DNA of 64,000 nucleotides from positions 2,604,001 through 2,668,000 of the forward strand of contig NC_018214.1 of NCBI RefSeq assembly GCF_000219625.1, read 5' to 3'. Made by a program: the position numbers and the translations under genes. Under the pieces are notes generated by a model, which did no database searches, was not told the origin of the DNA, and was given only the letters and a program-made list of their open reading frames with translations. Positions 1-64,000 of this stretch are shown here, one piece after another. Each line of letters starts with the position of its first letter. Within the stretch, counting starts at the first letter, position 1. Source of the stretch: Zymoseptoria tritici IPO323 (lineage: Eukaryota > Ascomycota > Dothideomycetes > Mycosphaerellales > Mycosphaerellaceae).

Positions 1-830
1 GCTAACGCCTAACTATCGCTCTTAATTGTTTGTTCTGCTCGTAGCGTAATCAAACTTTATCGTACAGCCTCGCCCTATTGCGTCGTAATACCACTGCTTG
101 TATAGCGCTGCGTTTTAGAGAGAGCAATGTGCGGATAGGCTGCTTAAACGGCATTACTTTAAAACGCAATATCTCTACGACTATAGTAGCTAGCGACACA
201 CCGAGTAGCTTAAAATAAAGCTCTGTTCGTCCTCTATCGAATGCACGCCTGTAACTATGTATGTTATGTTAGCTACAAAGATTTACCTAGTATATCCTTT
301 ATATATTTCTTAGTAAATCGATGCTCTTATATATCGAGTCGATAGGCTAGATCGACTCGATTTGCATAGATATCGATACGTTAGGACTATATTCCGAAGT
401 GCTAGAAATATAAGGTTTAGTAGCATTAATAGTCTGGTCTAATGTATCGATGCCTATGCATATCGAGTCGATCTAGGCTATCGACATAGTATACAAAGTA
501 TCGATACTTTAGAACTAGCTTTAGCTATATAGTAGCAAATCCTACTTTATATACCTTCTATACCTTTTAATAAATCGATGCTTTATATATCGAGTCGATA
601 GCCTAGATCGACTCGATTTGTATAGGCATCGAATTATAAGGACTATATTCCTAAGTACTAGAAAGATAAGGTTTAGTAGTATTAACAGTCTAGTCTAACA
701 TATCGATACCTATACAAATCGAGTCGACCTAGGCAATCGACCTAGTATACAAAGTATTAATATACTAACTACTAAGTTAAAATATATATATCTAGAACCT
801 ACGTTATGCCCTTCTTATACCTTTTAATAA
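1..830. repeat. Palindromic AT-rich satellite, left block
   Basis: AT-rich DNA, poor in CpA and rich in TpA, with no open frame. At about 336-366, 457-480, 577-610 and 716-740 it repeats an imperfect palindrome built on atcgagtcga ... tcgactcgat, spaced about 120-140 bp. The same core fills 3,840-9,060 on the far side of the retroelement relic, so this is the same satellite family. The spacers here share a 'ggtttagtagYattaa' motif that differs from the right-hand block, so it is a separate subfamily. No coding content seen. Confidence 0.75.
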
Positions 831-2002
831 ATTAATTGAGAGGGGTCTGTGCGTAAGGGCGTAATAACCGGATTCTCACCACTAGTGAGAACTTCATCCT
901 GTTCATTTACGCTATGCTGGCCGTTACGTTTTGAATACCACTTCTTTTATCGATTGCGCGGTACCATTCGATTCCTTTTATCGACATTATTAAACACCCA
1001 AGTGTCTAGGCGCTCCGGATGCGGCGCTGTTGCGCAATAGCGCGTTAAAGGGTTGTTGTAATCCACGCTAACACTATAGCTGGAAACAAGGGTCTCGGGT
1101 TACGTAACTATAGAAGTTCAGACGAACTTTAAGAGCTAGACGGTAACTACGAGGACAGTAATAGCGACGAGGTACGCCCTTTACGACCGTCCCCTCTAAA
1201 TAATAAAGAAAAGAGAAGACCAGGTAGACTACTACGGACGATAAACACCGGTAGCGCGATAAACAACACCCTCGATCTCCTCGCTATCGCGGCCGCGATA
1301 GAAAAAGGCGTTATGCTATCGCAAGCCTAGCATAACGCGTTAGTGCTACAGGAACAACTAGCCGAGTTGGTGCATAAGAAAAAGCTGCGCGAGCAAGAGG
1401 CGATATGTGCTAAAGAAAAGCACAAGGCTAAGATAGACGCTTTGGCGCGTAGCAGAAGGAGTAGGAGCCGCATGCGCGGTAGTACACCGGACACAGACGG
1501 CAGTAAGTTCCCTAAGGAATACACACCCCTTCTTAACACCCTTAACGACATCGAGGGCAAATACATTAAAGAGATCTACAAGGACTCTTTTAAACTAGTT
1601 AACCTCTGCAAGCTTAGAGCTAGCTAATTCAGCTCGGCGGAAGGCGCAGCAACCGACAACCGCTATAAGGCATTCTAACTTATTACTGGCGGCAAACAGT
1701 CTACTACGACTAACGCGAAGGTAGAGGATTACACCTATCTAAGCGTGTAGTTCGAGGGCTTTAACAACTACACCTACATTATAGCTACTTTCTACAGCAA
1801 TCCTACACTAATTATAGCTATAATCCGATTCTAGAGCCTTATTGCTAAGCTCGTTAACCTCGGCTATAACTAGAAGAACATCGTCAGACGATTTGCGCTT
1901 CGCTCTTACGACCTTATTATCGACAGAGGCGTCACAAAACCGGACAATTAGCTTGCTGTTTACGAACACGCCTACCTTACGACGCACGTCTACAATATCG
2001 CG

Positions 2003-2212
2003 ATGCTCGCTCGCACTATAGCACTACAAAAGAGAAGCCGATCCGACACGGACGGCAACCGCTTATTTCAAGCCGGACGAGAAAAAGCTAGCCTACAAGT
2101 CTGCAAGAACTACAACAGCAAAGGGTGTAAAGAACTATGCTGGGGAGGCTTTAAACATGTGTGCAACCGTTGTGCCGGCGACTACCCTGCTACGAAGTGC
2201 AACAAGGACTAA
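2003..2212 (+). pseudogene. Gag-like zinc-knuckle fragment of the DIRS-like relic
   Basis: A 69-codon open stretch ending in cysteine-rich sequence (CKNYNSKGC at about 2,100, then HVCNRCAG and a final Cys). It is in the same frame as the 94-codon stretch at 1,343-1,627; between them the frame holds only TAG/TAA stops of the Trp/Gln type. I read it as the nucleic-acid-binding end of a Gag-like protein. The exact retroelement family is inferred from the neighbouring reverse transcriptase. Confidence 0.55.
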
Positions 2213-2438
2213 GGTAGTGGATTGCATTAAGAGTAATAGCATACGGCCGAACACACTCCTACCTTTCGATCTATATATCTACAACACACTACTTCCTCGA
2301 GGGGTGTCGATACTTAGGCGCTACGCGTGGTCGTACCTTCTGCGCTATTATCCTTACCCTAGGCTGCTATATAAGATAGACCACATCTTGCACTTTGGTG
2401 CGGCAATTAGCTCTGAGGGAACCCTGCTAGACCGCTAA

Positions 2439-3833
2439 TGCAAAAACTACGACATTACCGACAGCGCCGATATCGAGAGCAAGGTGGCCTTAGACCTTAA
2501 GTTAGGTCGCATTATAAGAGCGCAACGAGCGGTCTGTTTACTACTAGGGCAGGTCCCTAAACACGACGGCGGATTGCAACGGATACACAACCTGTTATAC
2601 CTACGATTCCGCTAAGAGCGCTTGGTAAATAGTACTATTGCAGAGGTCTACAGCGCTATTGTCTACGACTCCTTCGAGGACGTAATCTTGCAAGTGATTA
2701 AGGCAGGATATAGCTGCACGATTATTAAAAAGGACGTAAAGGACGCCTTCCGAAACGTGCTAGTCGCAATAAAAGACAGACGATTAATGGCCTTCTAATA
2801 GAACGATGCTACCTTTGTCGAATGCTGCTTGCCCTTCGGCCTGCGCACAGCTCTAGTGTTGTTTAACCTCTTCGTAGAGGCGCTCTACTAGATACTAGAA
2901 CAACAACTCGGAGCGCCGCTCTACTACTACCTTAACGACTTTATCTTCGTAGTTATAACAGCCGCTGCAAGAGCGTCGGTGCACCACATATAGGCAGTAG
3001 TTACAAAAGAGCTCGGAATGCCCTACAATGTAAAGAAGGACGTTAAGGGCATAATAGTCGAAGTACTTAGCATTACAATTAACTCCGAGACTATAATAGT
3101 ATTGCTATTAGAAGAGAAGCAACATAGGGTAATATCCGACATTATAGTAGTGCTGCAGAACAAATTAGTTACACGCAGCGACATAGAGGCACTGGCAGGG
3201 CGTCTGTTATAGGCAGCACGAGTTATCGACGTTAGACGTGCTTTCCTGGTTACAACGTTTATGTTCGTAGCCTCTTTTACCACGCGTAAACAACACCTAC
3301 CTTCGTTAGTCCGATACAACCTAGAATAGTAGCTGCGCGCCTTAAGATACAGCAATAGCACACGCATGCTAATAGAGCCGGCTCTCCGCCAGATACACCT
3401 CTTTACAGACGCGTCGAATATTAGACTCGGTGCGTTCTGGTATAGCAATAGCACGAACGAATGGCGACAGAATTAGGTCTATCTACATTATTTCTTCGCT
3501 ATGCCGCGACACGAATCTGCGCACATTAACATCGCAGAGATAATAGCTGTCTGGTTGTCCTTCACGAGGTAGAGCGACGAGTAGCGCAACTGCGTCGTTA
3601 CAGCTTACAGCGACAACACGACGGTGTGCAGCGCTCTTACTAAGCAACAGGTACATAGTAGCGCGAACGAACTCCTTCGCGACCTCCTCCTTCTTTGCCT
3701 TGCGAAGTCGATCTGCATATAGGCTATGTAGTTGTCATCTGAGGACAATGCCCTTGCAGACGCACTCTCTCGATTTAATGTTGACACGGTCGCTAACCTG
3801 TGCCCTCATTGGCAGAACAACAACTCTACGAAT
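2439..3833 (+). pseudogene. Reverse transcriptase-RNase H remnant (DIRS-like pol)
   Basis: One frame runs from about 2,439 to 3,833 with some ten stops. Recognisable blocks in order: fingers/palm motif with QVPKHDGG, palm motif KKDVKDAFRNV, FGLRTALVLFNLF, the catalytic box reading YLNDFIFV where YLDD is expected, thumb and linker ALAGRLL ... RAFL, then RNase H with LFTDAS, HINIAEIIAVW, AYSDNT and ADALSRF. The Asp-to-Asn change in the catalytic box and the Trp/Gln stops all fit C-to-T at CpA on one or other strand. Not functional as it stands. Confidence 0.75.
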
Positions 3834-3839
3834 ACTATT

Positions 3840-6800
3840 ATATATCGAGTCGATAGGGTAGATCGACTCGATTTATATAGGTATCGACGTAAGTAGACTA
3901 TATGTCTAGGAAGGAACAGGTATTGCTCTTTATAGATTAAGTTTACGCTAGACCGAATCGATACTAGGGTATATTAAGTCGACCTGTCTAATCGACTCGA
4001 TCTACGCTAGTATCGATATTAGATAGGTAGGAATAGGGCATAAAACAGAATTCCTCCTTTAATAATTATAGTTTACGCTAGACCGAATTAATATTAGCGT
4101 ATATCGAGTCGACCTATTAGATCGACCTAATATATACTAACACCGACTTAGTAGAGTAAATGTCTAGAACAGAACTAGTATCGACTACAATTTACGCTAG
4201 GCCGAATCGATATATGTCTAGACTAAGTCGATCTGCCTAATCGACTTAGTAAATATAAGCATCGATATTAGATAGGTAGAAATAGGGCACTAAACAGATT
4301 TACCCCTTTATTAATTATAGTTTACGCTGGACCAAATCGATGTTAGCGCATATCGAGTCGACATATTAGATCGACCCGATATATACTAACATCGACGTTA
4401 GTAGAGTAAAAGGAGATATAGGAGTAGAAATCGACTTTTATGTTTTAAGGTTTACGCTAGGCCGAATCGATTTATACCTAGACCGAGTCGACCTGCTTTA
4501 TCGACTCGATATACGCTAGCATCGACGTTCGTAGTATAGAAGAATATCTAGGAACGAAAATCGCCTCTTAGTATAAAGGCTTGCGCTAGGCCGAATCGAT
4601 AGGTGTCTAGACTAGGTCGATAGGCTAGGTCGACTCGATATATACTAACATCGATAGAAGAGAAGCAGAAGTAGGGTAAGAAATAGATACTGTCTTTTTC
4701 TAAACTCGATATTAGAGAGGTAGGAGGAGGGTAAGAAAAAAAATTATATCTTTTTCTAATTAAAGTTTATACTATACTAAGTCGATACTAGGGCATTTCG
4801 AGTCGATTGCCTAGGTCGACTCGATCTACACTAGCATCGATATTAGAGAGATAAAAGGAGAGTAAGAGATAAATTATATCCTTTTCTAATTAAAGTTTAC
4901 GCTAGGCCGAATCGATACTTAGCTAGACCGAGTCGACCTGTCTAATCGACTCGATTTACGCTAACATTAACGTTAGTAAGGTAGAGGGGTAAGTAAGAAC
5001 GAAACTTGCCCTTTACTTTTAAAGTTTATACTAGGCCGAATCGATACATGCCTAGACCGAGTCGACCTGTCTAATCGACTCGATATACACTACTATCGAT
5101 GTTCGTAGAGTAAAAGGATATCTAGGAACAAAAATCGCCCCTCGTTTTTAAAGTCCACGCTAGGCCGAATCGATATATGCCTAGATCGAGTCGACCTGTC
5201 TAATCGACTTAATATACACTAATATCGACCTAAGAGGCTAATCTCTTAGGGGAGGAACTAATAATTACTATAACTTTTAAGGTTTATACTAGGCCGAATC
5301 GATGCTAGTACATTCTAAGTCGATCTAATAGGTCGACTCGATATACGCTAGTATCGACATTAGTAGGGTAGCTTTAAGTAAAGGGGTAGATATCGACCTC
5401 TATGTTTTTAAGTCTACGCTAGGCCGAATCGATGCTAGTATATACTAAGTCGATCTAATAGGTCGACTCGATATATACTAACATCGACATAAGAGGCTAA
5501 TCTCCTAGGGGAGGAAATAATAAGTGCTATAACGTTTAAGGTATACGCTAGGCCAAATCGATAGTAGTACATACTAAGTCGATCTAATAGGTCGACTCGA
5601 TATATACTAACATCGACACTAGTAGGGTATAGGTAGGGAAAGGGACAAATGTCGACCTCTATGTTTTAAGGTTTGCGCTAGACCGAATTAATAGGTGTCT
5701 AGACCGAGTCGACCTACGTAATCGACTCGATCTGCGCTAGCATCGATATAAGTAGGCTATAGGTAAAGTAAGAAACAAATCTCTACTATTATACTTTCTA
5801 GTTATACTAAGCTAAATCGATACTAATATATATCGAGTCGACCTATCGTATCGACCTGCTATAGCTAGTATCGATCCTTAAGATAAGCATTTAGTACTAT
5901 AAATAATATTTACCTTATAAACTACTAGAAGCTTTACCTAATATATCGATATATCTCTAAGTCGAGTCGACCTATCTAATCGACTCGATATACCTATATA
6001 TCGATTCGTAAGAGTAGAGTTAAGTACTTAATATCGACTATACCCTAGATTACCCCTATAGCCTAATCCTTAGAAATCGATATATACCTATACTAAGTCG
6101 ACCTGCCTAATCGAGCCGGCCTAGACATGCATCGATTAGTAAGCGTAAAGTTAAGTACTAAATATAGACATACCTTTTTATTACCTCTATAACCTGCCCC
6201 TTATAAGTCGATATATATCTAGACTAAGTCGACCTGTCTAATTAACTCGATATATACTAGTATCGATTTGTAAGACTAGAGTTAGGTACTTATAGTAAAC
6301 CCTAGCTTTTATTACTCTATAAAGCTTTACCTAACATGTCGATATATACCTATACTAGGACGACCTGCCTAATCGACTTAGTCTAGACATGCATCGATTA
6401 GTAAGCGTAAAGTTCTTTACTAAAAATAGACCTTACCTATTATATCCTAATAACCTTTACCTAACATGTCGATAAATAGGTATACCGGGTCGACCTACCT
6501 AATCGACTCGGTCTAGACATGCATCGATTAGTAAGCATAAAGTTCTATACTAAAAATAGATATTACCTATTATTTCCTAATAACCTTTACCTAACATGTC
6601 GACATATACCTACATCGGGTCGACCTGCCTAATCGAGCTAGTCTAGACATGCATCGAATTGTAAGGGTCTAGTTTTATACTAAATATAGAAATTTCCCTT
6701 TATTTTATTTAAAATCTTACCTAACGAATCGATATATGCCTATACTAGGTCGACCTACCTTATCGAGCTGCGCTAGATATGCATCGAATTATAAAGGTCT

Positions 6801-9060
6801 AGTTTAGCGCTAAGAATAGAGTTCGGCCTCCTAACCTATACCTAACATATCGATATATGCCTATATCGAGTCGACCTATTTAATCGACTTAATATATATG
6901 TATATCGATACGTTAGGTCCTAGTTCTATAAAGTTCTATCTAACTTTCTCTCCTCTTTGTCTTATAAGTCGATATATACCTCTACTAGGTCGACCTTCCT
7001 AATCGAGTCGATTAAGACATGCATCGATTAGTAAGCCGACGACGTTTTAGTACTATATATAAGTTTAACTTTTAATTATTACTCTTCCCTTTATCTAATA
7101 TGTCGATATATACCTCTACCGGGTCGACCTTCCTAATCGGGTCGCGCTAGACATACATCGATGTATAAGAGTCTAGTTTAGTGCTAAAAATAGAGCTTAG
7201 CCTTTTAACCTATAGCTAACATATTAATGTATATATATATCGAGTCGACCTACGTTATCGACTCGAAGGGCATAGACATCGACTTATAAGACTAAGAGGG
7301 GAGTTATTTAAAGAGAACTTCCTAAAACTAGTTCCTCCTATATCGATATATATCTATATCGGGTCGACCTATCTAATCGACTCGATATATATATATATCG
7401 ATATATTAAACTAAGAGGAAAGAAATTTAGAGAGGAGTTTCTAATACGAGTACCTTCTAAGTCGATATATACCTACATCGGGTCGACCTGCCTAATCCAG
7501 CCGCGCTAGACACACATCGAATTGTAAGGGTCTAGTTTAGTTAGTTTAGTAGCAAAAATAGAGTTCGGGCTTTCGGCCTATAGCTAACATATCGATATAT
7601 AGGTATATCGAGTCGACCTGTCTAATCGAGTCGGTCTAGACATACATCGATTAGTAAGGGCAAAGCTTAGTACTAAATATAGATATTGCCCTTTATTACC
7701 TAATAACCTCTACCTAATATGTCGATATATACCTATACCGGGTCGACCTGCCTAATAGACCTAGTCTAGGTATATATCGATTTATTAGATTAAGAAACTA
7801 ATTAGATATTTGTTACTTAGTACTACTTCTTCCTTATAAATCGATATATAGCTATATCGGGTCGACCTGCCTAATTAAGCCGGTCTAGACATATATCGAT
7901 TTGTTAGATTACAAAATCTTATAAGATATTTATTTCCTAGTATTATATCTGTCTAACATATCGATACTAGTATATGTTAAGTCGAACTATCTAATCGACT
8001 CGGTATAGCTATATATCGACATATTAGATTACAAAACCTAGGAGATATTTATTTCTTAATATTACCTCTATCTAATATGTCGATACTAGCATACATCGAG
8101 TCGACCTATGTAATCGACTCGGTATAGCTATATATCGACATATTAGATTAAGAGAGGAGATATATAAATAAAACTTTCTAAAACTAGTACCTAGTAAGTC
8201 GATATATGCCTATATCGAGTCGACCTACCTAATCGACTTAATAGAGGTATATATCGATTCGTTAGACTAAGAGGAGGAATATATAAATAAAACTTTCTTA
8301 GAATAGTATCTAGTAAGTCGATATATGCCTATATCGAGTCGACCTGTCTAATCGAGCCGCGCTAGATATATATCGATTTGTTAGACTAAGAGGAGGAATA
8401 TATAAATAAAACTTTCTAAGGCTAATACCTTATATATCGATATATGCCTACATTGGGTCGACCTGCCTAATCGAGCCGCGCTAGACATATATCGATTTGT
8501 TAGGTAGTATATAAGACTAACAAAACGACTTTATCCTTAGTACTACTAGAACTATTATATAACAATTCGATGTCTATACCCTCCGGGTTAATAGACTAGA
8601 TCGACTCGGTATACCTATATATCGATATGTTATAGATATATATACTAGTAGAAATAAGACATTCCTATTACCTAGGTAGATACCCTTCTTTACAGTCGAT
8701 GTCTTACCTTCCGGCTCGACCTAGTAGGTCGACTTAATCTGTCTATATATCGAGCTGTATAGGTGTACCTTCTATATTTCTACTTTTACTTTTAAGTAGC
8801 AAAGCTCCTACTTTATAGAGCGCATTATTAGAGACATCCTCCGAGTCGATCCTAGAGGTCGACTCGATAGGTACATATATCGAAATGTCCTAGCAAAGTT
8901 CTATAAATAATAGTTTTCGGAACTTCCGACTCGGACCGAGGTTTATACCCAGTTTTATACATGTTCTTTAGAGCTCCTAAGCTATATGCCTTCCGAGTCG
9001 ACCTATAAGATCGACTCGATATGTGCGGACGTCGAATTATATAGAGTAACTTTAGAATCG
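3840..9060. repeat. Hairpin-forming palindromic satellite array, about 40 units
   Basis: About 5.2 kb of tandem, degenerate units roughly 115-135 bp long. Each has a central core close to atcgagtcgacc-N6-8-aatcgactcgat inside a wider inverted repeat. A clear example is 7,722-7,780, where tcgatatatacct (7,722-7,734) is mirrored by aggtatatatcga (7,768-7,780). Up to about 5,800 the spacers carry a 'tttacgctaggccgaatcgat' motif; from about 5,900 to 8,560 they carry 'tacctaacatgtcgatatat', so there are at least two blocks of variants. TpA is high and CpA low. No open frame was found. The array fades between about 8,560 and 9,060. Confidence 0.85.
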
Positions 9061-9273
9061 CCTTAGAGAGGTAGATGTATATTCGGGCTAATTTTGCTCG
9101 TACATTTGCGTTGCTTAGCTAATGCTAATAAGAAGATTACCAACAGCTTATCTCCTCGAACGAGCTGCAATGCAAGCCGCTCCTCTCTCCTACAGCGTCC
9201 TATAAGCTAAGAGAGTAAGCTCCTCGACAGAGATTTAAAGCCTAGTCGGCCAGCCTCCGCTACAGCATATCGA
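9061..9273. other. Transition from satellite to gene space
   Basis: Base composition rises from AT-rich to balanced over about 200 bp, with no palindromic core left. It should contain the 3' untranslated region and polyadenylation site of the minus-strand aminotransferase. I see no separate feature. Confidence 0.4.
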
Positions 9274-10741
9274 TTACTCTAACGCCTGTCCCTTCGACCC
9301 CGTCTCCTCCGGATTAGCCCCCTCGGCGACCTCCTTAATCGCCTGTTGTATTATCCGACATCCTTTAGCCATCTCCTCCGCCGACACATTCAACGGCGGG
9401 ATGAACCGTATCGTGTCGTGTATTGAAGTCGTCAGCAACAGCAGGTCCTTCTCCATACACTTCGCCTGGATCTTGCTCGCATAGCCATGCCCATCCTTGC
9501 ACTCTAGCGCCAGCATCAAGCCCAACCCGCGAACATCGTGAATGATCCTTCCCATACTCGGGTCCCTCCAACAACTCTCGAGCATGCCCTTTAGTTCCTT
9601 CCCTCGCAAGTTGACGTTATCAAGAATACCTTCATTCTTGAATGCATCCAGAACAGCAACACCAGCTGCGCAAGACACAGCATTCCCGGCGTAAGTCCCG
9701 CCCATGCTACCCGGCGGCTGCGTATCCATCAGCTCCTTCCGTGAGGCAATCGCAGAAAGTGGAAAGCCATTTGCAATCCCTTTTGCCATGATCAGGATAT
9801 CCGGCCGGACGCCAAAGTGCTCCACTGCGAACATCTTTCCCGTCCGCCCATACCCGCATTGCACTTCATCCGCTATCAACAAGATGTTGTGCTTGTCGCA
9901 GATCTCCCTGACCTTCTCCAGATAGCCGGGCGGCGGTGGTACATATCCGCCCTCTCCCAGAACAGTCTCGATGATAATGGCCGCCGTATCACTGGGTGCA
10001 GTCTCGCGCTTCAACAGATGCTCCAGCTGGAGGACTGGATCCATGCAGCAGTTGTCATACCCAAATTTGCCGCCTGTATGCTTCGCAATCGAGCATTGAG
10101 CGCAGTATGGAAAGGCCACAGAGAAGACGCCAGGCATGAGTGGTGCATATCCTTGACCGTACACTGTTTTGCTGCGAGTCATGGCCATCGTGCCGAACGT
10201 ACGGCCGTGGTAGGAACCCTGCATCACGATGACATTCTGCTTCTTTGTCGCATGGCGGGCTAACTTGATCGCCGCCTCGACCGCTTCAGCACCGGAGTTC
10301 CAGAAGAAGAAGGTATCAAGGGATTTGTCGGGCATAACGGGAAGCATCTTCTCCACAAGTTCGAGGTAGGACTTCTGAAAGGCAATGTTGATTTGGCCGT
10401 GGACTAGCTTGCCGACCTGTTCCTGAGCGGCCTTGGTGACAGTGGGATGGCAGTGTCCGAGATTCGCAACGCCAATGCCACATGTGAAGTCCAAGTATTT
10501 CCGCCCGCTCGTCATGGTGACCTAGATGCAAAGAGGTCAGCAAGCTGTGGGGCGTAGCAAAGCTGGTATCTTCAGGCCTTGTGCCGTTCGATCTACTCAC
10601 GTAGCTGCCGGAGCCAGACTCCATGATCTCGGTCGAGAGTCTCCCCACTCCCCTGGCCACATTCGTGCCGAACTTCGCAAGCTTGGGAGCGGCCATTATT
10701 GTTGTCTCGGCGTGCGTGTTTGAAGGAGGAAGTGTTGGCAC
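9274..10741 (-). CDS. Class III (PLP) aminotransferase, 4-aminobutyrate aminotransferase-like
   Basis: Two exons on the minus strand: 10741-10601 and 10521-9274, intron 10600-10522 (GTGAGT...CTAG, 79 nt, phase 0), giving 462 residues. An internal ATG at 10696 would give 447 and is equally plausible. Family hallmarks: YLDFTCGIGVANLGH near the start, FFFWNSGAEAVEAAIKLAR (PLP phosphate region), YHGRTFGTMAMT, the cofactor Asp in LLIADEVQCGYGRTG, and the Schiff-base Lys in IMAKGIANGFPLSA at about residue 290. The family moves an amino group from an omega-amine such as GABA or ornithine to a 2-oxo acid; the substrate cannot be read from sequence. A CxxC (YCAQCS) sits mid-protein. This type looks closer to bacterial GabT-like enzymes than to classical fungal Uga1 (inference). 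The stop codon lies about 200 bp from the RIP-mutated satellite, yet the gene looks intact. Confidence 0.9.
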
Positions 10742-11031
10742 GCGGCGGACAAACGGCGGATGTAAGTATTCAGTAACATTGGAACGTCATCGCTTCGGCC
10801 TTCCTCAACGAGACTAGCCCACTGACCCCGCACAACGAATCAAAGATGAGATTTAGTAAGCTTTCAAGGATATTTAAGCTTAGCTCCAAGCTTCAACCTT
10901 GCAGCTGTACGCGATATCAACAACCTGGCTTGAGAGAACCAATACGACTACGACAGAGCAAGCAGATTGTCCAAACTCGCATATAGCCTATGTAGCTACC
11001 AAGCAAACGACATGAGGAGAGCGAAGGCGTC
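10742..11031. other. Intergenic, no feature seen
   Basis: About 290 bp between the start of the aminotransferase and the 3' end of the ice-binding-like gene region. It must hold the aminotransferase promoter. I recognise no TATA box or repeat. Confidence 0.4.
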
Positions 11032-11351
11032 TCATCCTAACAGCGGCGGACACTTCGTCGTGGTAACTGTCTCCTTCCTCGCAATACACGACGCATCGGA
11101 AGGACACGTCGTCACAGTCGCAGTCACATTAACAGTTGTCGTACTCCTCGCCTCTAAAGGACAAAGCGCCGTTGTCCAAATCGTCGACACTGTTGTACTT
11201 CGAACGGGAGGGCATGTTGTTGTTGTGGTTGTTGCGAACAGTGTTGTCGTCCGCCTCGTCCTTGAAGAACAGAGTGCTGTCGTCCATATTGTCGACACGG
11301 CTGTACTTTGGGTCGTTATTGAAGATGTAGAGGATGTTGTGCTTGCCGGCA
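11032..11351 (-). pseudogene. Disconnected C-terminal tail of the ice-binding-like protein
   Basis: A 106-codon frame continues the Ser/Thr-rich composition of the upstream gene. It carries two copies of VSTIWTTALC plus TTTCPP and TVTTCPSDASC motifs, a pattern common at the ends of fungal wall-anchored proteins. It is two bases out of phase with the upstream frame. Subtracting the 14-bp duplicated unit makes the span 12653-11032 exactly 536 codons including the stop, with uninterrupted Ser/Thr-rich reading across the junction. It has no signal peptide or start of its own, so I read it as a severed tail. Confidence 0.7.
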
Positions 11352-12653
11352 TTATAGCTGTACTCGTACTAGACGATGTAATATTGATCGTGTAATATTG
11401 ATCGTGGTGGTGGATGCAGTTATCACCGTTGTGGACATCGTGCTTGAGGGAGTCGTAATCGGCAAGGTTTCGGATGCAATCGTGCTGGACAAGACTGCTG
11501 TGCTAGACGCAGGACCACCAGATGATGTTCCGCTCAACACGGGTATTGTTCCGCTCGACGCTGGTATCGGGACGGAGACTGCGCTCGAAGAAGCGGCTGT
11601 CGTTGTTGTCGTTGTCGTTGTTGTCGATACCAGCGCCGGCGTGGACACAATCTGCGGTGAAGACAGCAACGTTGTTGAATACCCGGGCGAGGCTGTAAAT
11701 GTCGAACCTTCCGCGGATGTGCTGGTAGTCGAAGCCGTTCCCGTCACACCACCTCCGCTACTCGGCACGCTCGTCGTTGTTTCATCCTCCGGAAATGCTT
11801 CTATGGACCCGTCAGGCTGGTCGTCCACTTCGCTAGTCGTAGTTGCCGACTCACCAGATGTTGACGTCATGATGCTACCCGTGGTCAAGCTTGTAGACTC
11901 GACAGCGCTCGTCGTGGTGAGGTACGCAGGAGGCGGTAGTCCCTGCCTAAGACAATCCTGTTGTGCTGTGACCACATCGCCAATCAGGGTCACCGCCCCA
12001 TTCAGCGCGTACAATCCTCCATCAACATTCACTCCAGCCCTCAGTGAGATCGACGTCAGAGCGATAATGTTCCCGGACAAGGCCGTGTCAGTGCCTAGCG
12101 TAGCTGATGAAGACACCTGCCAGAAGACATTGCAAGCTTGCGCCCCATTGACAAGAACAACAGACGCAGCAGCAGATGTGGTCAAGGTAGATCCAATCTG
12201 AAAGATGAACTGCGAGTTTGCGTCATTGCCGCCGTCAAGGACAAGCGTGCCGGTGATGCTCGCAGAGGATGCGATGGCATAAGTCCCTCGTACGAGGAAC
12301 AGACCACCAAGTTCGCTTCCGCTTTGGCTGGTAGGTATCTGGCCTGCCGCAGCATCGTAGGCTGTCTGAGCATCTTGACGGGCCAGTCCTGCGGCCGCAT
12401 TGCCTGCATCGACACCACTCGAGAGTCCGGGCGGGAATCCAGTGATCGAAGTGGCGTCGTTGACGAGGGCGATCCTTCCATTGACGACAGTAGCTCCTGT
12501 GTTGGTGATGGCTGTGTTCGCAATGATACCGTACGGGATGGCGGCTCCAAGGTTGATCTGAGCCAAAGCCAGTCCACTCAAGCTACAAGCCACGGCAAAG
12601 AGCCCAAGGAGTGGCCTTGTGTACCGCATAGCGGCATGTGTGGGGTGAAGCAA
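11352..12653 (-). CDS. DUF3494 ice-binding-like secreted protein, truncated by a frameshift
   Basis: Single exon, 433 codons from 12653. The Met at 12629 followed by RYTRPLLGLFAVACSLSGLALA (signal peptide) is the likelier start. Residues about 30-245 are a DUF3494 ice-binding/adhesive beta-helix domain: NLGAAIPYGIIANTAITNTG, ITGFPPG, LGGLFLVRGTY, FIFQIGSTLTT, GAQACNVFWQV, LGTDTALSGNIIALTSI, and GGLYALNGAVTLIGD. A Ser/Thr-rich stalk follows. Related proteins bind ice or act as surface adhesins; the role here is inferred. The frame ends early, at 11352, because of a 14-bp tandem duplication (11377-11406). With one copy the frame would run on to 11032 and give 535 residues. So either the gene is recently damaged or the copy number varies. 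A 267-codon plus-strand frame opposite it is a shadow. Confidence 0.85.
   Translation of the reverse strand: MLHPTHAAMRYTRPLLGLFAVACSLSGLALAQINLGAAIPYGIIANTAITNTGATVVNGRIALVNDATSITGFPPGLSSGVDAGNAAAGLARQDAQTAYDAAAGQIPTSQSGSELGGLFLVRGTYAIASSASITGTLVLDGGNDANSQFIFQIGSTLTTSAAASVVLVNGAQACNVFWQVSSSATLGTDTALSGNIIALTSISLRAGVNVDGGLYALNGAVTLIGDVVTAQQDCLRQGLPPPAYLTTTSAVESTSLTTGSIMTSTSGESATTTSEVDDQPDGSIEAFPEDETTTSVPSSGGGVTGTASTTSTSAEGSTFTASPGYSTTLLSSPQIVSTPALVSTTTTTTTTTAASSSAVSVPIPASSGTIPVLSGTSSGGPASSTAVLSSTIASETLPITTPSSTMSTTVITASTTTINITRSILHRLVRVQL
11377..11406. repeat. 14-bp tandem duplication causing a frameshift
   Basis: The unit gtaatattgatcgt occurs at 11378-11391 and again at 11392-11405, with one extra matching base on each side. 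It lies inside the Ser/Thr stalk of the ice-binding-like gene and shifts the reading frame by 14 bases, i.e. two out of phase. Confidence 0.95.
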
Positions 12654-14497
12654 GCATGGCGAATGGTAAATATTGTGGGAGGGTATAAGACATCAGCGCT
12701 GTGTTGCTTTGATTCCGAGGTCGACGCGTTGTTGTAGGTCCGGCGCGTTCGACTGAGATTTTGCATTCCTCGGCACAGGACTTCCGAATTCCTGTAGCAC
12801 CCAGAGGAATACAGTCCGGAGCATGATGCCTCAAGTCCCGGAGATATCTCTCGCACACCAGATCATCCCAGAAAGAGGAGGGAGACAATTGGTTGTAGAT
12901 AAGGTAGCACCTATCTAAAAGAGGTCGGAGGTACGTACCCGTGGACGAAGAGAAATACAGCTTGCTTAGTCAGGATTTTACGGCCTGAGGCACGCACGAG
13001 TCTTCTCTCTGTTACATTTCCGTATCGGCAAGAGCTGGAAGAACAGCGCCAGCGCTGAGGCCAGATCCATACAACCGCCCGCGGCTTTGTCCTTCCCGTG
13101 GGGAGGCGTCATCAGTCTGGTGATTCCGCCGTCGCTGTCCGCATCCGGAACAGACCTAGCCACCACCAGACGATAGGGCAGATTGCGACATATGGAAGAA
13201 TCTCAAGATACTGCCCGGATGCTGATTCCAGGCTCAACCGCACATGATGACGCAGCTTGACACACTCAAGGCCACAAAGGTCATCAAAAATATCTCGCTA
13301 TCCCGGAACAATGCCCTGCGACACAACGGGCGGACACTTTTGGAAGACTGACCTGCTCATGCATCGGGCACACGCGGAATGATTACAGCATGGCTTTGCC
13401 TGATGGTGCACCGAATCCCAACAGTCGGCATCTGCCTGGAGATTCTTCAGAGCTGTTACTGTCGTATCGCTGTATGCTGTACTGACAGCACGGCTGGGCT
13501 AAAACGGCTCTACTACCAGGCAACATCACAGGGGCGGGTTTCGCGTCGCCGAGGGGGGAACAGATTTCACATGTCATCCACAAGGAACTTCACGGTGATG
13601 AGCACTGCCAGGCGGAGCCCCTAGAGCACCTGACGACGCAATGTCAGCGATCGCTGACGACTCCGTGAAGACGTCCGGAGAGTGAGAATCACACGAAGGC
13701 TTCCCATTCCTTTTCGTCCATCAGTGTCGGCGAGAACGTCGTGAGCCAATGTCGACACAGACCATCAATTCCTGTCCTTCGCCTTGAAAACGTACTCTCA
13801 TGGACAACAATCTGGCGAGTCAACAGCCGATGGTACGAGATCTTCGCTGAACGTGGAACGTGGAGCGCGCGATAGGGTCTGTCATCTATTCCTAAGGTTG
13901 ATGGTTGCTCTGCTATTTTCTGGGCCGACTTGTTTGGATTGCAATCATACGCTTCCAGCGCCCACCGTTCGATGATGATCTCGGTCTCGGAAGACTGATT
14001 TGTCCGTGAACGTGCGGGAGCGGTTTGCACAGTGATGTGATCGCTAAGAAAGGAAGAACGATCTCAAATACGAACGTTAGCTTCGATTGCCTGTGATCAT
14101 GTCGCCATATAGATGGCGTCAACGTCCTGACACGAGTGGTGGTGCCCGGGTGTAAGGTATGCAGGGATGCACTTCTATTATTGTACGTTTTGCTGATGGC
14201 CTGGTCAACACGGCTTCTCCAGTTTTGCTCCGATACGAGACTACCGGAAAACCCGCTCAACCTGTCCCAGCTCACCACGAGCTGATTCACAGACAAGCAA
14301 CACCAAGGCGGCGTCCCGCAGATCCAGCGATGCTTGCCAGGGCATCCGGAGCCGCACCGTACCCATGGATCTTGGGTTGATTGTTGCCAAAATTAGCAGC
14401 CGCCCAGTCCGACAACATGCCTTTCGATCGGCGAGGCTGTGCATGGCCATCAACACAACTCGACAAGATACAGTACACCAACGACGGGCAAGAGTGA
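12654..14497. other. Gene-poor interval of about 1.8 kb
   Basis: Only short overlapping frames on both strands, none with a recognisable domain, signal peptide with matching downstream exons, or conserved motif. Base composition is balanced, so it is not RIP-mutated. It must contain the promoter of the ice-binding-like gene on the left side. Nothing else is supported. Confidence 0.4.
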
Positions 14498-14505
14498 TAT
14501 AAAGG
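14498..14505 (+). promoter_or_regulatory. TATA box of the small secreted protein gene
   Basis: tataaagg lies 133 bp upstream of the ATG at 14638. A CA-rich leader with few G residues, ending caacaatg, follows, as is usual for strongly expressed fungal genes. No other TATA-like match is closer to the start. Confidence 0.55.
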
Positions 14506-14600
14506 ACAGCGTGCGACCCTTCGAGTGACTGATCATCATCGTCACCACCACCAAGCATCCCAACACCATCATCCATACTACAACGCACAAACACCCCATC

Positions 14601-14626
14601 AAATTTCCAACACAAATTTCCAACAC
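14601..14626 (+). repeat. 13-bp tandem duplication in a 5' leader
   Basis: aaatttccaacac occurs twice in a row (14601-14613 and 14614-14626), ending 11 bp before the start codon of the small secreted protein gene. It is probably transcribed in the 5' untranslated region. Confidence 0.85.
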
Positions 14627-14637
14627 AAAACGCAACA

Positions 14638-15289
14638 ATGAAGTCCACCTGCGCCATTCTCTTCGCCGCCATGGCCGCCGCTGTCCCGGCGCCAGTGCCA
14701 GCAACCGGCCCTTTCGGCAGCGCCACCAACCCTCTTCGCTTCATCGGACGGTTGAATGTCCCCGGCGGCAACCTTCCCGGTAGCACCGGCACCACCGTCG
14801 ACGCCAACAGTCGCTCCTTCTGTAAGGTCACATCGCTCCCGTCCTGCTCACGCCCCATCACTAACACATGCCAACCCAGGGTTCGGAAAATACACGTGGA
14901 CCTACTCCGAGCTCAAGACTCCACAAGCCAACACCGACACCACCATCTTCCGCATGGCCGTCGGCGAGGGCACCCTTTTCCTCGACACCCAGGACGTGGA
15001 AGGCCAGGCGGTCTACGTCAACCCGGACGGCGAGCTCAAGTTCCGGGCCTTCCACCCCTTCAATGGTGAAGCCGATGACGCTATCTACAAGGGCTTCGAC
15101 GTGGTCGAGCACGTCACGAAGTTGCAGTTTGAAGGAAAAGATTTCATCGCATGCCCGGTCGGTGCGAAGGATTCGGGCGATTATCAAATCTTTGCGGCGA
15201 GCAGGGCGCACACGGCCAAGGAGAACTGTACCCCGTTCGAGTGGAAGAACGAGTTCACGACCAAGCCAGCTGCTTACTCGTACATCTAG
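14638..15289 (+). CDS. Small secreted protein, similar to fungal IgE-binding/surface proteins
   Basis: Two exons, 14638-14821 and 14880-15289, with a 58-nt intron (GTAAGG...CCCAG) that restores the reading SFWFGKYTW; 197 residues. The N-terminus MKSTCAILFAAMAAAVPAPVPA is a clear signal peptide. The mature part has a repeated beta-strand feel (GEGTLFLDTQDVEGQAVYV, GELKFRAFHPFNG, KLQFEGKDFIACPVG, ENCTPFEW) and only two cysteines. The pattern of 'Y/W-x-ACPV' with a late 'NC' resembles small ascomycete surface proteins annotated as IgE-binding or cell-wall proteins. That assignment comes from pattern memory, not alignment. A TATA box and CA-rich leader suggest strong expression. It converges on the RraA-like gene. 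Confidence 0.75.
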
Positions 15290-15572
15290 ACGGATCTGGT
15301 GGGCACGGAGGGCATCGTGGGCATGGAAGACGTGATGAAATGGAGGGGAATGGAGGAATTGATGAGATGGGAGGGACTAGATGGATAGCATCGCTCGCTT
15401 AGAGAAAACAAAGCACTGTCGTTACCGAACTTGTGCTCAGCCATTGTGTTCTCAGATCACACTCCTTCGACAACTCCATGATTATCTCGTCGGCGAGTGC
15501 AACGAGGGCAACGACCACGATGAAGAATATCGCGACCAAAGCCCAATGACACACACGATCAGCAACACACCA
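15290..15572. other. Short convergent intergenic region
   Basis: About 280 bp between two convergent genes. It should hold both 3' ends. No open frame or repeat was recognised. Confidence 0.35.
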
Positions 15573-16401
15573 TCACCGATTAACATAATGCCCAGCATGC
15601 GCCTCAAACGCCTCCCTCAACCCCACTCCCCTCCTCACATCTTCCAAAACCCCATCATCCGCTTCCTTCAACTCCGGCAACAACCGCCACACCTCCTCGA
15701 GTCTCTCCCTCCGAACAATGCAACTCACACCCTCTCCTTCATCCAACCAAATCACATCCCCAGGTTTGACTTCCACTCCTCCCACGCGGACCGGAACATC
15801 CACAGCCCACGGTCTCGCTTGCATACTCGTCCCCACCGACGACAGACCTTTCGTCCAGACTTGAAAACCTTCCCCCTCCGCGCAGAGGTCCCCGCAGCTG
15901 GCATTGTCTCGCACCCGACCGTCGACGACAGCGGCGAGTATACCTCGTTGCTTGTAGCGGGTTGCGATGATGTCTCCTAGTACGGCGACTATTTGATGGG
16001 CTGGCTGTTGCATGAGGATTACACTGCCTGGTGCCGCGACATCCGTCCAATGTTTGTTTTGGGAAGGTTGGGTGCTTCTGGGATGGAGGAGTCCGGGCCG
16101 GGTTGGTGGTCTTTGGCCACGAAGATGATTGTGCTGACTGGTGCAACGATGCGGTTCTTGCCGTGGAGGTGACTTGGGATCGGAGCTGTCTGGTTAGTCA
16201 ATGGCTACTGCATCGTCTTCTTCTCGGCCATGGCTCAATGTCTGCTAAGTAGCCCGCGCCAGGTACTTTGAGTGTGAGCGGGCAGTCGGATACCTGATCC
16301 TTATTAGTTTAGTCTGGAGGCGGTACAAGCTCTTGCACACTCACATCACAAGGCGAGTATTTGCTCTTGATATCTTCACAAAAAGAGGTGATATCGGCCA
16401 T
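15573..16401 (-). pseudogene. RraA-like aldolase gene with two apparent frame breaks
   Basis: Minus strand. Exon 1 (16401-16345) reads MADITSFCEDIKSKYSPCD, then a 51-nt intron (16344-16294, GTGAGT...ATCAG), then VSD ... LKVPGAGYLADIEPW. The frame then shifts to give GKNRIVAPVSTIIFVAKD (about 16,150-16,090). Near 16,060 it shifts again to give KHWTDVAAPGSVILMQQP and the open 146-codon part ending at 15573, with GDIIATRYKQRGILAAVVDGRVRD. These blocks occur in the right order for the RraA/4-hydroxy-4-methyl-2-oxoglutarate aldolase family (CDVSDAL, VAPVST, KHWxDxxxPGxVV, GxVVDGRVRD). Both breaks need a one-base insertion (or removal of two), and no intron with usable signals covers them. It could be a decaying gene or could carry sequencing errors. 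The start lies about 100 bp from the glucoamylase stop. Confidence 0.6.
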
Positions 16402-16503
16402 GTTGTGTGTCGGGAATGAATTTGGTGTGTAGGTATGCGAGAGGTCGTAGGTATTCAACCCCGACTTCGGCTGTCATCAAAGTGGATAAACTTCATCACG
16501 ACA

Positions 16504-19562
<3,059 letters not shown>

Positions 19563-20331
19563 ATGGGTCGTCTTCACTCCAACGGAAAGGGAATCTCTTC
19601 CTCCGCCATCCCATACTCGCGCACCGCCCCGGCATGGCTCAAGACCACCCCGGAGCAGGTCGTTGATCAGATTTGCAAGCTCGCAAAGAAGGGTGCCACT
19701 CCTTCGCAGATTGGTGTCGTCCTCCGTGACAGCCACGGTGTTGCCCAGGTCAAGATTGTGACTGGTGAGTCGAAAGTTGAAGCCATGAGGTGGGATGGTG
19801 GACAATCGCTGACAATTTGCGCGCAGGTAACAAGATTCTCCGCATCCTCAAGGGCAACGGTATGCCTCCCTCCCTCCTCCTCCAACCCGTGTGAAAAAAA
19901 GATGCAATATGGGCACAACCGAACAACGAACACAACCTCGAAAGAGATGGTGAAATCGATACACAACACACACATCATGTCGCATCACGCGCATGAAAAC
20001 AAATATGCCTCTGCTTGGTCACAGACTGACAGAGAGATTGAACAGGCCTCGCACCAGAGATTCCAGAGGACCTCTACATGCTCATCAAGAAGGTCAGATC
20101 TCTTGTCTCCACGCACCAACCATCCCCGCACCCACTGACTCCTCTCCCCTCTCACAGGCCGTCGCCGTCCGCAAGCATCTCGAGCGCAACCGCAAGGACA
20201 AGGACAGCAAGTTCCGCCTCATTCTCATCGAGTCCCGCATCCACCGCCTCTCCCGCTACTACAAGACCGTCGGTGTTCTCCCACCCACCTGGAGATACGA
20301 GTCTGCCACCGCCAGCACCATGGTCGCATAA
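19563..20331 (+). CDS. RPS13: 40S ribosomal protein S13 (uS15)
   Basis: Four exons: 19563-19764, 19827-19859, 20046-20092, 20158-20331; introns of 62, 186 and 65 nt, all GT-AG and in phase, giving 151 residues, the normal family length. The sequence reads [20 protein letters not shown] at the start, then [52 protein letters not shown], the conserved [27 protein letters not shown] and [18 protein letters not shown]. It binds 18S rRNA (h20-h22 region) in the small subunit body. The 33-nt second exon would be easily missed. I checked the 186-nt intron for a box C/D snoRNA and found none. Confidence 0.97.
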
Positions 20332-20696
20332 GCAATCGGCTTTTCGATGATGAGGACGGGACAGGCTTGATTGTGAAGAGCGACGAAGTGAATGGGAAAG
20401 CATGGCGTCAACGGGGATACCACCGCACAGGCACGCCGGTTCTTCCGGCCCTGCTGTGTGATGAAGGAAAATGCATGCTGGTAACTTCGGTAGACCACAA
20501 ACTTCAGTCAAAATTTTCAATACCGCGCGCAACGTTCTTTTCCTGAATCGTGATCGTTGATACAAGTTTACAAAGTTTTTCCGTTCCCAATCTGTGCTCA
20601 ATCGCTGTTCTGTCGTACGCCATACTAATCTCGAACCCCGAAAGTCTCTGCATCAGCGCGAATGTCCTGCTTTCACATTCCACATTATCAATATCA
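20332..20696. other. Convergent intergenic region
   Basis: About 365 bp between the convergent 3' ends of RPS13 and the LMBD1-like gene. No frame or repeat worth noting. Confidence 0.35.
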
Positions 20697-22594
20697 TCAG
20701 TTGTCCGCGTTTCCAGACCCACCACCGCTGATAGCACCATACTCGCTCCTCCTCACACCCTTGCTGCGACCCGTAATGTCCTGCCACGTAGCACCGAACC
20801 TCCTCCCAGTGCTCGCCAACAGACCTTCCTCTTCCTCCTCGCGAAGGTCTTCATCCAGTTGATCTTCATCGAGTTTCGGCACGCGAAATAGCGTGACCAG
20901 AAAGACGACGAGGAAGATGCCGAGGAACGCAAATTGAGCGTAGAATGTAACCACACCAAAGTAAGGGAAGTTGGCCGTAATGCGGTTCAAGAAGGTGGAA
21001 AGCACAGACGGCGTGCAGACGAGTTTCGCGGAAGGGTTGTCGCTGCGCTCGGAGCATGGCTTGATGGCGCTGTGGTGGTTGGTGCAGTTCGGCTGCAGTC
21101 CGTATTCGGCGGGCCGATCGCAGTAGGTCTGAGGTCCGAACGTGGCATATGACGGAGCGACAATCATGGCGAGACTGTAGTTTAGCGCCAGCGTCATCAA
21201 CGTGAGGAGTACCGTGGCCATGAGCATGGCATTGGGTGTAGTCTGACCTTTGCGGATGCGGAAGAGGCTGACCCACAGGAAACGGATTCCAATGCTGGCG
21301 ATACCGACCACTGTCGCCGAGAAGAAGAGCAGGGTGATCAGCAGGAAGATGACGTAGTCGATGGGGAAGATTTTGCTCGTGGTGAGGAGCAATGCGTTCA
21401 CGGGCTGGAAAATCTTCGTCTTGCCCAGGAGGTAGCCGCAGGAGACACCACAGACAGAGTTCTTGATCTTGTCGACCATGGTGATGAGCATGCTGGCGAC
21501 AATGATGATTGAGATCACCAGGATGATCATGCCGAAGAGCAACTTGAGAGGTCGGAAGATCGCTTCCAGTTTCAGCCATGCGCGGATGAAGAAGTTGCGG
21601 CCTTCGCCGGTGTTCTCGGCGGCGAGTCGCTCACGACGGACGAGGGTGCGCTCTTCACGGACGAGAGCCTCAAGCTCGCGCCGATCTCTCGAGTCCAGAC
21701 CTCCTTCGCGACCCTCGCTGCGACCTTCGAGTTGACGCTGGCGTTCGCGATTCTGGTCCAGCTGGCTGGATGTGTTCTCGGCGAGCTGCGGCGCGGAGAT
21801 GCTTGGAGCAGATTTGATGAGTGACACCGGCAGGAGAGCCAATCCGGGTGCGGTGTAGAGACAGTAGAGGAGAGTGCCAATGAGGATGAGCAATCCAATG
21901 GCAAAGGTCAGAGCTCGCTCGCCGTCTGCAATAAAGTTAGTATGGGTCTCGAGATTGATACAGGCTCTGCTCACGATTCTCGGTCAGGAGGTCCTTGAAG
22001 TAGTCCAAGTCCTTGTGGCCGTCTCTTGCCTTCTTCGCGACCGGCACGAAGAAGCCCACCAAGAAGAGGATGACGGTGAAGAAGATGAAGGCCAATGTCC
22101 ACTTGAAAGCACCCCACAGTCGTGTCCCAATAGTCTGCGATCCCTCATCGGTCGCAACTTCGTCATACTCCTCGTAGTAGAAGTAGGTGAATGGCACCAC
22201 CAACAAGCACAGCACTGCGTCCAGGCTGTATAGCGAGTAGTACACAATCTTGAGAATGTACAGTGTATGATCGACGTTGTCCGGTGTAGCCCAATCTTTC
22301 TTGCGACCCAGTTTGCGAGCGGTTGTCGACGAGACGAGTGCAATGTCCACGGGCTGGAGCAAAACGGTGGCCAGCAGTGCGAGGACTGTGAGCCAGCAGA
22401 TGATGGTGACGGCCACGGTGCGCTCTCCTGGCTTCTGGTATATGAAGACCCATATTGCGGATACAAAGAAAACGATGCCCTGCACTTGGTATTAGCATGT
22501 TCTTGGTCACATCGCCTCGAGGGACAGTCGCATCTAGACTTACCAGACAGACGGCGTAGGCCACCCAGATGAGGGACGTCTCGATGAGAGCCAT
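20697..22594 (-). CDS. Probable lysosomal/vacuolar cobalamin transporter (LMBD1 family)
   Basis: Three exons: 22594-22544, 22479-21975, 21925-20697; introns of 64 and 49 nt (GTAAGT...CAG, GTGAGC...CAG); 594 residues. Splicing restores the family motif [14 protein letters not shown] at exon 2/3. Nine or so hydrophobic segments can be seen (e.g. [113 protein letters not shown]). A charged Arg/Glu-rich cytosolic loop lies at about residues 230-285. The family is LMBR1-like and sits in lysosomal or vacuolar membranes; in animals LMBD1 helps export cobalamin. Most fungi do not use B12, so the fungal role is uncertain. It shares a 358-bp divergent promoter with CFT1. Confidence 0.88.
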
Positions 22595-22952
22595 GTTGAC
22601 GGTCGGATGTCGTCGTCGGCCTTTGTACAGAGTAGTATGGACCGATCAGCGCGTGTGACGACTGATGGTGTGAGTTGATGTTCAGGTGAAGTCGTCGTCG
22701 TCGACCATGGGCAAGTAGAAGAATCAAGGCAGGGCAGGCGCCTCGAAGGAGCTGCGGAGAGCAAGCTCAAGCTCAAGCTCAAGGTTTGTGACGTCTCCCG
22801 CCGATCGACGCCATGGATCTGCCAGTGAGCTCACGCGTCTGGCTTCGGACAATTCAAGTCAAGACAGCATTGGCTTCACTTGCACCACGACCTCTTCCTC
22901 CTTCCCCTCCCTCTGCACCACCACCCGCTGGTTATGGAAACCGACACAACTC
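22595..22952. promoter_or_regulatory. Shared divergent promoter of LMBD1-like gene and CFT1
   Basis: 358 bp separate the two start codons. An open frame runs upstream of the CFT1 start from 22788 without family similarity; I take it as 5' untranslated sequence. No TATA box is evident. Confidence 0.4.
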
Positions 22953-25900
22953 ATGGAGTGCTACACTGAGCTTATCGCTCCCACCGCCGTCACCCACTCC
23001 CTTGCACTTCCATTCCTCACGACCGACGCCAACAATTTGATCGTTGTCAAGACCTCGCTCCTGCAGGTCTTCGCCCTTCACGATGCGCAATCGAAATTGG
23101 TGTTGATTGGTGGGTATCCTCTCGCGGGAACGGTCACGTCGATCGCGCGCGTCAAAACTCTCGACACGCGCACCGGCGGCGAGGCAATATTGTTGGCCTT
23201 CAAGAACGCAAAGCTCAGCTTGATCGAATGGGACCCCGAGAACCACCGCATCAGCACCGTCAGCATACACTACTACGAAGGCGAGAATGTCATCGCGCAG
23301 CCTTACGGGCCGAGTCTGGGCGAATACGAAAGCATTCTCACAGTCGATCCTGGTTCAAGATGCGCGGCATTGAAGTTTGGCGCACGACAGCTTGCCATCC
23401 TTCCCTTTCGCCAATTCGGAGACGAGCTGTTGGGAGAAGAGGAGGGCGAGTTTGAAAATGCAAACGATGGCACCACCAGCAAGAAGCATGACGCTATGCA
23501 GAATGGAGAAGATGAGGCCGAGCAGACACCATACAAGCAGTCATTCGTTCTACCTTTGACCACCCTGGATCCAGCCTTGAGCCATACCATTGATCTGGCG
23601 TTCCTTCACGAATATCGTGAGCCGACCTTTGGCATCATCTCCTCCGCCATCGAGCCTTCTTATGCCCTATTCGACGAGCGCAAGGACATCTTGTCATACA
23701 CCGTCTTCACGCTCGACCTGGAGCAAAAGGCATCTACCAATTTGATCACTGTTCCGAATCTCCCATCCACCCTTTGGAAGGTCGTTCCTTTACCGTCGCC
23801 GATAGGTGGCGCCTTGCTGATCGGCACAAATGAGTTCATTCACGTCGATCAGAGCGGCAAGGCAAATGCCACCGCTGTCAACGAGTTTGCGATGAAAGAG
23901 AGCGATTTTGGTATGGCGGATCAATCTGGTTTGAATTTGAAGTTGGAAGGTTGCAGCGTCGAGATTCTCAATGCGTCCACTGGCGAGATGCTTGTAGTGC
24001 TCCGGGATGGTTCTCTCGCAACGGTCGACTTCAAGATGCTCGGCCGCAGTATCAGTGCTGTGATTGTCACGATAATCTCGTCAGAGAATGGCGGAAAAGT
24101 CTTCTCAACCGCTCCCTCTTGTGTGTCAAGACTGGACCAGAATAACCTCTTCATTGGCAGTGAAGATGGCTCTTCCTCTCTTCTTGGCTGCACTAACTCG
24201 CAGAGTGGTCTGAGCAGGAAGCGTTCTCATGCTCAGATGCTAGGTCAGAATTCCGGAGACGAAGAGGAGGATGTGCTGGACGAGGACGATGACGACTTGT
24301 ACGACGCCGAGCCCGATTCGAAGAAAAGAGCGACTTCGGTCGCGGAACAATCAGCCGGCGACTCGAGCACGCATTTCGTGATCAAGGACGATTTGCACTC
24401 CATTGGCCCCATCAACAACACATGCGTCGGCAGATCTAATGCTGCCGGTGAGGACAAATTGCAACTGCTCGCAGGGACAGGCAAGAGCCGATCGAGCAGA
24501 CTGGCCTGCATCAACCGCGACATCATACCTCAGCATATCCGAAAGAACCAATTCGAAGGCGCGAGACACGCATGGGCTGTTTGTGCTCGCGAGAAGAAGT
24601 CGGATGACGTTCAGCCCGACAACATGCTCTTCGTACACAACGGCAGCAATACCAAAGTCTACGACATCACCAGTGCAAACGACGATGAAGCAGGCGAGGG
24701 CGGCTACACAGAGCGGTCAGCGACGGAATTCGAGCACGATGGCGAAACGCTAGAAGTACTCACGCTCGGGCATGGGACCGCCGTTGTACAAGTCCGGCGT
24801 ATGGAAATCCGGACGTACGACAGCCATCTTGCGCTCAGTCAAATCATCCCAATGATCGACGATGAGACCGACGCAGAGTTCAGCATTGTACATACGTCAG
24901 CCTGCGATCCTTACCTGCTCGTTATACGAGACGACAGCAGCATTCAGGTTCTGCAACACGAACGGAAGGACATTGAGCCTCTGGATATCACACCCGACGC
25001 TGCGGACAAGCAGTGGATGAGTGGTTGCGTGTATTCTGGTGAATTCACGGACGGAAACGCAGCGCTGTTCCTTCTCTCTGCAGAAGGCTCCTTACATGTG
25101 CTCACGCTTCCGGACCTGCAGCTGGTCTACATGACTCCTGCACTGCCTCACTTGCCTCCGGTCTTGTCTGCAGATGTCAGTCACAGAAGAATGGGTGTGA
25201 AAGAGACTTTGACGGAGCTTCTGGTCGCCGACCTGGGCAATGATGGTGTTCTCCAGCCTTATCTGACGGTAAGGACAGCGATGGACGATGTTGTTCTATA
25301 TGAACCCTTCCATTCTTCGCCGTCAGCTTCGACCGGACCCTGGCATTCGAATCTGCGGTTCAGGAAAGTGCCCGTACCGTACATTCCCAAGTACAACGAC
25401 TCTCCTCTCGAGGACCCCAACGCTCGACCGCCCGCGCTGAGACGCATGCAAATTGGTGGATACAATACCGTTTCGATACCTGGTGCGCCGTCTTGTCTCT
25501 TGTTGAAGGAAGCATCTGGACCGCCGAAGATTCTGGAAGTGAACGAGCCCAAAAGGTCGAACGCCACTACTATACTGACTCCGTTAAACCGCATCGGCTG
25601 CGAGAATGGCTTCGCGACTGTGGATGTAAATGGCGCATTGCACGAGTGCCAGCTTCCTCCTGACGCCTGGTTCAGCACTGGCTGGAGCATTCGTCAAATA
25701 GACCTTGGTGATGATGCGCGAGAAGTACGGCATTTGGCGTATCATGAAGCCAGAGGAATTTTCGTTGCGGCAACATGCACGACAGTTGACTTCTACTTCG
25801 CAGAGGAAGATGGCAGACATCCGGAACAAGATGGTAAGCATTGAACCTCTTCCTGTTATCCCCCACCTGCGTCGCATCTCGATAAAGCATACTTTCTTCT

Positions 25901-27252
25901 CTTTCGATGAGAACGGACATTTGTAGAGCATGCCAGAGAAATCTTGGACTCCTCAAGTTTTGGCTCGTCTTGCAGAAGTCGATGGGACTCAGCCGTATTC
26001 ATGACGATACATCACAATCAGCACCCGAACCGAAGAATGAAGCTAACTTGCATTAGACATCTCCATCCGTCCACAGGTCCCACAATACAGCGTCCATCTC
26101 ATCTCTGCGAAGACGCACAAGATCATACATACCCACAAGCTCCCATATTTGGAAACCGTCACGGCCTTGAAGGTGATGCCAGCAGAAGTTAGCGAGCTCT
26201 CTCACGAGGTCAAACCTGTGGTCGTGGTATCGACCGGAGCTCAGCGTGGCGAGGACATGCCTGCGAAAGGCGCACTCATCGTCTTTGATGTAATCGATGT
26301 GGTTCCGGACCCTGACGTCGAAGAGAGCGGCTTACACCTCCACGTATTGGCGAGAGAAGAATCCCGTGGAGCCATTACGGCTCTCGCATCATTTCCCGGC
26401 GGCATGATTGGTACAGCTCAAGGACTCAAGCTGATGATTCGAGGCATGCGAGAGGATGGATCATGTTTGCCTGTGGCCTTCCTGGATGCTCAATGCTATA
26501 CTTCACTCCTGAAAACGCTCGACTCCCGCGGGTTGTGGCTCGCTGGAGACGCATGGAAAGGACTGTGGTTCGGTGGCTTCACTCAGGAGCCGTACAAGCT
26601 CACACTGTTGGGCAAATCACCGCGCACCGAGATGGAGGTTATCGAAGCCGACTTTCTGCCCTTCGACGGTGCTCTGTTCCTGCTCGTTCTGGACGCTGAC
26701 GCAGATCTTCACGTTCTGCAGTATGACCCGGAGAATCCCAAATCACTCAATGGCCAGCGCTTGCTTCATCGAAGCACATTCCACATTGGCCATTTTCCGA
26801 CTGGAAGCATGTTGTTGCCCAGCACGTTGGCGCCATTCACGGAGCAGGCCCGTGATCTTCCCAATGGGGACAGCGAAGACACCAAGCAGGAAGAGGTCAA
26901 TTCACCACTCTTCCACGTCTTGACCACGACATCCAGCGGCTCTATCGGTCTCATCACGCCTCTCGATGAGAGTACGTATCGCAGACTCAGCGCATTGCAA
27001 GGTCATCTCACCAATATCCTCGAGCACGCCGCCGGTCTCAATCCGAGGATGTACCGAACGGACACCGAGATGAAGGCCACAGACAGTGAAATGGGAGGTG
27101 CCAAGGGCGTTGTGGATGGCAGCTTGATCAGACGAATCAGCGAATTGGGAGCGGCCAGAAGAGCGGACGTACTGAGCCGAGTGGGCGGAGACGTATGGCA
27201 GTTGAGAAGCGATCTGGAGGTCTGCGGGGGCGGTGGATTGGGCTATTTGTGA
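22953..27252 (+). CDS. CFT1: CFT1, cleavage and polyadenylation specificity factor large subunit (CPSF160)
   Basis: Two exons, 22953-25833 and 26057-27252, with a 223-nt intron (GTAAGC ... GCTAACTTGCATTAG, a good branch site) and matching phase; 1,358 residues. The start is set at MECYTELIAPTAVTHSLALPF, the conserved N-terminus, although the frame is open 55 codons further upstream. The protein is an array of beta-propeller repeats with no catalytic residues. An acidic insert (DEEEDVLDEDDDDLYD) lies near residue 435. The C-terminal half has the usual RVPQYSVHLISAKTHK-type stretch just after the intron, AILVFDVIDVVP-like and TEMEVIEADFLPFDG segments. In the cleavage and polyadenylation factor it acts as scaffold for the AAUAAA-recognising subunits. 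Length and both ends match the family. Confidence 0.92.
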
Positions 27253-27467
27253 GGGCTGAATTGAGTGCAACGAAGTTGATGTCTGGTCGTATACCGTGAA
27301 AGCAGAAGTAGATTCCCGCCATCTCACACCGTCCCGACTACCAATCCTGTCTCAGACCACTATACTGTACACAAGTAGGCTGCGCTTGTCTCATTCTATT
27401 CTATTCAATGCCATCTCTTCAAGAAGCGGTCTAACATATCTGTTCACATTTACATGCCCACTCTCAT
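27253..27467. other. Convergent intergenic region
   Basis: About 215 bp between the CFT1 stop and the alpha-1,3-glucan synthase stop. Only 3' ends are expected. Confidence 0.35.
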
Positions 27468-30400
27468 TCAAGGCTTGCTCAGCTGCTCCTTCCGGAAGAA
27501 GAAAAAGTATCCCACTGGAATGACCAGCTGACACGCCAGTGCAATCCAGAACCAGGGCTGCGATAGTCCAGCTACCACGCCAGCGGAGAGATCAGGAAAC
27601 ACTGGGCCTGGACCATTTCTGTCCGGCGAAGTAGCTTTGGCAAGGATTGTGATGGCCGCTCCCAGAACTTGCGCCGCGGTCAACACCACGGCAACATGGA
27701 TTCTAGTCAGAGTCTGCAGCAGCGCCATACCGATGCCGACGCCCTGAACAGCGTCCAAAACACCGAGCCATAACCAGAGCGATCGACCGGCGAGCGCACC
27801 GGCGACTGGTCCACCGGGCACCCAAGGCAGCCAGAGGCCGTAAGAAGATGTACCCCACCACATCTGAGCCCATCGGGGAGCTAACAGACCAAAGGCGAAC
27901 ATCGGCAGGAACCAGGAGTGAGACTTGCTGAGCTGTGCGCATATGAGGAGGATCAAGGTCCAGACTCCGATGAAGAAGACGAGTACGAGAAGCGCGATCG
28001 CCCATTTGGGTGCGTAAGTCGAGCTCCAGAGGTAGCCCCAGCTGCGGCCGTATGGTGCTGAAAGGAAGTAGTTCTGCAGGATGACAGACACAAGGAACCA
28101 CATGATCAGCTTGCGTCGGGCCAGAGATCGGTAGAACTCGGGGATCTTTCCGGGCGTTTGGCGATAGTATGGCGGCAAAGATGTGAATAGGAGGAGTCCG
28201 ATGCCGAATAGCACTGCTGCAACGGGCAGTGAAGCGGCCGCCAGGATAGGCTTGTTTGCATACATGTTTCGCGCATCGATTCCTCTAGCGGATGCTTCGG
28301 ATATTGTGCGGCCCCAGTAGAATAAGGCGACGATGTAGATTTGTTGGAATCCTTGGATGAGACAGGCACGGTAGACCCAGGCTTTGATTGGAGCGCCACC
28401 TGCGGATGTTAGCGAAAATCAAGACGGAGGATTGTGGGTAAAAGTCTTCCTACCTTCGTCGCCAAAGTTCAAAGCAAAATAGAGCGAACCACTTGCGGAC
28501 GCCGTGGCGTACAACGCAGTCGCCACGTTGCGCGCCCAGTCTCTTCCAACTCCTTGGGGGATGAATGGTGCCAGTCCAATGATAGTGAATGCCAGCCCGT
28601 ACAACGCAAACGGAATGGACAAGACGAAGCGTGGCTTCAGCCTTCGGTACACGAACCACCAGACCAAGGATGCGACGAGATAGATCAAACTGACGATATA
28701 GATCCTGAGTGTCTCGTTTCCGTGGGTGCCACCCGTGATGAGCACAATCTGGTAGGAGTTGGCGGCCATGATCTAGAATGGAAGTCAGCGGGTAGTTCAG
28801 GCGTTTAATGGGAAGAGCAAAGCTCCTTCTCTCCTTTCTTACCTGACCGATGGCCAAGAATATACTGTAAATTGGCCAGTCCATCACCCTCGTCCGCAGC
28901 CAGCGTTTCAAGATCGAAGGTCGCACGTAACCTTCTTTCATCAAGAATTCGTCCTCCATGTTCGAAGGCTCATATGCGGTCGAGGCATGGAAGTCCTGGT
29001 GGCTCATCGACGAGCGCCTCGATGAATCAGAAGAACTACTCCTGCTGGGCGCTGGCGACGGTCCACGACTTGCAAGTGGTGATCGACCCAGCTTTGCGTT
29101 ACGATATCTGCCGGCCCATTCCTTCTCGCTCTCTTTCAAGAAGTCTTCGATGGCGAGCGAGCTCTCGGAGGTCTTGGCGTTGAGATCTTTCTCCAACATT
29201 GACTGAAATTTGTTGTAGTATTCTCCAGTCTTGTCAGTGAAGTTCAGCTCGATCTTTTGGAGGTTGTAGTCGCTGCGACCGTGCGTTACCTCGTCAAGAC
29301 TGAGCAAAGACGAGCGAGAGGCATTCGCAGATCGCAACGGGAAAAGTCCCAGACCTGGATCCGGCGATGCTGAGCCAGAGGTTGGGCTTGGAGATCTGGT
29401 TTGGGATCCTCCCCCTCGGCTGAGGTTCATCGGACGGGGATCGATGGGTGTAGGATCCATGACAGAGATCCGCGGGGTGACCTTTCGAGTTGATCTCCCA
29501 CGCTCTTCATCCAGTCTTGCCATCGTGCGTGGTACAACGTTGTCGAGATCGTTAAAGTCACGTAGGATTCCGGTGGTCTGTCGCTGCCGAGCAGCTTCGG
29601 CCTCTTCGAGTGATATCGGAACTTCCATGTTCTCGTTCTCGTCCTCGGCTCCATCGTCGTGCGGTACTAGCAGCCGCAGGCGGGATGGACGATGACCGGG
29701 TCCAGCGCGGGTTCCTAGGGAGAGCGTTCGGTTCAGGCCACCTGAGGCAGCCGAACTGCCAGATTCCCCTTGGGTCGGTAGCGGGCCTATGGTGTCCTCG
29801 TCTTCTGCTTCGTACATCGAAAGACGTTCCTGGCTGACATTCCTGCTCGGCGGAATGAGCACTTCCAAACCTGCGCCTGATTGTCTTTGAACGACCTTGC
29901 TTGACCGGCGTTCTTTCTCGTGGATCCGAATCGATGCGCTCTGCAATATCTCAAGATCCTCGACCCATTGCGCGACCGGGAATCGTTGTTTGGCCGACCG
30001 AGCTCGCATGTCAGCTCTCACATCGTGAGCGGACGAAAGGGCATCCTCGATCGCAGCCTTGAACTGGTGCATCATGTGTCTGGACGTGTCGCTCTCGACG
30101 GTGAACCACCATCCTGGCATTTGACCAAGGCCGCCGACTCGTGCACCAACACCGAGAGCACCCTTTCGTCCGAACTCGACAGCGACGAGTCCAAACGGCT
30201 CGTCTCTGCTGGGGATCAAGGCAAATCTGCAAGGAGGTCAGCTCTGTGATCATGAGAGGTCTTGGACAGCCGGATATTCTTAGTGTACTTACTCGGCGCC
30301 GCTGAAGATGAAGGGCGGTAGTGCGGTGAATTCTGGCTTAGAGTAGACACGACCCGGATATTTCTTCATGACTGCATTCTGTTAGCGCTGGTGCAGGTAA

Positions 30401-33400
30401 AATAGTTCCATGATTCTGCACTCACTCTGCTCGAGCTTCAAGGCGGCAAATTTCCCGTGCAAGTCAATGACTGGACCGACACAAATAAGTTGCACGTTGG
30501 CGTGCTTGTCGAGAACAGCAGGAAACACGTCTGCGATAAGATCAATGCCCTTCTGGACCGACCAGCGGCCAACGAAGACGAATAGCTCCGCCTCTGGGTC
30601 GACTTTCAAACCAGCCCATTCTTGCGCTTGCTTGCGAAGGTCTCCTCGTGCTGCCTCGTACGCAGGGTCAATCTTGATGTTCGCCAGCTGCTTCATCTCC
30701 GCTTCTTTGTTATACGGCTCGACGTCGCTAGGATCGGGGTTTGGCAGTTTTCCAATGGCTTTCAGCTGCCAGAACACTGGATATCTGGCCCACGAGCGAG
30801 GTCCGTACTTGTTTGACACACCGACTGCGCCGAACCCCTTCTGGTGCACGCGCAGATAGGACGCGGCGGCGTGAATCAGGTTGAATCTGAAAAGTCAGCA
30901 TGATCTCCGACAAGCGACCGTATTTCCGAGGCGGCACGTTGCACTTACACTTCACCGAACTGCACGTATTTCTGCACAACCTCGCGAGACAAGTTATAGG
31001 CTTTGCAGACTTCGTCCTGTTCTTTCTTCCCTCGCATTGGCCACAGGCCTTGAAACTCTGCGTTGTGCAGGGAAAGACAGCATGGTATGGTTCTTGGAAG
31101 GAGGTAAAGCGGTGCCGCCGCGCCTGTTTGGTGTCAGCTCGATGTACAATTCCATTGTCTTCGATATCACTCACCATGGTAATCGTTGATGTGGTAAATA
31201 TCGACGGGAAAGCGATTCACAGCCTCTGCAATGCACTGGTTCCATGCGGAGTAATAGATGGCACTGTCCAGGTCGTCCATTCTTGGCGGGTACGGCTCGG
31301 CCTTTGTCTGTTGTCGGAAGACCGGTGCATCAAGCAGGACTGTAAGCATGGTCAGTATGTCCCTGCAGCATGACTCAAAGCGTCCAACGTACCGTATGTG
31401 ATATTACGCAGCTGATGGTACTGCACTTGGATCTCATACTCTTTCTCCAGGATCGTCACAGTCATAGGCTCCGCCATTCGATCGATGGGATAGTCGATCC
31501 CTCCCACGCATGGAACCACCCAGATCAAGTCCTGCTCACCGAGCGCCTTGCCCATCAACTGCGCCATCACACCAAGACCGCCGATCTTGACCTTGATGTT
31601 CCAGTCCTCGATGTCGTACTCGATCGTTGCGATCAGTACAGTCCTTCGTTTGTTCTTGCCCGCAGCGGCCAATGTCGCCGCCACAGAATTGTCTGAGACT
31701 GATCGGTTCTTCATCTCAGTAAGTGGCAGGCTCTCAGAAACCGTACGGTCTTTGTCATTGTCCAGCTGCTCGAATCCAGCTCGGCGTTTGCGAAAGTTGC
31801 CGAAAAATCCAGCCACGCCTTTCTTGGAGATACCTGTCGCGTTGAACTTGATCTTGTAGAAGAAGCCCATGTAAGCCCAGATGGCCAAACTTGCTGAGAT
31901 GACGGGAAGCGTCCAAAGCAGGCCGAACAAGAGCATCTGCACGATTCGACTGCCCCTCGGAACGAGTGTGTACCGTAGACTGCCTGAGTCAACTTGGACT
32001 TCATATGCCAGATAAGGTGCAGCGGGATGGGTGGAGATGTTGATCATAGGTGCGGCCAGGGACTGTGGAACCATTCGATCGAGGACATTGTCTCTGTTCA
32101 CATCTCCAAAGACGAATGTCTTATCAGGCTCTCCGTCTGGATTCATGCCCCACACATTGAATTGAAGCTCAGATGGCCATTCCGCGGAGAAGTGGAATTT
32201 CGAAAGCCCGTCCTTGTCCTGATGAGCATAGTTTGGAAGTCCCGCATCGTATCCGAAAGAGTTGTAAAGACCTTGGGCGAACAGGTGCGGGTACCACCTG
32301 GGAGGCTTGTTCTCTGGCCAGTCGGCATCGGCATGCTGCAGGTGAGAGCTACTGCCAGCCAGTTCGCTCCAATACTGCATCTGGATATGATGACCGTGCC
32401 ATTTTTGAAGCTTGGTGCCGGACCATGGTAACTCAGTGATGGTCGTCTTCCCCCCTTTGTAGTCAGTCCAGTTCGTCCAACTAGAACCAAAGTTCGTGCT
32501 GTATCGAAATTTGTCCGCTCCAGCCGCATCGTGAGTGAACACCAGCTCTCCGCTCTGCTTTGTGTATGCTTTGCGAGTGTAGTTTGCGGCGTTGGTCCAC
32601 ACCATGGGATTCGTCCGGCTACCGATACGGAAGAGCAGGTGGTCCACAGCAGTGACTTTGATGCCATCTGTTGTGGCTTCGTCCCGAAGAGTCATTTTGT
32701 GGATGCCGTCAGCAACGTCAATCAGATCCGCTTTCCAGCTCCAGGTGGACGGAACGTAGGCGCCATAAGTTGGCACATCTGCTGCTTCCATGGTCGTGCA
32801 GGCGATAGTGGTGTTGTCGATTGTTGGCGTGGCGCCACCATCGGTCTTGGATGTAAAGCTGATGGCTTGAGTCACCGAGTCGCAGTCCATTTCTGTCGAA
32901 AAGCGAAGCTCAATAGCGACCCGTGAAGAAGAGTTCAGCCGCGCATCGTGACCAGGTATGAACTTCGTCAGCATAGGTTCGGGAGCAGTCCACGCACTGA
33001 CAGGAACATAAGCCATGTACCCATATGGTCCGAACTTCATTTCTTTGACACATCCGTTGGCCTCCTCGGACTTGTCGATGAACAACTTCTTGCCGGGTCC
33101 TTCTTGGAGGGTGATCTTGTCGTACGGCGCAAGCAGATTCTTGACCTTGGTGCCTTGTGGAAATGGTGCAAGTAGAGCGGTATCGTTGTTGGTGCAGTCA
33201 AAGCTGTAGTTCACCGGCAACGGGTCGTTGTGGTAAACGAACCAGACGGAGCCATTGCCAACTGCTTCCAGAACGTCGAGCTGGTTTCGAACCACGCTCC
33301 ACATTCCATATTCTGTTGGAGTTCCTCCCGAGTAGGGCAGCACGACCTCGTGTGTCTGTTTCGATAACGACTGCAGGTTGAAGCCATCCCGCAGCACTGG

Positions 33401-35399
33401 ATACCTTTCTCGTAGGGCGTTCATTGACTTGATGATATTCCGAACTGGATGCGAAGGATCCCGATGATCATAAGCTGCCGTGTCATCTTTACAACCGTGC
33501 AGACCCTCGTCCAGAGGCCAATTGATGAACTGTGATGAACCGAGCTTGTAGCATCCGTGCATCTGCCAAGCCGGTGTGGATGTCATGGCCTGTCTACCAA
33601 AGACATAGTTCTCTGCTGTATTGTCCATGATGTAGAATGCTTGCTCTTCTCCCCATAGTAGCAGCGGAATGCCGGGCATGTGCAGAGTAACCACGTACAG
33701 TCCGAGGAGTCCTCGATCGAGACCGCCAACCATTGCAGGCCAGCGAAAAACGTCCTAGACACAACATCAGCTCAGCACAAGCCGTGCAAATGGTTCTCTG
33801 CGATACGCACCTGGTTAGATGCGCCCCACATGTGCCGTGGATCGAATTTGCCTGTATTCGCATTGAGCATGTCATTTGTAGTAAGCATAACATTCCAGGT
33901 ATCAACAAGATCTGCAGGCACGTCGTATCCTGCAAACTCGGTTAGTTCAAGACATCCAAAGCTGATTCCGAAGCAAATGATGCTCACCAGCTGAGACGAT
34001 TCCATCCAGACCCAAAAATCGTTGAAGCGTTCGGTAGATACTGTAGTGGAATGCAACGGCATCAAAGCCATTCAGGCCTTCCTCCCGAAGAAAGCGCTCG
34101 CTGTCGGCATTTGTGGTCAAAACAGCTTCGGTGATGTTCTTCGAGGCCATCTCAGGCTCTCTACCGCGACCAAGGTAGATGGAGCCGAAGTTGTTTCCTC
34201 CCGCGATCTCTCCCGTAATGAAGAAGTTTTCTTTCCCGTAGTTCCGTGCGCAGGTTCTCATCGCTTTCGCCATCTCCGCAATCGGGTCTGGTGTCATTTG
34301 CGTGGCTTTGTCGTACCGGAACCCGTCGATATCCAATTGTCCAATGATGAGACAGGCAAAATGCTCTATGCGCTGTCTTACTGACGGCACCCATTCGCGC
34401 AGACGATCTTGCACGGATGCAAACTTGGACAACTGCCGTTGCCAGTCCGGGAATACACCGAAAGCTTCCGTGTCTCCATACTGATCAAAGTCGCTGTCAT
34501 AGCAGCCAGGCCCAACTTTGTCAAAGTTCTCGCTTGAGCCCGGGAGCACGCGGTGGCCCGACTCGTTCCAGAATCGAGGATATTCGCAGGTTTCGTTGTA
34601 TGTGTTGCCAAAGCTGAAATCGTGGTATCTCCGTTCCGACTTGTATTCTACCTTGTACTCTTTCGGATTGAACGGCGTGGACGAGTTGGGGTAGCCGTCG
34701 AATGCGAGTAGGTCGGACATCCTGCACAACTTAGTATTCGTTCTGTACGAGCGAGAGATGGTGTACTTGCGTTGCTCCAGTAGTGTCGAGCATCAGATAC
34801 ATGCCGCGGCGATGAATCTCGTCGATCGCCGACTGCCATTGTGCTAGGGTTGCGAAATGGTGGTCTAAAACCGTCGTGTCATAAGGCTGCAGTGCTGGTT
34901 AGCCAACCCGTATACCCATTCCGAGGCTCTTCACATTCATACCGAGTACTGATCGTATGCCCAGGGAAAACTCAGAAGAATTGTGCCGGCGATATAGATT
35001 CCCTGACCTAGGTTAGAGTGCTGTGCAGCTTCACAAATACCTGCACCTCACCTTCACACCCATTCCTTGAAGATAGTCCAAGGAGTCCGTCAGACCTTTC
35101 GCATCACCTCCATGGCGGAACAGTGTGCTCAAAGGATCGTGCTCAAAAAGGGTTCCATTGATGTTGTCGTTTGTTGGGTCGCCGTTCACGAACCGATCCA
35201 GGAAGAGTGTGTAAAATGGGAACCGCCAATTGTCTGGAGATTTCGTATAATTGTGACCCTCCCACTGGCCGGCATATTGCAGCGGTTGCTTCGCATCGCG
35301 ATCGGTGTTCAGGTTGTAGTCGACTTCGCGAGGATCGTACGGTGAGGCCAGGACCTGCAAGGCGAAGAGCCACAAGACCAAGGCGATTAGACTCGCCAT
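27468..35399 (-). CDS. ags1: Cell-wall alpha-1,3-glucan synthase
   Basis: Thirteen exons: 35399-35052, 35002-34943, 34886-34771, 34721-33988, 33929-33811, 33754-31393, 31339-31175, 31123-30949, 30886-30426, 30371-30293, 30226-28843, 28772-28454, 28399-27468. All phases agree; 2,417 residues, the family norm. Signal peptide ([18 protein letters not shown]); extracellular GH13 amylase-like domain with nucleophile Asp in [11 protein letters not shown] (about 305) and [11 protein letters not shown]; one membrane span (about 1,060-1,090); GT5 starch-synthase-like domain with [13 protein letters not shown] (about 1,185) and [20 protein letters not shown] (about 1,545); a Ser/Arg-rich linker; many membrane spans from about 1,980 to the end. 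It makes wall alpha-1,3-glucan: the intracellular GT domain polymerises, the membrane part exports, and the outer domain is thought to join chains. Intron 3 is GC-AG; all others are GT-AG. I placed the start at 35399 because the signal peptide begins there, not at an upstream in-frame ATG (35474). Confidence 0.96.
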
Positions 35400-38078
35400 G
35401 TCTTTGAGCCACGCGAAAGATGAAGAAGGTAGAGAATTGAAAAAGGCAGCAAAGTTAAAAAGCAAGACACGCACGCGAACCCATGCTTAGCAGGGTAAGC
35501 TACGCGATACGAAAGACATCGATCTTACATCTTTGACGGCGGGACCCTTACTATCCTTGCAGTGCGCGGAGACCCAACCGAGCCTCTGGGGCTGAAGCAT
35601 AGATGAGCCTTACCGGTAATGAACGAACATCCCTCGGCGGTGCTGGCAAGGCTGACGATGGATGTAATAAGAGTCTGCAGGAGAGACTGCTGCGGCAGAC
35701 AACGTGGGAGTTGGTGTGCGTGCTATCTTCGTGGAGATACGCATGGCGCCTACCGATGGTCTGCCGTGGCTGAGGTCGCACGGCGTCAGTTCCAGAGTGT
35801 GACATTTGCTTGACCACTATTAGATCCTGTTGCGAAACGTCCATCCTGGAAACTGTCAAGGAAGCTGCAGCCGAGTGGTGGGGCTACACCTTGTCGGTAG
35901 GGGTCTAGCCGCGCCAGCTGGCGAGGGAGTAGGGCGAGGTACAGCCGCGGCATATACTTCAAATGGACATTTACCACGTTCTGGCGGTGGTGAGTCAGCT
36001 GAGGGTCCTGCTTCGTTGCTCACGAGAGCAGCCATCAAGTCTAAGCTGCGGACGAGCAGTCAGACTGTGACAAAGTTCTGCGCGGAATACTGTCAGCATG
36101 GCGTGGTGTTCGAAGGATGCATGTCAGCTTCCTTCCACTAGGAATCCCTGTAAGGGCTGGCAGCTTTGACGCACGTGAAAGGATTGCACTGGGCGTATTT
36201 TTTCGAGCTTGCCATGACAATCTCTACATCCCAGACTTCATATTCGGGCTGACGGCAGATGCCTGTATTCCGTGGTTATTTTCGACAAGCATCCTGGCAA
36301 ACAAGATCGGTCCGAGTCACTGCCGACGAGCCTCCACCACTCAAAGGCCTGTCCGATCAACCTAAGCGGTGTCAAGAATCTATTTCATCCTCTTGAACAC
36401 GGCGACCGTGGCCCGTTATTATATTGCTGCTGGGATGGCGCATTTGTAGCTGATGATGCACGCCGCAACATTGCAGCATACGACACCGACCACGGCATGC
36501 CACAGTACCTCGCACCAAAGCAAGAACACCCTTTGCTCTCGAGCTGGTGACAACTGCAAGCGGTCGGATCGTGCACAAGCTGCAGTGACGTTGTCCTCCA
36601 GATGCACCAAGTGGAGAGAGCAAAAGCTTGGGTGGTCAGATGCCAAAAAGTATCAAAAAGCTTGAAAGCTGCTGGCAAGCTGAGTATCGTGATGGTCTGG
36701 CCGACACAGTCATGACCGTATCTCCTATCAGCACACAATCAATGTACTTTATCAGCCCATAAAGCCTCCGACTGCACACAACATGCTTTCGCGAGACTGG
36801 CGGGTGGCACAAGTTGATGGTGGTGGAGTTGCCTTGTCAGATCCAGAGCTTCCAGCAGCAGTCTCACGCAGGCGTGACCGTCACGAGCGGTGAGCAGACA
36901 ATGTCGCATGCTCGGTGCATGTTGGCCTCTTTCTTGAGTATCTTTCCGGCGCGTCGGCGAGATGTCCGAGGTACTGCTCTGTCACCTGTTTGGGCTTATG
37001 AAATCTCGACAAGACGATACATAGTGGCTTCGGGGATTGGAAGAGTTTCATGAAACAGTCCATTAGAGCTGAGATGGCTTTTGATCGGTCGTGGCGACAG
37101 TCGATGTCGAAGGTGGCGAGGAAAGGGCAAGAAGGTTGGAAAGGCAGGAGAGCAGAGGGAAAGCTGGCTACGGTGCTCCAGATCCCAAGCTGTCTCTTCG
37201 CTGCTGCGGCAACCTATATGTGCACCCAAGATACCCACTCCCTCCACTGTGCTCCAGCAGCGTTTCTACGACCTTCATCGGCAGGGCTATCGTAACATGA
37301 CTGGGCCCAAACAGAGGATAGTCAGAGGTAGCCGACAACATCTCGGCCAAACATCCAGCAGAGTGGATTCGAGACAGCATGGCATCGATACGAGCAAGCG
37401 GGAGATACTCGTGTTGGCTTCTCGCCAGTTCACCCAAAGGCCAAACAGCAGCAGCGCACCGGCGCAAGGAATGAAAGCGAGCTGCATCCAAAGCTGCAGA
37501 GGGCAAACAAGGTTTCATTCATTACTGACCTCTTTATCAGGTCAAGGCTCTCTCGAAAAGATGTGGCAGAAGAATAGGCACATAAGCTGTCTGCAAAGCC
37601 ACTCTCGCAGCGCAATGCCTTCAGCAGTTCGAACACCGAGCTTTGCAGTGCTCCCAACCGCCTCACGACTTGACGCCTGCGTCCACCATGACCAGAGCAA
37701 TAGGAGACGAACTTGAGCAAATCACGGTCGACCCGGAAGAGCTGTCTGCCGCGCAGTGTCAGCGATGAGGGTCCCATTCCACACAACGAGAAAGATGCCC
37801 AGCTCACGTACCTCCCAAACTTCGCCTCGCGGTCTCCAGACGAAGGCCGAATTGTCAGCACCCTTGCACATTCAGAGTTCGGACTGAATTCCGGGTACTC
37901 GTGTGATCGGTGCTCGTCGCCTCTGTATAAAACCATCGGCGACGCTCTGACATACGTGGGCCCAACGATCAGCTGATTGATCGAGAGGAGCTGCGCACAT
38001 TATCAGCAGCCAGGTCATTCCTGCATCGAGGAAGGGAAACCTGACGCACCCAGATTCGCAATCACCTTTTTACACAAC
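35400..38078. other. 2.7-kb region without a recognisable gene, upstream of ags1
   Basis: Balanced base composition and only short, mutually overlapping frames with no domain, signal peptide plus continuation, or splice-linked exons. It contains the ags1 promoter at its left end. Some frames of 110-210 codons at 37,000-37,940 have random-looking composition (high Cys/Arg/Ser) and I do not support them. A long promoter, a non-coding RNA or a lineage-specific gene are all possible. Confidence 0.4.
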
Positions 38079-38185
38079 CATCATCCTCCACATCCATCAT
38101 CCTCCACATCCATCATCCTCCACATCCATCATCCTCCACATCCATCATCCTCCACATCCATCATCCTCCACATTCATCATCCTTA
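38079..38185. repeat. 16-bp minisatellite, about 6.7 copies
   Basis: The unit catcatcctccacatc is repeated head to tail from 38079, near-perfectly; the sixth copy ends in t instead of c and the seventh breaks off. The unit is not a multiple of three, so a frame that crosses it repeats every 48 bases as His/Pro/Ser-rich sequence; I treat that frame as an artefact. Confidence 0.95.
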
Positions 38186-38558
38186 TCACAGCTGTTGTCA
38201 AGGTCATCGCACCAGGCCAGTCCCTTGTGGCCGCCTTCGCACAATCGGTCTTTCAACGACGTTTCTCGCCAATTTTGTGCTTTCCGGAACAGGCGCGGTC
38301 AAAACACCACCCGTCGCACAGAGGGTCGTTCAGCCAGGTGATGCGAGATCGGCAACAGGGTAGGGCTTTATCGTCGAAGCAGATGCAGACGCTTCCGAGG
38401 CCACAAGCCGAGCAGATCGCAAGGAACAGGGAGAAAATAAGGAATGGTTCGAGAAGCATTGTCGGGGAGGGAGAGGGCAGGGTTGGACTAATGAAAGACG
38501 CCCGATATGCTGATCTGTGCTGAGGAGAGAAAAATTTGGGAGAGCGAGTTGGGCGGGA
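38186..38558. other. Intergenic, no feature seen
   Basis: About 370 bp of balanced composition between the minisatellite and the left end of the Fot1-like element. No gene is supported. Confidence 0.35.
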
Positions 38559-38560
38559 TA

Positions 38561-40763
38561 GAAGTGATGCCGGCGCTGTGCACGGTCCACGCTGTGCACG
38601 CTCTACACGAGAGCATAGCTTTATTCCTTACACCTCTTTAATAGCTAATATCTTTACAACTAGTAGTTACAATAAGGTGTTTAATAGCTTAAATTCATCG
38701 CATCGATTATATCTATTAGCTCTAAGCAGCTTGTAACTTCTGCCTTAATGTTATGCGTATTAGAGGCTAAGAGGATTTAGCTACCTTAGCACCCTTCCTC
38801 CGTAGTAAGGGCACCTTTAACACTACAATTAACACCGGTTTATCTACTGCCTTCCTTCTACAGCGCTTAGCTAGCGAGGCTGTGCGAGCAGAGGCTCTAA
38901 GGTCGGTATTTAGCTATAAATTAGCCTTCTTCGTCTCTAGTAATAAAGCCTTCTTAGCCTTATTCTATAGCGCTTTAGCCTACCTGTCTACCTTAGCTTA
39001 TATCCGCTATTTAGCTCTTAGTTGCTTATCTACCTTCTTCTTAATCGCATTAGCTTCCTTCTGCTACTTCTTAGTAACCTTTAATCGCTCCTTTTTAGCG
39101 AGTTTAGCTATACTAGCCTTTAGTTTAGCTAGTAAATAGAATTAAGCTACTAAACCGGAGGGGATTGTAAGTAGAGGCTTGCTACGCTGTCGTTTCTTCT
39201 TCTTATTCTTAAAGGATTTAGTAAGGCTATAGCACCGGCTCTTAAGGAGCTAATTCTTAGTCTATAGGTAAAGGATCGTATTATTAAGCTTCTATATCCT
39301 TCTCTTGTCTATGTCCTTAACTACCTCGATAACTACGTCCTTTATAAGGGCCCTAAGCTGTCGCTAATTACTTAAAGAGATTACGGAGGTTATAGTGTTA
39401 GATGTACTCGGTCTACTCTTGCTAGTACTGTCCTTATTACTCTCGTACTCGCTCTTCTTATCCTTACTCTTCTTACCCTTGCTCTTCTTACCCTTGTTGT
39501 CCTTACTCTTAACTTTAAACGCCTTTAACACTACGGTAGAGTCGAGTAGTAATAAGCCTGTCTTCTTAAAGGCCTTATAGATATTAGTAATAGTAAACGC
39601 CTTCTAAAAAGCTAGCTAAAACAGACGCTAGAAATTACGCTTACTAGTAGTAGAGCGACCTTCTAAGTAGAAGATCTCCTTCGAGAGGTTAATACTATAG
39701 TAGGTAGACAAAGGGCTAAAGAGACTAATATTAAGAGGCTAGAGCCGGTGTGTTAAGTACGGTAGAAAAACAGCTACGAGGATCCGGTGCTATACGTAGA
39801 AGTTAAGGAACGGCATATTAATATAAGAGCTATAGCTATTAATAATTAGTAGTCTATAACCTCTACTAGCCTTCTCTCTTGTTAGCGGCTCGAATACCTT
39901 CTTTATCTAGTATAAGCTAAGGTTGTTATTAGTCTAGCCGTTCGGTAAGGACGTAAAGAAGGCCTCGTAAATGTCCTCGAAATCTTAGAGCTATAAGGAC
40001 TAGATATTGCCTATCTCTACCTTATAAATAAGACATAGTAGAAGGAACGAGCTATTAGCACAGATATATACTAGTAATGTTATCTACTCGCGGTTGCTAT
40101 CCTACATATATCTAATAAATGCCTTACTTATCTAGTACTCCTTCGTAAAGATCCTCCGGCTCTTTTAAAGTATACTAACTATAAAGCCCTTCTCGTCTAT
40201 ATTATAGGTATTGTACGTCTTAAGGTTATACTTCTTTAGCTTCTCTTCTAGTAGGTCGTAATAGGACTAATACTAATACATAGAGTCTGCCTACTTACGG
40301 TTCTTGTCGAGTAGATTAAGGTATTTAGAATTAATATTAGTATATCTACCGACGAAGGTAGAGATCTATTGCCGGCTCGGTAGGTGCTTTAATATATCTT
40401 TAGCGAACGTGCGAACTATTACCGGAGTCGGTAGAATGCCTCTACGTATAAGTATGTCGATATAGCCTATAAGGGTACGTTCTTATTAGTATAAGAGAAT
40501 TATGTTATTCTCGTCGCGTCGAGCTCTCGAATCGTTAACTTTACGGTACTACCTCGATAACGTACTACGGTAGACGCTATGCTTCGTCGCGATTTCTAAG
40601 ATATTCTTTACCTTCGCCGCTCTTAGCTTGTCTAACGCGTCGTCTATTAGAGCTATAGTTGTAGTGTATTAATTCGTAGAAGTTTAATTGTTTTTATAGA
40701 TTATAACGTATTACGAATTCGAGCGTATATAGCGTAGACCGTGCACAGCGCCGGCATTACTTC
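38561..40763 (-). mobile_element. RIP-mutated Fot1/pogo-family DNA transposon with TIRs
   Basis: 2,203 bp bounded by inverted repeats of about 43 bp (38561-38603 and 40721-40763), beginning gaagtgatgccggcgctg on the left, flanked on both sides by TA (38559-38560 and 40764-40765), the target duplication of this superfamily. The two TIRs differ only by transitions, all towards A/T in the right copy. On the minus strand a transposase can be followed through stops: an N-terminal helix-turn-helix/CENP-B-like part (RAAKVKNILEIATKHSVYRSTLSR near 40,600), the first DDE block YNIDEKGF, then REQITLLVYICAN. A Lys/Ala-rich coiled-coil C-terminus lies near 38,880-39,140. Stops sit at Trp and Gln positions, as RIP predicts. 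It is not functional. Confidence 0.85.
38770..40660 (-). pseudogene. Fot1/pogo DDE transposase remnant
   Basis: Minus-strand frame with stops at expected Trp/Gln sites. Blocks in order: DDALDKLRAAKVKNILEIA (HTH), GILPTPVIVRTFAKDIL with STFVGRYTNI (second DNA-binding helix-turn-helix), LLEEKLKKYNLKTYNTYNID EKGF (first catalytic Asp), RYMQDSNRE-type region before CANSSFL, and a basic coiled-coil tail. It belongs to the Tc1/mariner-pogo clade. Boundaries are approximate because there is no intact frame. Confidence 0.75.
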
Positions 40764-40976
40764 TACCGGGCTACGAAAGTTGCCTCTCGATATTTAGGGC
40801 CTTCCTTAAAAACGCTAGAAGTGTCTATACTCTAAGTAAACAGCTAATTTACGTCTAGCTAGACTTCTCCCTACTAATCCTCGTTATAGCTTACATTTTC
40901 CTATATTATATCCGGTGCTTAGGCTATATTATAAACGCTCTAGCCTCGAAAATGTATAGCGAAAGCCTTATAGACC
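40764..40976. other. AT-rich spacer between two transposons
   Basis: About 210 bp of AT-rich, TpA-rich sequence between the Fot1-like and Harbinger-like elements. No frame or TIR. It was probably also RIP-mutated and may be part of an older, unrecognised repeat. Confidence 0.35.
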
Positions 40977-41528
40977 TAAGGGTGCGTATACCTAGAGGCT
41001 ATTAATAGGTTATTACTTAAAATTAGTTAATTAATAACCTTATTTTCCTTCTAGGGCAATAACGAGCTCGTAAGTGAACGCTTCCGTTATTAATATAGAG
41101 TCTTACGGATATTACCGTCTTAGCTATTACTTACCTTATATTATATCGTATTATTTACGCGTTCCTTACTCGTATTATATACTACCTCTTTAAATGCTAT
41201 AGATCCGCTCTAATCTATAGTCGTTGTTAGTGTTGCCGCTACTATTACCCTTACTCTTACGACTATACTCCTTCTAATAGATCGACGCCTTCGCTAGTAT
41301 AAACCCTCCGGTATTATCGAGACGCTCGTAGATCTAACTACCGGTATAAAGGAGGCATTTAGGTACTTATATAGACCGGAAGAGTATTATTACTATACTA
41401 CTCGTATACGGTAACCGGTATTAAGGAAGTTCGTAAAGAAATTAGAGGCTCGTAGAGTAGGAGGAGAACGAGCTAGTAGTATATTAGTCGCCGAGTAGGT
41501 AGTAATATTCCTCGATTTCCTAGCCTAT

Positions 41529-41711
41529 TGTCAGGGTTCGACCGGAGGTAGCTCCGGCTCGAACTGGCGACCTTTGGATTCAGGGTGGGGCGCTTTACCA
41601 CTAGGCCAAAAGGAAGCCAAAAGACCAGAATCTGAGAACGGGTTCTCAGATTGCGCCCCACTTTTAAGGCTTGGCAAAGCCAAGCTGAACCCCAAGGCAC
41701 AGCCTGTGACA
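41529..41711 (-). repeat. LTR copy of the TRIM-like element (3' LTR by inferred orientation)
   Basis: 183 bp; identical to 41884-42066 except for A instead of G at 41603. On the minus strand it contains TGGCCTAGTGGT (41608-41597), close to a Pol III A box, then AGTTCGAGCC (41565-41556), close to a B box, at tRNA-like spacing, with CCTGAATCC between, as in an anticodon arm. It also holds a 24-bp inverted repeat with 11-bp arms (41629-41652). Confidence 0.85.
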
Positions 41712-41883
41712 TTACCTCTCCGCCCCCCCCTCGCCTCTTAACAGGTCACAAGAGGGGGTACTACACATCCTCTCCGGATGTATAGATTAGAGTGCCTTAA
41801 AAGCAGCCCCCACGCATGCAATGCACGCGTGTGAGCCGAGGCGCATCCAACAACGCACTACGACCCTTTTTGTTCTCAGATTA

Positions 41884-42066
41884 TGTCAGGGTTCGACCGG
41901 AGGTAGCTCCGGCTCGAACTGGCGACCTTTGGATTCAGGGTGGGGCGCTTTACCACTGGGCCAAAAGGAAGCCAAAAGACCAGAATCTGAGAACGGGTTC
42001 TCAGATTGCGCCCCACTTTTAAGGCTTGGCAAAGCCAAGCTGAACCCCAAGGCACAGCCTGTGACA
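41884..42066 (-). repeat. LTR copy of the TRIM-like element (5' LTR by inferred orientation)
   Basis: 183 bp, the partner of 41529-41711 at a distance of 355 bp. The A-box-like motif reads TGGCCCAGTGGT here, a better match for an unmutated form. The adjoining internal bases (41883 downward, minus strand TAATCTGAGAAC) stand where a primer-binding site should lie. Confidence 0.85.
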
Positions 42067-43249
42067 CCTATAACCTATTAATTCGTTAGCTCCGAAGGTA
42101 GTATTAATACTTATACGCTACGTTCTCGACTATTATTAAACGTATTAGTAAGATCGTATGTCTTATAAGCTAGGAGTATATCCGAATACCGAATTAACTA
42201 GACCTACCGCCGCTATATAAAAAGATAATAAAGAAGAGTAAGGAAGATATAAGCTGCTCGAGCTATAGTAAGTTTAGCTAGTTTAAGGATATAGTTAGAG
42301 CGCTAGATAGTACGTTATTGCCGATAAATCTACCTAAGGATATTAGAGGGGTATAGAATAGTAGGAAGGGATTTATCTTATAGAACGTAATAGCCGCTTA
42401 TAACTTCGACATAGTGTTCTAGTATATAATAGTCGGATATAAGGGCTCTACGCCGGACGGTGTTATCTTAAAGAAGGTATATAAAGATAGCTTCGACGTA
42501 CTACCTAGCAAATACTTCCTCGCCGATAGTAGATACTCTACGCTTAACAATCGACTACTCGTACTATACGAGAGTACGCGATATTATATCCGTAAGTAGA
42601 GGGTAGCGTAGCGCCGGCCTAAGACGAAGAAAGAGCTATATAATGTACGCTATATATAACTACGTAATATTGTCGAGCGAGTCTTTAGTATTATTAAGAA
42701 GCGCTTCTTAATCCTCGCTTAAGGAGCATACTCTAGTTATAGTATCCGTAAATAGACGCGGTTTATTCTCTACTACTTCGTCCTTTATAACTTTATCCTT
42801 TTAAGTAGTAATTAGCTACTAGACTCGGAGCCCTTCCTAATAGACGTATACGGCGATAAGGATAGCGACGATAATATAGAGGGCGAGGAGGATATACTCG
42901 ATAACCTTAGTAATATCGGTAGTAGGGCGAGGGTACGGTTTCGTAATAAAATAGCTACTACGATATAGAATAATTATTAAGAATACTACTAAAAGTACGG
43001 ATTAGATATAAGGAGGGCTTAAAGTAGTAACGAAATCTAACTAGTTTTTAAGAGAGAGCTTAAAACGTCGTTATTATAAAGAATGTACGTATTTGCTAGT
43101 TAATTTACTTATTTCTTACGCTAAGGCTATTATACCGACCTCTCGTCGAAGAGGTAGAAATTCTCGTACTTATAGATAGAGGATAGGGCGGAGTACGAAG
43201 ATACCGCGAGATACGGAAGCTTAAAACTAGCGCGAAAAATAGAGCTACT

Positions 43250-44785
43250 CCTTCCTAATTAGGCCGAATATTAGTAAATTCTTAAAACACCTCTATATAA
43301 ATCGATAGTATAGCCCTAATTTTCTCTTACGCGAGCTCTAGTAAGGCATTCGACGGTATCTTTATATCCTATATGCTCCTCTATTATTAAAACTACTAAA
43401 TAGTTAGTAAGCAGATTCTTATACCTTAACTTTTTAGACTTACTCCTTTAACTCTATACCCTTTATTAACGACGGTAACTATATAGTCTACCTTATATCT
43501 TACTAATTAGCGGTAGCGGCTACGACTAAGCGAATAGCGAGAAGGTATAACTCTACTATAGATAGGTATGTTACGCCGGAGTATAGTAAGGTAGAGGGTT
43601 ATCGACCGGCGCTAGCGTAGACGGTTTAGCCTATATAATAATCCTTCGTAGATATAATCTAAGGCGGCTACTAAGTTCGTCCTTAAGGAGCAGTTTAGCG
43701 GTAACGGCGAGGTTTAGATTGTCCGCTAACTTTATTAAAAGTAGGTCCTTATCCTTATTACTTACGCCCTTAAGTATAACCTTATTACGAGCTAGCCGCT
43801 TACTAAGAAGCTCTAATAGCGTCTTGTCCTTTAACTCGTCCTACTTAGCTATAGTAGCTATAGTCTATTATAGTAGCGTTATAAGCTTATAGATAGCCTT
43901 AAGGTATTCCGGATCTACCTTGTTTATAACCTACTACTTCCTTACCTTAGAGCGGCGCTCTTTATTAGTATTTGCTAACTACGTAGCTCTTAGAACCTGC
44001 TCGTCCTCGGGATCTACCTCTTCGACCTTATCGTCCGAACTAGCCGCTCCGCGAGCGCCGCCGCCGCCCTTATTATCGTTCTCGCCCTTATCCTCCGACT
44101 CCTTATCTTCTAACTCCTTAGCCTCCGACTTAGTAAGCCGAGTACCCCCTCTACCGCCGACCGCGTGCTCTCTAGTAGCTACGTTAGTACTAATAATAGT
44201 ATAGATCGAGAGTAAGAAAGAAGGGTAAGAGTCTCTAAATAGCTCGTACGTAGGGTACGCCTTATAATAAGTATCCTTAACGGACTTATCTACCGGCTTT
44301 ATAGGGTAGCTGTTCTATCTACTAATGTACTTTAAGTAAGTAGCATATAGTATATATGCCTTCTTTATTTTACGCTACTTATTAGTAAGCATCTCTTACT
44401 TAAGGAAGCGCTTAAAGCGGTCGTATATCTTCTCGGTAACTAGACGTAGATGCTTCGCTAAGAAGGTATTATTATACTATATTATACCTCTATTCTTAAG
44501 CCTTAATAACGCCTCTAGCATTACGTTAATATAGTTATCTTCCTACCGGCTAATAGCTAGATACTCGGAGCTATATATATACCCCCTTAGCTTCTACTTC
44601 TTCTACTTCTTCTTACTCTTACTAGACGACGCTACTAGCTCCTTATTATTACTAGACTCGTTCTTACGCTTCTTACTAGACGATACTAGCTCCTTAGACC
44701 TTCCCTTACCCTTCTTCCTTAGTGTCGGCGCTAGTAGTATTATAATAGATAGATAAGAGCCTATAAGACTATAATATAAGGGCAA
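43250..44785 (-). pseudogene. Myb/SANT-like accessory protein of the Harbinger element
   Basis: Minus-strand frame with stops at Trp positions. After a Ser/Lys-rich start (KELVSSSKKRKNESSNNKEL, about 44,700-44,640) it reads EDNYINVMLEALLRLKNRG (about 44,530), NNTFLAKHLRLVTEKIYDRF, LTNK*RKIKKAYILYATYLKYIS, the tri-helical Myb/SANT-like pattern found beside Harbinger transposases. An acidic, low-complexity part lies towards 44,000. In other Harbinger elements the partner protein helps the transposase bind DNA. Not functional here. The downstream limit is uncertain. Confidence 0.65.
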
Positions 44786-45058
44786 TACGTAGTAGTAATA
44801 CGCGACGTAAACAAGCGCGATAGGGCTTCTACACGGGCTACGATAACAGCAATTAATAGACTATAGAGTTCGTTAATTTATAAACCTATAGGACGGCTAT
44901 ATACTAACTTAAAATAGTTAGCGAGCAGCGACAGCGAGCTCGTGAACAATAAACGACTTCTTTAACGACATTGGTAAGTGAACGAGTTGCAGAATGGTCG
45001 GTTATTTGGTCTTGGCGCTCAATAACCTATTAACAGCCTCTAGGTATACGCACCCTGA

Positions 45059-45599
45059 TGCCCGGTCGACGGACGTTCTGCAGGGTCAGCCCAGGAGGTC
45101 CACAGATGAGAGTTCTTGAAGACAAGGCGAACGCATCACGACTTGCTGTGAAGCCTGTTGAAGTTGCAACTATCGGAACCAGGTAGACTCTCCGACCGGC
45201 AATCGTACCAGTGCTACCGGCAGCCGTCTAACGCCGACTTGAAGGGAGGCAAATATGCTTTTTGCGTGCTGTAAAACGATGATGCTCAAGATGTTCTCCT
45301 CGTTGAATAGCTGCTGCAGCCGGCTGGTCGTCCGGATCTGCTGTCCAAGAAGACAGCATAGCCTAATCTCAAATGATGCAGACCTAACAGCATTTTTCGT
45401 GCGTCGATGAAGACGTTAAAGTGAGTCTTGGTCTGACATCGGGCAAGGTGAAGTCGGGGCGAAGATACGGACACCCAAACGTATCAAAAAGTCGGAAGCA
45501 CCACTAGCGCCCTCTCACAGCTCACATCTCTATCACCACTGTCGACCACCGCACCTTGCACCTCCACCACCATCGTCAATCACACCCACACCGCCCACC
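45059..45599. other. Intergenic with the SmG promoter
   Basis: Composition returns sharply to balanced right after the Harbinger TIR. A C/A-rich leader precedes the SmG start (about 45,540-45,599). No gene was recognised. Confidence 0.4.
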
Positions 45600-46069
45600 A
45601 TGCCTCAAGCACAACCCGAACTCAAAAAGGTACGTCCACCTCCCTCCTCCAGTCACGCGCACTCCACCACCGACCCTTTCCCCCATGCGCCGGGCAGAAA
45701 CTTTCCACCAAAACTAACCCTTACGATAGTACCTCGACAAACGCGTTGAAGTCCAACTCAACGGCTCCCGAAAAGTCATGGGTACTCTCCGTGGATACGA
45801 CGTAAGTTCTTCATCCCTCCCTTCCTTTTCCTCACCACTCCGCTCTCCCCTCGGCTCCGCCGCACTCGCTAACGCTCCTGCGCGCACAGGTCTTCCTGAA
45901 CATCGTCCTCGACGAAGCCACCGAGTCGAAACCCAACGCGGAAAAAGTGCGATTGGGAATGTGCGTCATTCGCGGGAATTCCGTCGTCATGATGGAGGCG
46001 CTGGATCGGATTGGAGGAGGAGGAGGGGGAGGGGGTGATCATCGGGGTGGAGGTGGAGGGAGGGATTAG
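45600..46069 (+). CDS. SMX2: Small nuclear ribonucleoprotein G (SmG) with glycine-rich tail
   Basis: Three exons: 45600-45629, 45730-45801, 45890-46069; introns of 100 and 88 nt; all phase 0; 93 residues. The Sm fold is clear: PELKKYLDKRVEVQLNGSRK, VMGTLRGYDVFLNIVLDEA (Sm1) and LGMCVIRGNSVVMMEALD (Sm2). SmG is one of seven proteins in the ring around the U-rich Sm site of spliceosomal snRNAs. The odd part is the end: after the usual C-terminus it carries about 18 residues of almost pure glycine with HRG and GRD, absent from the 76-80 residue family norm as I know it. The tail is in the same exon, so a missed splice is unlikely but not excluded. Confidence 0.93.
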
Positions 46070-46733
46070 AGAGCGAGGAAAAAGAGCCGCATGAAGAAGA
46101 ATAGGACATGGTTGTTTTGAGAGTGGGAGGAGGACTTGGTGTGAAGGAGTATGCGGATATGGAGGATGGTGCTCTCTTGCGCGGGGAGATGGGAGTGGAT
46201 AATTCACCACGCTCCGAAAGTTGCGGATTTCTTGCGGATGGTCGTATGGATCCGGCGTAACGGACAGCAAAGCAATGCGAATTCAATCCGAAGGCACGAA
46301 TGGCCCACACAGTATGGTTCTCGCGTGAGAGGACAGCGAAGAGAACTTCCGATGCGGACACGAGCAGCGAGTCGAACATGGCAAGACACACGCGAATGGA
46401 CTAGTGGAAGATAGATAGGACCTCTACCGCTACACGAGGATGAATAGCGATCGAATTGAACCTCGGGGAGAAGGACAATTTGCACACCCAAGGCCATTCG
46501 GCACTCTCCATCCGTGACCACGAGTCGCACTGACATGGAGTTCAATCAGCAACGCATTAACATTTTCTTGCGATCTAGTAACTCCATAATCAGGGCACGC
46601 ACGCTAACGGAACAGATACAGCAGATACCCGCCTCCCAGAAGCATTCCCTCGCGCTGAATCGAAAGGAAAAAGCCACAACAAAGGTAACACCACCTTCTC
46701 CACGGAGAGAAACCTCCTCCCACACACACCCCC
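46070..46733. other. Convergent intergenic region
   Basis: About 660 bp between SmG and the 3' end of the aminotransferase. Only short frames, none convincing. Confidence 0.35.
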
Positions 46734-48513
46734 TCACAAACAGCCATTACCATTCTTCTTCACCAGCTTCCCCTCCCCACCAGCCGTCCTCCCAAACGCC
46801 TCTCTAATCGCCTCACCAAACCTCCTAATCGCCTCCTCAATCTTATCAAACTCGGCCGCAGCATACGTTGCGCGGAAAAACATCGTCTCCCTCGGCGTCT
46901 CGCGATCAGCGCAGAACCACGATCCCTTCATCAACAGCGTGCCATGGTTGATAATGGCCAAGAAAATCTCCTCCTCCAACACATCCAACGACTTGGTCGC
47001 CGCGTCCGGGTGTTGCGACCAATCGACCTGCAGCCAGTGGAACATGCCCGACATGGGAGGCACCCACGAGACGATGTCCCGAGGTAGGTAGCGTTCACAC
47101 GCGGCGAGCATGACGTTGCGGCGGGTGGTGTATTCCTTGCGCATGTGAATCAGCCAGTCGAGGTAGCCGGAATGCCCCCATGTTTCGTCGAGAAGCTTGA
47201 AGAGGATGAGTTGGGAGAAGCCGGATGGTCCTTGCGTGCAGACGTCGGCGTGAGTGCGGAAGCGGTTGCAGATTTGTTCGGAGGCGGTGATCCAGCCGAC
47301 GCGGGAGCCGGGAGCGAGGATTTTGGAAAAGGAGTCGGCGCGCATGACGCGGCCGTCGATGTCGATGGAGAGGTATGATGGGACGACGGATTTGAGAAAG
47401 TCGGAGTAGGAGGATAGTTGAGGTGGGTCCGGGGAGTCGGCGCCGGTGTAGGGCTGCATTTGGAGGAAGTAGTACGGTTCGTCCTCGAAGATGTAGAGGT
47501 CGTGCTTTTGGGCAACGGCGTAAATTTCTCGTCGACGCTCGATGCTTTGTGTAGACCCGGTGGGATTCTGGCCGGTCGGAACGGTGTAGAGGAGAAATGG
47601 CTTGGGACCTCCGCGTGCCTTTGCGTCCCAATTGGTGAGCACGTCGTCGAGGGAGGAAGCGATCATACCACCACGATCCATCGACACAGCTGCGCACTTG
47701 ACGCCCATGGGAGCTGCGGTCTCAATCGCAGCAGGAAAGGTGTACTCCTCACTGATGATCCAGTCTCCCGGTTTGGTCATCATGCGGAGAGTCATATCCC
47801 AGGCCATGGTGGAGCCGACAGTCATGGTACAGCTCCAGTCTTGATATGGAGGGTTGTGAACCAGTTCGGTGTGCTCCACGAGCCATCTCAGTAGTTGAGG
47901 CGCACCGTGACCCTGACCATAGTTCAATGCGGTGGCCAGGTCGAAGCCGGACTTGCCCTCCCGCATGTCGTGCATCTCCGCGTGGAGGACTGCATCGGCG
48001 GCGTGGCCATTGAGTTCGCCGTGTGGGGTTGCCACTCTCGGAATTTTGACATTGATCTCGTGGAAAGGGAAGTATTCGGGAGAGGGAAGGCCGCCTCCGA
48101 GTGAGATGATTCCAGGGTTCTTGAGGTGCACGGCAGCGAGCTTCAAGGAGCTACCTCCGCGGGACAGAGTTTCATGGGTCAGGCGATCTGCAGGTAGCCG
48201 GTCGGTCAGTGAGCTGCAACGGCGATCGTGCGGGGTGGAGGTGAAGTGTGATGCAGATTGATAAGATATCGGAGGAAGAAGTGGCATTTTACTCACGATC
48301 CCAACGTTTGGCCAAGTCTTTGTGCGAGTGACTGGTTCTCCCTTTGAACGTGTCCAAATCCGCCGTGGCAGCCACTCCCGCAATGAGCTTGCCCGATGCT
48401 GCACGACGTTTGGCGACGGTCTGAAGGGTCAAGCGATCGGGGATGGTGTAAGGTTGAGTGTCGGTCTCGGCCCCCAAATAGTGCACATCAATGGTCGCGG
48501 CGGGAGGCGCCAT
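46734..48513 (-). CDS. ARO8: Aromatic aminotransferase, Aro8-like (class I/II PLP enzyme)
   Basis: Two exons, 48513-48297 and 48187-46734, intron 48296-48188 (GTGAGT...CTGCAG, 109 nt), phase 1 to 2; 556 residues. Splicing joins AKRW to DHRLTHETLSRG, a family-typical junction. An unspliced frame also runs through the intron but gives an N-terminus without family character. Hallmarks: NPGIISLGGGLPSPEYFPF, ALNYGQGHGAPQLLRWL, TVGSTMAWDMTLRMM, LYTVPTGQNPTG, YIFEDEPYYFLQ and the Schiff-base Lys in RADSFSKILAPGSRVGW (about residue 360). These enzymes interconvert Phe, Tyr, Trp and their 2-oxo acids; in fungi some also act on 2-aminoadipate in lysine synthesis. The exact substrate range is unknown. 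Probably cytosolic, since no clear targeting sequence is seen. Confidence 0.9.
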
Positions 48514-50751
48514 GGCTTGTCGTAGCGGTCCGGAGCGCGTGGGAGGAGGAGTGGAAGAGTGATGGAATCTGGTGTCCGGCGTGGGATGAGTTGGAGGTGA
48601 AAGTGACAAAGAAGTCAGAGTGGGAGGTGGTCTCAGCCAATCAGATGGGTGAGATTGAAGGGAATCCCACGCTTTCAAGGTGGGATATTGAAGGGACCGT
48701 GGAGGATGATGGACGGGAAGGAAGAAGAACGGGATGACGACTCGGGCGGTGGACGTAAGGGAAGGTATAAGAATAAGATCGAGATCCTGCTACTGGGAAA
48801 GGTGGATTCGACCTGACCTTCACACTGATCTGTCCAGGTCATGGGCCCAGTTTCCCCATTTCCCGCGAATTGGCAGCCGGATCGCCCACTCGCACTCCCT
48901 CCTCCTGCGCCGCCAGTCGGTCGGTGTGCTGCTTGTCGCTTGTCGATGCCCTCGATACTCGATAGGGCGTGCAGTGCATCTCGTTGGCTAAGAGAAACAC
49001 CGGATTAGCCTTTCCCACCCGCTTACTGTCGGCGAGGTCCCTGCGTAAAGTCCTTATGCCGCCGGCCCTTTTTCTGGATCGACCATCGATCTCATGACCA
49101 TTAACGGACACGCCAATATATGTCGACGAACAAATATATATATGGACCGCACCGACCGCACTCGCATGTCCATGGTCCTCTTCATTCCATCAACGGCACT
49201 CGCGTCTCCTCCTCTGGACTCACATCATGGCGACGCAGCTACGTCGACGCCCATGACGGACAGGCCAGCTCATCCATCATCACACCGACAAGTGCCGTAT
49301 GGTCTCGATAACAACTAGTCCTGCCTGGGTCTTTGGTCTCTCGCTTACCTGCATGCCGACACGGATATTCACGAGTTGGCTCACCCACGAAGCTGGGATT
49401 GGGTCTCACCTTCTTCCGACAGGAGGTACACTATCACCGACATGTTTTCTTCCGCGCTGCAAGGGAGAGACGTCGATACACCACAGTGGCACAGCTCATC
49501 CCAACTGTGACGACTGCCATTGACTTTTGCGAACGGCATCTTCGCTTCCGACCAGGCCTCCATTGGACGGGCTCACAGGAGGGAAACCCCTGCCATCTCC
49601 TACCGAACGCCGCGAAAAGGAAGATCCTTCCCCGGCAATGTGACCCACACACGCAAGATTCGAAGCATGGCTCCGGTGTCAATGTCGCATCGAACTAGCA
49701 AGGGACAATCGCACGAAAATCACGGGAATCCATGATCGCTGTGAGCAAGATTTCGCCATTATTGGAAAGTATGAGGCCATTGTTGAAGCGACTCGAAGAT
49801 AGTCCTCGGAACTTGCCATTGCATAATGGATACGAAGATCAGTTCACATGCAACGAGAAAGAGGAGTGGCCACTTGCATCCCACCCGGCATGCACACTGC
49901 ATCCTGCAATGCACCTACGCGAGCCCTCGCCTAATTCTTCCAAACCCGGGATGCCCGCGCGAACCACTCACGGATAGCTGCATCTGCATCTTGCATCGTC
50001 CTTGCCCAGGTGCTGGGTCGCGACGTGGAGCGCTGATGGTGCCACGTGCCCACATCGAGACAATACACTTTTCCCACTTTCCGAAAGGCCGCACGTTATA
50101 CCTTTTGCGAGGAAAGCGGCGTTCTCAACGAGCACGCGATACATGACTCCGACGTGTGCGAGGAGCAGCGACACGATACATGGCTCTTCCTCGTTCTCAA
50201 AATCTCGAAAAATACGATGCACCTTGATGGACATACTCGCCGTATAGCTGGGATAATGCCTCGATTATTCCAGCGTTGGACACAACATGCAAATGGCGGT
50301 CTGCGGAATACGAAGCCGAGATCGCTTTTCGCTTCAGGGGGGTTCTGCGGTTTGAGTCAGAGGTCGGAAGAAGGTATCCTGGAAGTAAGGACTCGATGTA
50401 GACCGCCTGTCTGGATCATCTGAGCCAGCAACGATGATGCAGCTTCAGGGAGCGCACGACAGCGGTCTCTGTTCGCGGTAGGTGATGTCGGCAGAGGGCG
50501 GGTTTGTCCTTTTTCCCTTCTCTTCAATTCTCTTCTCTCCTTTGCAGATTTACTCCAGCGTTCTCACTGGAAGCACACGGACCTCACCTTGAACATGATC
50601 AAGCAGGAAACTGCTCTTGCACATGTTTCTCCTCGGAAAAAAAAGCGAACTTCTTCGCAATGGATATCACAAATATCTAACTCACCAATCCTCTCAACTC
50701 CACCCGTCCTTCACTCAACGCTACCCATTTCGGCGAACGATGTCAACTCTC
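48514..50751. other. 2.2-kb interval without a recognisable gene
   Basis: Lies between the aminotransferase promoter and the 3' end of the CLIP-170-like gene. Composition is balanced. Frames of 60-125 codons occur on both strands but lack domains, credible signal peptides or exon partners. No repeat was found. Confidence 0.4.
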
Positions 50752-52970
50752 TCAATACTGCTCATCCGGACACTCATAAGCCAAATGTCCATCCTTTTCA
50801 CACAACGCACACCACTTCTCCTCGCCCTCCTTCTTCACGCCATCCCTCCTCGCCAACCTCGGACTCAACGGCGCCGGGACGTCCACATCCTCACTCGCGC
50901 CAGCGGGTAATCGCAAATTCGACGTCGCAGCACTCGTCTGTCGACCCGATTCGTCGGTCGAGTAATTACTATTACTATTGCTCTCCCTTCCCGGGTGACC
51001 ACCGTCCGATTGGAAATTCTCGCAGTCGAGCGTATCGTGTTCGGCCGAGTCGCACATTTCGCAAAATATTTCCGATGACTTGCCGTTCTTGCGAGCGTGC
51101 TCGGCGAAGGTCGACTTGTCGCCGCGGGACATGACGGCCGTGAGTTCGCTTTCGTTCCGGGTGTGGTTGGAAGAAGTCGCTGTAGCGTGACCATTGCTCT
51201 TCAGCGCCGTGTCTCGTCGCAGTTGTTCCAGTTCTGTTTCCAGTCTTTCTTTTTCCGCTTGGCTTTCTTTCAACGCGTTTTGGAGTCGGCTCACTTCCTC
51301 GACATCGGTACTTCGGGGTGCTGTCTCCGGATTCGTGGAGAAGGAATGGATGATCGCCTTGAGTCCTCGAATCTCGTTATCTTTTTCTTCGAGATTCTTC
51401 GACGAACGATGTCCATTCACCGTCGCGGATGCCTTTTCTCGTTCCCTCTTCAGCTCCGATCGTCCTCGTTCCACCTCTCCACGTAGGAATTCCACCTCCC
51501 CTCTCGCTTCTGCTTCCCCTCGCCGCGCGTCTTCCAGTCCTTCCTCCAACTCTTGCACGAACTCTTCCAACCCTTTGAGCTGATTCGCGACGTCTTCAAA
51601 TTCTTTGCGACTCCCATTCATCTCTTCCATTTCCTGCATGCGCTCGGTGAGATCTTGAACCTGCGCGATCAAGTCTCGCTTTTGCTCTTCGTAGACTCGT
51701 TCTGTTTCCGTGCTCGCCATCTCAAGTGAGTCCAGTGTGCTGCGAAAGTCTGCACGATGCGCGTCGAATTCGGACGTGAGGATTGTGATTTTTTCGTTCT
51801 TTTCTCGGAGGAGTTGGCGGAGTTGAGCTGTGCTTTGATCGCCGGTGTCGTCTGCTGTGATGGTTCGTCGGCCGTCTAGAGGTATGCCGTCTGGTGGGAG
51901 GAGGCCGGAGAGCTCTTTCACACTCGCGTCCATGTCGGCGAGATTTGCGGCTTGCTCGGCCAATCGCTTATCCCGCTCTGCCAGTTCTGTTCTGAGCCTC
52001 AGTATTTCATCCTCTAGTGTGCCACCGCTGCCCATTCGGGATCCTGATCTTAGCGGTTGTGAGTAGGATGGCACCGGCGCCCCGCTCGGGTTGCGACCGC
52101 TCTTTGCTGTGCCAGGTGTCCGTCCATAGTCATTCGCGCCATCGTTTCTTTGCCCCAATCTTGATCCTGTTCGAGAGTACGAGCGCGGTGGTTCCGGACC
52201 CTGCGCGGTGGATGGACGTGATGTGGTCGACTGGCGCGTGTTCATCTTGCTTGGTGTGGAACCGGGCATGCCAGGCCGCGATCCGCCGCGTACACTGGCA
52301 GAGAGGCCTCGTCCTGGAGTTGGCGCGAGGTTCGGAGGTGGTCGTCGAAGCGGCGATTCGGGTCGAGGTAGTGATGGTCGCTTCGGCTTGAACTGCGGAC
52401 TTGAGGGTCGGGCGGCGCCATGTCCGATGGTTTGTGAGAACTTGTTGGTGGAGTATGAGGGTGTATTTGGTGTGTTCGGGAACGAGTCGAGGGAGTTTGG
52501 GGACAGGCGCTTCTCAGCGCGGTGGACTGGAAGGAAGATGCCAGCTCCTGGGATGGTGGTGTGAAAGTAGTTGATGCTAGATGTTCGAGATCAGCACTGT
52601 ATCCCATCATCGTCGCAACTCACGCGCGTGACGCATACCCGTCGACGTCTCCATCATTCTTGCCCCTCGCAGCAAACTCGCGATCAAGCTCCACGCCGAC
52701 AAACTTCCCACTCTTGCCCTTGACGCTGCCGACAAATCGAACGGTACCATACATGTCGCCAGGCACCGTCACCGCGTCGCCGACGTCCAGCTCGGAGGCA
52801 TCCATCCTGTTGGTCGGGGTGCGTGATCCACTGAGTGCCTGCAGACTGGCTTTGCGATTGACGTCCTGGGCGGAAGCGCGAAGAGAGGGCGATGAGTTGG
52901 TATTTCCGAACGAAGGTCGCGCCAGAGAGGATTGTAGGCCATTTCGCTGCCGTGGCGTGTGTAGCGCCAT
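50752..52970 (-). CDS. clipA: CLIP-170-like microtubule plus-end protein (CAP-Gly, coiled coil, zinc knuckles)
   Basis: Two exons, 52970-52624 and 52576-50752, intron 52623-52577 (GTGAGT...CTAG, 47 nt); 723 residues. CAP-Gly domain at about 60-125: GDAVTVPGDMYGTVRFVG, GKFVGVELD and GKNDGDVDG, then after the intron YFHTTIPGAGIFLPVHR. A Ser/Pro/Arg-rich low-complexity region follows (about 135-310), then a long Glu/Arg/Leu coiled coil (about 300-590). Two C-terminal zinc knuckles are visible: CEMCDSAEHDTLDC (about 625) and CALCEKDGHLAYEC (about 711). This order is that of CLIP-170/Tip1/ClipA, which tracks growing microtubule ends and links them to dynein and cell polarity; the yeast Bik1 is shorter. 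The intron cuts the CAP-Gly domain, so the second exon alone would look like a protein without it. Confidence 0.9.
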
Positions 52971-53697
52971 GATGTCTGTGATTTGTGCGACGGCTGGCAC
53001 AGAAGCAAACGAGACAGCAAACGCGACGCAGACCAATGTCTTTTGGGGGTGAGACTGGAAGCGACGTGGTGGACGCGCGCTACGGTACTTCGATCGCGTG
53101 GGGGCGAAATTGTCCCTGAGACCTGCATTACTGTTGACAGGATGAAAAACAATAACATGCCTTGCTTTCGTGGTATTGCCTCTTGGTGTTGTCCTTCTTT
53201 AGGCATCTTCCAACCTGCGCTCGCCATCAGAGCATATGCGTCCACGACCATATCATATCCCAGGACCGACGTGGTGTCAACAAACAAAAGGCCTTCCCGA
53301 AGACGGCAGGATGTTCCCGCGTACCTTCACAAGGTCGAACCTGGATTGGCACACGATCGACTGTGGCATGCTTTTCATTCCAATTTGGCCACGGATCGCT
53401 GTTCATGCAATCGAAGCCTCTCCTGTCACTACCGTAGGCGACTTCGCAGTCCCGATCACCAACGCTCACATCTTCATCCAAATACCTGGACCGCGAGGCC
53501 CGCACGCGAATGATGAATGGTCACTGAGAATCTACGCAATGGCGACATCTTCTGAGCTACGCAATCACGGAATCGTCGCGTGGAGGACGGCTTCAACGTG
53601 GTGATAAGTATTGCGATCTGCTGTAGGTTCAGCACACGCACGTGGCCCTCCTCATATCATCTTTCATTCTTCTCTCCTCTCGACGTTTCTGCCCATA
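52971..53697. other. Divergent intergenic region
   Basis: About 730 bp between the CLIP-170-like start and the start of the DUF1254 pseudogene. Holds at least the first promoter. No gene was recognised. Confidence 0.35.
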
Positions 53698-55292
53698 TGC
53701 TGGGTAAGAACATCTTTACGGCGATTCTGGCCGCAGAAGCTCTTCAAATCCCGCTTTCCCAAGCTCAGTCCTCTTCGTCAAACTCCACTCCATCAATCGA
53801 CATACATTCCTACCCAGTGGGAACACTCAATGTCACAGCATGGAGTCTTATCGAAGGATCACACTCGTTGACACCCGGCCTGCCGGCTGACCCTCTCTCT
53901 AGTACACCTACCCGCTGAGTGTGTTCTCCTCTTGGGTCGGCGGCGTGCTGCAAAAGGCCGATGTCAATGAGATCTCCCACCAGCAAGGTCTGGCTTCTGT
54001 GAAAAGTCCAGGAGTCATAAAGCCCAATGTAGACACGGTCTACTCCAGAGTCGTCTTGGATCTCTCGAAGCGGGACCATTACCGATCGATACTGGGTTTA
54101 TCCTGTCTACGATCCGTTCGGAAATGTTATCAACAACATTGGAGGCGAATATCTCATTCGTAGAGCTGACGATGTCTACGCGGCGCCTGGATACGAAGCA
54201 TCTACTCCGATTCATGTTTCCTGCGTAGGTTATCAGCGGATTGAGAACATGCCGTCAACGTCTGGGACAATGCTGATCCGCCTGCTGATCACCCAAAACA
54301 CGACCGAGGACCTGTCGATTATTCAAGGCTACCAGAATGCTACAACTTTAAGACCTATCGAGCGACCGCATCAGCTGCAGGCGGAGAACCCGGCTCCGGA
54401 GCTGAAGGATCTCGCTCTGGATCGTTCCTGGGCATCGATTCTCTCGCCCAGCAACTGGAGTTTGCTGCGAGATCAGTCCCATACACCCAAGCAGTGGCCT
54501 ATTCGGACCGCTTCCGGGTTGCCAGCATTTTATCGCAGGCCGGGCTATACAATGGGCATTACCACCAACCTGCAGAAGTCAACCTCATAAGCGCCGGCGC
54601 AATAGCCAACTCCAGCGTCACTCTCCAGCGTCAGACCTCGGATGCAATCCAGCAGCAAGGCAACGGCTGGACTTTACAACGCGACGCCTACCAAGGTAAC
54701 TACGGCACAAAGTACGCGACGTCCGCCTATGTCGCACTAGAAGGTTACCAGCAGCTCACTCAGCACCAAGCGCTCTATCCCGAGTTTGAGGGCCGCGGCT
54801 TCAGCAGCGTCTTTCACCTTGAACCAAATGCCTCGCTGCTTGTCACGTTCAGCAGAAAGCCTCAGCTGAAAGAGGCAGGCTTCTGGATTCTGACCGCTTA
54901 CGGTGCCAATCAATATCTCATTGCGAACGTGCTCGATCGATATGTGGTCAGCGACCGGACTTCCAGCTTGACCTTTCAGGATAGTGGGAAGATGGTCTAT
55001 GGGCCGGATGCGGATGAGCAGGAGGATGGCGCTTTCGAGATTTTGTTGCAGCCGGCTGACTTGCCGCCGCCGAAGAATTGGACGAGCAATTGGCTTCCTG
55101 TTGAGAGTTCGAAGGGCTGAATCTCCTCTTTCCGGTGGCTGACAAGATCTGCAATGCGCTTCTATGTCCCAGAGTCGAGTATGCTGAATGGGACCTATGT
55201 CTATCCACGGGTCGAGAATGTACTGCCATCGTTTGAGCCCTCAAACCAGACGAGCGCGGTTCAAAGGTTGAATCATGGTTCCGGGCTACAGT
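53698..55292 (+). pseudogene. DUF1254/DUF1214 secreted protein, multiply broken
   Basis: Family blocks appear in the right order but in different frames. An ATG at 53698 with a hydrophobic N-terminus (MLGKNIFTAILAAEALQI) could be a signal peptide. Then YPLSVFSSWVGG and KPNVDTVYSRVVLDLSKRD (about 53,910-54,075) are followed, one base out, by TDRYWVYPVYDPFGNVINNIGG. Next comes LLITQNTTEDLSIIQGYQN, then another shift near 54,410 into LAQQLEFAARSVPY and the 54494-55120 stretch (NGWTLQRDAYQGNYGTKYATSAYVALEG, GFWILTAYGANQYLI). A TGA at 55118 cuts off an end that still reads SSMLNGTYVYPRVENV. In intact homologues these blocks are one protein of unknown function, often secreted. An intron ending in CTCTCTCTAG near 53,909 may explain the first junction; the later breaks have no usable splice signals. 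Confidence 0.75.
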
Positions 55293-55561
55293 GAGCGTCG
55301 TCGTCGAGACCAATGTAGCCACTGTTCTATCCGTAGCATGCAAATACTCATATTGAACAAGGATGTCTTATCGATAGCAGTTGAAGACTGGGAGAGAGCT
55401 GTGGAGAGTAGCGCCACGCTTGTCAGAGAGAGCACTCCTCGGGCTGGGGACCTCATGCCTCGGCACTACTGTCCGCTCCACCACCTTAGGTATACCTCAC
55501 TCGCGACAATGAAGTTCCACCTCGTTGTCCGCTCTCTACCACCATCGGAAAGGAGTTCATC

Positions 55562-56768
55562 ATGGCTGGTCCCATCCGTCAACCTATCGACCTGGACAAG
55601 CTCGCCAAGTACATTGACGAACATGTCCCGGAGATCAAGACCCCGCTGGACGTGAAGCAGGTAAGCCAGCGCCAGCTCCAGTCCACACAACATCGTCCCA
55701 CTCATCGTTGACACACCTCGACAGTTCGGGTACGGTCAATCCAACCCAACATACCTCCTCACCGACACCGCCTCGAAGAAATATGTCATGCGAAAGAAGC
55801 CTCCGGGCAAGCTCCTCTCCAAAACCGCCCACCAAGTCGACCGCGAGTACCGAATCATCCACGCTCTAGAAGACACCGATGTTCCCGTACCAAAGGCCAT
55901 GTGCCTGTGCACCGACACGTCAATAGTCGGCACCGATTTCTACATCATGTCCTTTCTCGACGGCCGCATCTTCGCCGATCCATCATTTCCGGATGTCAGC
56001 CCCAAAGACCGCAATGCTATGTGGAAGAGTGCGGTCGAGACATTGGCGAAGTTCCACAGGACATCACCAAAGAGCGTGGGCATGGAGGACTTTGGTCGGC
56101 CGAACAATTTCTACAACCGTCAGTTGAAGACCTTTGCGACGTTGAGTATCGCCCAGGCCAAGACCAAGGACATCGAATCTGGTGTGCCGGTGGGCATGAT
56201 TCCACACTACGACCAAATGGTGGAGTTCTTTGGCGATAAGAATTCGCAGCCCGTCGACCGCGGTACTTTTGTACACGGCGACTACAAAATCGACAATGTA
56301 GTCTTCCACAAGACCGAACCTTATGTCATTGGTATTCTCGACTGGGAAATGGCTACGATCGGTCATCCATTGTCCGACGTCGTCAACCTCACAGGACCTT
56401 GGACGCATGCAGCGAATCGTGCCGAGCAGCAAGCAGACGGCAAAGCGGTCAGCGCACCCGGCGGCAATTCTTTCTCGTCTGGAGATCTGGAAGGTCTGCC
56501 CACCAAAGCGCAAGTCCTGGACTGGTACCACGCTATTGTACCGTGGAGATATTCGGACAAGGAGGTCACATGGGGCGATGCGTTTGGTCAATACCGTGGA
56601 GCGATCATTTGTCAAGGAATTGCGGCGAGGTATGCAGTGAGGCAGGCGAGTAGTGAGAAGGCGGGCGACTATGGCAGGATGATGGGACCTTATGGAGAGC
56701 AGGCGTGGGAAAGTGTGCAGAAGTATATGCGGCAGGCCCAGGCAGAGGGTGGAAAAGCGAAGCTATGA
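55562..56768 (+). CDS. Aminoglycoside phosphotransferase-fold kinase, ACAD10/11 N-terminal type
   Basis: Two exons, 55562-55660 and 55725-56768, intron 55661-55724 (GTAAGC...CGACAG, 64 nt), phase 0; 380 residues. It starts MAGPIRQPIDLDKLAKYIDE. The ATP-binding part is KKYVMRKKPPGKLLSKTAHQVDREYRI, the catalytic loop HGDYKIDNVVFH (about residue 217), and the metal-binding segment ILDWEMATIGHPLSD (about 237). These features mark the APH/choline-kinase-like family, in the clade fused to acyl-CoA dehydrogenase in vertebrate ACAD10/11 but free-standing in fungi. In animals that kinase domain phosphorylates 4-hydroxy acyl-CoAs; the fungal substrate is not known to me. Not evidence for antibiotic resistance. 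Confidence 0.85.
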
Positions 56769-57244
56769 GATGACTATGATATGTAGTGGGAGAGCGGTGG
56801 AATTCGATACCAGTACAGCTCAGCGGATGTGGTCATTGAACAGCCTTCAATTGGTTGTAACATGAATCCAATCCATGGTTCTGCATGTGAATATGAACGC
56901 ATCTCGACGCATCTCGACGCGCAGCTGCCAAAAGAAGCTCTTAAATCCGCGGCGATCATCATCGGTGGTCCGAGCGCCCTTTCCACTTCCTTTGAGCACC
57001 TTCGACCGAACATCCACCTCGACACTTTGCGCCTGCTGCTCCCACCTTTCGACAACTCATCGTATACCACCGCACGACCCACGATATTATTACTGGACCT
57101 TTGACCCGTCGAATTGGACCTCACATCAACGCGCATCGAGCACCTCTCAGCGACTGCTTCAACACCTCGATTTCACTCCACACGTGCTACAACCTCCGAT
57201 GAGCAGCGGCGCGATCGTCGCCCTCAATCTGCGAGAGCGTCGGC
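56769..57244. other. Intergenic, TAF2 promoter
   Basis: About 475 bp. Two short frames just upstream of the TAF2 start (from 57199) end soon after it in another frame and are best taken as leader sequence. No TATA box seen. Confidence 0.4.
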
Positions 57245-60200
57245 ATGACGCCCGCTCTCGCTATGTCGCTTGGTGGTGAAGACGGGGCAGATGCGCCAGG
57301 CGTTGCGCGCCGCGAGTATGAAGTACTTAAGCAGCGCGTGGACCTCGACTTGGACTTTCCCAACCGCAGCCTGAAAGGAAGCACGGAAATCACACTGCAG
57401 CCTCTGGTTCGGGACTTGCGCACCATTCGACTTCACTGTCGACAATGTCGCCCTTCATCCGTCCAGATTGGCGGGATCGCATCAAAGTTTGAGCATAACG
57501 ATCCGTACCGAAGGAGCACGCGATTGGAAAGAGCAACGGTGAACCAGCATGGGATGCTCAAAGGGAGGATGGAAGGTTCTTTGAAGCCTGCGCCAGAGCC
57601 GACATTGGACATCCAACTGCCGCCCAAGTTGAAGATTCAAGAGCTTCATGTCGACCCAGCGACTTCCCTACCACTGTACAATGGCACACCGAGTCTTCAG
57701 AGGCCAGAGTCAGATGCGATGGCACTTGTGGAGACTCCGATCGTGCAGAGCACACCTTCGCTGGTTCCTCAATTCGCGCCTATCAAGATCACCATCGAAT
57801 TTGAGGTTCCGAGCTTCCGAGATGGCATTCACTGGGTGGGCTGCATGGACAACGATAAGAGATATCCATACATGTACACGAAGCTGGAACCGTTGGCTGG
57901 CAACACGTCTTGCATATTTCCTTGCATTGACGATGCGACTTCTCGCTGCACGTGGGACATTGCGATTCGATGCCCGCGCACGTTGGGAGACGCTTTCCGG
58001 ACACCAAAGGATGAGACGGTCAATGCGGAACCTGCCCCGAATGGTGATGTTGAGATGGTAAATGGGACGGACGCAGCACAGAATGTGGCAAGCACTCGCG
58101 AAGAATACCTCATCGACCTGGCTGAGGACGATGCAGCACTGGAGCTCACAGTGCTCTGCGTTGGCGAGATGTCAGACGATGTCGCGGACACCGAGGATGA
58201 GACGAGACATACCGTCACATTCTCCTTGAACGATGCGGTCACTGCGCGGCATGTTGGCCTCGCCGTCGGTCCTTTCGAGCACGTTGATTTGACATCGTTT
58301 CGTGCCACTGAAGACGAGACGCGACTGGGCCAGACTGCGGTCAAGATCGACGGCTATTGCCTACCAGGCCGATCGGAGGAGGTGGAGAACACCTGTTTCC
58401 CGATTCACCTGGCTGCGGACCACATGAGCGTCAACTATGGAAGGTTTCCGTTCGCCAGCTACCAATTCCTCTTTGTGGACGACCTCATTCACGACACTAC
58501 AGCCGCGGCAGGTCTGACTATCTGTAGCAACAATCTGCTATTCAAGCAGGACATCATCGAGCCTCTGGATAGAAATACCCGCATTCTTGTTCGTGCAGTG
58601 GCAGAGCAGTGGAGTGGAGTGAACATCGTGCCGAAGGAGCCTACAGACGCTTGGGTGATTGCAGGAATCGCCGGCTACATGACCGACGTTTTCATGAAGA
58701 AGTTGGCTGGCAATAATCAATATCGCTGGGAGCAGAAGATCGCTTCCGAAAAGGTTTACGATCTTGACGTTGATCGTCCTTCAATACAGCAGCTCGGATC
58801 GCTGTTGCATCTCGACGCGTCCATTCCTGAGTTTCTGAACCTCAAGTCTGCCCTGGTGCTTGGCATCCTCGATCGCCGGCTCATCAAGTCTAGTGGATCT
58901 ACCGGCGTTACCAGGATCATCAACAAGATATTCCTCAATGCTAAGACCGGCAGTCTTGTCAATGGCGAGCTATCGACCCAGGACTTCCAACGGACATGCG
59001 AACGTCTCGGCCACAACAAGCTTGAATCGTTCTTCCGGCAGTGGGTCGGGGGAGCTGGATGTCCAATCTTCTACGTCACGCAGCGCTTTAACAAGAAGAA
59101 GCTTGTCGTCGAGATGACAATTGTGCAAAGGCAGCTTGAGCGAAAGACCAAGCCGCCGTTCGAGCCTTCGAATTTCATGCGCGAAATCAAGGAGCATGTG
59201 AACGAGGTCTACATGGCAGGAACGCAGAATGTCTTCACCGGACCAATGACGATTCGTATCCACGAAGCGGATGGCACACCCTACGAGCACATTGTGGAAA
59301 TCAAGGAGCCCATCACCAAGCTCGAGATCCCATACAACACTAAGTACAAGCGATTGAAGAGGTCACGACGTCAGAAGGAGCGCGCCGCAGCAGAGGGCAA
59401 CCCCGCTGGAGAGGGCGAGGAAGCTTTGCTGTACTGCTTGGGCGACATCCTCGACACTCCGGAGGACATCCAAGAATGGGAGCTACGGGACTGGACCGCC
59501 GAAGATGAAGACAAGATGGGCCAAGAAAGCTACGAGTGGATTCGGATGGACGCCGACTTTGAATGGATCGGCAAGATCCATCTGGTCCTGCCACTTTACA
59601 TGTACGTCTCGCAGTTGCAGCAGGATAGAGACTTGGTGGCGCAACACGAGTCGATGCGATATATCCTCGGATCGAACCCTCATCACACCTCGCTCTCGAT
59701 CCTCCTACGGACCCTCATGGATCATCGCTATTTCTACGGCATTCGGGTCATGGCAGCGGAAGGCCTGGCTGTTCTTGCAAAGGACGACTTCACCCGCATT
59801 GGTCAAAAACATCTCACCAAGGCCTTTGAGCATCTCTTCTGTGACGAGGACTCTGTCATGCCGCGTCCGAACGACTTCTCCAATCGAGTGACATTTATCA
59901 TGCAGTGTGCCATTCCGCAAGCAATGGCCAGGCTACGGGACGCGGACGGCAAAGTTCCAAGAGCTGTGCAGCAGTTCTTCGTGGACAAGCTAAAGTTTAA
60001 TGACAACTCGGACAATGAGTTCTCAGACTGCCACTATGTCTCCACCTTGATGACATGCTTGACGGATTCGCTTGTGGCTTCCCATCGAGAGGTGAAGCCT
60101 GTCTATCAATTTGACTTTGGAGAGGATGAGCCGCTGGAGCCCGAGAATCCGGATGCCGAGTTTGAAGCATTGGCTGTCGGCGTCATCGAACGATACCGTC

Positions 60201-61804
60201 GCATCGACGAATGGGTATTGACCTATCAGAATGTCTATTCCACCACTGCCATCGAGTGCCTGCAGAAATTGACAAATGCTGGCATCGTCAAGGACAAGTC
60301 GAAAGAGCTGCTGCAATACACACGACCTAGCACCGCACCGAATGTGCGCCTGCAGGCTTTCCGCTGCTTGATAGAGATGGGTGTGGGCCGAAAGATGTCC
60401 ATGATCAGACACATTCTTCATAATATTGTCAATGACCACTCGCCTCACTTCCGCGATCGGCTGATGAGGCACTTTGGCGAGGCACTGGGACACATCGCGC
60501 TGGACGACGACGCCGACGCTGCAAAAGAACCACCGCCGCCCGTGGACGGTTTGGTTCTAGAGCAGGAAGCGGGCGATGCCAACGAACTCCGTCGGATCGA
60601 GGCCACTCGGCGGACCGGCCCTGAAGGCGCCATTGAGAAACTGAAAGCGGTTCTGCTCCACGATGAGACCTTCAAGAAAGCTCTCTGGTATGCTGCAACG
60701 TCCCCCGACATCTCGATTGATGAAGTTGCCGGCTTCTGCGATGTCGCTGCATTGATATACGAGGCTGTCACATCGCACACTGTTATTGCGAAGCTACCTC
60801 GACCGTATCGGGCAGTCCACGAGGGCAAAGGCAAGTTGCGCTTCTCTCAACATGGGTCTGTGTTCCGCACCAAACCCTCCACTGGGCTAGCCTTGGAAGA
60901 CTGGCAGACTCTCGAGTCGCTCGGCTTGCGGTACACTGGTCCACTTGCCGAGGAGACGACTTCTTTCATTGCTAAGAGACGCAGTGATGAAGCTATCAAA
61001 TCTCAGATTGCCGAGACGCAACGACAACCTTCCAAGGTGCAGACACTTCCTCCTCTGACGATTCCGTTGAAGCCTGCGACCCCGATGTCCACGCCGATTG
61101 CCGAGAAGTCTGGCATTAAACTCAGTTTTGGTGGAGGCTTGAAGCGCAAATCGAGTGTTGACCACGGTTCGCGAGAGGGAACTCCGAAATCCATCAAGAC
61201 TTCAAAGGCTGCCACCCCTGCCAGCGCGCCATCACCAGCTGCTGCATCGCAGTGGAAGAAGGCGAATGGTACAGCTAAGCCTAAGAAACTTGTCAAGCTT
61301 CGATTTGGCATCGCTGGCTCGCGCAAAGTTGAGGCGATCATTAAGAAGCCCCATCAGCCAGGCGCTCGGCCTGCGCCGATTTCGACATCAGGCCCGCTGG
61401 CAGCCTCGGCCTCCTTGTCACAATCACCAATGGGCGCCCAGAGCAGCTCTTTCTTCTCGCCTCCTCCTCCTCAGAGCTTAACTTCTATGATGCCGCCCAC
61501 CTCGATGAACGTTGGCGGGTTTAGAAGCTTCGGCGGTTCACCGGAAGTCGGAGCCTCGTTTCCAGCTCCACCACCCGGGTCTGTCAGTCCAGCGCTCTCG
61601 GGAACATTTTCGGGAAGTCCGCAGCCACTGTCCAGTCTGACGCGATTGTCGCCGACGACGAATGGTACAGCACCGACGACCGACGTTGGAGGAAGCAGCA
61701 TGGCTCCTCCGCCACTACCGAAGAAGAAGCTCACCCTGAAGCTCTCGAACAAATCCGGCGCCAGTCCAGCGCAGAGTCCAAAGGAGAGCCCGGACAGAAC
61801 TTAG
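57245..61804 (+). CDS. TAF2: TFIID subunit TAF2
   Basis: A single exon of 1,519 residues. The N-terminal third is an M1-aminopeptidase-like beta-saddle: EYEVLKQRVDLDLDFPNRSLKGSTEITLQPL, then WVGCMDNDKRYPYMYTKLEPL, CIFPCIDDATSRCTWDI. A degenerate catalytic region (RAVAEQWSGV about residue 460, where active enzymes have HExxH) and ETRILVRA-like context follow. The middle part is helical, HEAT-like (about 760-1,180). The last 250 residues are Lys/Ser/Pro-rich and probably disordered. TAF2 helps TFIID contact the Initiator and core promoter; it lost peptidase activity in evolution, and the absence of HExxH agrees. The length falls in the fungal TAF2 range. No intron signals interrupt the frame. 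An ATG 18 bases downstream (57263) could also serve. Confidence 0.93.
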   Translation: MTPALAMSLGGEDGADAPGVARREYEVLKQRVDLDLDFPNRSLKGSTEITLQPLVRDLRTIRLHCRQCRPSSVQIGGIASKFEHNDPYRRSTRLERATVNQHGMLKGRMEGSLKPAPEPTLDIQLPPKLKIQELHVDPATSLPLYNGTPSLQRPESDAMALVETPIVQSTPSLVPQFAPIKITIEFEVPSFRDGIHWVGCMDNDKRYPYMYTKLEPLAGNTSCIFPCIDDATSRCTWDIAIRCPRTLGDAFRTPKDETVNAEPAPNGDVEMVNGTDAAQNVASTREEYLIDLAEDDAALELTVLCVGEMSDDVADTEDETRHTVTFSLNDAVTARHVGLAVGPFEHVDLTSFRATEDETRLGQTAVKIDGYCLPGRSEEVENTCFPIHLAADHMSVNYGRFPFASYQFLFVDDLIHDTTAAAGLTICSNNLLFKQDIIEPLDRNTRILVRAVAEQWSGVNIVPKEPTDAWVIAGIAGYMTDVFMKKLAGNNQYRWEQKIASEKVYDLDVDRPSIQQLGSLLHLDASIPEFLNLKSALVLGILDRRLIKSSGSTGVTRIINKIFLNAKTGSLVNGELSTQDFQRTCERLGHNKLESFFRQWVGGAGCPIFYVTQRFNKKKLVVEMTIVQRQLERKTKPPFEPSNFMREIKEHVNEVYMAGTQNVFTGPMTIRIHEADGTPYEHIVEIKEPITKLEIPYNTKYKRLKRSRRQKERAAAEGNPAGEGEEALLYCLGDILDTPEDIQEWELRDWTAEDEDKMGQESYEWIRMDADFEWIGKIHLVLPLYMYVSQLQQDRDLVAQHESMRYILGSNPHHTSLSILLRTLMDHRYFYGIRVMAAEGLAVLAKDDFTRIGQKHLTKAFEHLFCDEDSVMPRPNDFSNRVTFIMQCAIPQAMARLRDADGKVPRAVQQFFVDKLKFNDNSDNEFSDCHYVSTLMTCLTDSLVASHREVKPVYQFDFGEDEPLEPENPDAEFEALAVGVIERYRRIDEWVLTYQNVYSTTAIECLQKLTNAGIVKDKSKELLQYTRPSTAPNVRLQAFRCLIEMGVGRKMSMIRHILHNIVNDHSPHFRDRLMRHFGEALGHIALDDDADAAKEPPPPVDGLVLEQEAGDANELRRIEATRRTGPEGAIEKLKAVLLHDETFKKALWYAATSPDISIDEVAGFCDVAALIYEAVTSHTVIAKLPRPYRAVHEGKGKLRFSQHGSVFRTKPSTGLALEDWQTLESLGLRYTGPLAEETTSFIAKRRSDEAIKSQIAETQRQPSKVQTLPPLTIPLKPATPMSTPIAEKSGIKLSFGGGLKRKSSVDHGSREGTPKSIKTSKAATPASAPSPAAASQWKKANGTAKPKKLVKLRFGIAGSRKVEAIIKKPHQPGARPAPISTSGPLAASASLSQSPMGAQSSSFFSPPPPQSLTSMMPPTSMNVGGFRSFGGSPEVGASFPAPPPGSVSPALSGTFSGSPQPLSSLTRLSPTTNGTAPTTDVGGSSMAPPPLPKKKLTLKLSNKSGASPAQSPKESPDRT

Positions 61805-64000
61805 CATATTCAGTTGGGGTTCGGCGCCGATGATGCAAGGAGAGACATTGTCAAAGCTGCGGTGGGATAGCAGTCCCCTGCACTCTTTTATGACGTTGTC
61901 AAGATGTTGCGGAGTCGGAAAAAGCTAGGCAAGCGCACGCCGGCGGGCTTCATCGAGTGGTATCTGTATGCGCGAGCATTCTCGTATGAGTCGACACCCG
62001 ACGGGGATGATATCTGAGGATGGACAGTCGGCAGCGATTGCTGCTGTTGCATTATATTTAGCGACGGCGTTAGGGAAGGATTTTGGGAGAAAGAGGGAAG
62101 TCATCGGATATGATACCCTCGCTTGGAATGGGAAGTCACACTCGTGTTGAAGTGTTTGAGACAGGGCTACTGTAATACAGATATCAATCTCTTGAGCGCG
62201 AACGCACTCTTCGCTGTACCAAGCAAGCTGCACGTTTTTCGTGACCGAGCAATGTGACCGTTCGTCGATCGCGGCATGGTTCTCGGGGAGTTTACAACGC
62301 ATGGTCCATGTCGCAGATTAACGTGCGTCTAGCGTGCATACCGATTGCCATGTTTGCCGGCAGTGGATACCAATGCACGTCACTCTTGGTGCGTGCTTGG
62401 AGACATTGAATGTCTCAGCAAATTTTGCCGAATCTTGCACTGGAGATGCCGATGCTGCGAGGTCCGATGTCTGCTGCTGGTATTGCGTCTGGGCGGGATC
62501 GAATGGACAGGTCAGAGCGATGCTGAATTCGGATTTGGTAATTATCAATATATCGATCGCTCGGAGCCTCATACGCTGTAAGAAGGTCGGGTTTGGGGAT
62601 CTGTCGCTGACAATGGCAACTCGCTCGAATGTCTGCTGGCTATGTGTAGAGCTGTAAATGTGCTTTGACCAAACAGGATGTGGACCGCGATACGCAAGCT
62701 TGTTCGTATCATCCCCTGCTTTTAACCCTTGGACGTCCATTCTCGAGAGCAGCTGTCCTCGATGCGTTGTCCAGAAGGCTACAGAGCTGCACAGCAGCCT
62801 TCTCCTCTCACATGACCATCCGGACCGATAGCCATTGGAGGATCAGTTGGTAAAGCAGGGCAATGCTGTCCTTTGAAGTGCTTTCAAAGTCTGTCATGTC
62901 TGGCTTTGACTATCTCGATACCATGCGTTCCCAGGTCCTGACGTTGCTATCCTTCCAAGTCGGACTTCCCAGATCGACGGTGTAATCGTTTGTCCGGGCG
63001 CAGGTGGATGTCTGTTGATGTCTGGACACAAGCCATCATTTGGACTGATGTCGGTGAAGATTGGTTCGTGTGCTGTCTGATGTAGTCCGGTCAGCTGTGT
63101 AAGTCTTTTCTTCGATTTGGCAAGCATACCACGCAGAATGTGGGAGGATCGTTCTTTTCTGCATCTTCGCAATACTCGTGCCGGATGGTGAAGTGTCCGC
63201 ACTTCTGCCAGGTATATGTGTTGCTGTAGCACATGCTTGGTCGGCGGTGCTGTGGACGAAGGAATAGAGAAAAGAAGTGGTTGATAGGAATTCTTGTAAA
63301 TCGATCAGTCGTTGGAACGTTGCTGAGGCATCCAGTATCGTCAGGTTGCGAAGATCAGTAGTCTCAAACAAGGCTCCGGAGCATTGAGAGGACATGAGCA
63401 TATGTGAGTACCGACAGTCTGGCACCCTGGAGGCGGGAGCGAGGGATGCAAGTCTAATGGACCCTAGTCCGGCATATTACTGCACGCTGGGTTGTTTGGC
63501 AACGGCATTGACCTCTTCAGGCATTGCGAGAAGCCAATGAGCGCGAAGCGGACGTTCGTCTCCGGTGCCATTAGGGTGCAAGTTGCAGCCGTTGAGTCGA
63601 AAGCGTGACGTAGATTCGATGTACAGTCCATGCCGGGGAGATTCCGAGTGCGTCCCGACGCCAGCTTCGTGTGGAAACTGGCGACCAATGCCCGGCGGTG
63701 CAACAAGGTGGAGTCGGCGGAGGGCATCGGACGCAAGTACGCAGGGCATTCAAGAGAGGTGAACGTCAGCGTTGCGCGGAGCGTTGGGCAGAGGCTGGCC
63801 ATATGTTCCGCACTAGGAGACGAAAGTGCAGATATGACGAACAGCCGGCAGGACCAAGAGATGCGAAGGATCAAATGCCTTCGCATCTTCATGTATGCAT
63901 CGATTCAGCTTGCCCAAGGTAGGCGGCGTCGATCAATAATCTGTCTTCGCTGCATGCTGCTAGCAGCTTGATGATTGTAGATGATTGCTTGTCGAAGAGG
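61805..64000. other. Right-end interval with no confident gene
   Basis: About 2.2 kb to the window edge. Balanced composition. Minus-strand frames at 63,036-63,425 and 63,464-63,892 are 129-142 codons long; the latter starts with a hydrophobic stretch that could be a signal peptide, but I find no conserved motif and no linked exons. A gene could continue beyond the window. One small Cys-rich frame is listed separately. Confidence 0.4.
63091..63234 (-). CDS. Possible 47-residue Cys/His-rich small protein
   Basis: A short frame, ATG at 63234 to TGA at 63091, with five Cys and three spaced His: WQKCGHF, then HEYCEDAEKND, then FCVVC. The 'KCGH ... C ... C..C' spacing resembles a group of small ascomycete proteins of unknown function that share a (Y/S)xxCGH motif. 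That is a pattern impression only. It could also be one exon of a longer gene. No signal peptide is visible. Without homologues it should be treated as a candidate. Confidence 0.3.
   Translation of the reverse strand: MCYSNTYTWQKCGHFTIRHEYCEDAEKNDPPTFCVVCLPNRRKDLHS

Follow-up and report, generated by a model that had tools for sequence, protein, structure and literature searches.

TRIMs with tRNA-like LTRs have been described as Helenus elements, which comprise many fungal families (Kojima 2024; PMC10886601). The fungal hosts named in the main text of that paper are the Pucciniales and three Agaricomycetes, i.e. only Basidiomycota, and "ascomyc" has no match in this main text (PMC10886601). 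The PBSs of the fungal Helenus mostly match tRNA anticodon loops and Copia elements were suggested as partners; the author reported that the PBS was not found to be complementary to the tRNA-like part of the LTR, and Pol III transcription is unproven for these elements too (PMC10886601). Self-priming is known from Ty3/Gypsy elements of the Tf1/sushi type, which, as listed in excerpts of the literature, include Tf1, Tf2, Tj1, Maggy, Skippy, CfT-1 and others, many of them fungal. For Tf1, the excerpt used here states that the first 11 bases are complementary to the PBS and that cleavage occurs after base 11 (PMC7175516). In the excerpt of the paper on the bivalve biv-TRIM no clear priming mechanism is proposed, self-priming is mentioned for other elements, and "polymerase III" gives no match (PMC6934838).

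We report a complete TRIM of 538 bp, with two 183-bp LTRs, a 172-bp core and a 5-bp target duplication, in a 64,000-nucleotide stretch of DNA from Zymoseptoria tritici (the whole stretch analysed is referred to as the window; Table 1). A 505-aa protein encoded in the window is 99% identical to one of Z. tritici. The PBS of the TRIM matches a primer sequence in its own LTR; where subfamilies differ, PBS and primer differ concordantly. Local Gypsy elements have this layout as well. We consider it probable, with moderate confidence, that the TRIM is self-primed, likely to be transcribed by Pol III, and moved by Tf1-like Gypsy elements.

Specifically, the LTRs have TG...CA ends and are 99% identical, with one difference in 183 positions; this is of the RIP type CpA>TpA (RIP causes C-to-T changes at CpA on either strand). 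Immediately ahead of the LTR at 41529-41711, the minus strand carries the purine run GAGGCGAGGGGGGGGCGGAGAGGTAA. The sense strand of the TRIM is thus the minus strand, so that the element is oriented leftwards and has its 5' LTR at 41884-42066. The copy has two short LTRs, a PBS and a polypurine tract, is gene-less and is shorter than approximately 1000 bp, as TRIMs are. The two 183-bp direct repeats, the TG...CA ends, the 172-bp core, the purine-rich run before one LTR and the perfect CCTAT duplication, all of which were part of the preliminary description, were recovered in the sequence. The surrounding part of the window (approximately 38000-46000) is AT-rich, with a G+C content of 0.38-0.48 vs approximately 0.54 in its surroundings, and is probably a RIP-mutated repeat region.

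Table 1. Features of the TRIM in the window (positions refer to the window) and loci of its family in the genome
Feature	Position	Strand	Basis
Complete TRIM, 538 bp	41529..42066	-	direct-repeat and sequence comparison
Target-site duplication, element 5' side, + strand CCTAT	42067..42071	.	flank comparison
Target-site duplication, element 3' side, + strand CCTAT	41524..41528	.	flank comparison
5' LTR, 183 bp	41884..42066	-	direct repeat
3' LTR, 183 bp, 1 difference vs 5' LTR	41529..41711	-	direct repeat
TATA-like TTAAAA, ~28 nt upstream of primer arm; start of a 15-bp block with no transversion column	42017..42022	-	role inferred
Left arm of U3/R palindrome, sequence = PBS	41997..42007	-	arm comparison
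Self-primer arm GTTCTCAGATT, predicted RNA 5' end	41984..41994	-	start inferred
A box of 5' LTR, TGGCCCAGTGG	41953..41963	-	consensus match
B box of 5' LTR, GTTCGAGCC	41911..41919	-	consensus match
U5 hairpin CCGGAG-CTAC-CTCCGG, overlapping last B-box bases	41897..41912	-	predicted fold
Primer-binding site (PBS) AATCTGAGAAC, one T (41883) between LTR and PBS	41872..41882	-	complementary to self-primer arm
172-bp core, PBS side to polypurine tract	41712..41883	-	interval between LTRs
Polypurine tract	41712..41737	-	sequence
Left palindrome arm in 3' LTR	41642..41652	-	sequence
Primer-arm copy in 3' LTR	41629..41639	-	sequence
A box in 3' LTR, TGGCCTAGTGG	41598..41608	-	consensus match
B box in 3' LTR, GTTCGAGCC	41556..41564	-	consensus match
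LTR + core loci	C5 (window), C7:2596372-2596902, C18:50340-51082, C9:1398460-1399264, C4:1918492, C4:691635-693073		
Solo LTRs	C13:62257, C13:1048622, C7:1843037, C7:806931, C7:1835730, C1:6016131		
Partial copies	C9:1391392, C14:751847 (latter known from search match alone)		

The genome was searched with three queries, namely the complete TRIM, its LTR and one diverged LTR, and the resulting counts are lower bounds. There are at least six LTR-core-LTR loci, six solo LTRs and two partial copies (Table 1); the C9:1398460 copy is truncated on one side. The 5-bp target duplication is exact in 10 of the 11 insertions with both ends readable and agrees at 4/5 positions in the eleventh (C1). For this comparison the boundaries of three RIP-damaged solo LTRs had been placed manually beforehand, and the flanks of C1 and C4:691635 were compared by eye. 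The preliminary description had suggested counting full elements, solo LTRs and 5-bp duplications in this genome, and the outcome bears out its TRIM reading: LTR-core-LTR units recur at six loci, and the solo LTRs carry 5-bp duplications and have neither poly(A) nor simple-repeat tails.

Several loci have structures of their own. At C18:50340-51082 a composite LTR-TAAA-LTR-core-LTR is present inside one 5-bp duplication (CGGTT), and its first LTR is of type A while the other two LTRs and the PBS are of type B (see below), as if two subfamilies had been joined before integration. The C9:1398460-1399264 locus is a tandem array (partial LTR-core-LTR-core-LTR). Within the 5' LTR of the TRIM copy at C4, an 873-bp insertion (C4:691695-692567) that ends in (AAAC)n and has a 13-bp duplication looks like a non-LTR retroelement or SINE. 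The copies in the window and at C7:2596372-2596902 have the same duplication, ATAGG, then CT, and different flanks.

The preliminary description overlooked that the PBS AATCTGAGAAC (41882-41872) is complementary at 11/11 nt to GTTCTCAGATT in the element's own LTR (41994-41984). This self-primer arm is located approximately 30 nt upstream of the A box, and the layout is that of Tf1-type self-priming. A pattern consisting of the PBS word and the next bases, with up to two mismatches (<=2), has seven sites in the genome, all of them in the TRIM family, and the reversed control has none. The PBS matches its own 5' LTR arm at 11/11 positions in five of the six testable units and at 10/11 in the C7 unit, where the mismatch is of RIP type; in a seventh unit (C9 unit 1), without a readable 5' arm, it is the 3' LTR arm that matches the PBS 11/11. 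Swapping PBSs and arms among the six units gives an exact match in 4 of 30 pairs, and the mean match drops from 10.83 to 9.53.

Moreover, the primer arm and the arm just upstream of it form a palindrome, in which 216 of 220 cells are paired in 20 LTRs (20 of the 21 LTR matches, a 59-bp piece being excluded; all 20 fit the search pattern). At its sixth pair the 20 LTRs have GC (4), CG (3), TA (6), AT (2), GT (1), TG (2) and CA (2). A G/C transversion separates type A (AATCTGAGAAC) from type B (AATTTCAGAAC), with matching changes in both arms and the PBS, and the variant of type D (AATCTTAGAAC), present in C13:62257, is matched in both arms. The C13:62257 LTR appears by eye to be little touched by RIP, and since it is a solo LTR type D has no PBS. 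Each arm has a single transversion column, and the two columns are partners. A compensatory reading of all PBS variants was also considered and dropped for C7, C9, C4a and C4b; these were not counted as independent compensation because RIP can hit both arms alike. The covariation that we regard as firm rests on A vs B (PBS and both arms) and on D (arms only) and, since the 20 LTRs are related, represents few events.

RNA folds were predicted for the segment that begins with the primer arm and extends 60 nt beyond the PBS, with an assumed start and no shuffled control. The mean pairing probability between primer and PBS was 0.88-0.99 in 6/6 unit RNAs, and the predicted primer:PBS helix encloses the tRNA-like region and the U5 hairpin; terminal helices of 11 perfect base pairs are, however, readily obtained in such predictions. 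In Tf1, a U5 hairpin is reportedly required.

With respect to candidate helpers, six Gypsy stretches were picked for open frames or diversity from 150 scored RVT_1 matches. Four of the six have readable LTR pairs and represent three families; no LTR pair was found at the fetched loci L073 and L100. In all three families the PBS is complementary to the element's own LTR and starts one or two bases past the LTR end, with a length of 10 nt in L071, 9 nt in L072 and 10 nt in L099, for which matching shuffles numbered 0/5000, 22/5000 and 0/5000, respectively. One of the four elements with LTR pairs, L098, a RIP-damaged copy of the L099 family, gave no self-complementary PBS match. Reverse transcriptase, RNase H, integrase zinc-binding and SH3_Tf2-1 domains are present in L071, and its integrase core match is below the Pfam cut-off. 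In the LTR start of L072 (on C18) there are two tandem copies of GCTCGAACTCGCGACCTTCTGGTT, the antisense strand of which resembles, by eye, the part of the TRIM around its tRNA-like B box. The genome searches revealed no autonomous element with the LTR or PBS sequence of the TRIM, and the PBS-word search returned TRIM copies only (seven sites; six of these seven in a second search). As these searches did not detect the LTR or the PBS word of the TRIM in any Gypsy element, a Gypsy helper is proposed solely on mechanistic grounds.

The consensus sequences of the two internal promoter motifs are TRGYNNARNNG (A box) and GWTCRANNC (B box). The A box (TGGCCCAGTGG in the 5' LTR, TGGCCTAGTGG in the 3' LTR) and the B box (GTTCGAGCC) match these exactly and are spaced by 33 nt, which is tRNA-like; the A-box-like and B-box-like motifs noted earlier, on the same strand and at tRNA spacing, therefore stand. 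When the LTR was dinucleotide-shuffled 20000 times, an A+B pair at 25-70 nt on either strand arose in 23 shuffles; throughout the 64-kb window such a pair occurs only in the two LTRs. The anticodon-arm-like sequence that accompanied these motifs in the preliminary description is unsupported as a structure because no tRNA fold is left. The Rfam tRNA model had no match at E<=5 in 41500-42100, nor at E<=10 in three sister loci, and ARAGORN predicted 0 tRNAs in the window; the suggested Infernal/tRNAscan-type check of the LTR was hence negative. No 5S family was among the Rfam matches at E<=5 in 41500-42100. A match to the L2 leader (E 0.02, 19 bits vs a cut-off of 37.8) as well as SCARNA20 and other Rfam matches were below the gathering scores and were taken as chance.

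For conservation we used 16 LTRs, 77-100% identical to the window LTR (four of the 20 rows were dropped as truncated or deleted). Transversions are present in 18 of the 183 columns of the LTR, and in 0/31 columns of the A-box block, 0/16 of the B-box block and 0/15 of the TATA-like block. The probability of 0 transversions in the A+B blocks (approximately 46-47 columns) is 0.004, for blocks that were delimited after inspection of the data; for the core A and B boxes alone the transversion-free state is not significant (P 0.11). The predicted start precedes the A box by 31 nt in the window copy and by approximately 20 nt in the C7:1843037 copy; a distance of approximately 30 nt is longer than usual for tRNA genes.

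The sense strand of the TRIM has five T4 runs, two of which are between the predicted start and the A box, and no run of T5 or longer. By comparison, T5 or longer is present <=50 nt downstream of 8/8 distinct tRNA genes, in two cases with a T4 before the T5. These genes come from 15 stretches submitted to ARAGORN, i.e. two of the 20 Rfam-tRNA stretches (the other 18 being a repeat) and 13 finds of a pattern in which TTTT after the B box was a requirement; ARAGORN gave nine calls, two of which are one gene. Hence, a clear Pol III terminator is missing from the TRIM, and Pol III could be halted by the T4 runs that come early; since some tRNA genes have a T4 ahead of the T5, T4 may perhaps be leaky in this genome. 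On balance, Pol III transcription of the TRIM is likely; the missing clear terminator and the rather long distance from the predicted start to the A box count against it.

The repeat in these Rfam-tRNA stretches is a second tRNA-like sequence, of high copy number and RIP-mutated (L074-L076, L078, L080-L097; e.g. C17:11674-11745), with, by eye, a Cys-like anticodon ACA; it accounts for 18 of the 20 stretches examined. It sits in a larger Copia-associated repeat, and at several copies a Copia RVT_2 match is located approximately 0.8-0.9 kb away on the opposite strand. There are two 3' variants, one of which has an 18-bp hairpin.

We propose the following cycle for the TRIM. TFIIIC and Pol III would act through the A and B boxes, which are located in R-U5 of the 5' LTR, and the RNA would start at or near GTTCTCAGATT, the first 11 nt of which are predicted from the sequence to fold back onto the PBS AATCTGAGAAC. 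By analogy with Tf1, a Gypsy reverse transcriptase supplied in trans would cut after nt 11 with its RNase H and free the primer, the second strand would be primed at the polypurine tract, and the Gypsy integrase would insert the DNA, leaving 5-bp duplications. Since the primer would be copied into the PBS during synthesis of the plus strand, PBS and LTR would be expected to change together.

A bolder extension, which we regard as doubtful, is that the same 11-nt word has three jobs: RNA 5' end and primer, template of the PBS in every cycle, and part of a terminator hairpin acting in the 3' LTR only. The left arm and the primer arm would form a hairpin before a T4 run in the 3' LTR, where Pol III would stop; in the 5' LTR it would read through the same T4 because the left arm is outside the transcript there. 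If true, a Pol III LTR element would thereby be able to combine read-through with termination, and the retention of the palindrome in the 20 compared LTRs would be accounted for. That the upstream arm could act in termination is the boldest and least supported part of our proposal.

Other explanations are conceivable. In favour of tandem tRNA-derived SINEs, the alternative named in the preliminary description, 6 of the 12 complete insertions are single LTR units with their own duplications, and composite and tandem arrays are present. However, there is no A-rich or simple-repeat tail behind any of the 21 LTR matches of the family examined, the duplication length is constant (5 bp), and a core with PBS and polypurine tract is present at six loci; the sole simple-repeat junction (C4:692567) is part of the foreign insertion of 873 bp, which has a separate 13-bp duplication. 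The TRIM copies are not SINEs because A-rich tails are absent and, given also the fixed-length duplications and the core with its PBS and polypurine tract, we dropped this explanation as next to impossible. The element might instead be an ordinary Helenus primed by a host tRNA, with the LTR complement being a coincidence or having another role. A site for a tRNA 3' end would begin with TGG, and the PBS has no initial TGG. Its match to the own LTR is 11/11, and an equal or longer match was seen in only 1/5000 shuffled LTRs for the window copy and 0/5000 for the C18 copy; moreover, a C/G transversion distinguishes subfamily A from subfamily B in the PBS and in the LTR alike. Host-tRNA priming is thus very unlikely here, even if most of the known fungal Helenus use tRNA anticodon loops and several families tRNA 3' ends (PMC10886601).

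More weight is due to the possibility that the TRIM is self-primed and transcribed by Pol II, in which case the A and B boxes would be a relic or would mimic a tRNA for packaging; we consider this rather unlikely. A TATA-like TTAAAA is located approximately 28 nt before the primer arm in a block that is as transversion-free as the boxes, and T4 runs, some of them early, are the only such runs on the sense strand, vs T5 or longer in 8/8 distinct tRNA genes. In addition, the A+B pair is absent from the sense strand of the three self-primed Gypsy families, and self-priming is therefore independent of these boxes. Against Pol II, both boxes are exact consensus matches at tRNA spacing and their blocks lack transversion columns in the 16 LTRs, and the C/T-rich stretch that precedes the primer in all three Gypsy families is, by eye, missing in the TRIM. 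Taken together, our data favour the self-primed TRIM with probable Pol III transcription and Gypsy helpers.

The preliminary description was right about a TRIM with tRNA-like motifs. It knew of no fungal element described in exactly this way; Helenus, with its many fungal families, is already in print (PMC10886601). Neither a self-primed TRIM nor a Helenus in Ascomycota is the subject of any of the titles and abstract openings listed from the open-licence literature, and a self-priming version of a tRNA-promoter TRIM is, as far as could be found, undescribed; annotations of Z. tritici may already include the element as a plain TRIM. In Helenus, tRNA-type promoters go with host-tRNA primers. 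A self-primed ascomycete version would show that non-autonomous LTR elements can freely recombine their promoters and their modes of priming. Self-priming relies on the nucleotides at the very start of the RNA, and a precise Pol III 5' end would suit it. Tf1-like Gypsy machinery would act in trans on RNAs with no detected shared LTR sequence, and recognition by the helper would then rest on structure, i.e. the primer:PBS helix and the U5 hairpin, which offers a testable answer to how helpers recognise TRIMs.

On the best reading, the TRIM works like Tf1 in its priming and probably like Helenus and Cassandra in its promoter. Compared with known systems, it resembles Cassandra of plants in that, on the best reading, both are TRIMs with the Pol III promoter of a small-RNA gene in their LTRs; Cassandra has a 5S rRNA promoter, whereas the fungal element has tRNA-type boxes and no 5S match. 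Like biv-TRIM it seems to lack a conventional tRNA PBS, but it has a specific self-primer with subfamily covariation. It shares with Helenus/TRIMp3 the short TRIM structure, a tRNA-like sequence with A and B boxes in both LTRs, solo LTRs, a tRNA fold that is mostly non-functional and, as in fungal Helenus, 5-bp duplications. It differs from Helenus in its ascomycete host, in a PBS that is complementary to its own LTR, the sequence with which it was compared, and probably not to a tRNA, in the location of the PBS complement just upstream of the tRNA-like part, and in having Gypsy rather than Copia as the likely partner; membership in Helenus is plausible, with tRNA derivation seen at the motif level only. 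With Tf1/sushi elements it has in common that approximately 11 nt of the LTR, at the expected RNA 5' end, are complementary to an LTR-adjacent PBS and that the predicted structure joins primer and PBS. Since it is 538 bp long and its 172-bp core is too short for reverse transcriptase and integrase genes, the TRIM is not itself a Tf1/sushi element; unlike these it is gene-less and carries tRNA-type promoter motifs, and its primer arm is part of a U3/R palindrome that, by eye, is present in none of the three local Gypsy families.
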